Shown here in pieces: positions 1 to 64,000 of a stretch of 64,000 nt of DNA. The notes beneath the pieces were generated by a model that worked only from the letters and a program-made list of their open reading frames with translations, had not been told where the DNA came from and made no database searches. Source of the DNA: Crocinitomicaceae bacterium. GTDB taxonomy: Bacteria; Bacteroidota; Bacteroidia; Flavobacteriales_D; Crocinitomicaceae. The translations under genes were made by a program, and so were the position numbers. Where the stretch lies: the NCBI GenBank assembly GCA_018402525.1, contig JAGYIR010000019.1:1-64000 (forward strand). The letters run 5' to 3'. Every line of letters starts with the position of its first letter. Position 1 is the stretch's first letter.

Positions 1-339
1 TTTTTGGTGTTTCCTGTTGCTTGCCTTAAACAACAACCAACTTATTGGAGAAAGAAACACCATCTCTAAATTCAATTCACCACATTTCATTTTATAATCA
101 TTCAATCATTTTTCATTGCATTATGCTCTGAATGTAAACAAAATGCATAGCATAAGGAATAGAACGTCCATTTTCTTCCAAATTTCTGATACATAATAAG
201 TAATAACTATGAGGTTTTAGAGGTGTACTTTCATTAATTTCTAAATGATCATTAAAACATTTTCTGCTTAAAGGAAGGTATAATGCCAAAATCACATTGA
301 ACTTCAATTATCATTGTGTAAAAAATGTAGGTTGTGCTG
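1..339. other. Left edge of island, no recognised gene
   Basis: AT-rich sequence left of the last recognisable methyltransferase fragment. An open frame of 64 codons on the minus strand (113 to 307) gives a peptide I do not recognise. Recognisable similarity of the neighbouring HsdM fragment stops near position 340, before its NPPF/Y motif, so the gene is either truncated here or too disrupted to follow. The island probably continues beyond the window start. Confidence 0.4.
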
Positions 340-1085
340 TGTGTCTATATACTATAAGTAAAACTCTCAATACTTACATAAAACATGTTCATATGTGCAA
401 TGGCAGTTATAGAGGCATTTCTTCTAATTGTATAATTTGAGTGTGTGGCCTTTCCTTCTCTTTAGATGTAGGGCACAATTCAAAGAAAACCACCTGGAAC
501 CACAGGTTGGGTCGTACACACTTTCACCAGGTTGTGGATCCATGATCATGGTCATGAGTTTTAAGCAACGGTTCGGTTGGTGTAGAATTCAGCTGCGGTA
601 TGTCCGCTGTCGTCTGCAAATTCTTTAATGAGGTATTCGTATGATTTCCGGAGTTTATCATCCGAAATGTTACTCAACGTGAGTTTGTGTTCAGAGTAAT
701 GTTCAATAAGATTGGTGAGTGTTTCACTCAAACGGTTTTTATTGGTCCAGGATGCATCACCAAAAATTCCATACAAGGTGTCTGGGTTTGCTTTTTCATT
801 AGCGCGCATAGCATCTGGGTGAAGCACACCCATTCACTGTTGTTTCGCGCGGGGTTGATTAACTCCAATGAGCTCCTTTGGGTACAATAAAATGGTGGTG
901 TTCCGCAAATGCAGTATATTCCATATCTCCGTCGCTTTCAGTGCTTTTCAAACTCTTCATCGTACACATCACAAATGCGTTTAAAGAACAAGAGCGGGAA
1001 GATGTACTGTTTGTAATCTCCTGCGTCAATACTCCAATGCAATTGGGTAGCTGTTCCCTCAGAGGACAAGTTGTTTTTGGGTCAT
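340..1085 (-). pseudogene. HsdM-like type I DNA methyltransferase, second copy, N-terminal part, frame-broken
   Basis: Joined across frames on the minus strand this reads as the N-terminal half of a type I restriction-modification methyltransferase subunit (N6-adenine, SAM-dependent). The start ATG at 1085 lies just after the stop of the DUF262 gene. Recognisable in order are the N-terminal segment with SIDAGDYK and FPLLFFKRICDVYDEEF, then KLTLSNISDDKLRKSYEYLI, then DDSGHTAAEFYTNR (one open frame over 561 to 833), and the SAM-binding motif I as DPTCGS with GG displaced by an extra base near 490. Nothing after motif I is recognisable. It is homologous to the copy at 2917-4379 but is a separate gene. 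Frame breaks are frequent; whether they are real or consensus errors is discussed in the findings. Confidence 0.72.
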
Positions 1086-1086
1086 G

Positions 1087-2917
1087 TCAGTCCGCATCAA
1101 TACTAATTACTCCTACTTTGACATTCAAAATTTGCATCAACTTTCCTTTAAGCGTTAAACGTCTCGCTTCGTAAAACTCTATGAAATCATTAAATTCCAG
1201 TGATGCCTGTGTGTTTATACAGATTTTGAACCAAGAAAGATTCCCGATTTGCCTGAATTTCAAATTCTTCATTAATCCAAACTTTTAAAGTGTTTGTCTT
1301 TCTTTCAATGTTAACAGTAGTCTGTAGCAATTGAAGATTGGCCAAGCGATTAAAACTGATTAATATATATTCTTACTTACATTATCATCTTCAATACCTA
1401 AAGTGCACCTAATTTACGTTTATTAAAAAATGATTTTGGGATGAATATGATCTTGGTGGTATTTAAACGAGAAAGTTAACTCCGAATATAGCAACGTTAA
1501 TGACTATATGTTCTTTTAGAGCCATATTGCATATCCAAAATGCTATTTATATCCTCAGAAAATGATATAGTTTTCCGCTTACCCTATAATGTTCAATTAT
1601 TTCATGAAGTGGGAAACGACCAGTATTTGATTTATTAAATTTTCTATTACAGGATATATTCCATCTGGGTGTACTCCGTGCAATTCTCCAGTAACACCCT
1701 AGCAAGCCATTCCATCATTGATTTCCTGTCATTATCAGCAGAAGATGAGTGTGTAAATTTTATCATCTAAGCCACTTTTTGTAAATGTAGTAGGTAAGGT
1801 GTATAACTGCGTTGGTAGCAATCAGACTGTATCGATTATAGTCCATACTTTGCCAATAACTCAACTGAGATCTGTATTGCTTGAAGCTATGTCTTCCCAG
1901 TTCTTTCAATAGTACTATGTTTTCCTGGGTGAAGTTATCAGACCTTTAAATTTACTATCACTAAAGTTCTAGCCAATACTTTAAAACATGATTTCCTCTC
2001 AAAACAAACTCTTGTTAAAAATCAAACCTAGCCACTTCAATTTTTATTATGATTTCATCAAACACAACCTCATGTATAACTCCTCTCTTGCATCCTTTTT
2101 CCTTCCATTCTGCAGTTGTGATAGAAAGTAACAAATCGTGATTAACCCTAGCTTCTGTTCCAGCCATCACTATTGGGTTCTGATAAATATTTGAAGTACT
2201 TTGTCTAATTCTTTCACTTTCCTCAAGAAAGAAGCTGATAGGTTTTCTTCTTGATGTATTACATTGAAAGTGCCTGATCAATTCGGGGTCCACGTAAACT
2301 CTGATTGTCCTTAGTGGCAGCATCCTTCTGAAGCATCCATCTAGCTCGTTTAGCCATCAGGTGTCCCATCACCTTTGGTGCCACATCTCTCCAGCAATCT
2401 GGCACTTTCGCCAGCACTCAAACCAAAATCTGTTTCTTGTATTTATAGCCTCCTCTTGATCAAAAATCTGAAATCAAACTCGAGTTCAAATATCATCCGC
2501 TTTCTCAAAATAAATAAAAGTTTCTTCTTAGGAAAGCATGAGGACTCGACCAAGAATAATAAGGTATTTTTTTATAAAGTGTTCCGGTTAATGCTATATA
2601 CAATGATGTCATTCTTTTGTTGTCCATCTAAAATGGCTATAACATCCTCTTCTGACTTAAACTATTTTTGAATTAAGTGTTTAGCGTTTTTTCATGGTAA
2701 TGCTTCAAGAATTCATAAAATTGAAAATCTTTAATCTGATTTCATCTACTTTCCAAAATAAGAATGTACTTATTGATAATCCCTCAACAAGGAGTCAAAA
2801 GCCTCTCGATTTGATTTGGATCCTGCATAAATTCTCTTTGAATTGAAGGCAAGACATATGCTTCTTTCTGATATTATCTATCGCCTTCTTGATTGTAATA
2901 GGTGCTTCATATGCCAT
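1087..2917 (-). pseudogene. DUF262/DUF1524 GmrSD-like nuclease, frame-broken
   Basis: The minus strand, read across frame breaks, gives a protein of about 600 residues typical of DUF262-DUF1524 proteins. It starts MAYEAPITIKKAIDNI at 2917. The NTP-binding DUF262 motif DGQQ followed by a shifted R-M-T-S-L-Y lies near 2,630. A long helical middle part follows, with a DLLLSI-TAEWKEK segment in the 2015-2323 frame. A DUF1524-type HNH motif reading YHQDHIHPK lies near 1,430, and the C-terminal FYEARR-type tail is at 1087-1272. Known relatives (GmrSD, BrxU) are NTP-dependent nucleases often directed against modified phage DNA. The start overlaps the stop of the upstream HsdM as TAATG, and the stop is followed at once by the second HsdM. 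Target and activity are inference. Confidence 0.75.
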
Positions 2918-4379
2918 TATATAAACTCTTTAGTATTGTTTTAAACTTCTCCTCCGCTTTCAAACTTTCCTTCCACGTATTTTCAAATCAGCTAATGCTT
3001 CTTCACTGAAGAAATTGTCTTCAATAATTTTTCCACATAAAGCGGAATATTCAAGTTGTAATCGTTTTCTTTCAAATCTTTTGAGAAGCTACTTACATAA
3101 TTCTCTACATCCCCATATACACACGCCTTAAACCAATCAAGTATTTGATTCACATGTTCAGGTTCTAATAAGTTTTGTGCCTTCCCACGCGCAATTTGGT
3201 CCGATGCATCGATAAATAGCACTTTATTCTTTTCTTATTGGCTTCTTTTTCTTTTAAAACCATTACACAAGCGGCTAATTGTGTTCCGTAGAAAATATTT
3301 GGACCGAGACCTATAAACCGCTCGAGCATGTCTGCCTTCAATAACGCTTCAATGAATTCTTCCTTCAGCTCCTTTCTGAATAAAGCACCATGGGGTAAAC
3401 TCATACGGGCCCGAGGCATTCATAGATTTAATCATGTGTTGCACCCATGCCATGTCACCATTTCCTTGCTGGTGGAACTCCTGCAATATTTCTTCCGTAC
3501 GGATCATTCGCCCAATTTTCGGCTCCCATTCTTTTAATGAAATGGAGGGTTTAGCAATTACACAATCGAATGTTTTTAGACCATCCGCTTCAAAAAATGC
3601 TGGATTTCGAAGTGTATCGCCACGCACAATTGAAAAATCTTCAATTCCATGCAAAAACATGTTCATTCGTGCGATTGAGCTGGAAGTCAAGTTTTTCCTG
3701 CCCAAAGAGCTTCAGAGTGCGGTAATCTTCTCTTGTTATGTTTCAAGTGATCAACACACTCAAGAAGCATTCCTCCAGTTCCACATGCAGGATCGTAGAT
3801 TGTTTCTCCTTCATGGGGATCAAGAATTAATCCTGGGGTAAATGAACAACAGAGCGAGGAGTATAAAATTCACCTGCTTTATTATTAATCAGTGAAGTGT
3901 TTGATAAGGTATTCATAAGTGACTCTAATAAATCTGACCGACATTGTTATTAGGACAAATCATATTGTGAGAAATGTTCTACAAGATCAATGAGCAACGG
4001 GATCTGAAAGTTTGTTTTTATTACTCCATTGTGCGTCACCAAATATTCCGTACAAAACTCTTGATTGGCTTGTTCTATCTCCAGAAGGGTTTTTCAATCG
4101 TTAATCCCACATTTGATGTGGTTTCACGAACATCTTCCAATGGCAATCTTTGGAATAACAAAACGGTGGAATTCAGGAAGCATCTGCATAATCTTCATCA
4201 CCTTCAGATTCTTCTAAAGCAATTCTAAATTCTTCATCATACACGTCTGATATTCTTTAAAGAACAACAAAGGGAAGATATATACTTAAAATCTGAAGCA
4301 TCAACAGGTCCTTTAAAAATCCAAAGGGCTTTTGATAAGTATTGTTCTAATTGGGATAATGTTGCTTTGTCTTTTGCAT
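2917..4379 (-). pseudogene. HsdM-like type I DNA methyltransferase, first copy, frame-broken
   Basis: Full-length HsdM pattern (about 490 residues) on the minus strand, spread over several frames. It shows the N-terminal LSQLEQYLSKALWIFKGPVD segment, SAM motif I as DPACGTGGML near 3,800, an ARMNMFLHGIEDFSIVRGDT segment, and the catalytic motif IV region near 3,540. As written motif IV reads KPSI, but shortening an A run by one and lengthening a T run by one restores NPPF followed by SLKEW. Downstream are LPHGALFRKE and the C-terminal helices. The start ATG at 4379 overlaps the end of the XRE gene, and the stop overlaps the DUF262 start. No HsdS or HsdR is visible in the window. Confidence 0.78.
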
Positions 4380-4563
4380 TCTCTTTGTTCGATATAATAA
4401 GTGTTTTAATGTCGATTAACATTTCGGCTATTGTATAAAGGTTCTAGTGACGGCTGCCTTCTGTTTTGGACATAACTATTCACCATATTATAACTCTTAC
4501 CCAACCTCTGCCAACCACACTTGTTTTATCCTTTCGTTTAGTACTTCTTTAATTCCTATTCAT
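4380..4563 (-). pseudogene. XRE-family helix-turn-helix regulator, frame-broken
   Basis: Minus-strand reading from ATG at 4563 gives a small protein of about 62 residues resembling an XRE/HTH_3 regulator. After removing one extra A near 4,551 it begins MNRIKEVLNER; further on it shows KSYNMVNSYVQNRRQPSLE, the recognition-helix signature of this family, then LYNIAEML and IKTLIISNKE. It lies directly upstream of hsdM, as controller genes of restriction-modification loci often do, and its end overlaps the hsdM start. A role in controlling the downstream hsdM-DUF262-hsdM genes is inferred from position only. Confidence 0.68.
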
Positions 4564-4815
4564 TTTCAGAAATAATTGTGGCTGAAATTAATAAACCAAT
4601 TAGTATATCTCACGAAATGTGATGTTTTTTCTCTAATTCAATGGGCCTCATATTGGTTTTTTCAACAAATAATGATTGTTAGATGAACAATTAAAATTGC
4701 CATTTCAAAACAAATTAATATAGATCAAAACAAATACAAATTAAACCGTAACACATTGATTTACTTGGTTTTGAAATTGGCCATACTCAATCTGCATTTG
4801 ATATAAATTAAATAT
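4564..4815. other. Divergent intergenic region between XRE operon and plus-strand cargo
   Basis: No coding potential recognised on either strand. It is very AT-rich and lies between the minus-strand XRE-hsdM block and the plus-strand block starting at 4816, so it should hold both promoters and any operator of the XRE protein. I found no convincing operator palindrome by eye. Confidence 0.35.
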
Positions 4816-5170
4816 ATGAAAAACAGATTGACCCATATTCAGGTGAAACTTTTTATCCAAAAGAAGTAATCAAAGGTTTGCCACAAGGAATAATCAAATT
4901 GCGTATAACAATGCAATGGCAAGAAAGAATAGAGAAAAGTCAAAAAAAATTGACGGCCAAATAAGGAAAAATTGCATTCTCAATGAGGTACTGCACAACA
5001 AATCCACCGTTACGAAAACCAAAGACTATTTACTTGGGTCAAGGTTACGACTTTCGCTTCTTCAATAACAGCAGAGTGGCCAATGGAAATTCCACAGGTA
5101 TGATGACACGGGAATTAGACTTATTAGTAACGGTTTATACGAAATAATAAAATTTAAAGACAATGAATAA
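4816..5170 (+). pseudogene. Small DPYSGE-motif protein of Bacteroidetes mobile elements, frame-broken
   Basis: Plus-strand frames joined give about 118 residues. It begins KQIDPYSGETFYP, changes frame within a run of A, continues KRSNQRFATRNNQIAYNNAM with KNREK, then a lysine-rich stretch, TVTKTKDYLLGQGYDFRFFN, and ends ISNGLYEIIKFKDNE. I recognise the DPY-GE-F, NQ-FA and LLG-GY pattern from small hypothetical proteins of Bacteroidetes mobile elements, but I know of no assigned function. The start of the next gene (ATG at 5163) overlaps its stop, suggesting translational coupling with the two genes downstream. Confidence 0.5.
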
Positions 5171-5439
5171 TTTTTAGAAATAGAGAGATACTGGAGGTGG
5201 TGCCGGAATCCAGTAAAAATCGTTAATCTGATTACCAAGTCAGTTCAAGCAGTTGCAAAAGCAGTGTCTGATCGCGGTACCCAATTCCTACTGCCATCCC
5301 CACGAAAGTATCTGGAAAACAAATGGTATGATTATTGGGGTCAGTGATTATATTAGGTGCAGGATTTATTATATACAAAAGTAAAAAAGATGAAAGTATT
5401 AATACTGCAACTGACCATAAACTCTGGCCGTTCAAATGA
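5163..5439 (+). pseudogene. Small membrane protein upstream of ATP-grasp gene, frame-broken
   Basis: Joined frames give about 91 residues. The N-terminal part is rich in Trp and Arg (ERYWRW), followed by VKIVNLITKSVQAVAKAVSD, the segment PSPRKYLENKWYDYWG, and one predicted membrane helix near SVIILGAGFIIYKSKK. Two frame breaks each sit in a homopolymer run (T near 5,172 and G near 5,338) and vanish if the run is one base longer. The stop TGA overlaps the next start as ATGA at 5436. Family unknown. Tight coupling to the ATP-grasp gene makes it a candidate partner or substrate of that enzyme, which is inference. Confidence 0.45.
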
Positions 5440-6262
5440 TGGCTAAGACCCTAGTCCGAGAATCAATAGATTTTGACATATTGAACCCTACACAATTATT
5501 TCTTTTGATTTCAAACCATGAAAATGGAAGAAATCACCATTTGATGATTACTCTGGTAGAACGATACGAAAAGTAGACTTAAAAATTACAATGTAGTGAT
5601 CCCAAGATTCGGTAAAGAAGTTGATTTCTTGCGAAGTTCTCAATATTTGGAGCGTGTTTTTAAAATGAAGACCATTCAATCATCAGAAGCGGAATTTCCA
5701 ATGCATACAGCAAGATTCGCACGGCCATATTGCTTCGTGCAAATGGAATTCGGACACCAAAGACAATGTATATCATAGTGCTTCTGAAATGTCGATTTGG
5801 TATTAAATAAACTTCTAAAGAAGAAAAGTATGTAATCAAATTAGACAAAGGAAGTAAGTGGAAGGCAAGTCTCAATCGTTTCAGGTATTGCAGAAATGGA
5901 AAAACTGTATTGGATACTATCGGCTCCATGAGTCAACAATTAATAATTCAAGAGTTTATAGAATCCAAAGGCACAGATAGTTAGGGGCAATTGTAGTTGG
6001 AGGAGAAGTTATTGCAGCTCATCAACGTAAATCTGGAGCAAATGAACTTAGAACAAATATTTCTACTGGAGGCGAAGGTGTAAAATCAAACTCGGAAGAG
6101 GAAATCGATTTTTGCGTGCGTTGCGCTGAAGCCATTGAACTAGATGTTGCCGGCGTTGATATTATGAAAACAGACAACGGTAATTATTACTGCATCGAGG
6201 TAAATCATTGTCCGGGCATGAATGTTCAAAAATTCACCTCAGTGAACATCAATCAAAAATAA
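5436..6262 (+). pseudogene. RimK-like ATP-grasp ligase, frame-broken
   Basis: About 275 residues when frames are joined. It begins with an N-terminal segment containing RESIDFDILNPTQL, then NVVIPRFGKEVDF, a SKIRTAILLRANGIRTPKTM segment typical of the ATP-grasp central region, and KYVIKLDKGSK (phosphate-binding lysine region). A clean open C-terminal stretch (5992 to 6262) contains VVGGEVIAAHQRK, ANELRTNISTGG, AGVDIM and the metal-binding CIEVNHCPGM. This matches the RimK/LysX class, which joins an amino group to a carboxylate using ATP, for example adding glutamate to ribosomal protein S6 or to peptides. Start choice: ATG at 5436 overlaps the previous stop as ATGA. The substrate cannot be read from sequence. 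Confidence 0.72.
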
Positions 6263-6268
6263 TTCATT

Positions 6269-6499
6269 TTGCTTGGAAAAAGCCAAAAACCTGCAGTTGA
6301 CAATTATTCTAGCGATGAAATAAAGAACTGTAAAGTGTTTAATCACACCTTCAACGATGATGCCTTTAATAAATTATACGAAACGCTTAAGGGAAAGGTT
6401 GTTGAGACTAAACTATCTGGGACTCAAACTATGATTTTAACGAAGTCAGATCTTCAACGGTTGCCAGTTGCCCAGCTGGTTATAACTAATTTAAATTAA
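6269..6499 (+). CDS. Small hypothetical protein after ATP-grasp gene
   Basis: An open frame of 76 codons, starting with TTG and lying 6 bases after the ATP-grasp stop. It has no signal peptide or membrane segment and contains FNDDAFNKLYETLKGKV and ILTKSDLQRLPVAQLVITN. I do not recognise the family. As one of the few unbroken frames in the island with sensible amino acid composition, and in line with the plus-strand cargo genes, it may be real, but chance is possible. Confidence 0.35.
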   Translation: MLGKSQKPAVDNYSSDEIKNCKVFNHTFNDDAFNKLYETLKGKVVETKLSGTQTMILTKSDLQRLPVAQLVITNLN

Positions 6500-6559
6500 T
6501 CTAGATATATTCGAATTCATGTGGAACCTTAACACCACAAGGACCAGTTGATCCGTTAT

Positions 6560-7463
6560 TTACTCTTCACTGCTTGTTGTTGAGCCTCCAGCATTGTCTT
6601 GAGCATGATTGAATAAATCAGCAATATCACTAACTTTACGATCCATCGCTATCGTCTGATTCATTACATAGCTGGAAATTAGAAGTGCAAGTGTGTTTAG
6701 CTGTTTTTCCAACTTTGTATTTTTAACCGTCCAGTCTTCATATGCATCGTTATCTGGGAATACAATGACGTTCCTTCCTCTTAAAGAACGAACCATTTTA
6801 AGCAAATTGCTGCTGGTTATTCGTTGCTAACCATAAGAATTCTTGGTGTAATACAAGCGCCCACTATGGCTGTTTTTCTGCTTCGACAATAAGACAAACA
6901 ATTTTATCCGGATACTTAAGCAATAAATGTTCCCCGAAAAAGAACTTGTTGTAGGTTGAATTTTTAGTACATTATGAACCCACTTTATTTTCAAACCTTG
7001 ATTCTAGGTCTTTTTACCATTTGTGGAATTAATTAGTTGAATTTTCCCTGTTCTTATTGCCCCCATGTAAAATCAACTTGCCAAAACACAGAAGACCCTC
7101 CCCATTCATTCGAGGTGCCCACATAGTACTTCTGAAAGTCTCCTCAAGAAACTTGGCATCGTTAAACTTGCTTAAATACTTGAAATAACTGTTCTTGTTG
7201 TAGCCTTTAAGCGACTCCTTCATTATCTTCTTATCAATGAATGATATCGGAAGTACGGGAGGGGAAATTACCTCCTTCCTATGCAGGCCCACCTTTTTGA
7301 GGGGCGATTCGTGACCACAGGAATTAAGACGGTCACACTACCAAATATGGGCTCTAATAAATTTCCTTCGTGGTCGATAAAACGTGCAAAACGTCTTTTT
7401 GCTCCGGCATATAGGGCACTTTATTTTGAATTTACCAGGAGCAAATTTATACCATGAGTTCAT
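6560..7463 (-). pseudogene. DUF6371-type primase-like protein of mobile elements, frame-broken
   Basis: About 300 residues on the minus strand when frames are joined. The N-terminus (ATG at 7463) holds a CHC-like zinc-binding pattern, with CPIC near 7,415 and CGHE near 7,312. Further on come PPVLPISFIDKKIMKESLKG, a YFKYLSKF segment, LFGEHLLLKYPDKIVCLIVEAEK-type Toprim-like sequence, a shifted LWLATNN segment and finally GRNVIVFPDNDAYEDWTVK in the 6560-6805 frame. I recognise this order from DUF6371 proteins in Bacteroidetes integrative elements. The C-terminal core resembles a Toprim fold, which suggests DNA primase or replication work. It follows the helicase gene on the same strand. Confidence 0.62.
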
Positions 7464-7522
7464 ACGTTTCGAATTAATAATTAAGGGAAACACCCAAATG
7501 GGTACCCCCAATTGTATGTACC

Positions 7523-8950
7523 TTAATTGCTAACTTTAAAAACTTTTTTACTCCCCTTGAGTAGTTGACGAAAACGAGATCGTTTTGGCTCCTTTGGAGA
7601 GTGACGTATTTTCTCAATTTATTGCTGGAAATAATGTTAGTGTGAACCTCTCATTGTCCGTTTCATAAAGGCTTTGAAACTTCTCAACAGTCCTGGTGTT
7701 GTAATCTGTGTCATCTTTGAGCCCTGTAAGTATAATCACAAAGGTCTTCCCTATTATTTGTCTTTGTCTATTTTCAATTACGTTTATGGATCGGGACTGG
7801 TACTAGTCCTTTGTCAAGGTATAATTGTACGCAGTCTATCATAAACAATAAAAACCTGTTCCATTCTTCCGCTGCCCATTCATCTGTAAAGAACCTACAA
7901 CTGTAAAATAAAACGATTATTCTTCAATTCCAGAACCACTTTTGAGGAATAATAGTCTGACAGTTCAATAATAAACACAGCCTCTTTCTGTAGTACCCTG
8001 TACAGTCAAGTATTGAGATAGGGAGAAGAAATCAATATTTTATGTGAATCTTGAGCTGGAACATTGAATCCTTGAATTTTCTCAACATTAAATCCATCTG
8101 TAGAAATAGAGTTGAATCTGATCAATTTCCATATTTTTACCTAACGTCATCAAGCCAAAGAATTCTTGTGGCCACTGTTATATCCTGAAAATCACCAAAA
8201 CCGTTATCACTGAATTTCCTTGCCGTCCATTTTGACCGTGCATCGTGAAGTGCTAACGCGTTAGCGATAAGTCCTTTCTCCTGTCCCACCTTTTGTGGGA
8301 TTATCCAAATCTGAAACATTCATCATGGTAAGCGCGAATCATTTGCCCTCCAGATTTGCGATGAAAAGAGTGTAATAGGTAACCAAGCGCCGTTCGTAGA
8401 GCAAGTATTCGTTTTTCATCATTTCTACAAACGTTATTAACGAACGTTGAAAATTACACCGTAATCCTTTCACCTATTTCAAAGTTTATAACATTCCTTC
8501 CAAACCAACCCCTTCAAAATGAGTGTGAAAGTCACTTTGATTACTTCCTTTGAGTCGACTTCTGATAATCTGTTGTCGAAGAACAAAAGCCTTTCTTGCT
8601 TGTAATCTTAATATCGGTAAGTCATCCTGGAACTAAAAACTCCAAAAATTATCGTTTGGTACGATGTTCGTTTGACGATAAAACAATTCAATTTGGGCTT
8701 CCAAAATATCTCTATGGCCTCGTCTATTTGAACACGAAGTTCAGGTAATTGATGCAAATACGCGTTAATGAGGTCTTTTATTTCCTTGAGGGAAATTTCA
8801 GTAATAATGTTATATTCTTTCCTTATAAGGATGGAAGATTCATATTCTTTATAAACAAATTCCCATGTGCTCCAATGGTTTAACAATGTATTTGTATTAA
8901 TCCTGTTAAATGAATGTATTCAAACCCCCTTGTTCGTTTTCTACCGTAAC
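7523..8950 (-). pseudogene. DUF5906-type helicase (D5/primase-associated), frame-broken
   Basis: Minus-strand frames joined give roughly 450 residues resembling DUF5906 helicases. In order: EISLKEIKDLINAYLHQLP (8608-8886 frame), a RILALRTALGYLLHSF segment near 8,370, a Walker A region that reads GGTGKGLIANALA once one extra base is removed, an ITVATRILWLDDVR segment with a Walker B-like acidic end, FFTDEWAAEEWNRF with LFMIDCVQLYLDKGLVPVP, and the C-terminal NDLVFVNYSRGVKK. This class supplies SF3-like ATPase activity for replication of plasmids, phages and satellites. The upstream limit is uncertain by about 100 bases. It pairs with the DUF6371 protein and integrase as a replication and integration module. 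Confidence 0.66.
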
Positions 8951-10385
8951 AAAGAAAATATCAATCCCATATTTTTTATTTCCAAGATCATGAATTTCAA
9001 CTAAAATGCCCAGATATTTTTCTCTTTTTTTTGAACGCGCGCAAGATTTCAGAAACGAGTGCATTTTTCTTTTTCATTTCTTTTCTTTGCTCGTCAATAA
9101 ATAAATTCGCTATCATTTCAGATGTTGTGGGTCTCCAGCCTTCATCCACCTGTCAGTTCTTCTCTTGAAAATGTCAATGTCATTCCTGCTGAAATTACGG
9201 GGTTAGCTTCCTCTCTCTCTGGTAGTAAACTCTCTTTCTTTTGAAGTAAATCGTGCTCCCTTTATAGCTGAAAGTTAGAGCGTTGCCTCATCCATAAAAA
9301 GATGATTATCTGCTGTTCTACTTCCAATGGTTTCTGGAGTTTGTAGTGACATAGCTGGCTGATCCACGGAGACTGCCTTGTTTACTCCTTTGGAATTCTT
9401 CCACTGTGGCAGGAAAGTGGTCTTTCTTTTGTCTCCTTGGTATAATGACTAGTTTGTTTTAATAGGAACAATTTGACATTATAAAATGATAAATGTGAAC
9501 CGGATTTCCAGCCACTTCGTTGGAAATCGGTTCATTTTTTTGATAAAATTTTCTTCTTTACGCGAGTTTGATATTTCCCCAAAAGAACCACCATTACATG
9601 AGCTCTGTGTCTATCAAACTCTTCCCTGGGAGATAACATTTCTCTCTATCCTAGGCAAACCAATCTCCATATGAGAGGAAATATTCCACAAAAAACTCAG
9701 ATTCCTTTTGATATCAGGGGCAGAGCCAAATAAAAATATGAGAAAACTCCCTCGCATTCTTCAAATTCTCCTAGATGTTTCCCTCCTTGTAGCAATCTTT
9801 GCAACGTCTATCTCCATTAGTTTTTCAACGAGGTCGATTATTTCACCTGCGGGTAACTCCCGCATCCATTTACCTTGAACATGTATCTCTTCACCATGAT
9901 ATAAATTGTCAAAATATTTATGTAGAATATTGCTCTCTTTATCTTTTCCATGTTGTACTGGGACAAAATAATCTATAATTGTGCATGAAACAGTCTCTTT
10001 GTTTCTGAGATGTTTGATGACGCAAACAGAAAAGATTTTCATCACAAAGAGCAGCCCCTTGACTTCTCTTAATCGAATTAATTCTTCCGTGATATTGTCT
10101 ATTATGTGGAACCATTTAGTTGATTACACTACCAAACTGTATTCGTTTAGCTTTTTGCACAAGTATTCATCATCCAGGAAACAACACTACTGATTGTATA
10201 ATTGAATAAATTGAGTAATATATTTTAATATTCTTTTCTATCTCATCTCCAATGTCCAAAAGTGGTTTAAACTTCCTATTTAATAATTCAAACCTTGCTT
10301 TCTTCGGCCTCATTTGTAAGTCTTTGATATTCTTTAACTACTCTTCATTATCCGCTTTAATAATCTGCTCGACAGTCTCCTCGTT
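8951..10385. other. Island interior, no recognised gene
   Basis: Between helicase and integrase. The longest unbroken stretch is 94 codons on the minus strand (9761 to 10045), with a segment reading HGEEIHVQGKWMRELPAGEI; I do not recognise it. A second minus-strand frame near 9,130 to 8,950 is lysine-rich (FIDEQRKEMKKKNALVSEIL). By position one or two accessory genes of the element probably lie here, but no function can be supported. Confidence 0.35.
9496..9540 (+). terminator. Hairpin followed by T run inside island
   Basis: The arm gaaccggatttcca (9496-9509 region) pairs with tggaaatcggttc (9521-9533) across a loop of about ten bases with one bulged base, and a run of seven T follows. This is the shape of a Rho-independent terminator read on the plus strand, although no plus-strand gene is recognised upstream. 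It could also be a protein-binding or element-specific inverted repeat. Confidence 0.45.
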
Positions 10386-11532
10386 CTATTGATTCCATGA
10401 GCTCCCCACTGAATAGATTAATTTATTTCTACTTAGGGAAATAGCGTTACTTGCATCAATCTTTTATCATCAATAATTTTTACCATGGTGTAGACCTGAG
10501 TTGTTTTGAGTTCTCTGTGTCCAACAATTTTGAAACGGTAGATATCAGTCGCCATTCGTTAATTGTAAAGTTGTGTCAAGTGTGTCTTGCGCAACGAAAT
10601 GTAATATTTTGGAAATTCCAGTTTCACTGTATCCATTGCTGTGTAATTTACGTTGTGCCAGGTAATCATACTTTAACCCTTTAAAATCCTTTCTGTCGGC
10701 TGCTTAATTCTCACCAAGCAACCTACGAGCCTGATCGGAAATGGTAGTGTGTCTCAACACCTTTTGTTTTTTGCTGTCTGAAACGAATAAGCCAATGGTT
10801 CTGTTTGAGAGTATTGCAAAAATCATCACAAAGATTATGCTTATATCCGATTAGGGCAGATTCTGTCAAGTAAAGCAAACAAAACGCCAAGCTTTCATTT
10901 GTGGTATTTCACGCTTGCAAACCTTTGCAACTCTTCAAAAGTTAAAATTCCTCGAGTTTTACCTCCTTAAACTCTGAACTGAATCACAGATCTTCTTTAG
11001 TCGGTCTTTTTCCGAGGCAAGGCGTTGTTTTAGACAGGCTTTACTTTATTAAAAACAGAGCTGTAATGAGTTCTGAGATATAAACCCAATTTTTCGTTTT
11101 AGCTATATATTGTAAGTAATATTTAAAGTCTTTAAACTTCATTTTGGGTCTATTTTGTTAATTGGGAATTCCATCAGGACAGAATTTTCTAGGTATTTGT
11201 GTACGCTCATCCCAGTTTCCATAGTTATTGGTACTTCATATCGGATGTCCGTTTGTTCACGAAAATAAGAAATGAAATCGATTTTTGATTTGTCTTTATT
11301 ATGACTAGAAAGATCGTTGTTATCAATAACAAGCTCTATGGTCATTTTAGACCTGATTTTCTCAGCTGCATCCATTGTCTCCTTATTGCCTTTTCTGAGT
11401 GGTTGTTGGGTTTTCGCATAAAAGAGATCAAGTGTTCTGTTCGTGCGCTTCTTTGGGCGTTTGATTGTAAATATCTAAGAATAGCCTGATCTGTCCATCC
11501 TTTGTTTATGTCACGTAATTTTTAATAGTCAT
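10386..11532 (-). pseudogene. Tyrosine recombinase (integrase), frame-broken
   Basis: About 382 residues when frames are joined, the usual length of Bacteroidetes tyrosine integrases with a SAM-like N-terminal domain. The start is MTIK at 11532. An open stretch (11139-11375) covers the core-binding domain. Downstream are EFLTFEEL and FRQQKTKGVETHYH. Box II reads RCARHT where family members have HCARHT, so the first catalytic histidine is changed by one base. Then comes VSKLLDTE, which becomes LLGHRELKTTQVYT with one more G, leaving the nucleophile tyrosine in VYT. It lies 167 bases from the 3' end of mnmE and reads away from it, as expected for an integrase beside its attachment site. Confidence 0.75.
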
Positions 11533-11699
11533 GGTTGTGTTTTTTGTGTTAAACGGTGTGTCACGATCAAATATAATAATAAATTTATATCAAAAAGCAC
11601 ACAATAACACAAAAATATTTACATGACAAATTATACCTCCACCGAAACACCTTAAAATCAATGGTACTTTGTTATAGTTTGATTTCCATTTTGATATAA
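11533..11699. other. Junction between integrase and mnmE 3' end
   Basis: AT-rich stretch of 167 bases without coding potential. It should contain the integrase promoter and the element-side arm sites of the attachment region. Several ACACAA and TGTGTT-like words occur but no clear direct-repeat arm array is visible by eye. Confidence 0.35.
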
Positions 11700-11717
11700 T
11701 TACTTCCCAATACAAAA
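11700..11717 (-). other. Putative attachment core at mnmE 3' end
   Basis: The last 18 bases of mnmE (minus strand TTTTGTATTGGGAAGTAA) encode the conserved FCIGK end. From memory, the Salmonella genomic island 1 family integrates at the last 18 bases of trmE/mnmE with a nearly identical core. An integrase gene lies immediately beyond. A second copy marking the far end of the element is not visible within the window, so the left junction is probably upstream of position 1. Confidence 0.5.
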
Positions 11718-13058
11718 CTTGCTAAAGATATTCCCCAATAAGTCATCGGTAGAAATATCACCTGTAATACTTCCGAGGTAAAACATGGCTTGGCGGATGT
11801 CCATGGCAACGAAATCGCCTGTGATGCCTGTTTCCAATCCGTCTTTTGCTTTTTGTAGTGATGCTGCCGTGTTTATGAGTGCTTCGTGGTGGCGCGCATT
11901 CGAAACGATGGTGTCGTTGGCAAGGTCAAAATCGCCAGTTACAGCGTCCACCAACCATTTTTTTAGTGCATCGATATTTTGTCCTTGCTTTGCGCTAATT
12001 TGTAAAGCGACTGTTGCATTTTCAGTTGTAGCGATGTCCATTTTGTTGAGCACAGCGACGATTCTTTTTGAAGGATAAGTGACCTTCAACTCTTCTACCC
12101 ATTGGTTGACGGTCGCCACGCTTTCAGGGCTCGAGCCGTCTGCGAGACAAAGCACCAAGCTTGCTTGATTAATTTTTTCTTTTGAACGTTCAATGCCCAG
12201 TGCTTCAATTTCTTCTGCTCCTTCTCGAATTCCTGCAGTGTCAATCAAGCGAAAGAGAATTCCTTCGATGTTCAGTGTTTCTTCAATGACGTCGCGTGTG
12301 GTTCCTGCGATGTCGCTCACGATTGCTCTATTTTCTCCTAACAATTGATTCAAGAGTGTGCTTTTTCCAGTATTCGGTGCGCCGACAATCGCCACAGGAA
12401 CACCGTTTTTAATCGCGTTTCCAAGTTCAAAAGATGCCGCCATTCGCTCAATGTAGGCCAACACTTCTGTCACTAAGGCTTTTAATTCACCACGATCGGC
12501 AAATTCCACATCTTCCTCAGCAAAATCAAGTTCCAATTCTACCAACGACGCAAAATGAATCAGCTTTTCACGCAGGTCTCTCAACTCAGAAGAAAAGTTT
12601 CCACGCAATTGTTTCAAGGCGATATCGTGCGCGCTACGTGATTGCGAAGCGATTAAATCTGCCACTGCCTCTGCTTGTGACAAATCAAGCTTTCCATTTA
12701 GAAAAGCTCTCTGGGTAAATTCACCTGGGTTCGCCAAACGAGCTCCTTCAGCAATCAGCGCTTCAACTATTTTTCCGAGAATGAACGCCGAACCGTGACA
12801 GGAAATTTCAACACTTTCTTCTCCAGTGTAACTCTTTTCATGGGCAAACAACGTGACCAATACCTCATCCAACAATTCTTCATTGCGGTTGCTTATGGTT
12901 CCAAAATGCACCGTGTGCGATAATTTTCCCTTCAATGGTTTTGAAAAAAGCGCTTCGGTAATCTCCCAGGATTTAGGTCCCGAAAGACGAATAACACCGA
13001 TTGCGCCTACACCGTTGGGTGTCGCTAAAGCACATATTGTATCTTGATTGTTCATCAT
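11700..13058 (-). CDS. mnmE: tRNA modification GTPase MnmE
   Basis: 452 residues, the usual length. MnmE works with MnmG on the wobble uridine (U34) of certain tRNAs, adding a carboxymethylaminomethyl group in a GTP-, FAD- and folate-dependent reaction in the cytoplasm. The N-terminal folate-binding domain begins DTICALATPNGVGAIGVIR. The inserted G domain shows G1 GAPNTGKS (226-233), G2 DIAGTTRD (249-256), DTAG (273-276) and NKMD (338-341). The C-terminus ends FCIGK, including the catalytic cysteine. The gene starts ATGATG, so it may begin one codon later. Its partner gene mnmG is at 27036-28907. The gene is intact although the island adjoins its 3' end. Confidence 0.97.
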   Translation of the reverse strand: MMNNQDTICALATPNGVGAIGVIRLSGPKSWEITEALFSKPLKGKLSHTVHFGTISNRNEELLDEVLVTLFAHEKSYTGEESVEISCHGSAFILGKIVEALIAEGARLANPGEFTQRAFLNGKLDLSQAEAVADLIASQSRSAHDIALKQLRGNFSSELRDLREKLIHFASLVELELDFAEEDVEFADRGELKALVTEVLAYIERMAASFELGNAIKNGVPVAIVGAPNTGKSTLLNQLLGENRAIVSDIAGTTRDVIEETLNIEGILFRLIDTAGIREGAEEIEALGIERSKEKINQASLVLCLADGSSPESVATVNQWVEELKVTYPSKRIVAVLNKMDIATTENATVALQISAKQGQNIDALKKWLVDAVTGDFDLANDTIVSNARHHEALINTAASLQKAKDGLETGITGDFVAMDIRQAMFYLGSITGDISTDDLLGNIFSKFCIGK

Positions 13059-13101
13059 TTAGGTGCAAAAATAGTGGTTTCAATGAGATGATAGAGAATA
13101 A

Positions 13102-13134
13102 AAAACCCGACACACAAATCGTGCATCGGGTTTT
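13102..13134 (-). terminator. Rho-independent terminator
   Basis: Stem aaaacccga / tcgggtttt with a loop of about 15 bases, 20 bases downstream of the stop of the minus-strand T9SS gene. On the minus strand the stem is followed by a T-rich tract, so it ends that transcript before mnmE. Confidence 0.8.
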
Positions 13135-13153
13135 GGGTATATCGTTGTGATTG

Positions 13154-14572
13154 CTATTCTTTAATCAATTGAACTGTTTTTGTTCCATTTGCTGTTTGCA
13201 CGCGCACAAAATACGCCCCGCTGTTTAAGCTACTCACATCAAAAATCGTTGTAGATGATTTGAATGTTATTACTGTTTTTCCAGAAATATCTACAATCTC
13301 GACTTTTTCAATCGCTAGTTCTCCCTTAAGTGTGAACGTGTTTTTTGTCGGGTTTGGGAAAAGTGCTAACATGTTTTCACTAACTTCATCCAATGATGCA
13401 CAAGCGTCAACGTTAATCAACTGCATCGCTGAACCTTCACAACCGTTTCCATCAAAATAAGTGTAGGTCACTGCATGAGATCCAACTCCTGCATCTGCAG
13501 CATTGTAAAAACCGAAAACAACTCCGTTCCCACTGTAACCACCACCAGCAGGACTTCCCTGCGTCAACTCGAACGATGGCGTGTATACACACACATCTGG
13601 TAAAAGCCCAAGCGTCACCGAGGGTAATGCATGAATCACTAAATCAGCGGTGTTGTCCGTTCCTGTCGTTGCAGGAGCAGATGCAACTACACGTACACGA
13701 TATCCTGTTCCTGCAGGAGTTCCTGCTGGCATTGTTGTGTTGATTGAAAGATTTCCATTCGCTGTTGAAGCTAGGGTTCCAATAGCGGTTGGAGCAGTAA
13801 AAGATCCTGATGCATCTGACAATTCAGCCGTATACACATTTCCTGCTGTGAATGTTCCTGTGGCGTTAAAGTTCACCGTTCCTGTCTCTGTTGAATTGAA
13901 GCACCAGCTTGCGGGAGTTACATCATTGGTGGTGGTGATATTGTTTCCGCCGCCTGCAATTCCAGTGATTAACACTTGATCTACTGAAAATGCTGGATCA
14001 GAGCCACTAGTTCCTTCAAACCAATGAAACCTGAACTTTAACTGAGCTTGATTATCCCACGCAACATTTGTTAAACTTTGCGCGGTCCATGTTGGTGTTC
14101 CAGCATAATTTGGAGATGCGGCTGTCCATGTAACGCCGTTGTTCGTACTATATTCAACATTTCCATATGTAGTTCCAACCATACCACCGCATAAATAGTA
14201 AAAATCAAAGGTAACATCTGTCATACCAACTGTGGAAATATTGTTGGTCATCATAGCGGTTTTATCTCCTCCTGAACCAGCAAGAAATAATGCTTGACAT
14301 TCACTAAGTGATGCACAAGCTAAACTAGCATTGTGGATATGAAGATAGTTTGAATTTGGGGAGTTTGTAATCGCTCCAGGTTGATTCGGAGTAGAAGCAA
14401 AAAAACCTCCCAGGTACGCATTATTGACAATCCAATCATTAGATCCAAAACCTCCTGAATTAAGTGTCCAGTTTCCTCCACCAGACTCAAAGTTGTCTTC
14501 AAAAATTGTTGTTTGCGATGTTGCAAAAAAGGCAAGCAGGCAAGCGCCTGAAAGTAGTAGTTTATTATACAT
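13154..14572 (-). CDS. Secreted T9SS type A cargo with jelly-roll-like domain
   Basis: 472 residues. I chose the ATG at 14572 because it gives a signal peptide (MYNKLLLSGACLLAFFATSQ); the longer frame to 14680 adds an unlikely 36 residues. After cleavage comes a region rich in Gly, Asn and Trp (about 20-210) with FEDNFESGGGNW and DVTFDFYYL, like MAM/jelly-roll domains of Bacteroidetes surface proteins. Ig-like segments follow, and a C-terminal type A sorting domain (about 400-472) with LFPNPTKNTFTLKGEL and a final TVQLIKE. Such proteins are exported by the type IX system and anchored or released outside. Ligand or activity is not evident. Transcribed alone with its own terminator. Confidence 0.85.
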   Translation of the reverse strand: MYNKLLLSGACLLAFFATSQTTIFEDNFESGGGNWTLNSGGFGSNDWIVNNAYLGGFFASTPNQPGAITNSPNSNYLHIHNASLACASLSECQALFLAGSGGDKTAMMTNNISTVGMTDVTFDFYYLCGGMVGTTYGNVEYSTNNGVTWTAASPNYAGTPTWTAQSLTNVAWDNQAQLKFRFHWFEGTSGSDPAFSVDQVLITGIAGGGNNITTTNDVTPASWCFNSTETGTVNFNATGTFTAGNVYTAELSDASGSFTAPTAIGTLASTANGNLSINTTMPAGTPAGTGYRVRVVASAPATTGTDNTADLVIHALPSVTLGLLPDVCVYTPSFELTQGSPAGGGYSGNGVVFGFYNAADAGVGSHAVTYTYFDGNGCEGSAMQLINVDACASLDEVSENMLALFPNPTKNTFTLKGELAIEKVEIVDISGKTVITFKSSTTIFDVSSLNSGAYFVRVQTANGTKTVQLIKE

Positions 14573-14709
14573 ATTTATCTGTTTTAATAGGTTTGTATGA
14601 TTGCTTCGCAATTCATAGTTGTTTATTTTTAGTAAGTTAAATGTATTGCAAAAGATTTGCATCACAAAAAATAAGTTCATTTTTCTTTAAACAGTTAAAC
14701 GTTTGGCGC

Positions 14710-15156
14710 TTATTGATTGCGCTTATTGGAAAAGAAAGCCTTGATTAATTCGGAGCATTCTGCTTCCATTACACCGCTTTCTATTTTCGTTTTGGGATGA
14801 TAAATACCTGTATGTTTCCCCGCTCCTCTTTTTTTATCTTTTGCAGCAAAAACCACTTTATCTATTTGCGACCAATACAATGCTCCGCCACACATAGTAC
14901 AAGGCTCAAGTGTCACATATAGCGTGCATCCTTTCAAGTATTTTCCTCCCAAAAAGTTCGATGCTGCTGTAATTGCTTGCATTTCAGCATGGGCAGTGAC
15001 ATCCGTCAACTGCTCTGTAAGATTATGGGCTCGGGCAATTACTTGATTTTTGCACACAACCACAGCGCCAACCGGAACTTCTCCTAATTGAAAGGCCTTT
15101 TGTGCCTCTTGGAAAGCCTGCTTCATAAAGTATTCGTCCGTGTATGGCGTAATCAT
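14710..15156 (-). CDS. tadA: TadA-like tRNA/nucleoside deaminase
   Basis: Zinc-dependent deaminase of the cytidine deaminase fold, about 148 residues. Motifs: TAHAEMQAI (zinc His and catalytic Glu) and LEPCTMCGGAL (two zinc cysteines). Length and motifs fit tRNA adenosine-34 deaminase, which makes inosine in the tRNA-Arg anticodon; guanine deaminase-like paralogues share the pattern, so the substrate is not certain. I prefer the start MITPYTDEYF at 15156 over the upstream ATG at 15177. It is divergent from the peptidase gene at 15228, with a short shared upstream region. Confidence 0.8.
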   Translation of the reverse strand: MITPYTDEYFMKQAFQEAQKAFQLGEVPVGAVVVCKNQVIARAHNLTEQLTDVTAHAEMQAITAASNFLGGKYLKGCTLYVTLEPCTMCGGALYWSQIDKVVFAAKDKKRGAGKHTGIYHPKTKIESGVMEAECSELIKAFFSNKRNQ

Positions 15157-15227
15157 AGTCGTGTGTTTGCCCTTCAAAATTAAACAAATTATTCATGTTC
15201 GTTTTTCTAGTTTCAGTACATTTACGT

Positions 15228-16133
15228 ATGAATTTATCCATCCCTCCTTTGATTGCTGGTGATAAAATTGCCATTGTTGCACCTGCTAAATCCATTGAAC
15301 AGCACCTTGTGTTGGAGGCAAAAGACATCCTTGAAAACAGCGGATATGAAGTGGTATTAGGTCCGCATGTTTTTGGAGTTCATCATTATTACAGTGGAAC
15401 AGTCGAAGAACGGTTGATTGATTTTCAATCTGCCCTGGATGATCCCACTATAAAGGCTGTTTTATGCGCTCGAGGGGGATATGGGTGCATACATATCGTT
15501 GATCTTATCAACTGGTCATCGCTTATACGTCAACCAAAGTGGGTTATTGGGTTTAGTGATGTCACTGTTTTCCACCAGCGCATTCAGCGGTTGGGTATTC
15601 AAAGCGTTCACGGAACAATGCCCTTAAATTTTGGTGACAACTCAAAAGAATCATTTTCTACTTTGTGGGAAGCGTTGGCACATAAGGAGTATGTTATTAA
15701 AACCACCGCTCACCCTGAGAATAAATTAGGGATTGCTACAGGAAGGTTGGTCGGAGGAAATCTTTCTATTTTATACAGCTTATTGGGAACGGATGATCAA
15801 ATCGACTATACTGACACGATTCTTTTTGTGGAAGAAGTTGGCGAGCAATTGTACGCCATTGATCGCATGCTACATTCTTTTAAAAAGGCAGGTGTTCTCG
15901 ATAAAATAAAAGGTCTAATCGTTGGAGGAATGTCAGATTTAAAAGACACGGCGGTACCCATTGGAACCACGCTCGAAGAAATAGTACTTCATCACTTTCA
16001 ATACAAGAAAACTCCCATTTGTTTTGGGTTCCCAGCTGGTCACATCAACGACAACCGTGCGCTAAGACTTGGTGCTCATGCATCTTTAGATGTTACAGAT
16101 TTAGGCGCAACCCTAACCGTTCATGGGGGTTAA
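15228..16133 (+). CDS. LD-carboxypeptidase family protein (peptidase S66)
   Basis: 301 residues from the ATG at 15228 (MNLSIPPLIAGDKIAIVAPA); the frame is open 11 codons further upstream but that extension lacks homology. S66 enzymes cleave L,D bonds in murein tetrapeptides during wall recycling, or hydrolyse microcin C-like compounds. Visible motifs: AVLCARGGYG, the nucleophile serine in IGFSDVT, the glutamate in LFVEEVGEQLYAIDRML and the histidine in FPAGHINDN. This supports a Ser-Glu-His triad. No signal peptide, so cytoplasmic. It overlaps the convergent T9SS gene by 4 bases. Confidence 0.9.
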   Translation: MNLSIPPLIAGDKIAIVAPAKSIEQHLVLEAKDILENSGYEVVLGPHVFGVHHYYSGTVEERLIDFQSALDDPTIKAVLCARGGYGCIHIVDLINWSSLIRQPKWVIGFSDVTVFHQRIQRLGIQSVHGTMPLNFGDNSKESFSTLWEALAHKEYVIKTTAHPENKLGIATGRLVGGNLSILYSLLGTDDQIDYTDTILFVEEVGEQLYAIDRMLHSFKKAGVLDKIKGLIVGGMSDLKDTAVPIGTTLEEIVLHHFQYKKTPICFGFPAGHINDNRALRLGAHASLDVTDLGATLTVHGG

Positions 16134-16456
16134 AGCACCAAAAACTTTCGGGTGATTGTCTGACCCTCAAAGGTCACCGCTACAATGTATGTTCCTTCAG
16201 ATAAGCCATCTAAGAAAAATCCGTCGTCTTGAACACCCCACGTTCCAACATACGTTCCTTTAGAGCTGACCACCTTACATTGTGCGCCGAATGGAGCGTT
16301 GATAGAAATTGCCCCACTCGATGGGTTAGGAGAGACTACAATCTCGTATTCTGCGAGCATTCTTTTCTTATCAACATTGACGATTTCGTTGTCAGACGTC
16401 TGTGCTTTTACGGATATACTTCCGATCAAAGCAAGAAACAGGAGAGATTTTTTCAT
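16130..16456 (-). CDS. Very short T9SS sorting-domain protein
   Basis: 108 residues. It has a signal peptide (MKKSLLFLALIGSISVKAQ), a linker of about 20 residues, then a type A sorting domain from about residue 38 (EIVVSPNPSSGAISI) to the end (TITRKFLVL). Almost nothing lies between signal and sorting domain, so it has no obvious functional cargo. It may be a tiny exported peptide, a remnant of a longer cargo gene or a carrier for a small surface tag. It overlaps the S66 peptidase stop by 4 bases, convergent. No frame break is visible upstream that would hide a longer protein. Confidence 0.75.
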   Translation of the reverse strand: MKKSLLFLALIGSISVKAQTSDNEIVNVDKKRMLAEYEIVVSPNPSSGAISINAPFGAQCKVVSSKGTYVGTWGVQDDGFFLDGLSEGTYIVAVTFEGQTITRKFLVL

Positions 16457-16554
16457 GCTGGATTAATTAACAGTTCTACACCTGTAACGTTTATTTTACG
16501 TGTTTGTTACGGCATCTTATAGTTGTTATTTATATTAAATCTAAATAAGTTTCT

Positions 16555-16588
16555 TTTGGTGCTTATTTTTCCTGAACTGTTAAATTTG
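16555..16588 (+). promoter_or_regulatory. Putative Bacteroidetes promoter for sdhCAB
   Basis: TTTG at 16555-16558 and TAAATTTG (TAnnTTTG type) at 16581-16588, spaced 22 bases, about 32 bases upstream of the sdhC start. It matches the major Bacteroidetes promoter pattern by eye. Confidence 0.5.
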
Positions 16589-16620
16589 TAGTACTATATT
16601 ATTCAACTCAAATATCGAAC

Positions 16621-17304
16621 ATGAGTAAGTCAGGTATGTTAAAATCCTCCATTGCAAAGAAAGTAGCGATGTCACTTTCCGCATTTTTTCTAATGTTTTT
16701 CTTGCTTCAACACTTAGCAATCAACCTTACGTCTGTGTTTAGTGCGGATACGTTCAATGAACTTTCTCACTTTATGGGGACCAATGCACTTGTGCAGTAC
16801 GTTCTCCAGCCGGTGTTGTTGTTTGGGGTCGTTTTCCATTTTATCATGGGATTTGTTTTAGAAATTAGAAACAAATCAGCGCGTGATGTTCGCTATGTGA
16901 AAAACAACGGTTCTGCCAATTCAACATGGATGAGTCGTAACATGATTTGGTCGGGACTGGTTATTTTGGCATTTATGTTTCTTCATTTTGTTGACTTTTG
17001 GATTCCAGAAATCAACACGAAGTTTATCCAAGGTGATTGGTCTGGTGTTATAGCTGGTGAAGAAGGGTACCGCTATTTTACTGAGTTGCAACATAAATTT
17101 GTTAGTCCGATTCGCGTTGGGGTTTACTGCTTAGCGTTTGTGTTTTTAGCATTGCATTTATTACACGGGTTCAACTCTGCATTTCAATCGGTTGGAGCGA
17201 ACAACAAGTATACAAAAGGATTGAAAAAATTTGGGGTGGCCTATGCAATTTTAGTTCCGCTTGGCTTTATCATTATCGCCCTTTTCCATCACTTTAATCA
17301 TTAG
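16621..17304 (+). CDS. sdhC: Succinate dehydrogenase cytochrome b subunit
   Basis: 227 residues with five hydrophobic helices, the length and layout of the b558-type single membrane anchor of Bacteroidetes succinate dehydrogenase/fumarate reductase. It holds the haems and the quinone site and anchors SdhA/SdhB at the inner face of the cytoplasmic membrane. Histidines in membrane segments (QHLAINL near 31, FHFIMGF near 83, FLHFVDFW near 122, LHLLHGF near 180) are candidates for ligands of two haems. First gene of sdhCAB; sdhA starts 13 bases after its stop, and no separate SdhD is present, as expected for this type. Confidence 0.95.
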
Positions 17305-17317
17305 TAACTACGTTAAT

Positions 17318-19321
17318 ATGGCAACTTTAGACTCAAAAATTCCAGCTGGTCCTATCAAAGACAAGTGGACCAATCATAAAAATCACATTAACGTTGTTAA
17401 TCCAGCAAATAAACGATCAATTGATGTTATTGTCGTAGGTACAGGTTTGGCTGGTGGTTCGGCGGCGGCTTCGCTTGCAGAGCTTGGTTACAACGTAAAA
17501 GCATTCTGTTTTCAAGATTCTCCTCGTCGAGCCCACTCGATTGCAGCACAGGGAGGAATCAATGCAGCAAAAAACTATCAAAACGATGGAGATTCAATCT
17601 ACCGTCTTTTTTACGATACTGTAAAAGGTGGAGATTACCGTGCACGTGAAGCGAACGTTTATCGTTTGGCAGAAGTTTCAGCGAACATTATTGATCAATG
17701 TGTTGCTCAAGGAGTTCCTTTTGCACGTGATTACGGTGGGCTTTTGGACAACCGATCGTTTGGTGGGGTGTTGGTTTCGCGTACATTCTATGCGAAAGGA
17801 CAAACGGGACAACAGTTATTACTTGGTGCTTATTCGGCGATGAACCGTCAAATTGGTATGGGTAAGATTAAAATGTACAACCGTCATGAAATGTTGGAAT
17901 TAGTAAAGGTTGACGGAAAGGCGCGTGGAATTATTGCACGTAATATGGTTACGGGAGAAATTCAGCGCCACTCTGCACATGCTGTCGTTATTGCATCGGG
18001 AGGATACGGAAACGTTTTTTACCTTTCCACGAATGCAATGGGGTCTAACGTGACTGCCGCATGGAGAATCCATAAAAAAGGCGCTTACTTTGCAAACCCT
18101 TGTTATACGCAGATTCACCCAACGTGCATTCCTAGATCTGGAGATTATCAGTCAAAATTGACCTTGATGTCTGAGTCCTTGAGAAATGACGGACGTATTT
18201 GGGTGCCAAAAAACATCGAAGACGTTGAGGCGATTAGAAACGGTTCTAAAAAGCCAGTTGAACTGAAAGAAGAAGAAAGAGATTATTATTTGGAAAGAAG
18301 ATATCCTGCGTTTGGAAACCTAGTTCCGCGTGACGTTGCTTCGAGAGCAGCAAAAGAGCGTTGTGATGCTGGTTATGGTGTAAATAAAACCGGAGAGGCT
18401 GTTTTTTTAGATTTTGCGAGTGCGATTATGCGCTACGGAAGTGAAAAAGCAACCGTTTTGGGAGAGTTGAATCCAACACCTGAGCGCGTGAGGGAATTAG
18501 GAGAAAAAGTGATCGAAAACAAGTACGGAAACCTGTTTCAGATGTACGAGAAAATCACCGATGACAATCCTTACAAAACACCAATGATGATTTACCCAGC
18601 TGTTCATTATACCATGGGTGGAATTTGGGTAGATTACAATCTAATGACAACAATTCCTGGTTGCTATGCAGCCGGAGAGGCAAACTTCTCTGATCACGGG
18701 GCCAACCGATTAGGAGCATCTGCATTGATGCAAGGATTAGCCGATGGTTACTTTGTATTACCATATACCATTGGAGACTACCTTGCAAACGATATTCGAA
18801 CAGGTAAAATTCCAACAGACACACCTGAGTTTGATGAAGCTGAAAAATCGGTGACAGAGCGCTTGGAAAAATTCGTTAACAACAAGGGAACTAAATCTGT
18901 TGATCACTTTCACAAGAGATTGGGAAATGTGATGTGGAATAAAGTCGGAATGGCTAGAAACGAACAAGGTTTGAAAGAAGCAATTGCAGAAATTCGCCAA
19001 ATCCGTGAAGAGTTCCACAAAGACGTATTTGTTCCAGGAGGAATGTATGAGTTCAATCCTGAATTGGAAAAAGCAGCCCGTGTAGAAGATTTTCTTGAGC
19101 TGGGTGAGTTATTTGCGACGGACGCTTTGTTGAGAACCGAATCTTGTGGTGGACACTTTAGAGAAGAGTCTCGCACAGAGGAAGGAGAGGCAATGCGCGA
19201 CGATGAAAACTTTGCGTACACGGCCGCATGGGAATGGACAGGTGATCCTGGAAAAGCGAATTTACACAAGGAAGAATTAACGTTTAATGAAGTTGAGTTG
19301 AAACAACGCTCATATAAATAA
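17318..19321 (+). CDS. sdhA: Succinate dehydrogenase flavoprotein subunit
   Basis: 667 residues from ATG 17318; an in-frame upstream start would overlap sdhC and adds unrelated residues. It oxidises succinate to fumarate (or the reverse), passing electrons through covalently bound FAD to SdhB. Visible: the FAD-binding [17 protein letters not shown] (about 41-57), the HSIAAQGG motif with the histidine for covalent FAD linkage (about 73), QIHPTCIP and a GVLVSRTF segment, and near the C-terminus SCGGHFREE. Length matches the Bacteroidetes/epsilon-type long SdhA. Central gene of the sdhCAB operon, 4 bases before sdhB. Confidence 0.97.
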
Positions 19322-19325
19322 TTAA

Positions 19326-20081
19326 ATGGATATGAAATTAATATTAAAAGTTTGGAGACAAAAGAACAGCAGCGACAAGGGAAGAATTGAAACTTACCCT
19401 ATGGAAAACGTTTCTGAGCACATGTCATTTTTGGAAATGATGGACGTTTTGAACGAACAGCTTATTTCTCAAGGAACTGATCCAATTGCGTTTGATCATG
19501 ACTGTCGCGAAGGAATTTGTGGAATGTGTTCTATGTACATCAATGGAGAAGCACACGGACCAGACCGTGGAATTACAACATGTCAACTGCACATGCGTAA
19601 GTTCAACGATGGCGACACCATTTATGTAGAACCGTTTAGAGCAAAAGGCTTTCCTGTCATTAAGGATTTAACCGTCGATCGAAGTGCATTCGACAGAATT
19701 CAACACGCTGGTGGATTTATTTCCGTAAATACTTCAGGTAACACGCAAGATGCAAATGCTATTCCTATTCCAAAAGACGACGCTGACAAAGCTTTTGACG
19801 CTGCTACTTGCATCGGGTGTGGGGCTTGTGTTGCTTCTTGTAAAAACGCATCGGCCATGCTTTTTGTTTCAGCAAAAGTGTCGCAGTTTTCTTTACTTCC
19901 TCAAGGTAAGGTAGAAGCGAAACGCCGTGTACTTAATATGGTAGAACAAATGGACAAAGAAGGCTTCGGCAATTGCACAAATACAGGTGCTTGTGAAGTA
20001 GAGTGTCCAAAAGGAATATCACTTGAGAACATCGCTCGAATGAATAGAGAATACCTGAAAGCATCCGTTGCTTCGGAATAA
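19326..20081 (+). CDS. sdhB: Succinate dehydrogenase iron-sulfur subunit
   Basis: 251 residues. It carries electrons from SdhA flavin to the membrane quinone site through three iron-sulfur clusters. Visible are the 2Fe-2S cysteines in [12 protein letters not shown] with the fourth in TTCQLHM, and the ferredoxin-like cysteines [11 protein letters not shown] and later [15 protein letters not shown] for the 4Fe-4S and 3Fe-4S clusters. The start follows sdhA by 4 bases, so translation is probably coupled. Last gene of the operon; a hairpin terminator follows at 20111. Confidence 0.97.
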
Positions 20082-20110
20082 CATTTTTGTTCTCAATCCT
20101 TTAGGGTTTT

Positions 20111-20140
20111 GGCGTATGAATGATTCGTACGCCTTTTTTG
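20111..20140 (+). terminator. Rho-independent terminator of sdhCAB
   Basis: Stem ggcgtatgaa / ttcgtacgcc with one G-T pair and a three-base loop, followed by a T run, 30 bases after the sdhB stop. Confidence 0.85.
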
Positions 20141-20213
20141 TTTTAAAAAAAACAAGAAAATTTTTATTTAACATTTTAATAATCATAACTTAGCACAACT
20201 AAAACAAATATCT

Positions 20214-22016
20214 ATGAAAAAAATATTACTTTCTTTAACGCTTGTTGCAACCGTTTTTTGGGCGCAGTCTCAAGCAGTAGTGTCTGGTATTAGTCCAGCA
20301 AGTGTGCAGGGCAACTATGACTTTGGTCTTCAAGTAGGTTCTGGTGCATGGCCAGGAGAAACAGAAGACGGAACTTGGGATGTGCTTTCTAGCATTGACT
20401 TTAACATTCTTGGGACTTTTATCCAAGCAGAATTGATGCTTGTAGAAGATGGAACTCCTGGATTAAACCCTCAGGGAAACCCAATGTCACAAGAGGGATG
20501 TAGCCCTTTAACAAATGATTTAACAGGGAAAATTGCCGTTATTTACAGAAACACGTGTGAATTCGGAACGAAAGTTTTAAACGCTCAAAATGCTGGAGCT
20601 CTTGCGGCAATAATTGTAAACCGTGAGGATGCTGTGTTGAATATGGCGGGCGGACTTGACGGTGTAAACGTTACAATTCCTGCGGTATTTCTTTCTAGCA
20701 TTGATGGCGCAACATTGATTGATGCAATGGATTTAGGACCAGTTGAAGTATTCATCGGGAACAAATTTACAACCTACAACGATGATCTAGGAGCAATAAA
20801 AGGAGAGTACCTGGTGTCTCGCTTTGGGACTCACAGTTCATTGATTAATAATAATTTTGACTTGGGTATTCAAGTGTACAACTACGGTGTAAACGACCAA
20901 AACAATGCAACAGTGAATGCAACAATTACAGGTCCTTCTGGAGTAGTTTATAATGAAACTGTGAACCTTCCATCTATGAGCACTACGGATACAGTGGCTG
21001 TTTTTGCTGGAAATCCTGAGTTTTTTCCAACATTCGATTTGGGAATAGGAAACTATCCTGCAGGTGAGTACACGTTGGTGTACACGATTGACTTGGGTAC
21101 AACAGATGAAGATCCTTTTGATAACGTTTTTACCACAACATTTACAGTAACGGATAATGTTATTTCGTATGCGCGTCTTGATGGATCGGGTGAGCCAATT
21201 GCTACATCATTCCCTTCGAATACAGATACGGAATACCAAAGCTGTATGTTCTTTGAAGATCCAAATGGAGGAAACGTAGCTGTCTCAGGAATTCACTTTA
21301 CTCCTCACACAGATATCGCTGTAAACGACCTAGGTACTGCTGAGTTCTTTATTACAGCGTACCAATGGAACGATACATGGATTGACATTAACGATCCTAG
21401 TATTACTGCAAACAATGATTTCTTTACAAACTTGGTTTCTATAGGATTTGCTGAGCACTATCCAGGGTCTAACGCTGAGAACGACTTGAATGTGTATGTT
21501 CCGTTTTCTCCAGCGATTGGACTGCAAAACAACCAACGTTACTTGTTTTGTTTACGAACATTCGACCCGGTATTCTCTTTTGGATATGATGGTGGAGTAA
21601 ACTACAATGCGAACGTTAGTATTTCTGCAATGCCTACAAGCCCTGTACAAGTTCAAAATGCGAATACAAACAATGAATTAACATGGTTTATCGCAGGATG
21701 GAATGGATCTCCAGGAAGTTCAATCGGACTTGAAGTGTTTGATTCTGCATTCCTTGGATTAGACGATAAAAATACTGTGAATGGTAACGCTTACCCTAAC
21801 CCAGCAAACAATGAGGTAACTGTCGTTGTTGATGCGACAGGAAAAGGTAACATTGTGGTTACTGATGTATCAGGAAAAGTTGCGCTTACGCAATCAGTGA
21901 CGTTAGAAAATGGCAGAACTAATCTTGATCTTTCTGGATTAGACACAGGATTGTACATCTTCAACGTTACGTTAGAAAGTGGGAAAACTTCACGTTTCAA
22001 CGTAGTTAAGAACTAA
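20214..22016 (+). CDS. Secreted T9SS type A cargo with PA-like domain
   Basis: 600 residues. It has a signal peptide (MKKILLSLTLVATVFWAQSQA). A protease-associated-like region (about 85-185) contains GCSPLTNDLTGKIAVIYR and TKVLNAQNAGALAAIIVN with IPAVFLSS, a fold often seen on secreted peptidases. No peptidase catalytic motif follows; the middle (about 195-500) is beta-rich adhesin-like sequence. The C-terminal sorting domain starts near 520 (NAYPNPANNEVTVVV) and ends RFNVVKN, marking type IX export. It is flanked by terminators on both sides, so it is transcribed alone. The role of the PA domain without an enzyme may be ligand binding; the true partner is unknown. Confidence 0.85.
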   Translation: MKKILLSLTLVATVFWAQSQAVVSGISPASVQGNYDFGLQVGSGAWPGETEDGTWDVLSSIDFNILGTFIQAELMLVEDGTPGLNPQGNPMSQEGCSPLTNDLTGKIAVIYRNTCEFGTKVLNAQNAGALAAIIVNREDAVLNMAGGLDGVNVTIPAVFLSSIDGATLIDAMDLGPVEVFIGNKFTTYNDDLGAIKGEYLVSRFGTHSSLINNNFDLGIQVYNYGVNDQNNATVNATITGPSGVVYNETVNLPSMSTTDTVAVFAGNPEFFPTFDLGIGNYPAGEYTLVYTIDLGTTDEDPFDNVFTTTFTVTDNVISYARLDGSGEPIATSFPSNTDTEYQSCMFFEDPNGGNVAVSGIHFTPHTDIAVNDLGTAEFFITAYQWNDTWIDINDPSITANNDFFTNLVSIGFAEHYPGSNAENDLNVYVPFSPAIGLQNNQRYLFCLRTFDPVFSFGYDGGVNYNANVSISAMPTSPVQVQNANTNNELTWFIAGWNGSPGSSIGLEVFDSAFLGLDDKNTVNGNAYPNPANNEVTVVVDATGKGNIVVTDVSGKVALTQSVTLENGRTNLDLSGLDTGLYIFNVTLESGKTSRFNVVKN

Positions 22017-22031
22017 GAATATAACACTTCA

Positions 22032-22068
22032 TAAAAAAGGCGTCCGACTGAGTCGGACGCCTTTTTTT
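22032..22068. terminator. Strong bidirectional terminator
   Basis: Perfect 11-base stem ggcgtccgact / agtcggacgcc with a one-base gap at the tip, flanked by an A run on the left and a T run on the right. It sits between the convergent genes ending at 22016 and 22096 and can stop transcripts from both sides. Confidence 0.92.
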
Positions 22069-22095
22069 GTTTTGCTACTTACTATGAAAAAACTA

Positions 22096-22911
22096 CTAGA
22101 AATTAAGCGAAATACCAAAGGTAAGTGGGTACACAGCTGTTGTCTTGTTCTCATCAAACAATGAAATCAAACTATAACTTGCAAATGCACCCCAGTCTGA
22201 ATAACCTACTCGAACCAAAGCGTCCAATTTAAATGGATTTAAACCATACGTTCCTTTGCTTTTTGAAGTAAACTCCTGTCCATTAATCTCTCCCTTTCTT
22301 TTCGTTTTGGACGCGATTCGAACCCCACCAACAACTCCAGCCGCTAGGTAAAAACTTTTATTGGAGTTTGCATTTGTGTTAAACTCCACCAAAAGAGGAA
22401 CCGTTAAATAGGCCGCCTTTAACTTGTTCTTGCTATAGTTCGTTAGCGTGTCTATAAAGGCGTTTAACGTGTCTGGTGTGTGATTGAGTATATAATTCTC
22501 CTTAAAGCCAACAGAGGTAAAGCTAAAACCTAATCCCGTGGTTATACCAACATACTCTCTTGCTATTTGAAATTTATGCTCCAATAAATTTAAGTTCCAA
22601 ACCACAGATTTTGCTGGGTCATTGTTCCAGTATGGATGATACGCAAAGTTATTATCAAAGTTGCCGTGTGTGAACATCGAAACACCAAAGTCTATACCTG
22701 CCCAGTGTGCCTCAGATCTCTTCTTTTTATACACGGTTACAGTGTCCTCTTTTTCAATGATGATAATTTCTTTGTTTTTAATGTTGATCCGCGTCGTGTC
22801 AGACTTGGGCTCACTTTCTTCCGTTGACGGCAATTCCTCCTTCGGTTCTTCTTGCGATAAAACAGGTGTAACAAACAACCCTGCTAATAAAATGATGTAT
22901 AACTTCTTCAT
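22096..22911 (-). CDS. Outer membrane beta-barrel protein
   Basis: 271 residues from ATG 22911, which gives the signal peptide MKKLYIILLAGLFVTPVLSQ; the upstream ATG at 22935 adds only 8 residues. After an acidic, proline/glutamate-rich linker and a segment IKNKEIIIIEKEDTVTVYKK come alternating aromatic and polar strands ending with PLTFGISLNF, a C-terminal phenylalanine typical of outer membrane barrels. It resembles PorT-like or general porin-family proteins of Bacteroidetes without a sure match. Monocistronic; ends at the shared terminator. Confidence 0.75.
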   Translation of the reverse strand: MKKLYIILLAGLFVTPVLSQEEPKEELPSTEESEPKSDTTRINIKNKEIIIIEKEDTVTVYKKKRSEAHWAGIDFGVSMFTHGNFDNNFAYHPYWNNDPAKSVVWNLNLLEHKFQIAREYVGITTGLGFSFTSVGFKENYILNHTPDTLNAFIDTLTNYSKNKLKAAYLTVPLLVEFNTNANSNKSFYLAAGVVGGVRIASKTKRKGEINGQEFTSKSKGTYGLNPFKLDALVRVGYSDWGAFASYSLISLFDENKTTAVYPLTFGISLNF

Positions 22912-22969
22912 TACTGTTTTTTTAATTGATTTCAACAGTAAGACTAACTGAGTTAAAAAAAGTTACAAC

Positions 22970-23347
22970 CTACTCCCAATCATTTAGGAAATCACCCAAG
23001 TTTCTTCTATCCTTCTTGGTGGGTTTTCCAGTTCCATTATCGCGGTAAGTACTCTGGGATTGTTGATATACAAGCAGCTTTTCACGCTCCTCTTCTGGAG
23101 TTAAGTCTATAATATATTGATCAACGAGTTTTGCACCTACCCGTTTATCCAACAGCTGAATGACCCGAAATGTAAACGTCGCTGTGTGTCGAACAACTTG
23201 AATTTCATCTCCCAACTTGATTTCTCTGGAGGGTTTAACTGTTTCGTTATTCAACCTAATTTTTCCTTTGGAAATAGCAAGCGCAGCCTGAGATCTCGTT
23301 TTTGCCAATCTTACTGCGTGAGCGAACTTATCAATGCGACAGCTCAT
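22970..23347 (-). CDS. S4-domain RNA-binding protein (HslR/Hsp15-like)
   Basis: 125 residues. The N-terminal S4 domain reads CRIDKFAHAVRLAKTRSQAA, then SKGKIRLNNETVKPSREIKLGDEIQ, the classic S4 RNA-binding pattern of Hsp15 proteins that bind free 50S subunits carrying nascent chains. The C-terminal tail is basic and acidic mixed (TGKPTKKDRRN), as in the family. Its start lies 17 bases inside the end of the MmcQ/YjbR gene, so the two are cotranscribed and probably translationally coupled. Confidence 0.88.
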   Translation of the reverse strand: MSCRIDKFAHAVRLAKTRSQAALAISKGKIRLNNETVKPSREIKLGDEIQVVRHTATFTFRVIQLLDKRVGAKLVDQYIIDLTPEEEREKLLVYQQSQSTYRDNGTGKPTKKDRRNLGDFLNDWE

Positions 23348-23681
23348 CCTTCACTTTTCTTGGGAGCGATGCAAATATTAGGTCGTAAGAATGGTCTATC
23401 AATTCAACCAGCAATTGCAGCGAAACATCTTCATGAACTGCTACGGTATTCCAATGCACCTTACTCATGTGATATCCTGGGTTTATACCATGATATGTTT
23501 CACGCAACTCAATGGCACGTTCAGGGTCACACTTAAGATTTATAGATGTAAAATTGTCCACGTCAGCTAAAGCAAACATTTTATTACCCACTTTAAACAC
23601 AAGTGTTTTATTATCAAAAGGAAAACCTTCCGTTACTCCGTTTTTCGAAAGACAATAATCTCGAAAATCCGAAACATTCAT
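23331..23681 (-). CDS. MmcQ/YjbR family protein
   Basis: 116 residues, the family's normal length. Typical features: the N-terminal FRDYCLSKNGVTEGFPFDN, KVGNKMFAL, INLKCDPERA, and HWNTVAVHED. The fold has a CyaY-like, double-wing DNA-binding shape, but a biochemical role has not been clearly established, so the name only marks the family. It lies 2 bases downstream of the desaturase gene and overlaps the S4 gene, forming one minus-strand operon. Confidence 0.87.
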   Translation of the reverse strand: MNVSDFRDYCLSKNGVTEGFPFDNKTLVFKVGNKMFALADVDNFTSINLKCDPERAIELRETYHGINPGYHMSKVHWNTVAVHEDVSLQLLVELIDHSYDLIFASLPRKVKDELSH

Positions 23682-23683
23682 AA

Positions 23684-24790
23684 TTAGTGAATTGCTGGAG
23701 CGTCTTTATCGTTTCCTAAATTATATAACATTCTTGCGTGCCCTGAAAGCGCCTCATAAAATGTTTTATAGGAATAATAAGGCAAGTTGTATTCAAAAGC
23801 CGTTTCTCTGACAATTTTAGAAATCTTTCTGTAATGAACGTGGCAAATGTTCGGAAACAAATGGTGTTCAATTTGGAAATTCAACCCCCCCACATACCAA
23901 GAGAACCAACGTGATTCTTGCGCAAAATTTGCCGTGTTCATTAGTTGATTCATTGCCCAATCTGACTCAATATTTCCCGACTCGTCTGGTTTTGGGAAGT
24001 TCGATGTAGGAATAACGTGTGCAGGTTGAAATATAGCCGCCAAGATTAAACCAGCAACAAAGTGCATCAACAAAAAGCAAAGAAGTGTTGCCCACCAAGA
24101 CATCGCGCCAAAAATAAGAGGTAACGCAAGTGTTACAGCCAAATAAAACGTTTTACTACCGATTAGACCAAGGAAAATTGCTTTATTCGATCTACCTTGA
24201 GTTTTAGTTAATCCCATCTTTCTATAACGAATAAATTGCTTGTAATCCTTTGTAGTCGCCCACATAATGGTCATAAAACCATACAAGAACCAAGCATAAA
24301 TGTGCTGAAAACGGTGACCTTTCAATAGTCTTTGGTTAGGCGAAAAACGCATTAGAATTCCTGTATCAATATCTTCATCCATTCCTTCTACATTCGTATA
24401 CGTATGGTGAAGCACATTGTGTTGAATTCTCCAGTTGACATCATTTCCACCTACTAGGTTAATAAGCTTACCTAGCAACATGTTGACGTTTTTATTTCGA
24501 GAGTATGCAGCATGATTCGCATCGTGCATAATTGACAAGCCAATTCCTGCCATTCCAACCCCCATGATAATCCACATCAGCATAATTATCCATGTCGATT
24601 CAAGAACCGTTAAAATCAAAATAAAAGGAACCAAATAGATCGACAACATGAATATCGTTTTGATAACCATGTTGAAATTGGCAAATCGGGAAATGTTGTT
24701 TTCCTTGAAATAAGCGTTAACGCGTTTTCTTAATTCTTTGTAAAAATCCGAATTATTTGGATTTGAGTATGATACCGTGTTAATATCCAT
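23684..24790 (-). CDS. Membrane fatty acid desaturase
   Basis: 368 residues from ATG 24790 (MDINTVSYSNPNN); a start at 24811 is possible. Three histidine boxes for the di-iron centre are visible: HDANHAAYS, HNVLHHTYTN and QIEHHLFPN, with glutamine in the third box as in front-end (delta-5/6, linoleoyl-CoA type) desaturases. Several hydrophobic helices surround them. It introduces a double bond into acyl chains in the membrane and needs an electron donor; no cytochrome b5 domain is fused. First gene of the operon with the MmcQ/YjbR and S4 genes. Exact bond position cannot be read from sequence. Confidence 0.92.
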   Translation of the reverse strand: MDINTVSYSNPNNSDFYKELRKRVNAYFKENNISRFANFNMVIKTIFMLSIYLVPFILILTVLESTWIIMLMWIIMGVGMAGIGLSIMHDANHAAYSRNKNVNMLLGKLINLVGGNDVNWRIQHNVLHHTYTNVEGMDEDIDTGILMRFSPNQRLLKGHRFQHIYAWFLYGFMTIMWATTKDYKQFIRYRKMGLTKTQGRSNKAIFLGLIGSKTFYLAVTLALPLIFGAMSWWATLLCFLLMHFVAGLILAAIFQPAHVIPTSNFPKPDESGNIESDWAMNQLMNTANFAQESRWFSWYVGGLNFQIEHHLFPNICHVHYRKISKIVRETAFEYNLPYYSYKTFYEALSGHARMLYNLGNDKDAPAIH

Positions 24791-24918
24791 AAAGTTTATT
24801 GTTAATAACAAGTAAATTTACGGTTTTTTGGAATACATTGAAACTTCTTTGTGAACATTTAACATGTATTGAGTGAATCTTAACACCAAAAAACATCCTC
24901 AACAACTGTTTAAATCCC

Positions 24919-24926
24919 TATTTTTG
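24919..24926 (+). promoter_or_regulatory. Putative -7 element upstream of ispG
   Basis: TATTTTTG matches TAnnTTTG and lies 20 bases upstream of the ispG start. No convincing -33 element is visible, so support is weak. Confidence 0.35.
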
Positions 24927-24946
24927 TTTTAACTATATTTCTCTAA

Positions 24947-26881
24947 ATGTCGTCGAATAAAAACGTTATTTATTGTGCAGATCTCTTCAAACGAACGCGA
25001 ATAGCGACACGTGAAGTGACCATAGGTACCGTGAAGTTGGGTGTGGAACACCCGATATGTGTTCAGTCTATGACGACCGCTGACACCATGAATACTCAGG
25101 CTGCGGTTGATGAGTCGGTTCGTATGATAAAAAATGGGTGTGAAATGGTAAGGCTAACGGCGCCAAGTAAAAAAGAAGCCGAAAATCTTGCTGTGATAAA
25201 AGCGTTACTCGTGGAACAAGGCTACCATACGCCTTTGGTCGCAGACATTCATTTCACGCCAAACGCAGCGGAGATTGCGGCAAAACATGTAGAAAAAGTA
25301 CGTGTCAATCCGGGCAACTACGCCGACAAGAAAAAGTTTGAAGAACATAGTTATACAGAAGAATCTTATGAAAAGGAGCTGATTCGAATTGAGGAAAAGT
25401 TTACACCGCTCGTGCTCTTATGCAAGGAAAATAACACAGCGATGCGGATAGGGACGAATCATGGGTCACTGTCAGATCGGATTTTAAGTCGGTTCGGCGA
25501 TACACCCGAAGGAATGGTAGAATCTGCACTGGAGTTTCTTCGGATCTGTCAGAAGCACGATTACCACAACGTTGTCTTGTCTATGAAGGCAAGTAATACT
25601 CTCGTTATGGTGCAGGCGTATCGATTGTTGGTAGCTGAAATGCTGAAAGACGGGCGCGTATACCCGCTGCACCTGGGCGTCACTGAAGCAGGTGAAGGTG
25701 AAGATGGAAGAATAAAATCAGCAGTGGGTATTGGTGCTTTGCTGGAAGACGGAATTGGTGATACGATACGGGTTTCGTTGACCGAAAAACCAGAAGCTGA
25801 AATTCCTGTAGCTAGAAAATTGTTGGATAAATACCTTGCTTTAAACACCAATGAATATAAAATTACCACAAGTTCGAACCAACTACCTTATAGTCCCTAT
25901 CACTACAAAAGAAGAGAAAGCGCCACAATTCATAAAATTGGAGGGGGAAATGTTCCTGTGGTCATCGCTGACTTTAGCCAAATAGATCAACTGAAACCTG
26001 CGCACTTATTTGGTGTTGGATATAATTACTCTATTCCGTTGGATAAATGGAACATTTCTGATGCCGCAACCGATTTTATATACATTGGATCTCAACACAT
26101 CGGATTTGAGCTACCTGGAACACTAGAAGTTATCTGTGATTTTGACAATTGGAAAGAAAATTACAGAAACAAACCTGGATTTTATCCGATTGTTTCTTCT
26201 GAAGATTGTGGTCATTTTTCGTCCGAGTCGGTTTTCTTTGTGCGACACCAAGCAGAGAATACTTCGGTTGACTACCTGAAATCCTTTCCAAATGCGATCG
26301 TTGTTTTGGAAAGCCAATACTCCAACAAAACTCAACTATTCCGTAATGTTTATTTGATTTTTACGGAAAACAATATAAGTAACCCTGTGATCTTAACTGA
26401 GCACATTCTAAATGAAGATCCAGAAACGTTTCAATTGTGGGCATCGGCTAGTCTCGGGGCAACACTTATCGATGGTTTCGGAGACGGAATTTGGTTACAT
26501 GGCAAGCAATCCACTCAACATATCAACGCAACATCATTTGGAGTTTTGCAGGCGACACGAACTCGGATTTCAAAAACAGAGTACATTTCTTGTCCGTCAT
26601 GCGGAAGAACACTTTTTGATCTTCAAGAAACCACAGCAAAAATTAGAGCCAAGACTTCTCACCTGAAAGGTTTAAAAATTGGAATCATGGGTTGCATTGT
26701 AAACGGTCCGGGAGAAATGGCTGATGCGGATTATGGATATGTTGGAACCGGTCCCGGAAAAATCCACTTGTACAAAGAAAAGGTCGTGATGAGAAAAAAT
26801 GTCGATGAGGCAAATGCTGTTGAAGCGTTGATCGATTTAATTCGCGAACACGGTGATTGGATCGAAGCGGAAGAAAAATAG
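24947..26881 (+). CDS. ispG: 4-hydroxy-3-methylbut-2-enyl diphosphate synthase IspG, long form
   Basis: 644 residues against about 370 in E. coli. This is the three-domain form of Bacteroidetes, Chlamydiae and plants with an inserted central domain (about 290-535). It reduces MEcPP to HMBPP in the MEP isoprenoid pathway using a 4Fe-4S cluster. The N-terminal TIM barrel shows PICVQSMTTADTMN and LVADIHFTPNAA; the C-terminal cluster domain shows CPSCGRT (about 549) and MGCIVNGPGEMADADYG, with the third cysteine near 583 and the conserved glutamate near 590. It stands alone. No ispH is seen in the window. Confidence 0.96.
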   Translation: MSSNKNVIYCADLFKRTRIATREVTIGTVKLGVEHPICVQSMTTADTMNTQAAVDESVRMIKNGCEMVRLTAPSKKEAENLAVIKALLVEQGYHTPLVADIHFTPNAAEIAAKHVEKVRVNPGNYADKKKFEEHSYTEESYEKELIRIEEKFTPLVLLCKENNTAMRIGTNHGSLSDRILSRFGDTPEGMVESALEFLRICQKHDYHNVVLSMKASNTLVMVQAYRLLVAEMLKDGRVYPLHLGVTEAGEGEDGRIKSAVGIGALLEDGIGDTIRVSLTEKPEAEIPVARKLLDKYLALNTNEYKITTSSNQLPYSPYHYKRRESATIHKIGGGNVPVVIADFSQIDQLKPAHLFGVGYNYSIPLDKWNISDAATDFIYIGSQHIGFELPGTLEVICDFDNWKENYRNKPGFYPIVSSEDCGHFSSESVFFVRHQAENTSVDYLKSFPNAIVVLESQYSNKTQLFRNVYLIFTENNISNPVILTEHILNEDPETFQLWASASLGATLIDGFGDGIWLHGKQSTQHINATSFGVLQATRTRISKTEYISCPSCGRTLFDLQETTAKIRAKTSHLKGLKIGIMGCIVNGPGEMADADYGYVGTGPGKIHLYKEKVVMRKNVDEANAVEALIDLIREHGDWIEAEEK

Positions 26882-27035
26882 TTACAAAGTCACCATTTTT
26901 TAATTTTTACTTCTTTTTTGTTTAAAATTTCACGCGATTTAACAAGACAACTCGCCTAACCATTAGTCTTTTCCTTACACAAACTAAAAAACCCTCATAA
27001 AAGGCTTTAAAATCGATTTTAGGCTACAAAAAGCA

Positions 27036-28907
27036 TTATCTCCCTAAGAAAATGAGAAGAACAGAAACATCGCTCGGTGAAATTCCACTCACACGAGATG
27101 CTTGTCCAATTGTTACAGGTTTTAGTGCGGAAAGTTTTTCTTTCGCTTCAGAGCTTAAACTTGCCAATCTAAAATAATCTAAATCACTTGGAATTTTTAC
27201 TTCTTCGAGACGACTCATTTTTTTTGCAACATCTTCTTCACGACTAATGTACCCGTCGTACTTCAATTGGATTTCTGTTTGCACGACAATATCCTGATGA
27301 ATTGCAACAAGCTCTTCGGCTTGAGCTTTTACTTTTTCACTCATGCGAAACATGTCGTCCATCGAAATATTTGGACGCGTAATCAACGAGCTAAGTTTTA
27401 CTTGCTGTGTAACTGGAGCACTTTCCTTCTCAATTAATATTTTATTTGCCACCTCGGGAACAACACCTTCTTTCTCCAAAATCTTTTTCAGTTGAGAAGT
27501 TCCTGCATTTTTTTGTTCTACTCGTTTTAGTGCCTCATCAGATGTTAATCCAATCGCGTGACCAATTGGTGTGAGTCGAATATCGGCATTGTCCTGACGC
27601 AATAGTATTCTGTATTCAGCACGACTGGTAAACATTCGATACGGTTCTTTTGTTCCTTTCGTAATTAAGTCATCTATCAATACTCCGATATACGCATCAC
27701 TCCGCGACAAAATAAATGGTTCTTTCTCTTGCACTTTTCGGACGGCATTAATTCCCGCCATTAATCCTTGACAAGCCGCTTCTTCGTAACCGGTCGTTCC
27801 ATTTATCTGTCCAGCGAAATACAACCCTTCCACCAATTTAGTTTCCAGTGTATGTTTTAATTGCGTCGGTGGAAAATAATCGTATTCAATTGCGTAACCT
27901 GGACGAAACATTTTTACATTTTCAAATCCTGGAACAGATTTCATCGCAGCATATTGAACTTCTTCAGGAAGTGAAGTGCTGAATCCATTCACGTAAATTT
28001 CAACCGTGTTCCACCCTTCTGGCTCCACAAATAATTGATGGCGTTCTCTATCAGCAAAGCGATTTATTTTGTCTTCAATACTTGGGCAGTAACGCGGTCC
28101 GCTACTTTTTATAGAGCCATTAAACATTGGAGACCGATCGAACCCCGTTTTTAAGAGTTCATGCGTTTCATTATTTGTATAGGTAATGAAACACGAACGT
28201 TGTTTGGTTAGTGGTGCTGTGTCAGAAAAACTAAATTTGGAAGGATTCTCATCTCCAAACTGCTCTTCCATTTTAGAATAATCCAACGAACGACCATCAA
28301 CTCGCGGTGGAGTTCCTGTTTTCATTCTCCCCGTTTCGAATCCTAAAGCGGCCAATTCTTCCGTGATTCCAGTTGCTGCTTTTTCTCCTGCTCGACCTCC
28401 ACCAAACTGCTTTTCTCCAAGGTGGATTAAACCGTTCAAAAAAGTACCATTGGTAAGCACCACGGATTTTGCTTTTATTTCGACACCAATTGCCGTTTTT
28501 ACTCCGACAATTTTATTCCCCTCGACCAGTAATCCGTTGCACATGTCCTGCCAAAAGTCAACACCCATATTCTGCTCCAACATCATTCGCCATTCTTCGG
28601 CAAACTTCATTCTATCGTTTTGGGTTCTTGGCGACCACATCGCTGGGCCCTTGGATCTGTTCAGCATTCGAAATTGAATTGCGCTCTTGTCGCTCACAAT
28701 TCCCGAACCGCCTCCAAGCGCATCAATCTCTCGAATGATTTGACCTTTTGCCACACCTCCCATTGCAGGGTTGCAACTCATTTGGGCAATGGTGTTCATG
28801 TTCATTGTAATCAACAACACTGAACCACCTAGTTTTGCGGCAGCATTTGCAGCTTCGCATCCAGCGTGTCCCCCACCCACAACAATAACATCGTATTCTT
28901 TTAACAT
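27036..28907 (-). CDS. mnmG: tRNA uridine modification enzyme MnmG (GidA)
   Basis: 623 residues, normal length. FAD-binding partner of MnmE; the complex makes cmnm5U34 in tRNAs. The Rossmann motif VVGGGHAGCEAANAAAKLG lies at about 9-27, MNTIAQMSCNPAMGGVAKGQ at about 38-57, the ATGITEELAALGFETGRMKTG-type region near 180, and YFAGQINGTTGYEEAACQG near 365; the C-terminal helical domain ends GISPSDVSVLLIFLGR. Downstream of ybeY on the same strand with 44 bases between, so probably the last gene of the DUF4175-ATPase-ybeY-mnmG operon. Confidence 0.97.
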   Translation of the reverse strand: MLKEYDVIVVGGGHAGCEAANAAAKLGGSVLLITMNMNTIAQMSCNPAMGGVAKGQIIREIDALGGGSGIVSDKSAIQFRMLNRSKGPAMWSPRTQNDRMKFAEEWRMMLEQNMGVDFWQDMCNGLLVEGNKIVGVKTAIGVEIKAKSVVLTNGTFLNGLIHLGEKQFGGGRAGEKAATGITEELAALGFETGRMKTGTPPRVDGRSLDYSKMEEQFGDENPSKFSFSDTAPLTKQRSCFITYTNNETHELLKTGFDRSPMFNGSIKSSGPRYCPSIEDKINRFADRERHQLFVEPEGWNTVEIYVNGFSTSLPEEVQYAAMKSVPGFENVKMFRPGYAIEYDYFPPTQLKHTLETKLVEGLYFAGQINGTTGYEEAACQGLMAGINAVRKVQEKEPFILSRSDAYIGVLIDDLITKGTKEPYRMFTSRAEYRILLRQDNADIRLTPIGHAIGLTSDEALKRVEQKNAGTSQLKKILEKEGVVPEVANKILIEKESAPVTQQVKLSSLITRPNISMDDMFRMSEKVKAQAEELVAIHQDIVVQTEIQLKYDGYISREEDVAKKMSRLEEVKIPSDLDYFRLASLSSEAKEKLSALKPVTIGQASRVSGISPSDVSVLLIFLGR

Positions 28908-28951
28908 CTCCTTTGTTTCACGTGGAACAAAATTACAACTCTTTTACTAAA

Positions 28952-29374
28952 CTATGTTTCACGTGGAACTATAAGTTTTAGAGCTTCGCTTTCTTTTATT
29001 CTCATTATAGCAGCTTCCGCTTCCGACTTGTCACCATAGCCAATTAGATGCAAAACACCGTGAGCAATTACACGGTTCAGCTCCTCTGAAAAAGAAACAT
29101 CGTATGAACTCGCATTGTCTTTCACTCGATCAATGGAAATGAACAGGTCTCCAGAAATGGTTTCTTCTGAATAATCGAAAGTGATAATGTCAGTATAATA
29201 ATAGTGTTCGAGGTGCTTAATGTTTAGTTCCAATAGATAATTGTCTGAACAAAAAATAATATTCACATCTCCCAGCTCTTTATCTTCCGCAACACAAACC
29301 TTGTTGAGCCAAGTTTCAATTTCAACAGGGTCAAGATCTAAATCGTTGGTGTCTTCATGGAAAATTTCGACCAC
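28952..29374 (-). CDS. ybeY: Endoribonuclease YbeY
   Basis: 140 residues. YbeY is a zinc-dependent single-strand endoribonuclease needed for 16S rRNA 3'-end maturation and ribosome quality control. Visible are DIITFDYSEETISGDLFIS and the metal motif HGVLHLIGYGDKSEAE. The third ligand position, DH in E. coli, is DK here; from memory this is common in Bacteroidetes homologues and not necessarily a loss. It begins with GTG overlapping the upstream stop as TAGTG, showing coupling to the ATPase gene. mnmG follows. Confidence 0.9.
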   Translation of the reverse strand: MVEIFHEDTNDLDLDPVEIETWLNKVCVAEDKELGDVNIIFCSDNYLLELNIKHLEHYYYTDIITFDYSEETISGDLFISIDRVKDNASSYDVSFSEELNRVIAHGVLHLIGYGDKSEAEAAIMRIKESEALKLIVPRET

Positions 29375-29790
29375 TACTTTTTGGTAAAATAGATGTGTAC
29401 ATTAGATCCGCTTTCGTCGAAAACAACATCTTCTGAAAGAGATTTCATAAGAAAAATTCCTCTTCCATCTTCCTTTTCTATGTTCTGTGGAGCGGTTGGA
29501 TCTGGTAAGTTATTATAGTCAAAACCATCTCCGTGATCTTTCACGCTAAAACAAAAATCAGTTTCCTTATCACCAACATACAAATCAACACTTAGGTTGG
29601 TGTCGAATTTGTTTCCATGTTGGATAGCATTGTTCACCGCTTCGGTGACAGCAATTAAAACGTTTCCGTAATAATCTTCGTTCACCGCAAGTTTTGCGCA
29701 GACATTGTCAATCAAACTTTCAACTTTAGTTAACTCCGAAAAATCGGAAGGAATAGATAAACTATCAATCTGAACAAAGCCTTCTTTCAT
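29374..29790 (-). CDS. Anti-sigma-factor-type ATP-binding protein (RsbW/SpoIIAB-like)
   Basis: 138 residues, a stand-alone GHKL (HATPase_c) domain without a histidine-kinase dimerisation part. The N box is EAVNNAIQHGN, the G1 box DHGDGFDY and the G2 box GRGIFLMKSL. In Firmicutes such proteins phosphorylate an anti-anti-sigma factor and hold a sigma factor; in Bacteroidetes the target is usually unknown, and neither a sigma factor nor an STAS protein adjoins it here. It is cotranscribed between DUF4175 and ybeY. Confidence 0.85.
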   Translation of the reverse strand: MKEGFVQIDSLSIPSDFSELTKVESLIDNVCAKLAVNEDYYGNVLIAVTEAVNNAIQHGNKFDTNLSVDLYVGDKETDFCFSVKDHGDGFDYNNLPDPTAPQNIEKEDGRGIFLMKSLSEDVVFDESGSNVHIYFTKK

Positions 29791-29800
29791 ATACTATCAA

Positions 29801-32800
29801 TTACAATCCGCGATTGAAATACTCGTTTGCTCTGTCCTTATAATATTTTTTATATGTTGGATCCACCGAGCGTAACAATTCAATTTGCTTTAATTTTTCT
29901 TTGTTATACTCGTCAAACCTAATTTGGTTACTATAATTGTCATCTTTTCCTTCTTTTGACTCTCTTTTTTCATCAAGCCCTCTTTCATTCAGTGCTTTCT
30001 CACTCTCCAAAAGTCGCGTCAAAATTCGCTGTTGACGATCAATCATGTCTCTTCCAGAACGTTTATTGATCAAATCTTCCTGTTGCTTTTCAAGTTCGTC
30101 GATAAGCGGATTCAGTTTGTTGCCTGTTCCCTTTCCATCCTTGTTTAACTCATTTCGCATCTGTTCCAACTTTCTTCGCATGGCAGACTGTTGCGCTGCA
30201 ATCTTTGCCATTTGCTCGGTTCCAAGACCCATACCCCCTTCTCCAGGTCCGGGCTTATCTCCGCCCCCACCCTTTTCACCGGGACTCTTCCCTCCGGGGT
30301 TCATGCCCTTTTTCATTTGCTCCAGCTGATCTTTCAACTGTTGCTTCATGTCTTTGTTCCCTGGCTCTTTTCCTCCGGGAGAAGGTTTGCCAGATCCACC
30401 AGGTTTCGAACAGCTACCAGAGCCGGGCATTTCACTCTTCATTTGACTTTGCATTTGCTCTAAACTTTCATTCAAAAGCAGGGCTAAATTATTGTAAGAC
30501 GTCATGACAAATTGCTGATGAACGGCTAATTCCTTTCTTCTGCGTTCACCTATATCACCGACAATTAATTCGTTGTTTACTTTAATTTGGTTTAATTCTT
30601 TGTCCACAAACTGAGCAATCATTGGTTGACGTTCTGCCAATGCCAATAAACTATCACGTATAATTTTACTATCGTCAATTATTCTCCGTTGTTCTCTACC
30701 TTGCTGTCTAAACGATGGATCACTGTCATGTATCTTACTCATTCTATCCATAACATCCTCCTGTCCTAAACTCAAAATAACCAGCCCTTCTAGAATGTTT
30801 CGAAGTGCATCCATGTCCTCAGATTGTTGTTGCTGATTGGCTTGACTTTGCATGGCATCCATTTCGTTCGCCATCTGTTTCATTTTCTCAGCAGCGCTCT
30901 TCTGACTTTCCCCTGCTTTGTCGCCCTTGTTCTTTTCCATCTTCTCCTTGGCATCTTGTAGGTCTTCAGTCACCTCATCAGCTTCCTCTTGTTGCATGTC
31001 GACATCCATAGGTGCTTTCAAAGCATTATTCAAACTGTCAAGGTCCTTCAATTCTTCCTTGATTCCTTCAAACTCCTTGTTAATCTCGTCTTGCTTCTTG
31101 ATGTCCTCTTCAGACAATTTACCCTTTCCTTCCGTTTCCTTCTTTAGGTCCTCTTGTTTCTTTGCGAGCTCCAGAAGTTCCTTTTCAACTGCATCGATTT
31201 TCTCATTTACCTGCAGTCGCTTCAACATTTCAAGGCTTCTGTCGAGTTGCTTCTTCATGTCCTCAGAATTCATCTCCAGTTGGTCTAACTTCTCGTCAAT
31301 TGCGTTCTTGTCTTGTTGCTTCATCAACTCTTCTAGCTCCTCTAGCAACTCCTTCATTTCCTCGTCCATGAGTTGCTCCAAAAGCTCATTCACAAGCTCC
31401 TGTTGTTCTAGCAAATCTTTGTCTATTTCCGAAAGTTGATTCTTTTCATTCACACTATTGTCCATCTTCTCTTGAAGTTTATCCAAGTTTTCCAAGAGTG
31501 ACTTATGGTCTTCCTGAAGTTGCTGAATCTGATCTTGTTTGTTCCAGTCAGACTGCTTCGCATTACGCGTCTCTTTTTTTAAACGGTCAAGCTTCTCCTT
31601 AAACTCATTTGCCTTATTCACCAATTGATTCATCTCCGCTTTGATGTCCTCTTGCTCGGAATCTCTTTTTGAATTCACTTCTTCAAGTGATGGCAACTTG
31701 TATTGAAACTGTCTACTCTTTGTCGACTTACTTCCATTCACGCCATCGTTATCCGATACCACAAAGTAATAGTTGATTTGGTCGTTAATTTCAACATTCT
31801 CTCTTCTGAAATCAACAGCAAAGTTAAATGCAGATTCCGTTCCTGTCACCCTACCAGCGTTCATTCGCTCAGTACGTTTCGTTCCGTCCTCTTTAATGAT
31901 CTCGTAAACAAACATCAACGAAGACAGTCCATGGTCATCCGCAACTGTACCGCTGAAATAACGGACTCCATCCTTTAATGTGTCTTTTTGTTCTTCCACG
32001 ATTATTGAAGGGTGAAGATCCTTGATCACTTCAATGCTAAAATATGTCGTGTCAGACTTGCCACTTTGTTCATTCACCAACACCAATTTACCTCTTGTAT
32101 CCGACTTCAGTTTTTTGGAAAGTGAAAATCCCGCTTTATCAAAATGTTGCTTTTTATCGTCCAGCCAGAAGTCAACTCCTTTGCTGTTCTTTGTTAAGAT
32201 GCTCCAATAAACTTCAGCACCTTCAAAAACAGTTAAATCTCCCGCATTCTTGATCAATTCTTGCTCAACATCCAAATAAGGGGGTGAAGTCACCGTTGCC
32301 TCCATTTTTGAAATGGCAGTTTTCGAAATAACATTAACGTTGTATTCAGCACTTGAAAATTCATTTGCTTCAAAGTGAAATTTCGTGGAGCTTTGAAGTT
32401 GGGTCAACTTACCTTGAAACTCATTTTTAGCCGTTCTTTCCAACAAAAACCTACCTTGATTTGACTTAATATAAACCTTCTCAGGAATTTCATTTCCTAC
32501 CAACTGGAGCTGAAAATTGTAGTCCTCTCCTTCTTCAACGCTGTTCTGTTTTGTTAAAAACTGAAACTTAAATGGTGCTGGGACCTCATAATGCGCGTTA
32601 AAATTTACCACACGCTCGGTGCCCTGCTTCAAAAACGAAGGACTAAACACACCTATACTTGCCAATAATAAAACAATTGGTAGTACCCACTTCAGGTAAC
32701 GTCGATTCTCTCCAAAATCAATAGCATCCGTGAATGGCAATACGCTAAGCGTTGCAGATCTTTGTTGAACACTTGCACTTATCAATTCATAATCCGCTGA

Positions 32801-33163
32801 ATTAGGGTTCATTTGATCATTCAGCTGTAGGGTATTGATCAGCCGATCCGAAACAGACGGAAAAAAACGTCCGATAATTAGTGATGCTTGATAACGGTCA
32901 ATTCTTTCTCCAAATGACCTTAACCGAAATGTTGGAATTAGAATGTATTTCATCAAAATGAAACCATTTACGCCTATAAACCCAAACAATAACAAAGCTC
33001 GAACGACAGAACTAAATCTACCGAAATATTCGAGCGCTATCATCAATAAGTATGTCGCAACCAAAAACCCAACAAACAAAAGGGCTCCTTTTATAATTTG
33101 GTTCTTGTAAAACTTACGGATAAAAGCGTCTATTTGGGACAACAAGCGATCAAATGCACTCAT
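29801..33163 (-). CDS. DUF4175 family giant coiled-coil membrane protein
   Basis: 1120 residues from ATG 33163; the in-frame start at 33181 adds six residues. The N-terminal third has two to three membrane helices (about 25-75 and 160-180), then Ig-like beta-rich sequence, then very long Lys/Glu/Gln coiled-coil helices (about 490-830) and a Gly/Pro/Lys-rich segment with GGSGKPSPGGKEPG and PGGKSPGEKGGGG (about 915-990), ending in more helix. This is the DUF4175 architecture of Bacteroidetes; function is unknown. It probably spans the inner membrane with a long periplasmic arm. First gene of the operon ending in mnmG. Confidence 0.88.
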   Translation of the reverse strand: MSAFDRLLSQIDAFIRKFYKNQIIKGALLFVGFLVATYLLMIALEYFGRFSSVVRALLLFGFIGVNGFILMKYILIPTFRLRSFGERIDRYQASLIIGRFFPSVSDRLINTLQLNDQMNPNSADYELISASVQQRSATLSVLPFTDAIDFGENRRYLKWVLPIVLLLASIGVFSPSFLKQGTERVVNFNAHYEVPAPFKFQFLTKQNSVEEGEDYNFQLQLVGNEIPEKVYIKSNQGRFLLERTAKNEFQGKLTQLQSSTKFHFEANEFSSAEYNVNVISKTAISKMEATVTSPPYLDVEQELIKNAGDLTVFEGAEVYWSILTKNSKGVDFWLDDKKQHFDKAGFSLSKKLKSDTRGKLVLVNEQSGKSDTTYFSIEVIKDLHPSIIVEEQKDTLKDGVRYFSGTVADDHGLSSLMFVYEIIKEDGTKRTERMNAGRVTGTESAFNFAVDFRRENVEINDQINYYFVVSDNDGVNGSKSTKSRQFQYKLPSLEEVNSKRDSEQEDIKAEMNQLVNKANEFKEKLDRLKKETRNAKQSDWNKQDQIQQLQEDHKSLLENLDKLQEKMDNSVNEKNQLSEIDKDLLEQQELVNELLEQLMDEEMKELLEELEELMKQQDKNAIDEKLDQLEMNSEDMKKQLDRSLEMLKRLQVNEKIDAVEKELLELAKKQEDLKKETEGKGKLSEEDIKKQDEINKEFEGIKEELKDLDSLNNALKAPMDVDMQQEEADEVTEDLQDAKEKMEKNKGDKAGESQKSAAEKMKQMANEMDAMQSQANQQQQSEDMDALRNILEGLVILSLGQEDVMDRMSKIHDSDPSFRQQGREQRRIIDDSKIIRDSLLALAERQPMIAQFVDKELNQIKVNNELIVGDIGERRRKELAVHQQFVMTSYNNLALLLNESLEQMQSQMKSEMPGSGSCSKPGGSGKPSPGGKEPGNKDMKQQLKDQLEQMKKGMNPGGKSPGEKGGGGDKPGPGEGGMGLGTEQMAKIAAQQSAMRRKLEQMRNELNKDGKGTGNKLNPLIDELEKQQEDLINKRSGRDMIDRQQRILTRLLESEKALNERGLDEKRESKEGKDDNYSNQIRFDEYNKEKLKQIELLRSVDPTYKKYYKDRANEYFNRGL

Positions 33164-33296
33164 AATATTATATTCAACCAACTAAATTACATGTTTTCAC
33201 AATCATTACAACAAAATAAACGTTAAAACTATATACAATCGTACATGAGGATTGTTCATTTTAACGATGATAAGAGGTGCATTTGACCTTAATCCA

Positions 33297-33304
33297 TATC
33301 TTTG
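33297..33304 (+). promoter_or_regulatory. Putative -7 element upstream of gltX
   Basis: TATCTTTG fits TAnnTTTG and ends 22 bases before the gltX start. The divergent DUF4175 gene begins 133 bases away. A -33 element at proper spacing is not clear. Confidence 0.45.
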
Positions 33305-33326
33305 CACAAAAAATAATTAAAAAATT

Positions 33327-34844
33327 ATGTCTGATATTCCCGTGCGCGTTCGATTTGCACCATCCCCAACCGGTCCTCTACACATGGGCGGAGTAAGAAC
33401 AGCTCTTTACAACTATTTGTTTGCTAAAAAGAACAATGGAACCTTTATAATTCGCATTGAAGACACTGACCAAACACGTTTTGTTCCAGGGGCGCAAGAA
33501 TATATCATGGACGCACTACAATGGTGCGGTATTATGCCGACTGAAGGTCCAAGACTAGGTGGTGAATACGGTCCTTATATTCAATCTGAGCGAAAGGAAA
33601 TGTATAGACCTTATGCGGAGCAATTGGTTGCAGACGATAAAGCATATTATGCTTTTGACACAGCTGAAGAGTTGACTGAAATGCGTGAGCAAGCGAAGAA
33701 AATGGGAATGCCGAACTGGCAGTATAACAGTGTGACAAGAACCTCTTTAAAAAACTCACTCTCCCTTTCTACTGATGATGTTCAACGTCGCTTGGACAAT
33801 GGTGAAGCTTACGTAATTCGAATGAAAATGCCACGAAACATTGATATTCGTTTCGAAGATGAAATTAGAGGATGGGTAGTTGTGAATACCAATAACTTGG
33901 ACGACAAGGTTTTATTCAAATCAGACGGAATGCCAACCTACCACCTCGCAAACATTGTGGATGATCATTTAATGAAAATCTCTCACGTTATCCGAGGAGA
34001 AGAATGGTTGCCGTCTGCTCCATTGCACGTGATGTTGTACGATGCATTCGGCTGGGATTGTCCAAAATTTGCACACTTACCATTATTACTAAAACCAGAT
34101 GGAAATGGAAAATTGTCAAAGCGAGACGGAGATCGTTTAGGTTTTCCTGTTTTCCCAACTGACTGGAAATCAGAAGATGGCGAAATTTATACAGGCTATA
34201 GAGAACAGGGATATTTTCCGGAAGCATTTATCAATATGCTCGCTTTCTTAGGTTGGAACCCAGGAACGACACAAGAATTATTTTCATTGAGTGAGTTGGT
34301 CGAATCATTTTCGTTGAATCGTGTTGCGAAGGCTGGGGCAAAGTTTGATCCTGATAAAACCAGATGGTTTCAACAACAATACTTACGTGCTACAGACGAC
34401 GCTGTTTTAGCTGAAAAGCTGTCTCCCTTATTGGATAATAAATACAACTTGGATCAATTAACCGTTGTTTGCCAGCTCATGAAAGAACGTGCGACTTTCG
34501 TGAAAGACATCTATTCAGAGGGTTCTTTCCTATTGGAGCCACCAACAGAATTTGATGAAACAACTGTTAACAAAAAGTGGAAAGATAATGCGGAACAATT
34601 AATGGTTGATTGGCAAGATCGACTAGGATTAATTTCAAGCTTTTCAGCGGAAAACATTGAGACTGAATTCAAAGCATTTTTAGAAGAAAAGGGGTTAGGT
34701 ATTGGTGCTGTATTACCCCTATTCCGCTTATTAGTTACAGGAAAAGGAATGGGACCAAGCATGTTTGATATAAGCGCGTTTCTAGGAAAAGAAGAGTGCT
34801 TAAAGCGTATTTCAGCAGGAATCAATACCCTTCAAACAGCATAA
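33327..34844 (+). CDS. gltX: Glutamyl-tRNA synthetase
   Basis: 505 residues. A class I aminoacyl-tRNA synthetase that charges tRNA with glutamate. The HIGH signature appears as PSPTGPLHMGG (13-22 region); the KMSKS-like loop is KLSKRDGDR (about 261-269). FAPSPTG and RIEDTDQTR are the usual glutamate/ATP site segments. The C-terminal helical anticodon domain is complete. gltX and folB (3 bases later) form a short operon; a tRNA gene follows. Confidence 0.97.
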   Translation: MSDIPVRVRFAPSPTGPLHMGGVRTALYNYLFAKKNNGTFIIRIEDTDQTRFVPGAQEYIMDALQWCGIMPTEGPRLGGEYGPYIQSERKEMYRPYAEQLVADDKAYYAFDTAEELTEMREQAKKMGMPNWQYNSVTRTSLKNSLSLSTDDVQRRLDNGEAYVIRMKMPRNIDIRFEDEIRGWVVVNTNNLDDKVLFKSDGMPTYHLANIVDDHLMKISHVIRGEEWLPSAPLHVMLYDAFGWDCPKFAHLPLLLKPDGNGKLSKRDGDRLGFPVFPTDWKSEDGEIYTGYREQGYFPEAFINMLAFLGWNPGTTQELFSLSELVESFSLNRVAKAGAKFDPDKTRWFQQQYLRATDDAVLAEKLSPLLDNKYNLDQLTVVCQLMKERATFVKDIYSEGSFLLEPPTEFDETTVNKKWKDNAEQLMVDWQDRLGLISSFSAENIETEFKAFLEEKGLGIGAVLPLFRLLVTGKGMGPSMFDISAFLGKEECLKRISAGINTLQTA

Positions 34845-34847
34845 TTT

Positions 34848-35201
34848 ATGCAGCACACCATTGAAATTAACGGAATAAAGGTCTACGCACATCATGGATG
34901 CTTGGACGAAGAGGCTAAAATTGGAGGAAATTATATCGTTGATGTGTGCATCAAAACAGACTTTTCTGTTGCGGCAAAAACAGATGAACTTTCCAAAACC
35001 GTCGATTATGTTACTATCAACGCTATGGTAAAAGAAGAAATGAATGTGCGTTCTAAATTGATTGAACACGTTGGTCAACGCATTGTTGACCGAATAAAAC
35101 GTGACGTTCAAGGCGTTCAAACATTGCGCGTAAAAGTCATTAAGCTTTGTCCTCCTATTAACGGAGATGTTGATAATGTCGCAATAATTATAGAAGGTTA
35201 A
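34848..35201 (+). CDS. folB: Dihydroneopterin aldolase
   Basis: 117 residues, full length. It cleaves 7,8-dihydroneopterin to 6-hydroxymethyl-dihydropterin and glycolaldehyde in folate synthesis. Typical sequence: IKVYAHHGCLDEEAKIGG with the substrate-binding glutamate, SKTVDYVTIN, and the conserved lysine in VIKLCPPINGDVDNV. It forms an octamer in known cases. It starts 3 bases after gltX, so translation is probably coupled. Confidence 0.93.
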   Translation: MQHTIEINGIKVYAHHGCLDEEAKIGGNYIVDVCIKTDFSVAAKTDELSKTVDYVTINAMVKEEMNVRSKLIEHVGQRIVDRIKRDVQGVQTLRVKVIKLCPPINGDVDNVAIIIEG

Positions 35202-35221
35202 AGAATAATTCGATTTTTTGT

Positions 35222-35229
35222 TAACTTTG
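35222..35229 (+). promoter_or_regulatory. Putative -7 element of tRNA-Cys gene
   Basis: TAACTTTG fits TAnnTTTG and ends 13 bases before the tRNA 5' end. No certain -33 element. Confidence 0.4.
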
Positions 35230-35242
35230 CACTTCAATTAAT

Positions 35243-35313
35243 GGTCCTGTGGCCGAGTGGCTAGGCAGAGGTCTGCAAAACCTTCTACAGCGGTTCGAAT
35301 CCGCTCGGGACCT
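35243..35313 (+). tRNA. tRNA-Cys (GCA)
   Basis: 71 bases. Acceptor stem GGTCCTG / CGGGACC pairs fully with a G-T pair at the sixth position; the discriminator base is T (U73), usual for tRNA-Cys. The anticodon loop CTGCAAA gives anticodon GCA. The T arm CAGCGGTTCGAATCCGCTC has the normal TTCGAAT loop. No CCA is encoded at the 3' end. A terminator hairpin follows directly. Confidence 0.96.
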
Positions 35314-35314
35314 C

Positions 35315-35350
35315 AAAAAACCTCAGTATTTATATCACTGAGGTTTTTTT
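35315..35350 (+). terminator. Terminator after tRNA-Cys
   Basis: Arm aaaaaacctcagt pairs with actgaggtttttt across a loop of about nine bases, ending in a T run, two bases after the tRNA. Confidence 0.9.
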
Positions 35351-35385
35351 ATGCCTTCTATTTTCTTCTAAAGCCTGCCATCGCC

Positions 35386-35414
35386 TTGACTTAAAAAGAA
35401 ATCTGCTATCTTTG
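35386..35414 (+). promoter_or_regulatory. Promoter of membrane protein gene
   Basis: TTG (35386-35388) and TATCTTTG (35407-35414) with 18 bases between, about 25 bases upstream of the start at 35440. One of the clearest TTG/TAnnTTTG pairs in the window. Confidence 0.6.
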
Positions 35415-35439
35415 CCATCTCAAATTTTAAATTACCTAC

Positions 35440-36150
35440 ATGTTAATAGGTGAAGATTTCGATAAAATTCAATTCGAGTTTCTAGGACTTCAATTACAAG
35501 AACCAATTGGTTTCGCTGGAGATGTAATCATCTTTCTTGTGTCAATGTTCATTGCTTATAAAATCAAGCAAATTGGTACCGAGAAGCCGTTTTTTAAGAA
35601 TTGGTACTGGTTTTTTATGGTTTTCGGATGGGGATTTTTGGCAGGAGGCTTTGGACATCTCTTGTATTACTATCTTGGTGTTCCTGGAAAATATGGCTCA
35701 TGGTACAGTGGCGTCACTACTACCTTTTTTATGGAACGCGCCATGATCTCTTTACACCATAATTCTAAATTCATTAAAATTGCTAAACGATTCTCTTTAT
35801 TAAAACTAGCCGTTGGTCTTATTGGTTTAACATGGATTGTAAGCACTTACGATTTGGATAATAATTTTTCAAAGGGGATGTTGTTTCCAACCATTAACTC
35901 TACTATCGGTGTTCTTTTTTCTCTAGTCTATTTGGGTATTTATTATAGCAAACGTATTCACAAGTCGTTTAACTATTTCTGGATAAGCTTTTTGATCATG
36001 GTTCCTTCGGTTTTTATAAGCTCATTAAAAATAAACCTTCACCAATGGTTTGATAAAAACGACTTAAGCCATGTTGTACTTTTAATAGGAGTGATATTTT
36101 ATTACCTCGGAATTCGTGGGTATGCGCGCTTCCTATCTATGAACAGATAG
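35440..36150 (+). CDS. Seven-helix membrane protein, possibly CREST-like
   Basis: 236 residues with about seven hydrophobic helices and no signal peptide. Polar residues in helices near GFGHLLYYYLG (about 75) and near LHQWFDKNDLSHVV (about 205) give an S/H-D-H pattern similar to alkaline ceramidase/CREST-like metal hydrolases, but I cannot match all motifs. I do not recognise a named family beyond Bacteroidetes hypothetical membrane proteins. It overlaps the convergent gliding-domain gene by 18 bases. Function unknown; metal hydrolase is only a hint. Confidence 0.65.
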   Translation: MLIGEDFDKIQFEFLGLQLQEPIGFAGDVIIFLVSMFIAYKIKQIGTEKPFFKNWYWFFMVFGWGFLAGGFGHLLYYYLGVPGKYGSWYSGVTTTFFMERAMISLHHNSKFIKIAKRFSLLKLAVGLIGLTWIVSTYDLDNNFSKGMLFPTINSTIGVLFSLVYLGIYYSKRIHKSFNYFWISFLIMVPSVFISSLKINLHQWFDKNDLSHVVLLIGVIFYYLGIRGYARFLSMNR

Positions 36151-37017
36151 CTTCATAAACTTCTTGACGGGGGCTCCTAGTTTGTCTCTAGCAATAAAAT
36201 AATAACTGTAAACGCCATTCTCTATAGGGTTTCCTTGGAGCGTTGTTCCGTCCCACTTAAAGTTTACATCGCTCGTCTCATAAACAACTTGTTGCTTGCT
36301 GTTTAATACAACGAAGGTAAAGTCCTCTAGGCCACTGCTCTCTATGAATAAAACATCGTTCTTTCCATCACCATTTGGTGTAAAAGTATTAGGAAGAGTG
36401 CCTAATGTATATGCCTGTTCCTGTGGAGATTCTAATGCTTCAGTAGTCGATGAGTTTTCTTGTCTTTGTGTAAATTCCTTTGGTTTTTCGAGCGGCTCGT
36501 TTATAATAGACGCATCCTTTTCTTTATCCAGTATTGTTTCTGGCTTGGTTTCTGTTTTTTTCTTAATCGGTTGAACGTCACTTCTAAAATTTTGATCTTG
36601 TGGGATTTCTTTAATCATCTCTGGTATTAAAGGATCAGCTACACTCTCTGAAGCTAAGTCGTTTTCCGATGTCACCTCTTTTTCTGAAGCTGATGTGTCA
36701 ACACTATTTGCCTCTTCCACTAAGGTATCTGGTGACTTAACATTCTCTTTTATAATGTCTTCTGTTAAATTTGTAGACACAACGCTTTTATCTGATTCTT
36801 TTGGTGAGTTTAAAACAAGTACCGTTGCCACTGTAATGACTGAAATTGCTGCAACACCAATAATCACTTTAGACAATACAGAAAGACCTCCCACAGCTGT
36901 GGTGCTCGCGCTTCCTAACTGACTTGAAATTTTTGCCCACACCTCTGGGTTTACCTGAGACGCAAAATTTCCAAGTTTTTCAGAAAAAAGTTCCTTTATG
37001 TTATCGTTATCTTTCAA
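36133..37017 (-). CDS. Anti-sigma-like membrane protein with C-terminal gliding/T9SS domain
   Basis: 294 residues. The N-terminal cytoplasmic segment (1-46, with FASQVNPEVWAKISSQL) resembles Bacteroidetes anti-sigma factors; one membrane helix follows (about 48-68, VIIGVAAISVITVATVLVL), then a Glu/Ser/Pro-rich linker (70-205) and a C-terminal gliding-motility/CHU_C domain (about 208-294) with LPNTFTPNGDGKNDVLFI and ENGVYSYYFIARDKLG. Its start overlaps the upstream ECF sigma gene by 11 bases, the usual sigma/anti-sigma arrangement. With a non-cleaved anchor, the sorting-type domain would stay in the periplasm rather than being exported. It is probably the regulator of that sigma factor; the sensing role of the domain is inference. 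Confidence 0.78.
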   Translation of the reverse strand: MKDNDNIKELFSEKLGNFASQVNPEVWAKISSQLGSASTTAVGGLSVLSKVIIGVAAISVITVATVLVLNSPKESDKSVVSTNLTEDIIKENVKSPDTLVEEANSVDTSASEKEVTSENDLASESVADPLIPEMIKEIPQDQNFRSDVQPIKKKTETKPETILDKEKDASIINEPLEKPKEFTQRQENSSTTEALESPQEQAYTLGTLPNTFTPNGDGKNDVLFIESSGLEDFTFVVLNSKQQVVYETSDVNFKWDGTTLQGNPIENGVYSYYFIARDKLGAPVKKFMKLSVHR

Positions 37018-37543
37018 TTCCTAATTCTTCTAGTTTCGTTTGTATATATGCTCTAGCCCGAGAATACTGCGATTTGGATGTGTTTTCCGAAATATTGAGC
37101 TTAAGTGCTATTTCTTTGTGTGAATAACCCTCAATAGCAAATAGATTGAACACCATTTTATAACCTTGAGGCATGGTATTTATGAGCTTTAATAAGTCTT
37201 CAGCCATTAACCCCTCCAGAATAAAACTATCGTTTTCTATCTTAAAATCGACATCATCCCAACTGACGTTATTTTGCAATTTAGCATCCTTTCTAATTTG
37301 ATCGAGCGAAGTGTTTACCATTATTCTTCTCACCCACCCCTCGAGGGATCCTTCACCTGAAAATTTTTCTAAATTAGAAAACACCTTTACAAAACCATCC
37401 TGCAGTGCATCTTCCGCTTGCTCTTTGTTTTTTGCGTAACGCAAACAAACACCCAGCATTTTTGGAGCATACATTTCAAACAACATACGTTGCGCTTTTT
37501 GATCGCCATTAATACAGTATTTTACTAAAGTCGATTCATTCAT
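37007..37543 (-). CDS. ECF RNA polymerase sigma factor
   Basis: 178 residues from ATG 37543 (MNESTLVKYC); a TTG six bases upstream is also in frame. Region 2 shows MLFEMYAPKMLGVCLRYAKN and AEDALQDGFVKVFSNLEKF; region 4 shows MPQGYKMVFNLFAIEGYSHK followed by the helix-turn-helix EIALKLNISENTSKSQYSRA. It directs RNA polymerase to a small regulon, normally held by the anti-sigma protein encoded next (11-base overlap). Target promoters are not evident in the window. Confidence 0.92.
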   Translation of the reverse strand: MNESTLVKYCINGDQKAQRMLFEMYAPKMLGVCLRYAKNKEQAEDALQDGFVKVFSNLEKFSGEGSLEGWVRRIMVNTSLDQIRKDAKLQNNVSWDDVDFKIENDSFILEGLMAEDLLKLINTMPQGYKMVFNLFAIEGYSHKEIALKLNISENTSKSQYSRARAYIQTKLEELGIER

Positions 37544-37640
37544 AGCCAACGCTTGTCCTATAGACTCTTAATTCATTTGAAAAGTTGCATTTGTGATTTT
37601 AGAATTTAAAAATGTACTTTCGCTATTCCAAAAACAAAAA

Positions 37641-38861
37641 ATGAAGCTTATATTGTTTTTCTTGTCTGTTTCTGTCAGTTTTATTTCGCTTTCACAAAAG
37701 AAAGAAAGTTTAAATATAAAAAAGGGAAATTGGATTTCCGAATTGAAACTAAACACCGAAGATGTTTTACCATTCAACATGATTGTAACAAAACAGGGCT
37801 CAATCATTGTGGAAAATGGTGAAGAACAAATAGTACTTGAAAAAATAGTATTCAATAACGACAGTTTCTATGTGAAGTTTCCGTATTTTAATTCAGAGTT
37901 AGTCTTTGCGCGCGTATCAAAAAATCAGATTCGCGGTTTTTGGAAAAATTATGCGAAAGGTCAGAACTATAAAATTGCTTTTGAATCTAAAAGAAAGAAT
38001 GACCTGCGCTTTTCACACACGAGCACATCTGTAAACACCATATCAATAGATGGAAAGTGGAAAGTAGAATTCGAGCCAAAAACAAAATCTTCTTATCCAG
38101 CAGTCGGATTATTTCAACAAAAAGACAACACCGTATCAGGGACTTTTTTAACAGAAACAGGAGATTACAGATTTTTAGCAGGAAATACACACAACGATAG
38201 TCTATACCTGTCTTGTTTCGATGGTTCACATGCCTTCTTGTTTAAAGCTGCATTACTAAATGATAGTCTCTATGGAACTTTTAACAGCGGAAATCACTGG
38301 AAGAGTGAATGGATGGCCGTGAAGGATAATCATTTTGAGCTAACTAATCCTGAAGAATTAACGTATTTAAAAGAAGATAAAGTTGTTTCTTTTTCTTTTA
38401 AAGACATCGAAGGTGTTGATTTTTCTTACCCAAACGAACACTATAAAAACAAAGTAACTATCGTACAAATTATGGGTACGTGGTGTCCAAATTGCCTGGA
38501 TGAAGCCATGTACTATAAATCACTCTACGAAAAATACCATGACAAAGGATTGGAAATCATTTCTATCTGTTATGAAGCAGGAAAGACAGAGGAAGAGCAA
38601 CTGCAAAGTATAAAAAACTACAAGGAAAAGCTAGCGGTTGATTTTACATTTTTAGTGGGCGGAACTGCTTCAAAAAATAAAGCCGCAAACGATTTTAATA
38701 TGTTAAATAACATCATTTCCTTTCCAACATCTATTTTTATTGGCCGTGATGGTGAGGTTAAGCGCGTGCACACTGGGTTTAATGGTCCAGGAACAGGTGT
38801 TTATTATGATGAATACGTTAAAAAAACAAATGCCTTTATCGAATCGTTAATGGCATATTAA
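37641..38861 (+). CDS. TlpA-like thioredoxin-fold exported protein
   Basis: 406 residues from ATG 37641, which gives the signal peptide MKLILFFLSVSVSFISLSQ; the frame is open 16 codons further but without meaning. The N-terminal part (20-250) is beta-rich with repeats like NDSLYLSCFDGSHAFLFKA, as in Bacteroidetes periplasmic TlpA proteins. The C-terminal thioredoxin domain (about 255-406) shows VTIVQIMGTWCPNCLDEAM with a CPNC redox pair and FPTSIFIGRDGEV with the cis-proline. It is probably a periplasmic thiol-disulfide oxidoreductase. Convergent with rpiB, 6 bases apart. Confidence 0.88.
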   Translation: MKLILFFLSVSVSFISLSQKKESLNIKKGNWISELKLNTEDVLPFNMIVTKQGSIIVENGEEQIVLEKIVFNNDSFYVKFPYFNSELVFARVSKNQIRGFWKNYAKGQNYKIAFESKRKNDLRFSHTSTSVNTISIDGKWKVEFEPKTKSSYPAVGLFQQKDNTVSGTFLTETGDYRFLAGNTHNDSLYLSCFDGSHAFLFKAALLNDSLYGTFNSGNHWKSEWMAVKDNHFELTNPEELTYLKEDKVVSFSFKDIEGVDFSYPNEHYKNKVTIVQIMGTWCPNCLDEAMYYKSLYEKYHDKGLEIISICYEAGKTEEEQLQSIKNYKEKLAVDFTFLVGGTASKNKAANDFNMLNNIISFPTSIFIGRDGEVKRVHTGFNGPGTGVYYDEYVKKTNAFIESLMAY

Positions 38862-38866
38862 ATATA

Positions 38867-39304
38867 TCAACCACACGTCATTTTATCTACACGTTTTTGA
38901 TGTCTTCCTCCTTCAAACTCCGTTGTTAAAAAAGCATCCACCATTTCTTCCGCCTCGTCATTTGAGATAAACCTCGCTGGTAATGCAATAATGTTTGCGT
39001 CGTTGTGTTGACGAGCCAATTCAGCCAACTCTTTTTTCCAACAAAGCGCACTTCTCACTCCTTGATGTTTGTTGGCCGTCATGCTAATTCCATTACCTGA
39101 ACCACATATTAAAATACCTAACATTCCTTCTGTGGACTCAACTAAATTGGCCACAGGATGAGCAAAATCTGGGTAATCGATACTTTCATCTGAAAAACAT
39201 CCATAATCCTTTAATTCATATCCTTTCCCTTCTAGGTAGTTTATAAGGTGTTCCTTTAATTGGTAACCAGCGTGATCAGCGCCTATTGGAATTATTTTTG
39301 TCAT
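38867..39304 (-). CDS. rpiB: Ribose 5-phosphate isomerase B
   Basis: 145 residues, full length. It interconverts ribose 5-phosphate and ribulose 5-phosphate in the pentose phosphate pathway. Family features: IGADHAGYQLKEHLINYLEG, YPDFAHPVA, the phosphate/active-site loop ICGSGNGISMTANKHQGVR with catalytic cysteine, and HNDANIIALPARFIS. Single gene, convergent with the TlpA-like gene. Confidence 0.95.
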   Translation of the reverse strand: MTKIIPIGADHAGYQLKEHLINYLEGKGYELKDYGCFSDESIDYPDFAHPVANLVESTEGMLGILICGSGNGISMTANKHQGVRSALCWKKELAELARQHNDANIIALPARFISNDEAEEMVDAFLTTEFEGGRHQKRVDKMTCG

Positions 39305-39990
39305 GGCGATATTGTTTTGTACAAAACTAATTCATATTAACAATTGCCACAACTTTTACACAATTAAAGAATATGATTTATTTTAAATTTTTGATTATCA
39401 ATTATTTAAAATATTTTTTATCAACACTAAAAAACGTCTATATTGTTAATGAGTGTTGAAAATAATAGATATCTTTTTCTAGGAAATCATCTTAATTTGT
39501 ACATACCATAGAAGAATGATAAAAAGCAAGTTAATTAGCATTAAATTCTACAAACTTATAAGCATGTTTTCACACGAAATTTAAAAAATTGAGTGCTATA
39601 AATTTTACACAATTTCTAATTTAATAGAATGTTAACAAGTATAAATAAATAAACAAATTCACCTTTATTACAGTAGATTGATAACATAATGATTTGTTCA
39701 TACCTTGATAATAACTAATCAAAAATTGGATAAACAAGTATTTGTCGTTTATCTTTTCAACATTTGAACACTCTTAATAAAACATAATAAATATTCTTTC
39801 TTTAAATAATAATTAAATATTCTATTTATAAAGAGCCATTTGGACAATTTTGATGTTACCATAAAAAAATGTATATTCTATTTTTTTTGATTTATAATAC
39901 TGATTTATAGTTACTTAAAAAGTATACGGTTAAATTAAGAAAAGAACTATTAATTTAACGAAAAATTACCCTAGAAACACCCAAATATTA
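39305..39990. other. 686-base AT-rich intergenic region upstream of histidine kinase gene
   Basis: Lies between the divergent rpiB and histidine kinase genes. Extremely AT-rich with no plausible gene on either strand. It must contain both promoters. I see no tRNA, no clear hairpin and no DnaA-box cluster. The length and composition are unusual for this otherwise compact stretch; it could hold a regulatory RNA or be a trace of a lost gene, but nothing supports either. Confidence 0.4.
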
Positions 39991-42900
39991 ATGTCTGATT
40001 TATTACCAAATAGAATGCGATTGACTGGAATAAAACAGGGACTTGCTGCTATCTTTTCAGACGATCCTAATTTTATTAGGTTGATATATAATCACCTTAT
40101 TGGTGCATTTATAATTGCACCTATATACACACTCCTTGTGTGTCAAGTAGATGTTAGTAGCACATATTTTTTTATTGGTATTTCCTATACTATTTTATTA
40201 CCTATTTACACCCTTTCCTGTTCAAAGAGTAAATTCCTAAAAGAGAAGTTTGCTTATTTTTTTTCTGCTTATCTATTTCTTATTACTGCATTCGCTTTTA
40301 TGAGTTTATATAGAAATGAATTTAGCATCAACGAATTTATTAGTTTTCTATTTATCTATACACTCTCTTTACTCGTTATCCAGCAATGGATAGGGTTAAT
40401 GCTGTATAATATTTTTGTGTTCCTATTAGTCCTGTATGGATTGTTTTATGTGGGAAATACAGAAGTATCAAGTTATTTAATTGTACAATCAATTCTTTCT
40501 CTAGGATTGGTTTCTACTTTATTATTACATATTAAGATAAGGGAAAGAAAGCAAATTTTAGCGCATATTTCAAACCTTGATAACTTATTTAATTTAAAAG
40601 AAACAGGCTATACAGTATTCGAATTAGATGAAATTTTTCGTGTAGTAGAACTAAATGAGCAGTGTAAATTATTACTTAATCAGCGAGAAAAGAAGGGAAT
40701 TGAAAAAATTATATCCACAAGTTTTTCATTGGAGGATATTCGTGCTATAAAAAAATTAGTAGAAGGTAATTTCATTGAGAAAACAACTCCAATTTTACGA
40801 TTAGGTAATAAAGGGTATGTAAAGTTTAAAATACTAAAATTTAAATCAGCTAATAATAGAACCTATATTGCATTTATTGAAGACGTAACAAAGCAGGTTT
40901 TAGAGGAAACAAAGTATAAACAACTAGAAAAGAAATACAAAAGCCTTTATTTTAAAAATAGGGCAGGTATTTTTACATTAAACAAGAAATCAGAAATTAT
41001 AGAATGTAATGATTCATTTTTAGAGATGTTCGAAGGGACACTTGAGAAAGGAGAGCGAATGTTTGATTTTTCCATGACTTCAGAGTGGGAGATAATTATA
41101 GAATCACTCACTAATACAGGATTATCCAAGAATTATCAAGCTCAATTTATTCTGAAAAATAAAGTTGAAAAGAGTTTTATTTTTACTTGGTATTTAGATG
41201 TAAATAATGAATTTATCGAAGGATCAGTGATAGATATAACGAGTATTCAAAAAGCTTCATTTGCGCTAAAACAAAGTGAGGAGAAATATAGATTGATTTA
41301 CGAAGAATCTAATGATGCCATTTTATTACTTGATGGTGATAAAATTGTGGATGTGAATAGAAGAACCATGCAGCTTTTTGGAATTGGGCAGAATGAATTA
41401 ATTGGTACTAATCTCTTTGATTTAAGCGAGAATACAAGTGAGGTATCGAGGAATAAATATGTAGGAAATAAGCGGAAAATTGAAAATAAAAAATCAACAA
41501 AATTTGATTGGATTTTTAAGAGTAAAAATCAACCAATTGAAGCGCGCGTCGCACTTGTAGAAATCATCATAGATAAGCGCCTCTTTTTTCAATGTGTGAT
41601 TCAAGACAATACAGAGTTTAATAGTAGTTTGAGGTCGTTGGAAAAAAACCAGAAGAATCTAGAAAATATACTTGAAAACAATCCAGAGGGCATTTTAATA
41701 CTTCATAATGAAAAAATACTTTATGCCAATTCTGGTACAAAAAATATCTTTGGAGCCATTGAAGATGTTAGTAATTTGTTTTTAACTGAAGATCAAAAAA
41801 AGTTTGAGAAAACGTATGAAAAGCACAGGCAAGATAAAACGAGGAAAAACTTACAACTGAGGTTGAATGGAGCCAGCAAAGAAGCACTTTTAATGGAGGT
41901 AACGCTCGTTTCTACCAGTTTTGAAGAGGAGGAAGCCACGTTGGTTATTATTAGAGACGTGTCTGTTCAAACCAAGCTTGCACAAGAACAGTTACGAGCT
42001 CAATTTGCGGAAGAAATAAACAAAGAATTAGCAAAGGAAATCAAAGAAAGAATAAAAACAGAACAACTTTTAGAAGAGCAATATTTAAGAACAAGAGCGA
42101 TCATTGATAGTTCTAATTACACATTGTTATTAACGCTTAACTTAAACGGTCAGGTTACCTCCTATAACAAACATTGTAAAACCTACTTTCTAGACACTTT
42201 CTCTATTGAAATAGGCCTTAAGGGAGTGTTGCTTGAATATTTAAAACCGATTGTTTCCAGTGAGCGTAGAAAATTTCTTCGAAAGATGATAAACCTAGTA
42301 AAGAAAGGTAAGTCCTTTCAGTTTGAGGTATGTCTCGAAGAAAATGGAGAATCCTATTGGTTGGAGGTTTTTATGAGTCCCATTTTTGACACAAAAGGAA
42401 TTGTAAGTGAAGTTTCGCTTGTAGCGCATGATAGTAGTGAGAAGAAGAAAGCGAGCATTAATATCATCGAATCTCTTAAGGAAAAGGAAGTGTTACTTAA
42501 GGAAATTCACCATAGAGTTAAAAATAACTTACAAGTAATTTCAAGTATTTTGAATTTGCAAAGTTCTTTTGTTACGGATGAGCACACGTTAGAAATACTA
42601 CAAGAAAGTAGGAATAGAATAAGATCAATGGCTATTATTCACGAAAACTTGTACAGAACAGAAGATTTTTCCAGTATTAACTTCTCTAACTATTTAGAAA
42701 ATCTCACCACAAATTTAATTGCTTCTTATAGAATTAATGAAGAGATAGAACTAAAAACAAACCTTAACAATGTTGATTTAGTCCTTGATCAAGCTATTCC
42801 TTGTGGGTTATTGGTGAATGAGTTAATTACAAATGCGCTAAAGTATGCGTGGAAAAACGGTGAAAAGGGAGTTATATCTATTAATCTTTTCGAAGAAGCA

Positions 42901-43086
42901 GGAAAAGTAAACCTAGAAGTGTTCGATGATGGTGTTGGTTTACCGCTTGATTACAGTCAAATTAAAACAGAAACACTTGGGCTCCAGCTCGTAGAAACCC
43001 TCATTGAACAACTCGATGGTGAGATAAAAGTCGAAAATGAAAATGGTACAAAATATTTCATTAAATTTGAGAGTACTAAACACTAG
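39991..43086 (+). CDS. Membrane histidine kinase with several PAS domains (HisKA_2 type)
   Basis: 1031 residues. The N-terminal third has about six hydrophobic helices (about 35-180). PAS-like domains follow, recognisable near 310-420, 430-545 (YRLIYEESNDAILLLDG), 555-660 (ILENNPEGILIL) and 700-820 (RAIIDSSNYTLLL), with a short coiled stretch. The kinase part has the HisKA_2 H box KEIHHRVKNNLQVISSILN (phospho-His at about 840) and an HATPase_c domain with NELITNALKYAWKNGEKG and GVGLPLDY plus TLGLQLVE. It works with the LytTR response regulator whose gene starts 4 bases later. The signal is not evident. Confidence 0.92.
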   Translation: MSDLLPNRMRLTGIKQGLAAIFSDDPNFIRLIYNHLIGAFIIAPIYTLLVCQVDVSSTYFFIGISYTILLPIYTLSCSKSKFLKEKFAYFFSAYLFLITAFAFMSLYRNEFSINEFISFLFIYTLSLLVIQQWIGLMLYNIFVFLLVLYGLFYVGNTEVSSYLIVQSILSLGLVSTLLLHIKIRERKQILAHISNLDNLFNLKETGYTVFELDEIFRVVELNEQCKLLLNQREKKGIEKIISTSFSLEDIRAIKKLVEGNFIEKTTPILRLGNKGYVKFKILKFKSANNRTYIAFIEDVTKQVLEETKYKQLEKKYKSLYFKNRAGIFTLNKKSEIIECNDSFLEMFEGTLEKGERMFDFSMTSEWEIIIESLTNTGLSKNYQAQFILKNKVEKSFIFTWYLDVNNEFIEGSVIDITSIQKASFALKQSEEKYRLIYEESNDAILLLDGDKIVDVNRRTMQLFGIGQNELIGTNLFDLSENTSEVSRNKYVGNKRKIENKKSTKFDWIFKSKNQPIEARVALVEIIIDKRLFFQCVIQDNTEFNSSLRSLEKNQKNLENILENNPEGILILHNEKILYANSGTKNIFGAIEDVSNLFLTEDQKKFEKTYEKHRQDKTRKNLQLRLNGASKEALLMEVTLVSTSFEEEEATLVIIRDVSVQTKLAQEQLRAQFAEEINKELAKEIKERIKTEQLLEEQYLRTRAIIDSSNYTLLLTLNLNGQVTSYNKHCKTYFLDTFSIEIGLKGVLLEYLKPIVSSERRKFLRKMINLVKKGKSFQFEVCLEENGESYWLEVFMSPIFDTKGIVSEVSLVAHDSSEKKKASINIIESLKEKEVLLKEIHHRVKNNLQVISSILNLQSSFVTDEHTLEILQESRNRIRSMAIIHENLYRTEDFSSINFSNYLENLTTNLIASYRINEEIELKTNLNNVDLVLDQAIPCGLLVNELITNALKYAWKNGEKGVISINLFEEAGKVNLEVFDDGVGLPLDYSQIKTETLGLQLVETLIEQLDGEIKVENENGTKYFIKFESTKH

Positions 43087-43090
43087 TTAA

Positions 43091-43846
43091 ATGCCTAAAA
43101 TAAATGTTCTTGTAGTTGAAGATGAATCTATTGTATCCAAGGATATTCAACATAGCTTAAAGAAATTGGGTTATAACGTGGTTGGTGCCGCTTCGACCGG
43201 CGAAAAAGCAATTGACCTAGTCGGCACGGAAAACCCGGATATTATTTTAATGGATATCATGTTAAAAGGGGATATAAATGGTATTGAAGCTGCAGAAGTA
43301 ATAAAGTCTTCTTACGCGATTCCAATCATTTTTCTGACGGCCTATGCAGATGAGTCGACTCTGTCAAAAGCAAAAATTACAGAGCCTTATGGATATATAT
43401 TGAAGCCATTCAAAGAAATTGATTTACACACAACAATCGAAATGGCCATTTACAAGCATGGTAAGGAACAGCAAATAGTGAAAGAACGAGATTTATTGTA
43501 TTCACTCGCTGGGTCTAAAGATGGCGGAAAGGATTTCATTTTTGTTAAAACAAACAGTAAACTCGTCAAGTTAAAGACAGATGATATTTATTACATAGAG
43601 GCATTAAAAGACTATGTCGTTATCCATACCATCGATACTCGATATACCATTCATTCAACGATGAAGGATATAGAAGCAAAAATGGGTAAAGAAGACTTTT
43701 TAAGGGTTCACCGATCTTTTATTGTGCGCTTGGATAAAATATCTACTATTGATTATCCCAATCTTATGATTGAAAAAATGGATAAAATAATTCCAATAGG
43801 TGGATCGTACCGAGAGGATCTAAACAACAGAATAAAGCAAGTTTAA
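43091..43846 (+). CDS. LytTR-type response regulator
   Basis: 251 residues. The receiver domain (1-120) has NVLVVEDES acidic pocket, the phospho-accepting Asp at about 55 (IILMDIMLKG), PIIFLTAYAD and the lysine of GYILKPF. After a linker the LytTR DNA-binding domain begins near 150 (FIFVKTNSKLVKLKTDDIYYIEAL) and includes EDFLRVHRSFIVRLDKI. Two-component partner of the preceding kinase (4-base gap). It overlaps the convergent RNase R gene by 4 bases. Confidence 0.94.
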   Translation: MPKINVLVVEDESIVSKDIQHSLKKLGYNVVGAASTGEKAIDLVGTENPDIILMDIMLKGDINGIEAAEVIKSSYAIPIIFLTAYADESTLSKAKITEPYGYILKPFKEIDLHTTIEMAIYKHGKEQQIVKERDLLYSLAGSKDGGKDFIFVKTNSKLVKLKTDDIYYIEALKDYVVIHTIDTRYTIHSTMKDIEAKMGKEDFLRVHRSFIVRLDKISTIDYPNLMIEKMDKIIPIGGSYREDLNNRIKQV

Positions 43847-45978
43847 TCGATGATTAGTTCTAAATCGATTTGTCGCTTTTTACTAGAAACTTCGTAAATA
43901 CGTACCTTCACCTGATCTCCAAAGTTGTATTCTTTTTTAGTTTTTGATCCAATAATAGCGTACTTATCTTGGTCAAAATAAAAACGATCTCCTGGAATTG
44001 ATTGCATTGGAACCATTCCTTCGCAGTAGTTTTCATTCATTTTTACGAACAGTCCAAACTCAGCTATTCCAGACACCGTTCCTTCAAATTCTTCACCTAT
44101 TTTATCTGAAACAAATAGCGTTTGGAAGAATTTGGTGCTTTCTCGTTCTGCATCGACAGCTTTTCTTTCCATTCTCGAGATACGCTTGCAAATTTCATTC
44201 AATTCATTCCCGTACCGATGCTTTTTAGTTGTTAATTCTTCTTGTAAGATCCGATGAACAATTAAATCCGCATACCGTCGAATGGGGGATGTAAAGTGGG
44301 TATAGTTTTGAAAAGCCAAGCCATAATGTCCAATGTTATCGGTCTCATAGGTTGCTTTTGCCATACTTCTAATGGCCATACTTTGTATTAACGAAAACTC
44401 GTTTTTTAAACGAATATCTTGCAGCAACGCATTGATATTTTTAGAAATGGAATCTGGGTTCTTAAGCTCTGCATCGTATCCAAACTTTCGGATGAACAAG
44501 TTAAAGGTTTCTATTTTCGCTGGATCTGGTTTATCATGACAACGATAAATGAACGGAGTGATACCAATGCCCTTCTTAGGTTTGGAAACAAATGCAGCAA
44601 CACTTCTGTTGGCTAAAAGCATAAACTCTTCAACCAATTTGTGCGCATCCTTAGAAGTTTTAATCATTACTTCAATAGGAAATCCTTCACCGTCCAATTT
44701 AAATCGAACCTCCTCAGACTCGATGTTCATCGCGCCATTTGACAGGCGTTTTTTTCGCAAAATTTTAGCGATTTTATCGAACAACAAAATTTCATCACTG
44801 AATTCACCTGTTTTATTTTCAATAATTTCTTGGGCTTGTTCATACGTGAAACGCCTGTCTGAATGTATGATTGTTTTACCAAACCACTCGTTAAAAACCT
44901 TACCAGAATCATCGATTTCAAATACCGCAGAAAAACAAAATTTGTCTTCATTTGGACGCAACGAACAAACCATGTTCGACAATTGTTCTGGTAACATGGG
45001 TATAACGCGATCAACCAAATAAACAGAGTTGGACCGCTTTAACGCTTCTTCGTCCATAGCGCTTCCAGGAGTAACATAATGACTAACGTCCGCAATGTGT
45101 ATGCCGATTTCATAGTTTCCGTTTTCAAGTTTTTTATACGACAAGGCATCGTCAAAATCCTTTGCATCGACAGGGTCAATTGTAAACGTAGTGGTGGTCC
45201 TAAAGTCACGACGCTGTTTCAATTCTTCAGGACTTAATTCCAGTTGTATTTTTTCCGCTTCCGTTAAAACCTCGTTGGGAAACTTATACTCTAACCCCTG
45301 ATTTACGAGAATACCTATCATTTCTAGGTCATTTCCACCGGTGTTCCCAAGGACTTCGATAACCTCGCCAAAAGGACTGTCAGCTGTTTTAGGCCAAACC
45401 GTTATTTTAGCCAGAACTTTATCCCCGTCTTTCGCTCCTAAGAGTTTTTCTTTTGGAATATAAATATCCGTACCAATACGTGTGTTGTCTAAAATTAAAA
45501 ATGCGAATTTAGGATGCATTTTAATCGTTCCGACAAACTGAGTGCGTTCACGCTCAACAATGGATAAAACCACCCCTTCTAATTTTGACTTCCCTTTTTT
45601 TATCAGTTGAATTTTTACACGATCGCCATCCAAAGCATGGTGTACATTTTGAGGCGCAATGTATACATCATCCAGCTGAGCATTATCTACGATTACATAC
45701 CCCGCTTTACGCTGTGTTAATTGTAAGACCCCTTCATAGCTGAATTCTTGCTTATTGATAGAGTAAACGCCGTGCCCTGTCTTTTTTAAAAAACTAATTT
45801 TCACGAGCTCCTCCAGCACATCATATACAAGCTTGCGAAGTGCATTTTCTTTGATATTAATTAGTGCGCAGACTTGTTTGTGGTTTAAGTCAGAATGATT
45901 ATTTTCAGAAAAAACTTTTCTTATCGTATGAGATAAGCTTTCTTTTAGGTTGTTTTTTGATTTTTTGCGTTTTGACAT
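43843..45978 (-). CDS. rnr: Ribonuclease R
   Basis: 711 residues from ATG 45978. A 3' to 5' exoribonuclease that degrades structured RNA. In order: a winged-helix-like N-terminal domain (about 1-70), cold-shock domains (about 75-240), the RNB catalytic domain with FTIDPVDAKDFDDALSY (metal-binding aspartates, about 260-280) and NYEIGIHIADVSHYV, HFTSPIRRYADLIVHRIL, then an S1 domain (about 635-711) with GTVSGIAEFGLFVKMNENYCEGMVP. Full length for the family. Starts 82 bases from the divergent ferritin gene. Confidence 0.96.
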   Translation of the reverse strand: MSKRKKSKNNLKESLSHTIRKVFSENNHSDLNHKQVCALINIKENALRKLVYDVLEELVKISFLKKTGHGVYSINKQEFSYEGVLQLTQRKAGYVIVDNAQLDDVYIAPQNVHHALDGDRVKIQLIKKGKSKLEGVVLSIVERERTQFVGTIKMHPKFAFLILDNTRIGTDIYIPKEKLLGAKDGDKVLAKITVWPKTADSPFGEVIEVLGNTGGNDLEMIGILVNQGLEYKFPNEVLTEAEKIQLELSPEELKQRRDFRTTTTFTIDPVDAKDFDDALSYKKLENGNYEIGIHIADVSHYVTPGSAMDEEALKRSNSVYLVDRVIPMLPEQLSNMVCSLRPNEDKFCFSAVFEIDDSGKVFNEWFGKTIIHSDRRFTYEQAQEIIENKTGEFSDEILLFDKIAKILRKKRLSNGAMNIESEEVRFKLDGEGFPIEVMIKTSKDAHKLVEEFMLLANRSVAAFVSKPKKGIGITPFIYRCHDKPDPAKIETFNLFIRKFGYDAELKNPDSISKNINALLQDIRLKNEFSLIQSMAIRSMAKATYETDNIGHYGLAFQNYTHFTSPIRRYADLIVHRILQEELTTKKHRYGNELNEICKRISRMERKAVDAERESTKFFQTLFVSDKIGEEFEGTVSGIAEFGLFVKMNENYCEGMVPMQSIPGDRFYFDQDKYAIIGSKTKKEYNFGDQVKVRIYEVSSKKRQIDLELIID

Positions 45979-46036
45979 ATACACGAAGATACGCTTATAT
46001 TTTAGAATAAATACGAAAGAATCCTATTGATAATGA

Positions 46037-46044
46037 TAACTTTG
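46037..46044 (+). promoter_or_regulatory. Putative -7 element of ferritin gene
   Basis: TAACTTTG fits TAnnTTTG and ends 15 bases upstream of the ferritin start, implying a very short 5' leader. No -33 element is obvious. Confidence 0.4.
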
Positions 46045-46059
46045 TAAAAAATACATATT

Positions 46060-46578
46060 ATGAATACACGAGTAGAAGAAGCACTTAATGATCAAATTAA
46101 AAAAGAGGCATCCTCTTCACAATTTTATTTAGCAATGGCTTCATGGGCAGAAGGAAACGGATTAAACGGGACCGCTAAATTTTTGTACAAACATTCTGAT
46201 GAGGAGCGATTTCACATGCTAAAACTAGTGAAGTTTGTGAACGAAAGGGGTGGAGTAGCAATCATTCCAGGTCTTGAAACACCACCAAAGGAATTTCAGA
46301 CATTAGAAAATGTATTTCAATTACTGTTGGAGCACGAATTGGGAGTAACGGAAAGCATAAACAACCTTGTCGATGTATGCTTACAAGAAAAGGATTATAC
46401 TACACACAACTTTATGCAATGGTATGTTTCTGAACAATTAGAAGAAGAAGCCTTAGCTAGGACAATTTTAGATAAGATTAAGCTTATTGGAAATGACAAA
46501 GGAGGTCTTTATTTATTAGACAGGGATTTAGAAACTTCAGCTATTCAACCCGCAGTTGGTCCAGCGGCACAGGCATAA
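46060..46578 (+). CDS. ftnA: Bacterial non-haem ferritin
   Basis: 172 residues in a four-helix bundle pattern. It stores iron in a 24-subunit cage after oxidising Fe(II) to Fe(III) at a di-iron site. Ferroxidase residues are placed as in FtnA: Glu in KKEASSSQFYLAMASWAE (about 17), Glu and His in SDEERFHMLKL (about 50 and 53), Glu in LLEHELGV (about 94), and a downstream EQLEEEALART segment. The next gene begins directly at the base after its stop. Iron-responsive control is expected, but no Fur box is recognisable by eye. Confidence 0.95.
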   Translation: MNTRVEEALNDQIKKEASSSQFYLAMASWAEGNGLNGTAKFLYKHSDEERFHMLKLVKFVNERGGVAIIPGLETPPKEFQTLENVFQLLLEHELGVTESINNLVDVCLQEKDYTTHNFMQWYVSEQLEEEALARTILDKIKLIGNDKGGLYLLDRDLETSAIQPAVGPAAQA

Positions 46579-46596
46579 TTGAAAAAACCGCTAAAT

Positions 46597-49500
46597 ATGT
46601 TTTCCTCACTACTACAAAAGGGGATACTATACAGCGTTTTCTGCTGTGTGGCGTTTGCTGTTAGTGCTCAATCTGACTTTAGGTTTAGAAATTATACGAT
46701 CAATGACGGTTTATCTCAAAGTAGTGTTACAACAATAATTCAAGATGAGTTAAATGCTCTTTGGATTGGAACCCAAGACGGCTTAAATCGTTTTGATGGA
46801 AAGACATTTGAAATCTTTATTTCGGATGAAACAAAGGGGCTTGAAAATGAGTTTATCGAATGTTCGGTAAAAGATGTAAATGGAGATCTTTGGTTTGGAA
46901 CAGCTAAAGGTCTAGTGCACTACAATTTACATACGGAACAATTTAAAACCTACAAAACGTCGGAGGGAATAGGTTTTCATATTATTTCTATTGTTCAAGA
47001 CAGAAAAGGTGATTTTTGGCTTTCAACAGCAGAGTCAGGACTCTTTAAGTTTAACACAAAAGCCAAATCATTTACCGACATGTCGTCGCTGGTTCCTTCT
47101 AGGCGTCTTTCTCAAATTGGCATTACGCAAAAAGGAGCACTTATAGTTTCAACAGAAAACGACGGGATTTATTTATGTAACACCTATCAACAAACGGTTG
47201 AAAAATTAGTAATACCCGGAGCAGGGGGTCCTGTTGTCGTTAATAAAATAATAACAGACGAAAGCGAAAGCGCACTGCTCGCAACAAGTCAAGGGATATT
47301 TGAAGTAAACACAACAACAAAGTATGTCGCGCCAAAGTTTGCGTTCCTCAATTATCAGAAGGGAATACAAAATGTTTCAGACATCCACGAAGAAAATGGT
47401 GTTGGCTGGTTAATTACCACGAAAAGTAATGGGTTGTTCTTGATTGATGGAGAGGGTTCTATTTTGCATAGTACAGAAGACATGTTTCAGAAATCAGCAT
47501 TGTTATTTAATGAGATTAACTTAATTTATAAAGACAACGGAGGAACCTTCTGGCTTGGTTCTCAACGTGGTCTTTCTAGCTTTAACCCGATTGATCGAGG
47601 AATATTAGGCGTTGGTCCAACAGCAAACAGTTCAAAGGGGATACCATCTCCAAGTGTTTGGAGTTTTACGGAAGATCAAACAGGTAACCTTGTTTTTATT
47701 GGCACGGATAAAACTATTTCTCGCTTTGAGCGCAAAACAAAGAGGTTTACACAATTTGAAAGAAAGGAGGTCAAAGAAAGCCAAACGAAAGGTGAGATGG
47801 CGATTTTATGTATGAAATTGGTTTCTCAGAACAGAATGTTGGTCGGATGTGCAGATGGATTTTTTGTCCTAAAGATGAACGGAGGGAGTTATAATTTTGA
47901 TCCGATTGTAACCAATGAGGGTCAAACCGAGCGGGTTTATTCTATTGTACATTGGAAGGATCAGCTTTATTGGCTTGCTACAAAAAACGGAGCGCTACTT
48001 TACAACGATAAAACGAGAGAAGTCGTACCGTACATTCACAGTCCCCAAAATCCCGGTAAAACCATATCAAAAGGAATATGCAGGCTGGTTCATAAAGACA
48101 AACAAGGAAATATTTGGTTTGCAACGAGCGCCGGAGGCTTAAATATTCTTATTGAAAAGGAAGGAAATATTACGATTGAACCGTTTAAAAAAAATAAGTT
48201 AATTAGATCAGCAACGAATGATTATATCACCTCCATTTATCAAGAAAGCAACAGTGTTTATTGGCTTGGCACGGCGGGCTCAGGATTAATTTGGTTAGAT
48301 GTCAAAGCGGACAGTGTGCGGACATTTACAAAGTCAAATGGTCTTCCAAACAACGTCGTATACAGTGTTATTTCAGATGAAAAGGGGACATTATGGTTGA
48401 GTACAAACAAGGGAATTTCCAATGTGAACCCCAAAACATTGGAGGTCACAAATTATACGGAATCTGACGGATTAATGAGCAACGAGTTCAATCTTGGTGC
48501 TGCCATGAAGTCGATCACTGGAACACTGTATTTTGGGGGAATTTATGGGTACAACTATTTTAAACCAAGAGAAGTTCTTAGGGCCCAACGGGATGTTGAT
48601 GTTGTGTTCACCAAGTTCAAATTGGAAAACGATTGGTTGACCCCGAACGATAAAAACTCGCCCTTAAAAAAACCAATTTTCTTAACCGAAGAACTCGAGT
48701 TAAGTTATATGCAACGAAGTTTTACGCTAAAGTTTCAGTCGTCTGATTTAAGCAACCCTGATCAAATCAACTATAAATATGTACTTGAGGGTTCAGACGG
48801 TGGAGAAGTCCTGATTGGAACAACCAACGAAATTCGTTTTATTTCATTATCTCCAGGAACGTATACATTAAAAATTTACGCCCGCTCCGGAACAGGAAAG
48901 TGGAGCAGGTATCCCGCAAAAATGAAACTAAACATTGCGTCTCCTTTCTGGTTAAGATGGTGGTTTTTTGTCCTTGTGGCTGTTGCAGTACTTATCGTTT
49001 TCAGAATTGTTGTGACCAGAAGAACGGAGTCGTCAAGAAGAGAGCAAATTAGGCTGGAAATGAAGGTGAGAGATAGAACTAGAGAAATCCAAAATCAAAA
49101 AAGAAAAATAGAACAACAAAACAAGAAAATTGAGGAGGAGAAAAATAAGGTGCTCAGACAACAGGTTCTATTGCAAATTGAGAAAGATAAAACCGAAAAA
49201 TTACTAAAGAATGTCATGCCTGAGTCCACAGCAGAGGAGCTCAAGAAAAGCGGAAAGGCGAGGGCGAGAGGATACAAGGTTGTGTCGGTGTTGTTTACAG
49301 ATTTCGTGGGTTTTACAAAGATTTCGGACAGGATGAAGCCATCTGAACTGGTAAAAAAATTGGATGTATATTTTACGAAGTTTGATGAAATTATAGTCAA
49401 AAACAACTTAGAAAAAATAAAAACGATTGGGGACGCATATATGTGTGCTGGAGGTGTTCCTGTGCGCAACAATACCAATCCAATTGATACATGCCTTGCT

Positions 49501-50499
49501 GGGCTGCAAATCCAAGACTATATTCAAAAACGCAAGAACGATGCGCTTGCGAATGGAGGAGATTATTGGGAGTTGCGATTAGGAATTAATACGGGTGAGG
49601 TCACTGCGGGCGTAATTGGAAGCGAACGCTTGGCTTTTGATATTTGGGGAACAACGGTCAATCAGGCACAACGGATGGAAATGCTAGGGGCGCCTGGCAA
49701 GGTTACCATCACCGGGGCAACATTTAGCCACATCGAGCCATATTTTGAGTGTACTTTTCTCGGAAAGGCACAAACAAAGAGTAGCGGCATGGTTGAAATG
49801 TATGTGGTGGACAGAATTAAACCAGAGTTATCGGTGAACGGTGAGGGACTAGAACCAAACGATAGGTTTCATCAAATTGTTAACCTACATCATTACAGCT
49901 CGATCAATTACTACAAGGCCGAACGGCACATAAATAAGACGCTAGAACAAAGTTTATCTGACAAGTTGTACTACCATAGTGTTGCACACTCAAAAGACGT
50001 TGTAAAGGCGGTAGAACGATTAGCACTATTAGAAAACGTAACAGATGAGGGGCTTTTCTTATTAAAGTCGGCCGCTTCCTACCACGACGCAGGTTTTATT
50101 GAGAGTTATGAGCACAATGAGAAAATCGGAGCCCAAATGGCGCAGGAGCTCCTGCCAAAATTTGGATACACGCAAAAACATATTGATCAGATTAAAGAAC
50201 TTATATACGTCACAGAGATTCCTCATAGACCTAAAAATAAACTGGAAGAAATTATTTGTGATGCAGATTTGGATTATTTAGGTCGAGATGATTTTCATGA
50301 AATTGCTGACCGTTTAAAACAGGAGTTAAAGGATCATGGAAAAATAGAGAATGACCGTCAGTGGGACGAAATTCAAGTAAAGTTTTTAGAATCACATCGA
50401 TACTTTACTAAGACAGAAAATCAACGGAGGATAAAAAAGAAGGAGCAAAACCTAAACGAAATAAAGGAGCGTTTAAAACGAAATCAGTACACAGATTAA
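46597..50499 (+). CDS. Sensor-propeller adenylate cyclase with HD domain
   Basis: 1300 residues from ATG 46597; a TTG at 46579, directly after the ferritin stop, is also in frame and may couple translation. Signal peptide (YSVFCCVAFAVSAQ), two-component-regulator propeller repeats (about 25-660, with LSQSSVTTIIQDELNALWIG), a Y_Y_Y domain (about 690-780), one membrane helix near 800, a coiled coil (about 820-880), then a class III cyclase domain (about 890-1075) with the metal Asp in LFTDFVGFT (about 902) and in KTIGDAYM (about 946), Lys about 942, Asp in AFDIWGTTVNQAQR (about 1015) and the Arg of NQAQR. Lys plus Asp points to ATP as substrate. A C-terminal HD domain (about 1125-1240) has YHSVAHSKDVV, SYHDAGF and DADLDYLG, like metal phosphohydrolases. 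It probably makes cAMP in response to an outside signal; the HD substrate is unknown. Confidence 0.86.
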   Translation: MFSSLLQKGILYSVFCCVAFAVSAQSDFRFRNYTINDGLSQSSVTTIIQDELNALWIGTQDGLNRFDGKTFEIFISDETKGLENEFIECSVKDVNGDLWFGTAKGLVHYNLHTEQFKTYKTSEGIGFHIISIVQDRKGDFWLSTAESGLFKFNTKAKSFTDMSSLVPSRRLSQIGITQKGALIVSTENDGIYLCNTYQQTVEKLVIPGAGGPVVVNKIITDESESALLATSQGIFEVNTTTKYVAPKFAFLNYQKGIQNVSDIHEENGVGWLITTKSNGLFLIDGEGSILHSTEDMFQKSALLFNEINLIYKDNGGTFWLGSQRGLSSFNPIDRGILGVGPTANSSKGIPSPSVWSFTEDQTGNLVFIGTDKTISRFERKTKRFTQFERKEVKESQTKGEMAILCMKLVSQNRMLVGCADGFFVLKMNGGSYNFDPIVTNEGQTERVYSIVHWKDQLYWLATKNGALLYNDKTREVVPYIHSPQNPGKTISKGICRLVHKDKQGNIWFATSAGGLNILIEKEGNITIEPFKKNKLIRSATNDYITSIYQESNSVYWLGTAGSGLIWLDVKADSVRTFTKSNGLPNNVVYSVISDEKGTLWLSTNKGISNVNPKTLEVTNYTESDGLMSNEFNLGAAMKSITGTLYFGGIYGYNYFKPREVLRAQRDVDVVFTKFKLENDWLTPNDKNSPLKKPIFLTEELELSYMQRSFTLKFQSSDLSNPDQINYKYVLEGSDGGEVLIGTTNEIRFISLSPGTYTLKIYARSGTGKWSRYPAKMKLNIASPFWLRWWFFVLVAVAVLIVFRIVVTRRTESSRREQIRLEMKVRDRTREIQNQKRKIEQQNKKIEEEKNKVLRQQVLLQIEKDKTEKLLKNVMPESTAEELKKSGKARARGYKVVSVLFTDFVGFTKISDRMKPSELVKKLDVYFTKFDEIIVKNNLEKIKTIGDAYMCAGGVPVRNNTNPIDTCLAGLQIQDYIQKRKNDALANGGDYWELRLGINTGEVTAGVIGSERLAFDIWGTTVNQAQRMEMLGAPGKVTITGATFSHIEPYFECTFLGKAQTKSSGMVEMYVVDRIKPELSVNGEGLEPNDRFHQIVNLHHYSSINYYKAERHINKTLEQSLSDKLYYHSVAHSKDVVKAVERLALLENVTDEGLFLLKSAASYHDAGFIESYEHNEKIGAQMAQELLPKFGYTQKHIDQIKELIYVTEIPHRPKNKLEEIICDADLDYLGRDDFHEIADRLKQELKDHGKIENDRQWDEIQVKFLESHRYFTKTENQRRIKKKEQNLNEIKERLKRNQYTD

Positions 50500-50502
50500 T
50501 AA

Positions 50503-50530
50503 AAAAAGCACATCGGAAGATGTGCTTTTT
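50503..50530. terminator. Bidirectional terminator
   Basis: Stem gcacatc / gatgtgc with loop ggaa, flanked by an A run and a T run, between convergent genes ending at 50499 and 50551. Confidence 0.88.
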
Positions 50531-50550
50531 AATTATTCGTTAGTGGGCTG

Positions 50551-51372
50551 TTACCCGTTAAAATCAACAGATAGTGTACTAATACCCTCAAGAGGATTCA
50601 TCACTAAAACCGGTATTTTTGCCTCGTTTGTTAGTATATACTCTTCATGGTTTGCTGTTAACACTCCAAAAAAGTTGTTTTTATTTAAATTCATGATGGC
50701 AATTAAATCTGCATCCACACTAACAGCATGTTTTAATACTTCATTATCGAAACCATTACTAGGTAAAACCGTTGTGGAAACACTTATATTTCGCTCTGAG
50801 AAATATTTTTCAGCAAATTTAATGTTCGCCTTCACTTGATGATTTAAAAATTCATCAGACTCTTCTGGAGTAACGACGTGCACATTCGAATTAAAGTATT
50901 TGGCGAGATTGGCAACAATCGCCAACTTTTGTTTTGTTTCTTTATTTAAATCCAAAGGAACAACGATTTCATCGTAACCACTATCTTTTGGTGTTTTTGA
51001 TTGAACGACAACGAAAGGAACAGAAGAATGAGTAATTACCTTAAGCGCATTCATTCCAGTTAAATGTTGCCACCCTTGAGTACCATGTGTTCCCATAAAA
51101 ATGAGCTCAGCATGATGCTCCGCTGCAAAATCTCCAATATCCTCAAAAATATTTCCAACACGAACGGAAGGAATGATCTTTACGGCTGTGTCAAATTTGG
51201 ACACTAAAGAGTTTAGCTTTTCTTCGGCTGCAGCAATCTCCTTGTTTTTGGAAACAACATGTAAAAGATATATTTCTGCACCTAAAGGAGTTGCGGTAGC
51301 AATTGCATGTTTCAAGGCAACATCGGCAACATCCGTAAAATCGTGAGGAACAATAAAATTTTTAGCTTTCAT
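50551..51372 (-). CDS. Tandem universal stress protein (UspA)
   Basis: 273 residues made of two UspA domains. The first (about 1-145) keeps FIVPHDFTDVADVALKHA and the nucleotide-binding FMGTHGTQGWQHLTGMNALKVITHSSVPFVVV. The second (about 150-273) has IVVPLDLNKETKQKL but its loop is degenerate (IMNLNKNNFFGVLTANHEE), so it may not bind ATP. Cytoplasmic stress-related protein; exact role unknown. Monocistronic on the minus strand. Confidence 0.88.
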   Translation of the reverse strand: MKAKNFIVPHDFTDVADVALKHAIATATPLGAEIYLLHVVSKNKEIAAAEEKLNSLVSKFDTAVKIIPSVRVGNIFEDIGDFAAEHHAELIFMGTHGTQGWQHLTGMNALKVITHSSVPFVVVQSKTPKDSGYDEIVVPLDLNKETKQKLAIVANLAKYFNSNVHVVTPEESDEFLNHQVKANIKFAEKYFSERNISVSTTVLPSNGFDNEVLKHAVSVDADLIAIMNLNKNNFFGVLTANHEEYILTNEAKIPVLVMNPLEGISTLSVDFNG

Positions 51373-51445
51373 AATTAGTTTTTGCAGGGATTAATTTAAT
51401 TACAAATATAACAATAAAGCCTTTTTTAGCTCAATAGGCGCCAAA

Positions 51446-52360
51446 TTATTTTAGGGCAGCCTTTTTTTGCAAACGGTTGTTTTTTCTTCTTATTTGAGAT
51501 TTGATTACCGCATTAACAATCACTACAACAATAATTAACGCTGCACCGACATAAAACTTTGTGTTTAAGACCTCGTGTTCATTAAGAATAATAATCGCCA
51601 AAAAGAAGGTGTAAATAGGTTCTAAGTTAATGCTAAGCGAAACGGTAAATGCACCGAGGTAGTTTACAACATCTACGATGGCTAAAAAGGCAAAGGCCGT
51701 GCAGACAACCCCTAAAAAAAGCAGCCAGAACACGTCGGACCAAGAAACGTCAAAAACTGCGGTTGTCATTTTACCCTGAAAAACAATTATTGCGCTCAGA
51801 ACAAGGAAAGCTGCCAGCATTTCGTAAATGGTAATCTTTAGTGCAGAGGTGTTTTTTACCAATTGCGCATTCAAAACTGCAAACAATGCGGCTAGAAAAG
51901 CCGACAGTAAACCATAGAAAAGAGCAAGATATTCGGTGGGTTTAAAATCACCAGAAACATAGTAGATGCCATAAACAACAACGAGACTGAGAATCAATTC
52001 CACCCAAGAAAAGGGGCGCTTTGTAATTAGTGGTTCGAGCCAAGCAACGTGCAATGTAGCTGTAGACATACACAGTACTCCTAAGGATGCTGTTGAGAGT
52101 TGGATGGACATGTAAAACGTTAACCAGTGAAGCCCAACAATTGCACCAACGACAAAGAGTTGAAACATTTTTTTGTTACTCTTTACACGATAGTCTTTTT
52201 TCAAAAGCAATGCAATCAATAGTACAACCAGGAACGCAATTATAACCCTGTACCACACAATATATAGAGAGTCTAAATTGATTAGTTTTCCAAGGATTCC
52301 TGTAAATCCCCACAAGAAAACAATGACATGTAATAAGATATGGTTCTTATATTTCAACAT
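51446..52360 (-). CDS. EamA/DMT family transporter
   Basis: 304 residues with ten hydrophobic helices, the classic DMT layout of two EamA repeats. I chose ATG 52360 (MLKYKNHILLHVIVFLWGF); the longer frame to 52393 would start inside the terminator hairpin of the preceding gene. Motifs such as FLWGFTGILGKL in the first helix and LEPIYTFFLAIIILNE in helix nine fit the family. The exported metabolite cannot be read from sequence. Confidence 0.87.
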   Translation of the reverse strand: MLKYKNHILLHVIVFLWGFTGILGKLINLDSLYIVWYRVIIAFLVVLLIALLLKKDYRVKSNKKMFQLFVVGAIVGLHWLTFYMSIQLSTASLGVLCMSTATLHVAWLEPLITKRPFSWVELILSLVVVYGIYYVSGDFKPTEYLALFYGLLSAFLAALFAVLNAQLVKNTSALKITIYEMLAAFLVLSAIIVFQGKMTTAVFDVSWSDVFWLLFLGVVCTAFAFLAIVDVVNYLGAFTVSLSINLEPIYTFFLAIIILNEHEVLNTKFYVGAALIIVVVIVNAVIKSQIRRKNNRLQKKAALK

Positions 52361-52362
52361 AA

Positions 52363-52390
52363 AAAAAGCGCCCACATTTCGTGGGCGCTT
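52363..52390 (-). terminator. Terminator of the Lys/Glu-rich protein gene
   Basis: Stem aagcgcccac / gtgggcgctt with a five-base loop; on the minus strand a run of T follows. It lies 23 bases after the stop at 52413 and ends just before the EamA start. Confidence 0.9.
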
Positions 52391-52412
52391 CAAATCTAAT
52401 TATTAGAAAAAT

Positions 52413-53666
52413 TTATTTCATTTTTTTTAGCACTTTTTTACGCTTGTCGTCTAATTTTTTCTGACTGTCGTTTAACTTAGATTTTTCTTTATCTAGTTTT
52501 TCTTGACTCTTAGCTACTTTTTCAGGATTCTTTCCTTTTTTACGGTCTTTATCCACATCTTTTTGACTGCTGTCTAACTTTTTAAAGCTATTATCTAGCT
52601 TCTTTTGCTCTTTGTCAATTTTATCTAACTCGGACTGCAATTTATCGGCGTTTTTAGCTTCCTTTTCGGCTTCCTTTTTTTCCTTTTCGGCTTCTTTTGC
52701 TGCTTTTTCTTGTTCTTTTTTCTTCTTTTCTGCTTCTTTTTTCAACTTTTCTTCTTCCTTCGCTTTCTTTTCTTCTTCTTTAGCGTCTTTTTCAGCTTTT
52801 TTAGAATTGTCTTTTGCCTCCTCTTTTGCTTTTTTAGCAGCTTCTTCTTTTTCTTTCGCTGCTTTTTCAGCTGCCTTTATTTCTTTTTCTTGTTCTTTTT
52901 GTTCTTTTTCAGCATCAGATTTAGCATTCTTACCCTCTTTTTTAGCGTCTTCTAACTTTTTTTGCTCGACGATGTCTTCACGCGCTTTTTCCTGTTCAGC
53001 TCGTTTGTTGGCCTCGTCTTCACGCGCTTTCATGTCTGCTTCAAGTTTCTTGCGTTGTTCCTCCGCTTTTTGCTCGTTCGCTTTTTTAACTGCATCTGCT
53101 TCTTCTTTTGCCTTTTCTGCTTGTTTTTGTTTTTCTTCCGCTTCTTTGGTTAATTTTTCCTTTTCCTCAGCTAACGCTTCTTGTTTTTTAACAGCCTCTT
53201 CTTTTTTCTTCTCCGCTTCAAGCGCAGCTGCTTTTTCTTTTTCTATTTCAGCCGCTGTCTTTACAACTTTTTCTTCAGAATTTGTGGTAATTTGTTCTGC
53301 AGAATCTCCTTTTGCTGATAATGTAAAAGAATAGGTTTTAGAATTTTCTAGTGTTAATCCTGTTTGTTTGTCATTTTTATATAAGGAGTGAGAAACCTCA
53401 ATGGAGACAACTTGACCTCCATACGTGGGTATAGAGATTGATACTTGACCACTTTCATTGGTTGTACCAGCTCCAATCACCATTTTATCAGCAAAGACCT
53501 TTACTAAAGCTCCTTTAACGGGAGAATTGTTGCTATTTACTGATATTGTTATTTCAACACCTTCTTTTTCAACAATTGAGTTAATAGGTGCGCTAACCGC
53601 ATTATTAAAAGCAAAAACACTTGAAGTACCAAGTACGAATGCCACGGCAACATATAATTTTTTCAT
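52413..53666 (-). CDS. Exported Lys/Glu-rich helical protein
   Basis: 417 residues. It has a signal peptide (MKKLYVAVAFVLGTSSVFAF), then an Ig-like or carboxypeptidase-regulatory-like beta domain (about 30-120, GVEITISVNSNNSPVKGALV), then almost 300 residues of very charged helix composed mostly of Lys, Glu and Ala, with many EKEKKEAEKEAK-type repeats, ending in alternating LDKEKSKLNDSQKKLDDK. This pattern predicts a single alpha-helix or coiled coil, like a long rod in the periplasm or on the surface. No family recognised. The base composition follows the amino acid bias (A-rich coding strand). Monocistronic with its own terminator. Confidence 0.75.
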   Translation of the reverse strand: MKKLYVAVAFVLGTSSVFAFNNAVSAPINSIVEKEGVEITISVNSNNSPVKGALVKVFADKMVIGAGTTNESGQVSISIPTYGGQVVSIEVSHSLYKNDKQTGLTLENSKTYSFTLSAKGDSAEQITTNSEEKVVKTAAEIEKEKAAALEAEKKKEEAVKKQEALAEEKEKLTKEAEEKQKQAEKAKEEADAVKKANEQKAEEQRKKLEADMKAREDEANKRAEQEKAREDIVEQKKLEDAKKEGKNAKSDAEKEQKEQEKEIKAAEKAAKEKEEAAKKAKEEAKDNSKKAEKDAKEEEKKAKEEEKLKKEAEKKKKEQEKAAKEAEKEKKEAEKEAKNADKLQSELDKIDKEQKKLDNSFKKLDSSQKDVDKDRKKGKNPEKVAKSQEKLDKEKSKLNDSQKKLDDKRKKVLKKMK

Positions 53667-53772
53667 TTGATTTATTTTATTTGAAACTAAATATAGTTAA
53701 ATATATCGATTTCACACATTACTTTGGCTGAAAAAGCTCAATCTATTCCAATAAATCAACTAATTTTATGCT

Positions 53773-54891
53773 ATGCAATTTTCAAGTGTTGTTGGACAAA
53801 ATCAACTAAGGAGGCAGCTGATTAAAAGCGCAAATGCGGATAAGATTAGTCACGCACACCTTTTTCTTGGGAAACCTGGATATGGAGGGCTTCCTTTAGC
53901 GCTTGCCTTTGTGCAGTTTCTGTTGTGTGAGAACAGGTTGGAAGAGGATAGTTGTGGTGCGTGCCCTTCCTGTGTGAAAATATCTAAAAACCAGCATCCA
54001 GACGTTCATTTTTCGTTTCCAACAGTTCAAACAATTAGTCAAAATTCTGACGCACTTTTAAAGGAGTGGCGAGAAATAATAGCTGAGAACCCCTATTTTG
54101 ATTTAAATGCATGGATAAAAAAATCAGATGAAAAGGAGCGAAAACCGATTATAAGTGTTCACGAAAGTCAACAAATTATAAAAAAATTAAGCTTGAGATC
54201 CTTTGAGGGAGGATACAAGGTGATGATTATTTGGTGCGCAGAAGAGATGAATGTTGCTTGTGCCAATAAGCTGTTAAAAATAATTGAAGAACCGCCAGCA
54301 AGAACGCTTTTTATTCTACTGGCAGAATCCCAAGATAAATTACTTCAAACGATATTGTCTAGAACGCAAACGACATTAGTACCGAGACTTTCCATCGACG
54401 ACATGCGAAATTTTATGGTTGAACAAGGTTTAGCAAGTAAGAGTGTCGCTGAAAGTATTGCTTCACGATCAGATGGTAATTTGATAGAGGCACTTCAGTT
54501 GGTTACTGAAAACGCTGAGAAGGACGAAAATTATGTGTTATTTACTCAGTTAATGCGGGTTTGTTATCGAAAAAACGTAATTGACATGATGGAGTGGAGT
54601 GAAGAAGTAGCCGCCACAAGTAAGGAAAGTCAAAAGGTGTTTTTGAGCTACTCCCTGCACATGTTTAGACAAAGTATTTTGCGTAACTATACTGAGAATC
54701 ATCTTACCCGGGTTTCCGAAGAGGAAAATGGATTTTTGGAAAATTTTGCGCGATTTATAACAGGAAACAATGTTCAAGACTTTTTGCAGGCGTTTAGTGA
54801 TGCACATTATCACATTGAAAGAAATGCGAACAGTAAAATTTTATTTACCAACCTTTGTTTTCAGGTAATGCGGTTCATTCATGCGGCCTAA
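53773..54891 (+). CDS. holB: DNA polymerase III subunit delta'
   Basis: 372 residues. Part of the clamp loader that places the sliding clamp on DNA. It begins FSSVVGQNQLRRQLIKSANA with the family's HAHLFLGKPGYGG segment; the Walker A is not canonical, as is normal for delta', which does not hydrolyse ATP. Zinc cysteines C-GACPSC appear near 60, and IIEEPPARTLFILLAESQDKLLQTILSRT (sensor region with the SRx motif) near 180. Followed by ricT and gldH on the same strand, a familiar Bacteroidetes order. Confidence 0.9.
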   Translation: MQFSSVVGQNQLRRQLIKSANADKISHAHLFLGKPGYGGLPLALAFVQFLLCENRLEEDSCGACPSCVKISKNQHPDVHFSFPTVQTISQNSDALLKEWREIIAENPYFDLNAWIKKSDEKERKPIISVHESQQIIKKLSLRSFEGGYKVMIIWCAEEMNVACANKLLKIIEEPPARTLFILLAESQDKLLQTILSRTQTTLVPRLSIDDMRNFMVEQGLASKSVAESIASRSDGNLIEALQLVTENAEKDENYVLFTQLMRVCYRKNVIDMMEWSEEVAATSKESQKVFLSYSLHMFRQSILRNYTENHLTRVSEEENGFLENFARFITGNNVQDFLQAFSDAHYHIERNANSKILFTNLCFQVMRFIHAA

Positions 54892-54999
54892 TAAGCATGA
54901 AGAAAAGTTGTTAAAACGTTGTCGTTAATTCAATAGAGGCGCCAAATGATTTTAGAAGTAATTTTATGTTTACCTTTATCGTAAAGTAAAGAGAAAACT

Positions 55000-56277
55000 A
55001 TGGCATGTACAAGTTGTAGCAGTGGCGGTGGGATACCTGGAGGTTGTCAAAACAACGGCAATTGTAGTTCTGGAGGCTGTAACAAGCTTGAGGTATACGA
55101 CTGGTTGGCAAATGTTTCGCTTCCAAGTGGACAGAAACCATACGATATCGTTGAAGTTAGATTTAAGAACAGTCGAAAGGAATTTTATAAAAACATTAAA
55201 GAAATAGCACTTCAAGCTGGAGATGTCGTTGTGGTTGAAAGTTCACCTGGCTTTGATGTTGGCGTCGTTTCGGTTGTAGGTGAGTTGGCGCGGATTCAAG
55301 TCGCAAAAAAGGAATCAAACTTTAAACCAAACGAAGCGAGAAAGATCAAGGGTAAAGCTGAACAGGAGCATATCGACAATTGGATAAAGGCACGATCACT
55401 TGAAAAAGAAGTGATGTATAAATCAAGAACGCTGGCCGTGAATCTTGGTCTTCAAATGAAAATTTCAGATGTTGAATATCAAGCGGACCTTTCAAAAGCA
55501 ACGTTTTATTATACTGCAGAAGGTCGGGTGGATTTCAGACAATTGATTCGCGACATGGCAAATGAATTTAAGATTCGCGTTGAAATGAAACAAATTGGGT
55601 CCCGTCAAGAAGCTTCTCGTTTGGGTGGTATTGGATCGTGTGGTAGAGAGTTATGTTGCTCGACATGGTTGACAGATTTTAGATCTGTTTCAACCTCCGC
55701 AGCAAGATATCAGCAATTATCACTGAACCCACAAAAGTTGGCTGGGCAATGTGGTAAGCTTAAATGTTGTTTGAACTACGAGCTCGACATGTACTTGGAT
55801 GCGCTTAAGGCTTTCCCGAAGGGGGAGTTGAAGCTTAGAACAGAAAAAGGAACAGCGATGTATGTTAAAACGGATGTGTTTAAACAGCAAATGTGGTATG
55901 CCTATGATGGTGGTACGGGGTCAACATTGGTTCCGCTTAGCCCAGAACGAGTGCGGGAAATTTTACGCTTGAACAAGGAGGGAAAGAAACCTGTCGATTT
56001 AAAGGAATACATAGAAGTCGAAAAAGTTGTTGAATCAGGTTATGAGAATGTCGACGCACAAGATAGCTTGACGCGTTTTGAACATATTTTCAAAAACAAG
56101 AAGAAAAAGCGACCGAATAATAATAGAAAGGGTGTCGGATCAAATCGATCCGTAGAAGGAAACAGGTCAAAACCAACAGTAGAAGCGAAAGTGCCAGAGA
56201 ATAAGCCGCCCCAAAATAAAAGGCGCAATAACAGAAGAAAGAAGAACCCCAACAATCCTAACAATGAGGCAAAATAG
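55000..56277 (+). CDS. ricT: PSP1/YaaT family protein RicT
   Basis: 425 residues. The N-terminus is Cys/Gly-rich (MACTSCSSGGGIPGGC), then the PSP1 domain (about 60-270) with GDVVVVESSPGFDVGVV, then the conserved cysteine sites GSCGRELCCSTWL and GQCGKLKCCLNYE. The C-terminal 60 residues are basic and Asn/Lys-rich (KKKRPNNNRKG). In Bacillus YaaT belongs to the RicA-RicF-RicT iron-sulfur complex acting on RNase Y and sporulation; in Bacteroidetes its role is unclear. Its end overlaps gldH by 14 bases. Confidence 0.88.
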   Translation: MACTSCSSGGGIPGGCQNNGNCSSGGCNKLEVYDWLANVSLPSGQKPYDIVEVRFKNSRKEFYKNIKEIALQAGDVVVVESSPGFDVGVVSVVGELARIQVAKKESNFKPNEARKIKGKAEQEHIDNWIKARSLEKEVMYKSRTLAVNLGLQMKISDVEYQADLSKATFYYTAEGRVDFRQLIRDMANEFKIRVEMKQIGSRQEASRLGGIGSCGRELCCSTWLTDFRSVSTSAARYQQLSLNPQKLAGQCGKLKCCLNYELDMYLDALKAFPKGELKLRTEKGTAMYVKTDVFKQQMWYAYDGGTGSTLVPLSPERVREILRLNKEGKKPVDLKEYIEVEKVVESGYENVDAQDSLTRFEHIFKNKKKKRPNNNRKGVGSNRSVEGNRSKPTVEAKVPENKPPQNKRRNNRRKKNPNNPNNEAK

Positions 56278-56734
56278 TTGGTTAATGGTTGTTGCACTTT
56301 TTGCAATGCTAGGGTGCGGAAAGGCACCTGTTTATGAAAAGTCGTATTCATTCAAAAACAAGGAGTGGATCAGAGAAGTTAAGCCTTTTTTTGAAGTAGA
56401 AATTACAGATATAAAAAAGGAATATAACTTCACCATACTCTTAAGAACAACGACGGACTATAATTTTAGCAACCTGTGGATTTTCCTTAAAACAGAAGCT
56501 CCTGATGGAACAACTGCGCGGGAACCATTTCAAATTCACCTAGCAAGCCCAGACGGAGCGTGGTTGGGAAACAAAACAGGAACTATTGTGGAAACGGCAC
56601 TTTATTTCAAAGAAAGAAAGTTACCATTAAAAGGAAAATATAAGTTTACTATAGAGCAGGGGATAACATCAGCTCAAGTAGATGAAGTACTAGATATTTC
56701 TTTTATTGTCGATGAGGTTGTAAAAGGCAATTAA
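56264..56734 (+). CDS. gldH: Gliding motility lipoprotein GldH
   Basis: 156 residues. Lipoprotein signal MRQNSWLMVVALFAMLGC with the lipidated Cys at 18. The mature part is beta-rich (FEVEITDIKKEYNFTILL and PFQIHLASPDGAWLG), matching GldH, one of the gliding motility lipoproteins of Flavobacteria required for movement and associated with type IX secretion. It overlaps ricT by 14 bases. Presence of gldH supports a gliding/T9SS-capable organism but does not prove motility. Confidence 0.87.
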   Translation: MRQNSWLMVVALFAMLGCGKAPVYEKSYSFKNKEWIREVKPFFEVEITDIKKEYNFTILLRTTTDYNFSNLWIFLKTEAPDGTTAREPFQIHLASPDGAWLGNKTGTIVETALYFKERKLPLKGKYKFTIEQGITSAQVDEVLDISFIVDEVVKGN

Positions 56735-57390
56735 AATTTATAAGAGTAAGACACTGAGAAGACATGTCTCAAGCTTCTGGAATAGTCTTGGAGCCATTTG
56801 TCAACAAGGTACTTTATACTTACACCATGTGGTCCATTCAGTTCTAATTTTGTTCCTAAAATAAACCGGATTTTATTTAGTTCACGGCCATTTTCACCGT
56901 ATACAGGGTTATAAAATATTTCAGCTCCTACGGTAGGTGAAAAAATGCTGTTTTTAAAATCACACTCAAACTCTGGTTTAAATCGAAGGGCCTGGTCAAA
57001 ATCGGCATCATAGCTCGTGGAGTTAAGTCGGTTAAATGAATATTGGTAGCGCAACCGTAATTCAATCTTTAGACGATTAATTTTCTCGCTGAACTCAGCA
57101 TTAACATTCACCCTGTGTGAAAGCTTGTAATTAGTGTATTTATTCTTATCAATCACCAGGCGGTAATCAACTGACGGTTCAAACCATTTGTTGACTTTGT
57201 ATTTTAGTTTTGCTTGTGGAAAGAAAGTTTGAATACCTGAATTGTTGAACCGGGTATTTAATTCTGTTGCCCAACTTAAGTCCTTGGTTAACTTTCCTTT
57301 TACCCCAAGTTCTGTCCATACCATGAAGTCATGTTGTGAAAGTACCCATTGAGAACAGGCAAGAAAAAATATAAGTACAACAGACCTCAT
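56731..57390 (-). CDS. DUF2490 outer membrane barrel protein
   Basis: 219 residues. Signal peptide (MRSVVLIFFLACSQWVLSQ), then DFMVWTELGVKGKLTKDLSWATELNTRF and alternating aromatic beta-strands, ending in SVSYSYKF with a C-terminal Phe, as in DUF2490 barrel proteins. Function unknown. The start overlaps the stop of the upstream lipoprotein as TAATG, and its end overlaps gldH by 4 bases, convergent. Confidence 0.83.
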   Translation of the reverse strand: MRSVVLIFFLACSQWVLSQHDFMVWTELGVKGKLTKDLSWATELNTRFNNSGIQTFFPQAKLKYKVNKWFEPSVDYRLVIDKNKYTNYKLSHRVNVNAEFSEKINRLKIELRLRYQYSFNRLNSTSYDADFDQALRFKPEFECDFKNSIFSPTVGAEIFYNPVYGENGRELNKIRFILGTKLELNGPHGVSIKYLVDKWLQDYSRSLRHVFSVSYSYKF

Positions 57391-57785
57391 TAATCAATAA
57401 CTGTTATTGTTCCAACATCAACGGTGGACTTTTTATCCGTAATCTCCACGTTTGTGATGAGCGCCTTTTTTCCACCGGGACAGGTGTTACACTTTTCATA
57501 AACAAATAGTTGATAAGTGCCTTCTTCTAGATAATCGAACTTAAAACTACCGTCGTATGAAGTTTCAACATCATCATCAAAGGAAACCCCATCTGTGCCA
57601 TAAATAATGTATACATCAAACTTTTGTGCGTCATATTCAGTGATAATATTTCCCGCGGCATCCTTGTCAATAATGTATACCTTTCCAATAATAGAAGATG
57701 AGCCACCGGGACCCTCCACTTTCTTACACCCACCTAGAAATAGAGGAACAGCAAGAAAAAAAAGAAAAAATTTGAGAGTTTTCAT
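57390..57785 (-). CDS. Small surface lipoprotein with carboxypeptidase-regulatory-like fold
   Basis: 131 residues. Lipoprotein signal ending FLGGC (lipidated Cys at 20). The mature part, with SIIGKVYIIDKDAAGN and YDGSFKFDYLEEGTYQLFVYEK, looks like an Ig-like/carboxypeptidase-regulatory or SdrD B-type beta sandwich. A C-x-x-C pair (CNTCPGG) lies near 100. Cotranscribed with the DUF2490 gene, whose start overlaps its stop; the two may form a small envelope unit. Function unknown. Confidence 0.72.
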   Translation of the reverse strand: MKTLKFFLFFLAVPLFLGGCKKVEGPGGSSSIIGKVYIIDKDAAGNIITEYDAQKFDVYIIYGTDGVSFDDDVETSYDGSFKFDYLEEGTYQLFVYEKCNTCPGGKKALITNVEITDKKSTVDVGTITVID

Positions 57786-57915
57786 AGATAATCAAGTGTT
57801 AAATAATGCAATAAGAGCACAACCTTTTTTGTAAAAAATACGTTACGAATATACAATAATGCCATAATATTTCTTAATATTGATATAACATTCCGTTAAT
57901 TTTAAAACGAACTAC

Positions 57916-60909
57916 ATGAAAACTTTCGCTATAAAGCAGCCCTTTAATCAATTAAACAGATCGCTCTTTATTCTTTTTATCCTACTTTCTCTAACGGGAA
58001 ATACTCAAGTAATCATTAATGAATACTGCGTTTCCAATATGAATGGATATGTAGATAACTTTGGTGAGCGTGAAGATTGGGTGGAGTTATATAACGTCAC
58101 CGGTGCCCCTGTAGATTTAACGGGGTACTACCTTTCTGACAAGGCAGGGAACCCTCTAAAGTGGCAAATTCCGAGCGGAATAATTCCAGCGAATGGTTTT
58201 ATGATGGTAGTTGCTTCAAGAAGAGATGTGGTAAGCGGAACAGAACTACACCCAAATTTTAATTTAAAGCAAACAAGAAACGAGTGGATTATTCTTTCAA
58301 ATAATCTAGGAAATTTAGTAGATGAAATTCAAATGACTCAAATGACCAAATCAGATCACTCTGTGGGTCGAACAACGAATGGAGCTGCTACGTGGAGTTT
58401 GTTTACCACACCAACGCCAGCTGCCAACAACGTCGGAGGACAAAATTTTTATGAGCCAACACCGACCATGGACTTGGCACCAGGTTTTTATGTAGGACCG
58501 CAAGTGGTTTCTTTGGCGTGCTCAAACCCAGGAGCAACAATTCGTTACACACTCAATGGCTTTGAACCAACCGCCGCTTCGCCAATTTATTCAGGACCGA
58601 TTCCTATTAATGCTACCACTGTAGTTAGAGCAAAAGCGTTTGGAGCAAACCCTCCAAGTTTTAACGAGACGAATACCTATTTTATCGATGTCACGCATAA
58701 TGTACCTGTTGTTTCTGTGAGTGGTCAAGAAGTTGCTACTTTGCTAGGAGGAACCCAAATTGAAATACAAGGTGCATTAGAACTTTTTGAAGAAGACGGA
58801 ACATTTGTTGATGAAGGAGAGGGAGAATTCAATAAACACGGAAATGATTCTTGGGCTTATCCTCAAAGGGGATTTGACTTTATATTGAGAGATCAATTTG
58901 GTTATAATTCAGACTTGCGTCATGAGATTTTCCCCGAAAAAGACAGGGATGAATTTCAACGAATTATGTTGAAACCAGGAGCAAGCGATAACTATCCTTT
59001 TGAGAGTGGTGGAGCTCATATTCGTGATGCGTTTATTCACACCCTTTCCATTCGATCTGATTTACTTTTGGACGAGAGAACCTGGCGACCAGCAATTGTT
59101 TATTTAAACGGTCAATATTGGGGAGTTTATGAAATTAGAGAAAAAGCAGATGATCATGATTATACCAATCACTACTATGGACAAGACAAGTTTAATCTAC
59201 AGTATTTAAAGACATGGGGAGGAACTTGGCAAGAGTATGGTGCCCCAAATGCACAACCTGATTGGAATGCGCTTCGTAATTATATTTTAACGAATAACAT
59301 GGCACCGGGACCGGCGTTTGACAATGTGGATACTTTGTTGAACTGGCGTTCACTTGCCGACTACTTTATGATTAATTCATACACGGTGAATATGGATTGG
59401 TTAAACTGGAACACAGCCTGGTGGAGAGGAATGGATCCAACAGCGACGAAGAAAAAATGGCGTTACGTATTGTGGGACATGGACGCAACGTTTGGACATT
59501 ATGTAAACTACACCGGTATTCCCGATGTGAGTCCAAACGCAGATCCATGTAATGCGGAGAACCTTCCAAACCCTGGGGGTCAGGGACACACAGACATTTT
59601 AGAAAAGTTAATAGATGAAAATCCAGCGGTAGAACAATATTACATTACTAGATATATTGACCTTATTAACACCTATTTTTCATGTGACTATATGAACCAG
59701 TTGCTAGACAGTATGCTCAATGAAATTACACCTGAAATGCCGGCGCAAATTGCACGCTGGGGCGGTTCGATGGCTGGTTGGAACAACAACGTTCAGGATT
59801 TGAGAGATTTTATAGATGCAAGATGCTTGGCGCTTGAACAAGGGTTAATAGATTGTTATGACTTAACAGGACCTTACGATGTTACATTTGATGTGAGTCC
59901 AGTTGGTGCCGGAGAGATTAAAGTAAATTCAGTTTGGGCACCATTCTACCCATGGTCGACCCAATACTTTGGAGGAATATCAACGAACCTGGTCGCTGAG
60001 GCAAACCCAGGCTATATTTTTGACCATTGGGAATATACGGTCGGACCAATGAACAGTGCTATTACAGAAGACACTAACAGTATAGAAATTAATGCGCCCG
60101 AAACCATCGTTGCGGTATTCATTCTTGATACGCCACCAGTAGACTCAGATGGTGATGGCTTATATGATCATGAAGAAACTGGATGTACTGACCCGCTCAA
60201 TCCAGATACAGATGGGGATGGGATTAACGACGGTGATGAGGTTGCGAATGGTACAGACCCGTGTGACCCATGTGATCCGAATTTGAATGCAGGTCCATGT
60301 GATCAAGATGGAGACGGACTAACAAATGACGAAGAAATTGCACTAGGAACGGATCCAACAAACCCTGATACGGATGGAGATGGATTTACAGATGGAGATG
60401 AGGTAACTAATGGAACAAACCCGCTAAACCCATGTGATCCTGATGATTCGTCAGAGGATTGTCAAATTGACTCGGACGGTGATGGTTTAACAGACATTGA
60501 GGAAAACTTACTTTGCACGAATCCTAATGATCCAGACACGGATGGCGATGGCATTAATGATTATGATGAAATAGTAAACGGTTCAGACCCATGTGACCCA
60601 TGTGACCCTGTCGAGACAGGAATAGACTGTGTAACAGGAGTCCACATTCCGACAGGGTTCTCTCCAAATGGAGATGGACAAAATGACATGTATACGGTGA
60701 TTATAGGACTCGATGTTCTTAATTTTAAATTCTTTATCTATGATCGATGGGGGAATAGAATGTTTCACTCGGATCAAAAAGGATTTGAATGGGATGGGAC
60801 AATTAATGGAGAACCTTGTAATGCAGGAGTTTATCCATACATGATGGAGGTTACGTACATTAACGGTTCATCAGAACTTAAGTCTGGTAACATAACATTA
60901 ATGAAGTAG
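57916..60909 (+). CDS. Lamin-tail / CotH / TSP3 T9SS type B cargo protein
   Basis: 997 residues. After a hydrophobic N-terminal segment ([14 protein letters not shown]) comes a lamin-tail domain (about 33-145, INEYCVSN and [21 protein letters not shown]), a chitobiase/FN3-like domain (about 170-262), a CotH kinase-like domain (about 275-640, with [34 protein letters not shown] and [12 protein letters not shown]), a beta-rich repeat (about 655-740), six or so thrombospondin type 3 calcium-binding repeats (about 742-905, [12 protein letters not shown] and NPDTDGDG) and a gliding/CHU_C domain (about 908-997, [13 protein letters not shown]). The CotH parts match known protein-kinase-like folds; whether it phosphorylates secreted proteins is unknown. 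The PorP/SprF gene follows one base later. Confidence 0.88.
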
Positions 60910-60910
60910 G

Positions 60911-61960
60911 ATGAGAAAGAGATATTTAATAATTCTGTTTGCGCTAATCGGCAGTCAATCGACTGCGCAAGACCTGCATTTTGCGCAGTCTTCGCAAACA
61001 CCATTGTTTATTAATCCAGGTGCGACAGGTGTGTATGATGGCTGGGAACGGTTTATTATTAACCATAGGAATCAGTGGTTGGGAGCTACAACGCAGTTTA
61101 TGACCACGGCTGTTGCCGCAGATGTCAACTTTTTTAAATCGGAACTTGGTGATAAAGCCCATATTGGTTTAGGGGTGTTATTCTTTAATGATATCGGAGG
61201 TGATTCAAACTTTGGAAATCAAACAGGTGCGATATCCGTATCAGGAATTTTACCGATGGGAAGATCTGGGCATGTACTATCTGCGGGAATTCAAGGTGGT
61301 TTGGGTATGCGTAAAGCTACTTTGGCAGGGGTTTCTTTTATGTCGCAATGGGACGGGTCTAGTTTTAATCCACAAGTTGCAAGCGGAGAAGATAATACAC
61401 TGTCTTCTTTCACATACCTGGATGCATCTGCGGGGATTCACTATGTTTTTAACGGTGGAAGGAATAACTTTTCGAGAAAAAACAACCTTAAATTTACATT
61501 GGGTGTAGCAGGATACCACTTAAACGCTCCAGAAATGCGCTACGTAAATGGTTCGGGAGATAGATTGCACCGAAAATATGTAGGGAACATCGGTATTGTT
61601 TCAGATATTGGCACAAGTCGCATGTCGATTGATGCAAACGCGGTTCAATTTGTACAAGGGGGACACTATGAAACGTTGTTTGGGATGATGTTACGTTACC
61701 GATTTGAAGACAACACAAAGCTAACAGGACATTCGCAAGACGCCTTCATTGGATTTGGTTGTTATGCACGATTGCGCGATGCTATTATTCCATCAGTCAT
61801 GATCGACTGGAGAGGGTTTCAGTTTGGAATATCTTATGATGTGACGGTTTCTGCACTTAGAAGAGCCTACGGAGGTGGGTCTTTAGAGTTTTCACTCGCT
61901 TATACGAACAGAAATACAGCGCTGTTTAAAACGAGAAAAAAGACATCAAAAAAATTCTAA
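60911..61960 (+). CDS. PorP/SprF family type IX secretion protein
   Basis: 349 residues. Signal peptide (MRKRYLIILFALIGSQSTAQ), then DLHFAQSSQTPLFINPGATG, the family opening, and barrel strands through YTNRNTALF. PorP/SprF proteins are outer membrane barrels that help anchor or export specific type IX cargo; they are often encoded right after their cargo, as here after the CHU_C protein (stop TAG and next ATG one base apart). The last 4 bases overlap the convergent small gene. Confidence 0.9.
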   Translation: MRKRYLIILFALIGSQSTAQDLHFAQSSQTPLFINPGATGVYDGWERFIINHRNQWLGATTQFMTTAVAADVNFFKSELGDKAHIGLGVLFFNDIGGDSNFGNQTGAISVSGILPMGRSGHVLSAGIQGGLGMRKATLAGVSFMSQWDGSSFNPQVASGEDNTLSSFTYLDASAGIHYVFNGGRNNFSRKNNLKFTLGVAGYHLNAPEMRYVNGSGDRLHRKYVGNIGIVSDIGTSRMSIDANAVQFVQGGHYETLFGMMLRYRFEDNTKLTGHSQDAFIGFGCYARLRDAIIPSVMIDWRGFQFGISYDVTVSALRRAYGGGSLEFSLAYTNRNTALFKTRKKTSKKF

Positions 61961-62205
61961 ACGGGTTTATTTGTTAGTCTTTTGAAAAACTGAAAGATTT
62001 TTTTCCTAAACAGAAAGGCAAGCAATAAATAGGGAACTGCCATTAAATACAAGATTCCAGTATTAATAGTGGATCCAAAGGAAGCTTCATCAAGTTCACT
62101 TCCTTGTTCTGCAAGAAGTTTGCATTGAGAACAACCCTGACCAAAAGTCATGTCCACTATTAAAATGGCAACGATAAGTAAGGTGTATTTTTTCCAACTT
62201 TGCAT
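61957..62205 (-). CDS. Small membrane protein
   Basis: 82 residues. N-terminal hydrophobic segment (LLIVAILIVDMTFG) that may be a signal peptide, followed by C-x-x-C (GCSQCKLL) and a second membrane helix near 50-70 (LYLMAVPYLLLAFLF), with a basic C-terminus. No family recognised. Overlaps the convergent PorP/SprF gene by 4 bases. Confidence 0.6.
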   Translation of the reverse strand: MQSWKKYTLLIVAILIVDMTFGQGCSQCKLLAEQGSELDEASFGSTINTGILYLMAVPYLLLAFLFRKKIFQFFKRLTNKPV

Positions 62206-62324
62206 ACAACAAAATTACATAATTTATTCGCTTAAATGGTAATTTTTCTTGGGTCAACCGCGCATCAAAGAGCCAAGGGTAAGAACGAACTACTCTATGG
62301 TTACGGAGAATCAAAAAAATCGAA

Positions 62325-62332
62325 TAAATTTG
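62325..62332 (+). promoter_or_regulatory. Putative -7 element directly before TPR lipoprotein gene
   Basis: TAAATTTG fits TAnnTTTG and ends only 4 bases before the ATG at 62337. If used, transcription would begin at or very near the start codon, giving a leaderless or nearly leaderless mRNA. Position may be off by one base. Confidence 0.35.
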
Positions 62333-62336
62333 TAGT

Positions 62337-63350
62337 ATGAAAAAATCGATCATTTATGTGTTGCTAAGCAGTTTTATTTTCGTTGGACTGACGTCGTGTG
62401 AGAGTAGCACTGAAAATCAAACAGTGGAGCAAGGTGAAAGGAATTTGGACAGTCTGTTGCTGATTACACCAAATGATGTGGAGTTACTGCTAGAAAGAGG
62501 AAACAAGTATTTTGCGCGTTATGAGTATGATTTAGCACTGAATGATGGGGCAAAGGCGTTTAGACTGGACTCGAATAGTATAGAAACCCGACTGCTGTAT
62601 GCGGAAGTATTGAATAACCGAGAACAACGCACAACCCAGGAGGTTGAAATCGCACAAAAACACTATAAGTGGATAATAAAGAAGGATGCGAAACACCTAA
62701 GAGCGCTTGTTGGGCTAGCCGGAACATATGGTTTCCAGCAAGATTTTGAGAAAGTTTTTCTTTATGCAAACGAAGCATTGAGAATTGATTCCAAGTATAG
62801 AGATGCATATGTAATCAAAGGATCCACTTATTTACTTCTTGGAAAAGTTGATCTAGCAAAATCGTCCTATCAAACAGCCATTCAACAAGATCCAGAATTT
62901 TTTGAAGCATACTTTTTATTGGGACAAATTTACCAATCAGAGAACGATCCATTGTGCATAGAATATTTCAATACAGCTCACGAATTGTATCCAGAACAAA
63001 TGGAATTTACCTATCAATTGGCTTATTCTAAACAGATGTTCGATCAATATGACTCAGCAAAGGAAATCTATAGAAAAATGACGAAAGACTCGAGTGATCT
63101 TTACGTTTCCCGCGCATTGTTTCATCAAGGGTATATTCAGCATTTTGTGGATAACAATATAGATAGCGCAAAGTTTTTTTACATCAGAGCTATAGAAAGA
63201 GAACCTCGAATGTATGAAGCGTGGCACAATTTGGGCATGTGTCATGAAGCAAAGGGAGATCGATTGAATGCCATTCAATCGTATGCAACAGCGCTGAAGC
63301 ACAACCCTGAATTTACCCTTTCCCGAGAGGCTGCAGAGCGACTTCGTTAA
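62337..63350 (+). CDS. TPR-repeat lipoprotein
   Basis: 337 residues. Lipoprotein signal ending FVGLTSC (Cys at 21). Helical repeats of about 34 residues follow (about 55-330), for example LLERGNKYFARYEYDLALND, AYVIKGSTYLLLGKVDLAKSSYQ and AWHNLGMCHEAKGDRLNAIQ, the TPR pattern. Probably periplasmic or outer-membrane facing, acting as a scaffold; partner unknown. Its stop overlaps the next start as TAATG. Confidence 0.85.
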   Translation: MKKSIIYVLLSSFIFVGLTSCESSTENQTVEQGERNLDSLLLITPNDVELLLERGNKYFARYEYDLALNDGAKAFRLDSNSIETRLLYAEVLNNREQRTTQEVEIAQKHYKWIIKKDAKHLRALVGLAGTYGFQQDFEKVFLYANEALRIDSKYRDAYVIKGSTYLLLGKVDLAKSSYQTAIQQDPEFFEAYFLLGQIYQSENDPLCIEYFNTAHELYPEQMEFTYQLAYSKQMFDQYDSAKEIYRKMTKDSSDLYVSRALFHQGYIQHFVDNNIDSAKFFYIRAIEREPRMYEAWHNLGMCHEAKGDRLNAIQSYATALKHNPEFTLSREAAERLR

Positions 63351-63943
63351 TGCGGATTCAACCCAAATACGTTCAACTTGTCGGTGATGCGGTTATACCG
63401 CTATTGGGTTTGTTTCTATGGGATTGGAGCCTTTATTTTATTCTTTTGTTTTATTTTTTGGACATCTTAGTCAATGAGCTAATTGTTCATTTAAAGTCGC
63501 GCAGAATAGTACAGTTCTACGAACAGAAAGCATCTACAAAAAGGTGGATATTGTATGGCTTTCTTAGTGCGGCGGTGTTGACGATTGCTTTCCTTATGAT
63601 TCACTTTTCTATGCGTTTCATCACTCCAGAAATTAATTTTAGTGATGAGCTAGTTGCATTTTGGAACTACGAAGAGATGGGAATAAAACAAGGTTATGTG
63701 CTGTTACCCTTGGTCCTTTTGGTTGGAGTTCAGCAGTACAGAATGACGTTTTTGATGGTGGGAAAATATAGGAACTTAAGTTTATCCAATCTTTGGAAGG
63801 ATCACATTCAAGCACTTATTTTCACGTTGGCGTTTACAGGTATTGTAATAGGAATAAGTTATTTTTTCCAGCTTTCGGAAATGATTTATGTATTAGGAAT
63901 TGTTGCCGTATCCACGGTGTACAAACTGCGGTTTAGCGAATAA
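63350..63943 (+). CDS. Membrane protein, DUF6498-like
   Basis: 197 residues with about five hydrophobic helices. N-terminal DAVIPLLGLFLWDWSLYFILLFYFLDILVNELIVHLK resembles DUF6498-type membrane proteins but I am not certain. No catalytic motif seen. Translationally coupled to the TPR lipoprotein by TAATG overlap. Confidence 0.65.
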   Translation: MRIQPKYVQLVGDAVIPLLGLFLWDWSLYFILLFYFLDILVNELIVHLKSRRIVQFYEQKASTKRWILYGFLSAAVLTIAFLMIHFSMRFITPEINFSDELVAFWNYEEMGIKQGYVLLPLVLLVGVQQYRMTFLMVGKYRNLSLSNLWKDHIQALIFTLAFTGIVIGISYFFQLSEMIYVLGIVAVSTVYKLRFSE

Positions 63944-64000
63944 TTACTTTTTATATCCAGTGCGTTTTATCCATCCAGGCAACAAGAATGCTCCAATAAA
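63944..64000 (-). CDS. C-terminal end of a gene cut by the window edge
   Basis: The minus strand from the window edge reads FIGAFLLPGWIKRTGYKK and then stop (63944-63946), one base after the stop of the preceding plus-strand gene. A hydrophobic stretch followed by a basic tail suggests the end of a membrane protein. The gene starts outside the window, so identity cannot be given. Confidence 0.4.
   Translation of the reverse strand, partial: FIGAFLLPGWIKRTGYKK

Follow-up and report, generated by a model that had tools for sequence, protein, structure and literature searches.

The first 11,532 bases of the 64,000-nucleotide stretch of Crocinitomicaceae DNA analysed here (hereafter the window) are, with high confidence, the mnmE-side part of a mobile island contained in a low-depth, unpolished consensus, the interruption of its genes being an artefact and not true decay. 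What is observed is a contig end, an indel excess that is even across unrelated genes, codons in the hsdM genes that keep their third-position bias, a loss of frames that is unique in the 2.385 Mb examined, and relatives with open frames; from such features of the sequence we infer both the sequencing technology and the low depth. These observations, together with indels that appear to be about as frequent as substitutions, support the unpolished or low-coverage consensus that the first-pass annotation had put forward as one of two readings, the other being a slippage-driven decay. The sequence would probably derive from a single noisy long read, or a few of them, at the beginning of contig C15, its genes carrying about 1.3 frameshifting errors per 100 bp along with in-frame gaps and some substitutions. 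That the error begins at the island edge would be explained most readily if the island is present in only some of the sampled cells, so that few reads enter it.

Gene content of the island and its junction with mnmE

Outward from mnmE the island carries an integrase gene, a DUF5906 relative, a DUF6371/zinc-ribbon gene, an ATP-grasp piece, a DPYSGE-motif gene, hsdM2, a HEC-05-type gene and hsdM1 (Table 1). Direct Pfam scans of the window recognised only N6_Mtase, HsdM_N, DUF6371, a weak zinc ribbon and RimK, and the names integrase, DUF5906 and HEC-05 were taken from relatives. The HEC-05-type gene has no direct Pfam match in the window and owes its family to a relative, a 597-aa gene (HEC-05 by PADLOC) that lies between two hsdM genes of locus L072, while the 120-aa L076 relative of the DPYSGE-motif protein has no Pfam or PADLOC family. 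All seven genes that were aligned have relatives with open frames.

Table 1. Features of bases 1 to 13,058 of the window
Feature	Coordinates	Strand	Evidence
Contig start, not a continuation of hsdM1	1..283	.	DNA matches to relatives start at 285
hsdM1, first 274 codons by relatives, broken	284..1085	-	9 shifts in 802 bp against the L074 relative; HsdM_N piece by Pfam
HEC-05-type gene (DUF262 gene of the first-pass annotation), broken	1090..2917	-	30 shifts in 1,828 bp, one reference only
hsdM2, type I methyltransferase, broken	2913..4377	-	N6_Mtase in two frames; 19-21 shifts against each of five relatives
DPYSGE-motif protein, relative of a 120-aa L076 protein, broken	4821..5167	+	3 shifts in 347 bp
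RimK-like ATP-grasp piece	5981..6259	+	Pfam PF08443, E 5.9e-16
DUF6371 / zinc-ribbon protein, broken	6536..7463	-	DUF6371 in three frames; 7 shifts in 928 bp
Relative of 523-524-aa DUF5906 proteins, broken	7522..9077	-	20 shifts in 1,556 bp; DUF5906 seen in relatives
Tyrosine integrase, broken	10434..11502	-	17 shifts in 1,069 bp; named from the L077 relative with Pfam Phage_integrase
Interval holding the island edge and the switch from broken to clean sequence	11503..11702	.	Last shifts; mnmE open from its stop
mnmE, intact, 452 aa	11700..13058	-	Stop codon 11,700-11,702

The order hsdM, HEC-05-type gene, hsdM is the same as in the type I restriction-modification cluster of L072, whereas the cluster of the window is cut by the contig start within hsdM1 and is without visible hsdS or hsdR. 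Paired hsdM genes enclose a variable gene in the relatives, which is of the HEC-05 type in L072, GmrSD_N in L053, a 219-aa gene without a name in L073, and nothing in L074 and L075; in L053, DarT and macro-domain genes stand ahead of hsdR. For the contig start itself (1-283) no match was found in the relatives' DNA, and bases 1-300 score 42-59 against the C-terminal part of hsdM1, compared to shuffle maxima of 34-38, over a stretch that overlaps the aligned part by a few codons. These first 283 bases are possibly a chimeric or poor read end.

At the other side of the island, the integrase gene lies directly beside the 3' end of mnmE, as is expected of an mnmE/trmE island, and mnmE extends without a break to its stop codon at 11,700; its best four matches (72-74% identity) come from metagenome assemblies labelled Flavobacteriales, Fluviicola and Crocinitomicaceae, so that the host is probably an environmental bacterium of this group. 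Two integrase references place the last shift at 11,457 or 11,463, and a third, which is longer, places it at 11,590; the island edge and the error edge agree within about 250 bp. According to the accessible text of PMC8409611, the 3' end of trmE is where islands of the SGI1 type insert in Gammaproteobacteria, and the two cases are alike in the tyrosine integrase gene that adjoins the 3' end of mnmE; unlike SGI1 as described there, the island of the window has a host from another phylum, other cargo and no attachment repeat that could be found. Among the papers listed by a literature search for mnmE-targeting elements in Bacteroidota, none was on that subject, judged by title.

Related integrases stand downstream of mnmE, on the same strand and 175-1,670 bases away, in 18 of 89 other mnmE loci, including those of Pedobacter, Mucilaginibacter, Aquimarina and Winogradskyella (e.g. 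L119, L143, L156, L171 and L181). The 89 loci were picked by mnmE similarity alone and have at least 1 kb downstream, with flanks of at most 6 kb and often 1.5 kb, and some of them may be one genome present in two collections. Judged from these sequences, the 3' side of mnmE is a recurrent integrase insertion site in Bacteroidota, comparable to that of SGI1 in Gammaproteobacteria. No convincing attachment repeats were found in 24 loci with limited flank, the window's own locus included. The gene usually downstream of mnmE was considered as a marker of the other end of the island and set aside, since the downstream order is not conserved in the compared loci.

These loci bear on the possibility that a noisy read of other DNA was falsely joined beside mnmE and that the island lies elsewhere, a reading which is compatible with sequencing error as the cause of the breaks and which concerns the junction. 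It is favoured by the position of the site at a contig end, by bases 1-283 not continuing hsdM1, and by the assembly holding no second copy of the 17-base pattern of the mnmE 3' end, whose one match is mnmE itself, the contig starting inside the island. However, the integrases found behind mnmE in the 18 loci and a related hsdM cluster that lies directly behind mnmE in L073 indicate that the junction is as expected for an island at mnmE, and we consider a false join unlikely.

Extent, density and context of the breaks

The longest stop-to-stop frame has 153 codons in bases 1-11,532 compared to 1,306 codons in the rest of the window, which is mostly covered by long frames; the near-absence of long frames that the first-pass annotation had reported for the former is borne out, and the latter agrees in the main with its description of a part free of such breaks. 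Base 1 of the window is the first base of contig C15 (70,998 bases), one of 19 contigs of a 3.157-Mb assembly with an estimated completeness of 98.3%. In the 2.385 Mb of this assembly that were examined, bases 1-11,702 of the window form the longest run without a frame of 155 codons, a threshold set after 153 codons were known to be the longest frame; the scan included the window, counted about 17 kb twice and covered about three quarters of the assembly. The next frame-poor stretches in the same 2.385 Mb are 4,555 bases at the start of C3, which are mostly an rRNA operon, 2,814 bases at the start of C18 and 2,538 bases inside C6.

Two further observations concern other contig ends. The start of C18 (L019, 1-2814) shows scattered matches to C7 at 329-330 kb and to other genomes as well as a SymE-like piece, and at the start of C5, another frame-poor contig end, no Pfam family was found; these results speak neither for nor against noise at the two starts. 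The first 20 kb of C4 (L006) have a G+C content of 0.547 compared to about 0.39 in most stretches of the assembly, and may be foreign DNA or have been binned wrongly.

Using protein-to-DNA alignments that allow frameshifts, we compared seven genes with their relatives and counted 107 frameshifts over 7,995 aligned bp; a base is missing in 55 of them and extra in 52. The same alignments contain 74 in-frame gaps and 19 stops in frame, and 8 of these stops lie more than 5 codons from any shift or gap. The density per gene is 0.75-1.64 shifts per 100 bp and is homogeneous over the seven genes (chi-square, p 0.53), and in hsdM2 five relatives place the 19-21 shifts at nearly identical sites. Controls in which intact proteins were compared with intact relatives gave no shifts in 8 of 10 cases, the remaining two having 1 shift and 1 stop, and 3 shifts and 1 stop; the control with 3 shifts is a poor match of two interposed genes.

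The breaks named in the first-pass annotation are real but far commoner than the handful that it listed, and its description of motifs broken at particular homopolymers stands in part. MNRIKEVL, HPKSFF, DGQQRMTSLY and LLGHRELKTTQVYT are whole in no frame of the sequence, and pieces lie near the places it gave in differing frames: DGQQ at 2,617-2,628 in frame -1 and RMTSLY at 2,598-2,615 in frame -2, KSFF at 1,425-1,436 in frame -2, the GHRELKTTQVYT pieces of the integrase at 10,487-10,522 in frame -3, and DPYSGE at 4,830-4,847 in frame +3. NPPF, however, which it had also counted as broken, is intact in one frame (3,540-3,551, frame -2).

The same annotation had taken the breaks to be mainly slips in homopolymers, which our data do not confirm. 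The two hsdM genes contain 26 one-base events, of which 14 lie in no run, as do 109 of 203 simulated events placed uniformly, and runs of four or more bases hold 4 of the 26 compared to 16 of the 203. Six homopolymer tests around the 107 shifts yielded one mildly positive result, for base-missing shifts near runs of at least 4 (23 of 55 compared to 16.0 expected, p 0.03); base-extra shifts near such runs numbered 15 of 52 with 15.1 expected. Long A/T runs are scarce in the broken sequence: runs of at least 6 number 9 in six genes, where the relatives, some of them richer in AT, would lead one to expect 32.3, and they occur at 1.3 per kb in the broken part compared to 3.0 per kb in the clean remainder of the window. 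As few long A/T runs are found in 30 of 220 overlapping windows of the same genome, and in 1 of 23 below 37.5% GC. This scarcity fits some compression of runs by a noisy method, with most errors lying elsewhere. For the homopolymer concentration described for a well-covered nanopore consensus (PMC9262707) the signs are mixed, the one-base events being placed about as at random, one of six tests being mildly positive and long A/T runs being scarce.

Codon constraint between the breaks

In unbroken stretches of 232-253 codons per reference, hsdM2 of the window differs from three references at 0.15-0.21, 0.07-0.12 and 0.46-0.53 of codon positions one, two and three, respectively, compared to 0.12-0.17, 0.07-0.09 and 0.47-0.56 for intact pairs (the close pair L072/L074 omitted). 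For hsdM1 (145-150 codons) the values are 0.12-0.17, 0.09 and 0.44-0.61 in the window and 0.07-0.11, 0.02-0.06 and 0.46-0.62 in intact pairs, with amino-acid identities of 0.80-0.84 and 0.90-0.97 (close pair omitted), respectively. In the hsdM genes the window therefore differs by a few percent more than the intact pairs at the first two codon positions, except for hsdM2 against L053, yet the third-position bias is kept, and constraint persists in the hsdM codons that separate the breaks. In the DUF5906, integrase and DUF6371 genes this bias is weak in the window and in controls alike, and most comparisons show some excess difference in the window. The compared codons of the window contain 2 stops in hsdM2, none in hsdM1, and 1, 1-2 and 2 in the other three genes; those of the controls contain none.

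We simulated damage by placing 30 indel events in an intact relative of hsdM2 at several indel:substitution ratios, with 16 runs per ratio, and asked which runs reached the values observed for hsdM2 (at most 2 stops, an amino-acid identity of at least 0.791 and about 19 shifts). None of the 16 runs did so at each of the ratios 0.18, 0.36 and 0.5, while 4 of 16 did at a ratio of 1.0 and 8 of 16 at 2.0, and a smaller series with 28 events agrees. The simulation takes the distance between the undamaged gene and the reference to equal that of L053, a premise which the similar third-position distances support. Together with the homogeneous density of shifts over the seven genes, this result shows the pattern expected of consensus error, in which indels are about as frequent as substitutions regardless of the gene.

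Genuine decay, in which a dead island gathers indels through ordinary mutation or through polymerase slippage in a mutator, has to be weighed against these data. Such decay would also let the broken stretch stop at the island edge, as it does within about 250 bp, and it could account for some extra substitutions and for the 8 stops away from shifts. However, ordinary pseudogene decay should produce several-fold more substitutions than indels and a loss of codon constraint, neither of which is seen, in the hsdM genes for the constraint and in the hsdM2 simulation for the ratio. The ratio suggested by that simulation is above the 0.10-0.36 that we obtained by dividing table values for bacterial mutation accumulation in six of seven bacteria (PMC4978911); the text of that source that was accessible gives indel rates as 1.8-11.9% of substitution rates. 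Slippage in a mutator should place indels mostly in homopolymers, and mismatch-repair-deficient strains indeed gain or lose mostly single homopolymer bases, as stated in the accessible part of PMC6954433. Since about half of the one-base events here lie in no homopolymer, and the codons between the breaks are constrained, the slippage-driven decay suggested in the first-pass annotation is not supported, and we regard genuine decay of either kind as very improbable. A further reading is a real mutational process specific to the island, making indels about as frequent as substitutions, blind to homopolymers, stopping within about 250 bp of the edge and leaving the neighbouring chromosome untouched, and to this we give almost no credence.

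Probable long-read error and its consequences for annotation

No clean version nearly identical to the island turned up in 40 genomes or in a 399-genome sample of the order, each set including the window's own genome, and the long DNA matches of the island in other genomes are 67-75% identical. A search of plasmids with bases 1-8,000 gave no clean copy (66% identity over 13% of the query, and short pieces), and a search of phages with bases 3,600-11,532 gave no match. Indel-broken frames are described for low-coverage long-read assemblies in the accessible parts of PMC9426551, PMC8103633 and PMC9262707, and the window resembles such metagenome assemblies in that small indels break the frames while protein similarity persists. 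It differs from them, as far as those sources describe them, in that the errors are confined to one contig end and island in the part examined, and in that homopolymers hold just about half of the one-base events. Consensus indels of long-read assemblies lie in homopolymers according to the portion of PMC9262707 available to us, and the events outside homopolymers fit raw-read-like error better than the well-covered consensus of that report.

As biology, the broken island is of little weight and offers no novelty. As a matter of quality control it is of more consequence: annotation would present the island as a group of pseudogenes or overlook the restriction-modification genes in it, and neither the rest of the contig nor the completeness value of the assembly gives warning of the error-laden segment. 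Such segments would be caught by testing whether reading frames stay intact along each contig, with particular attention to its ends and to the edges of islands.
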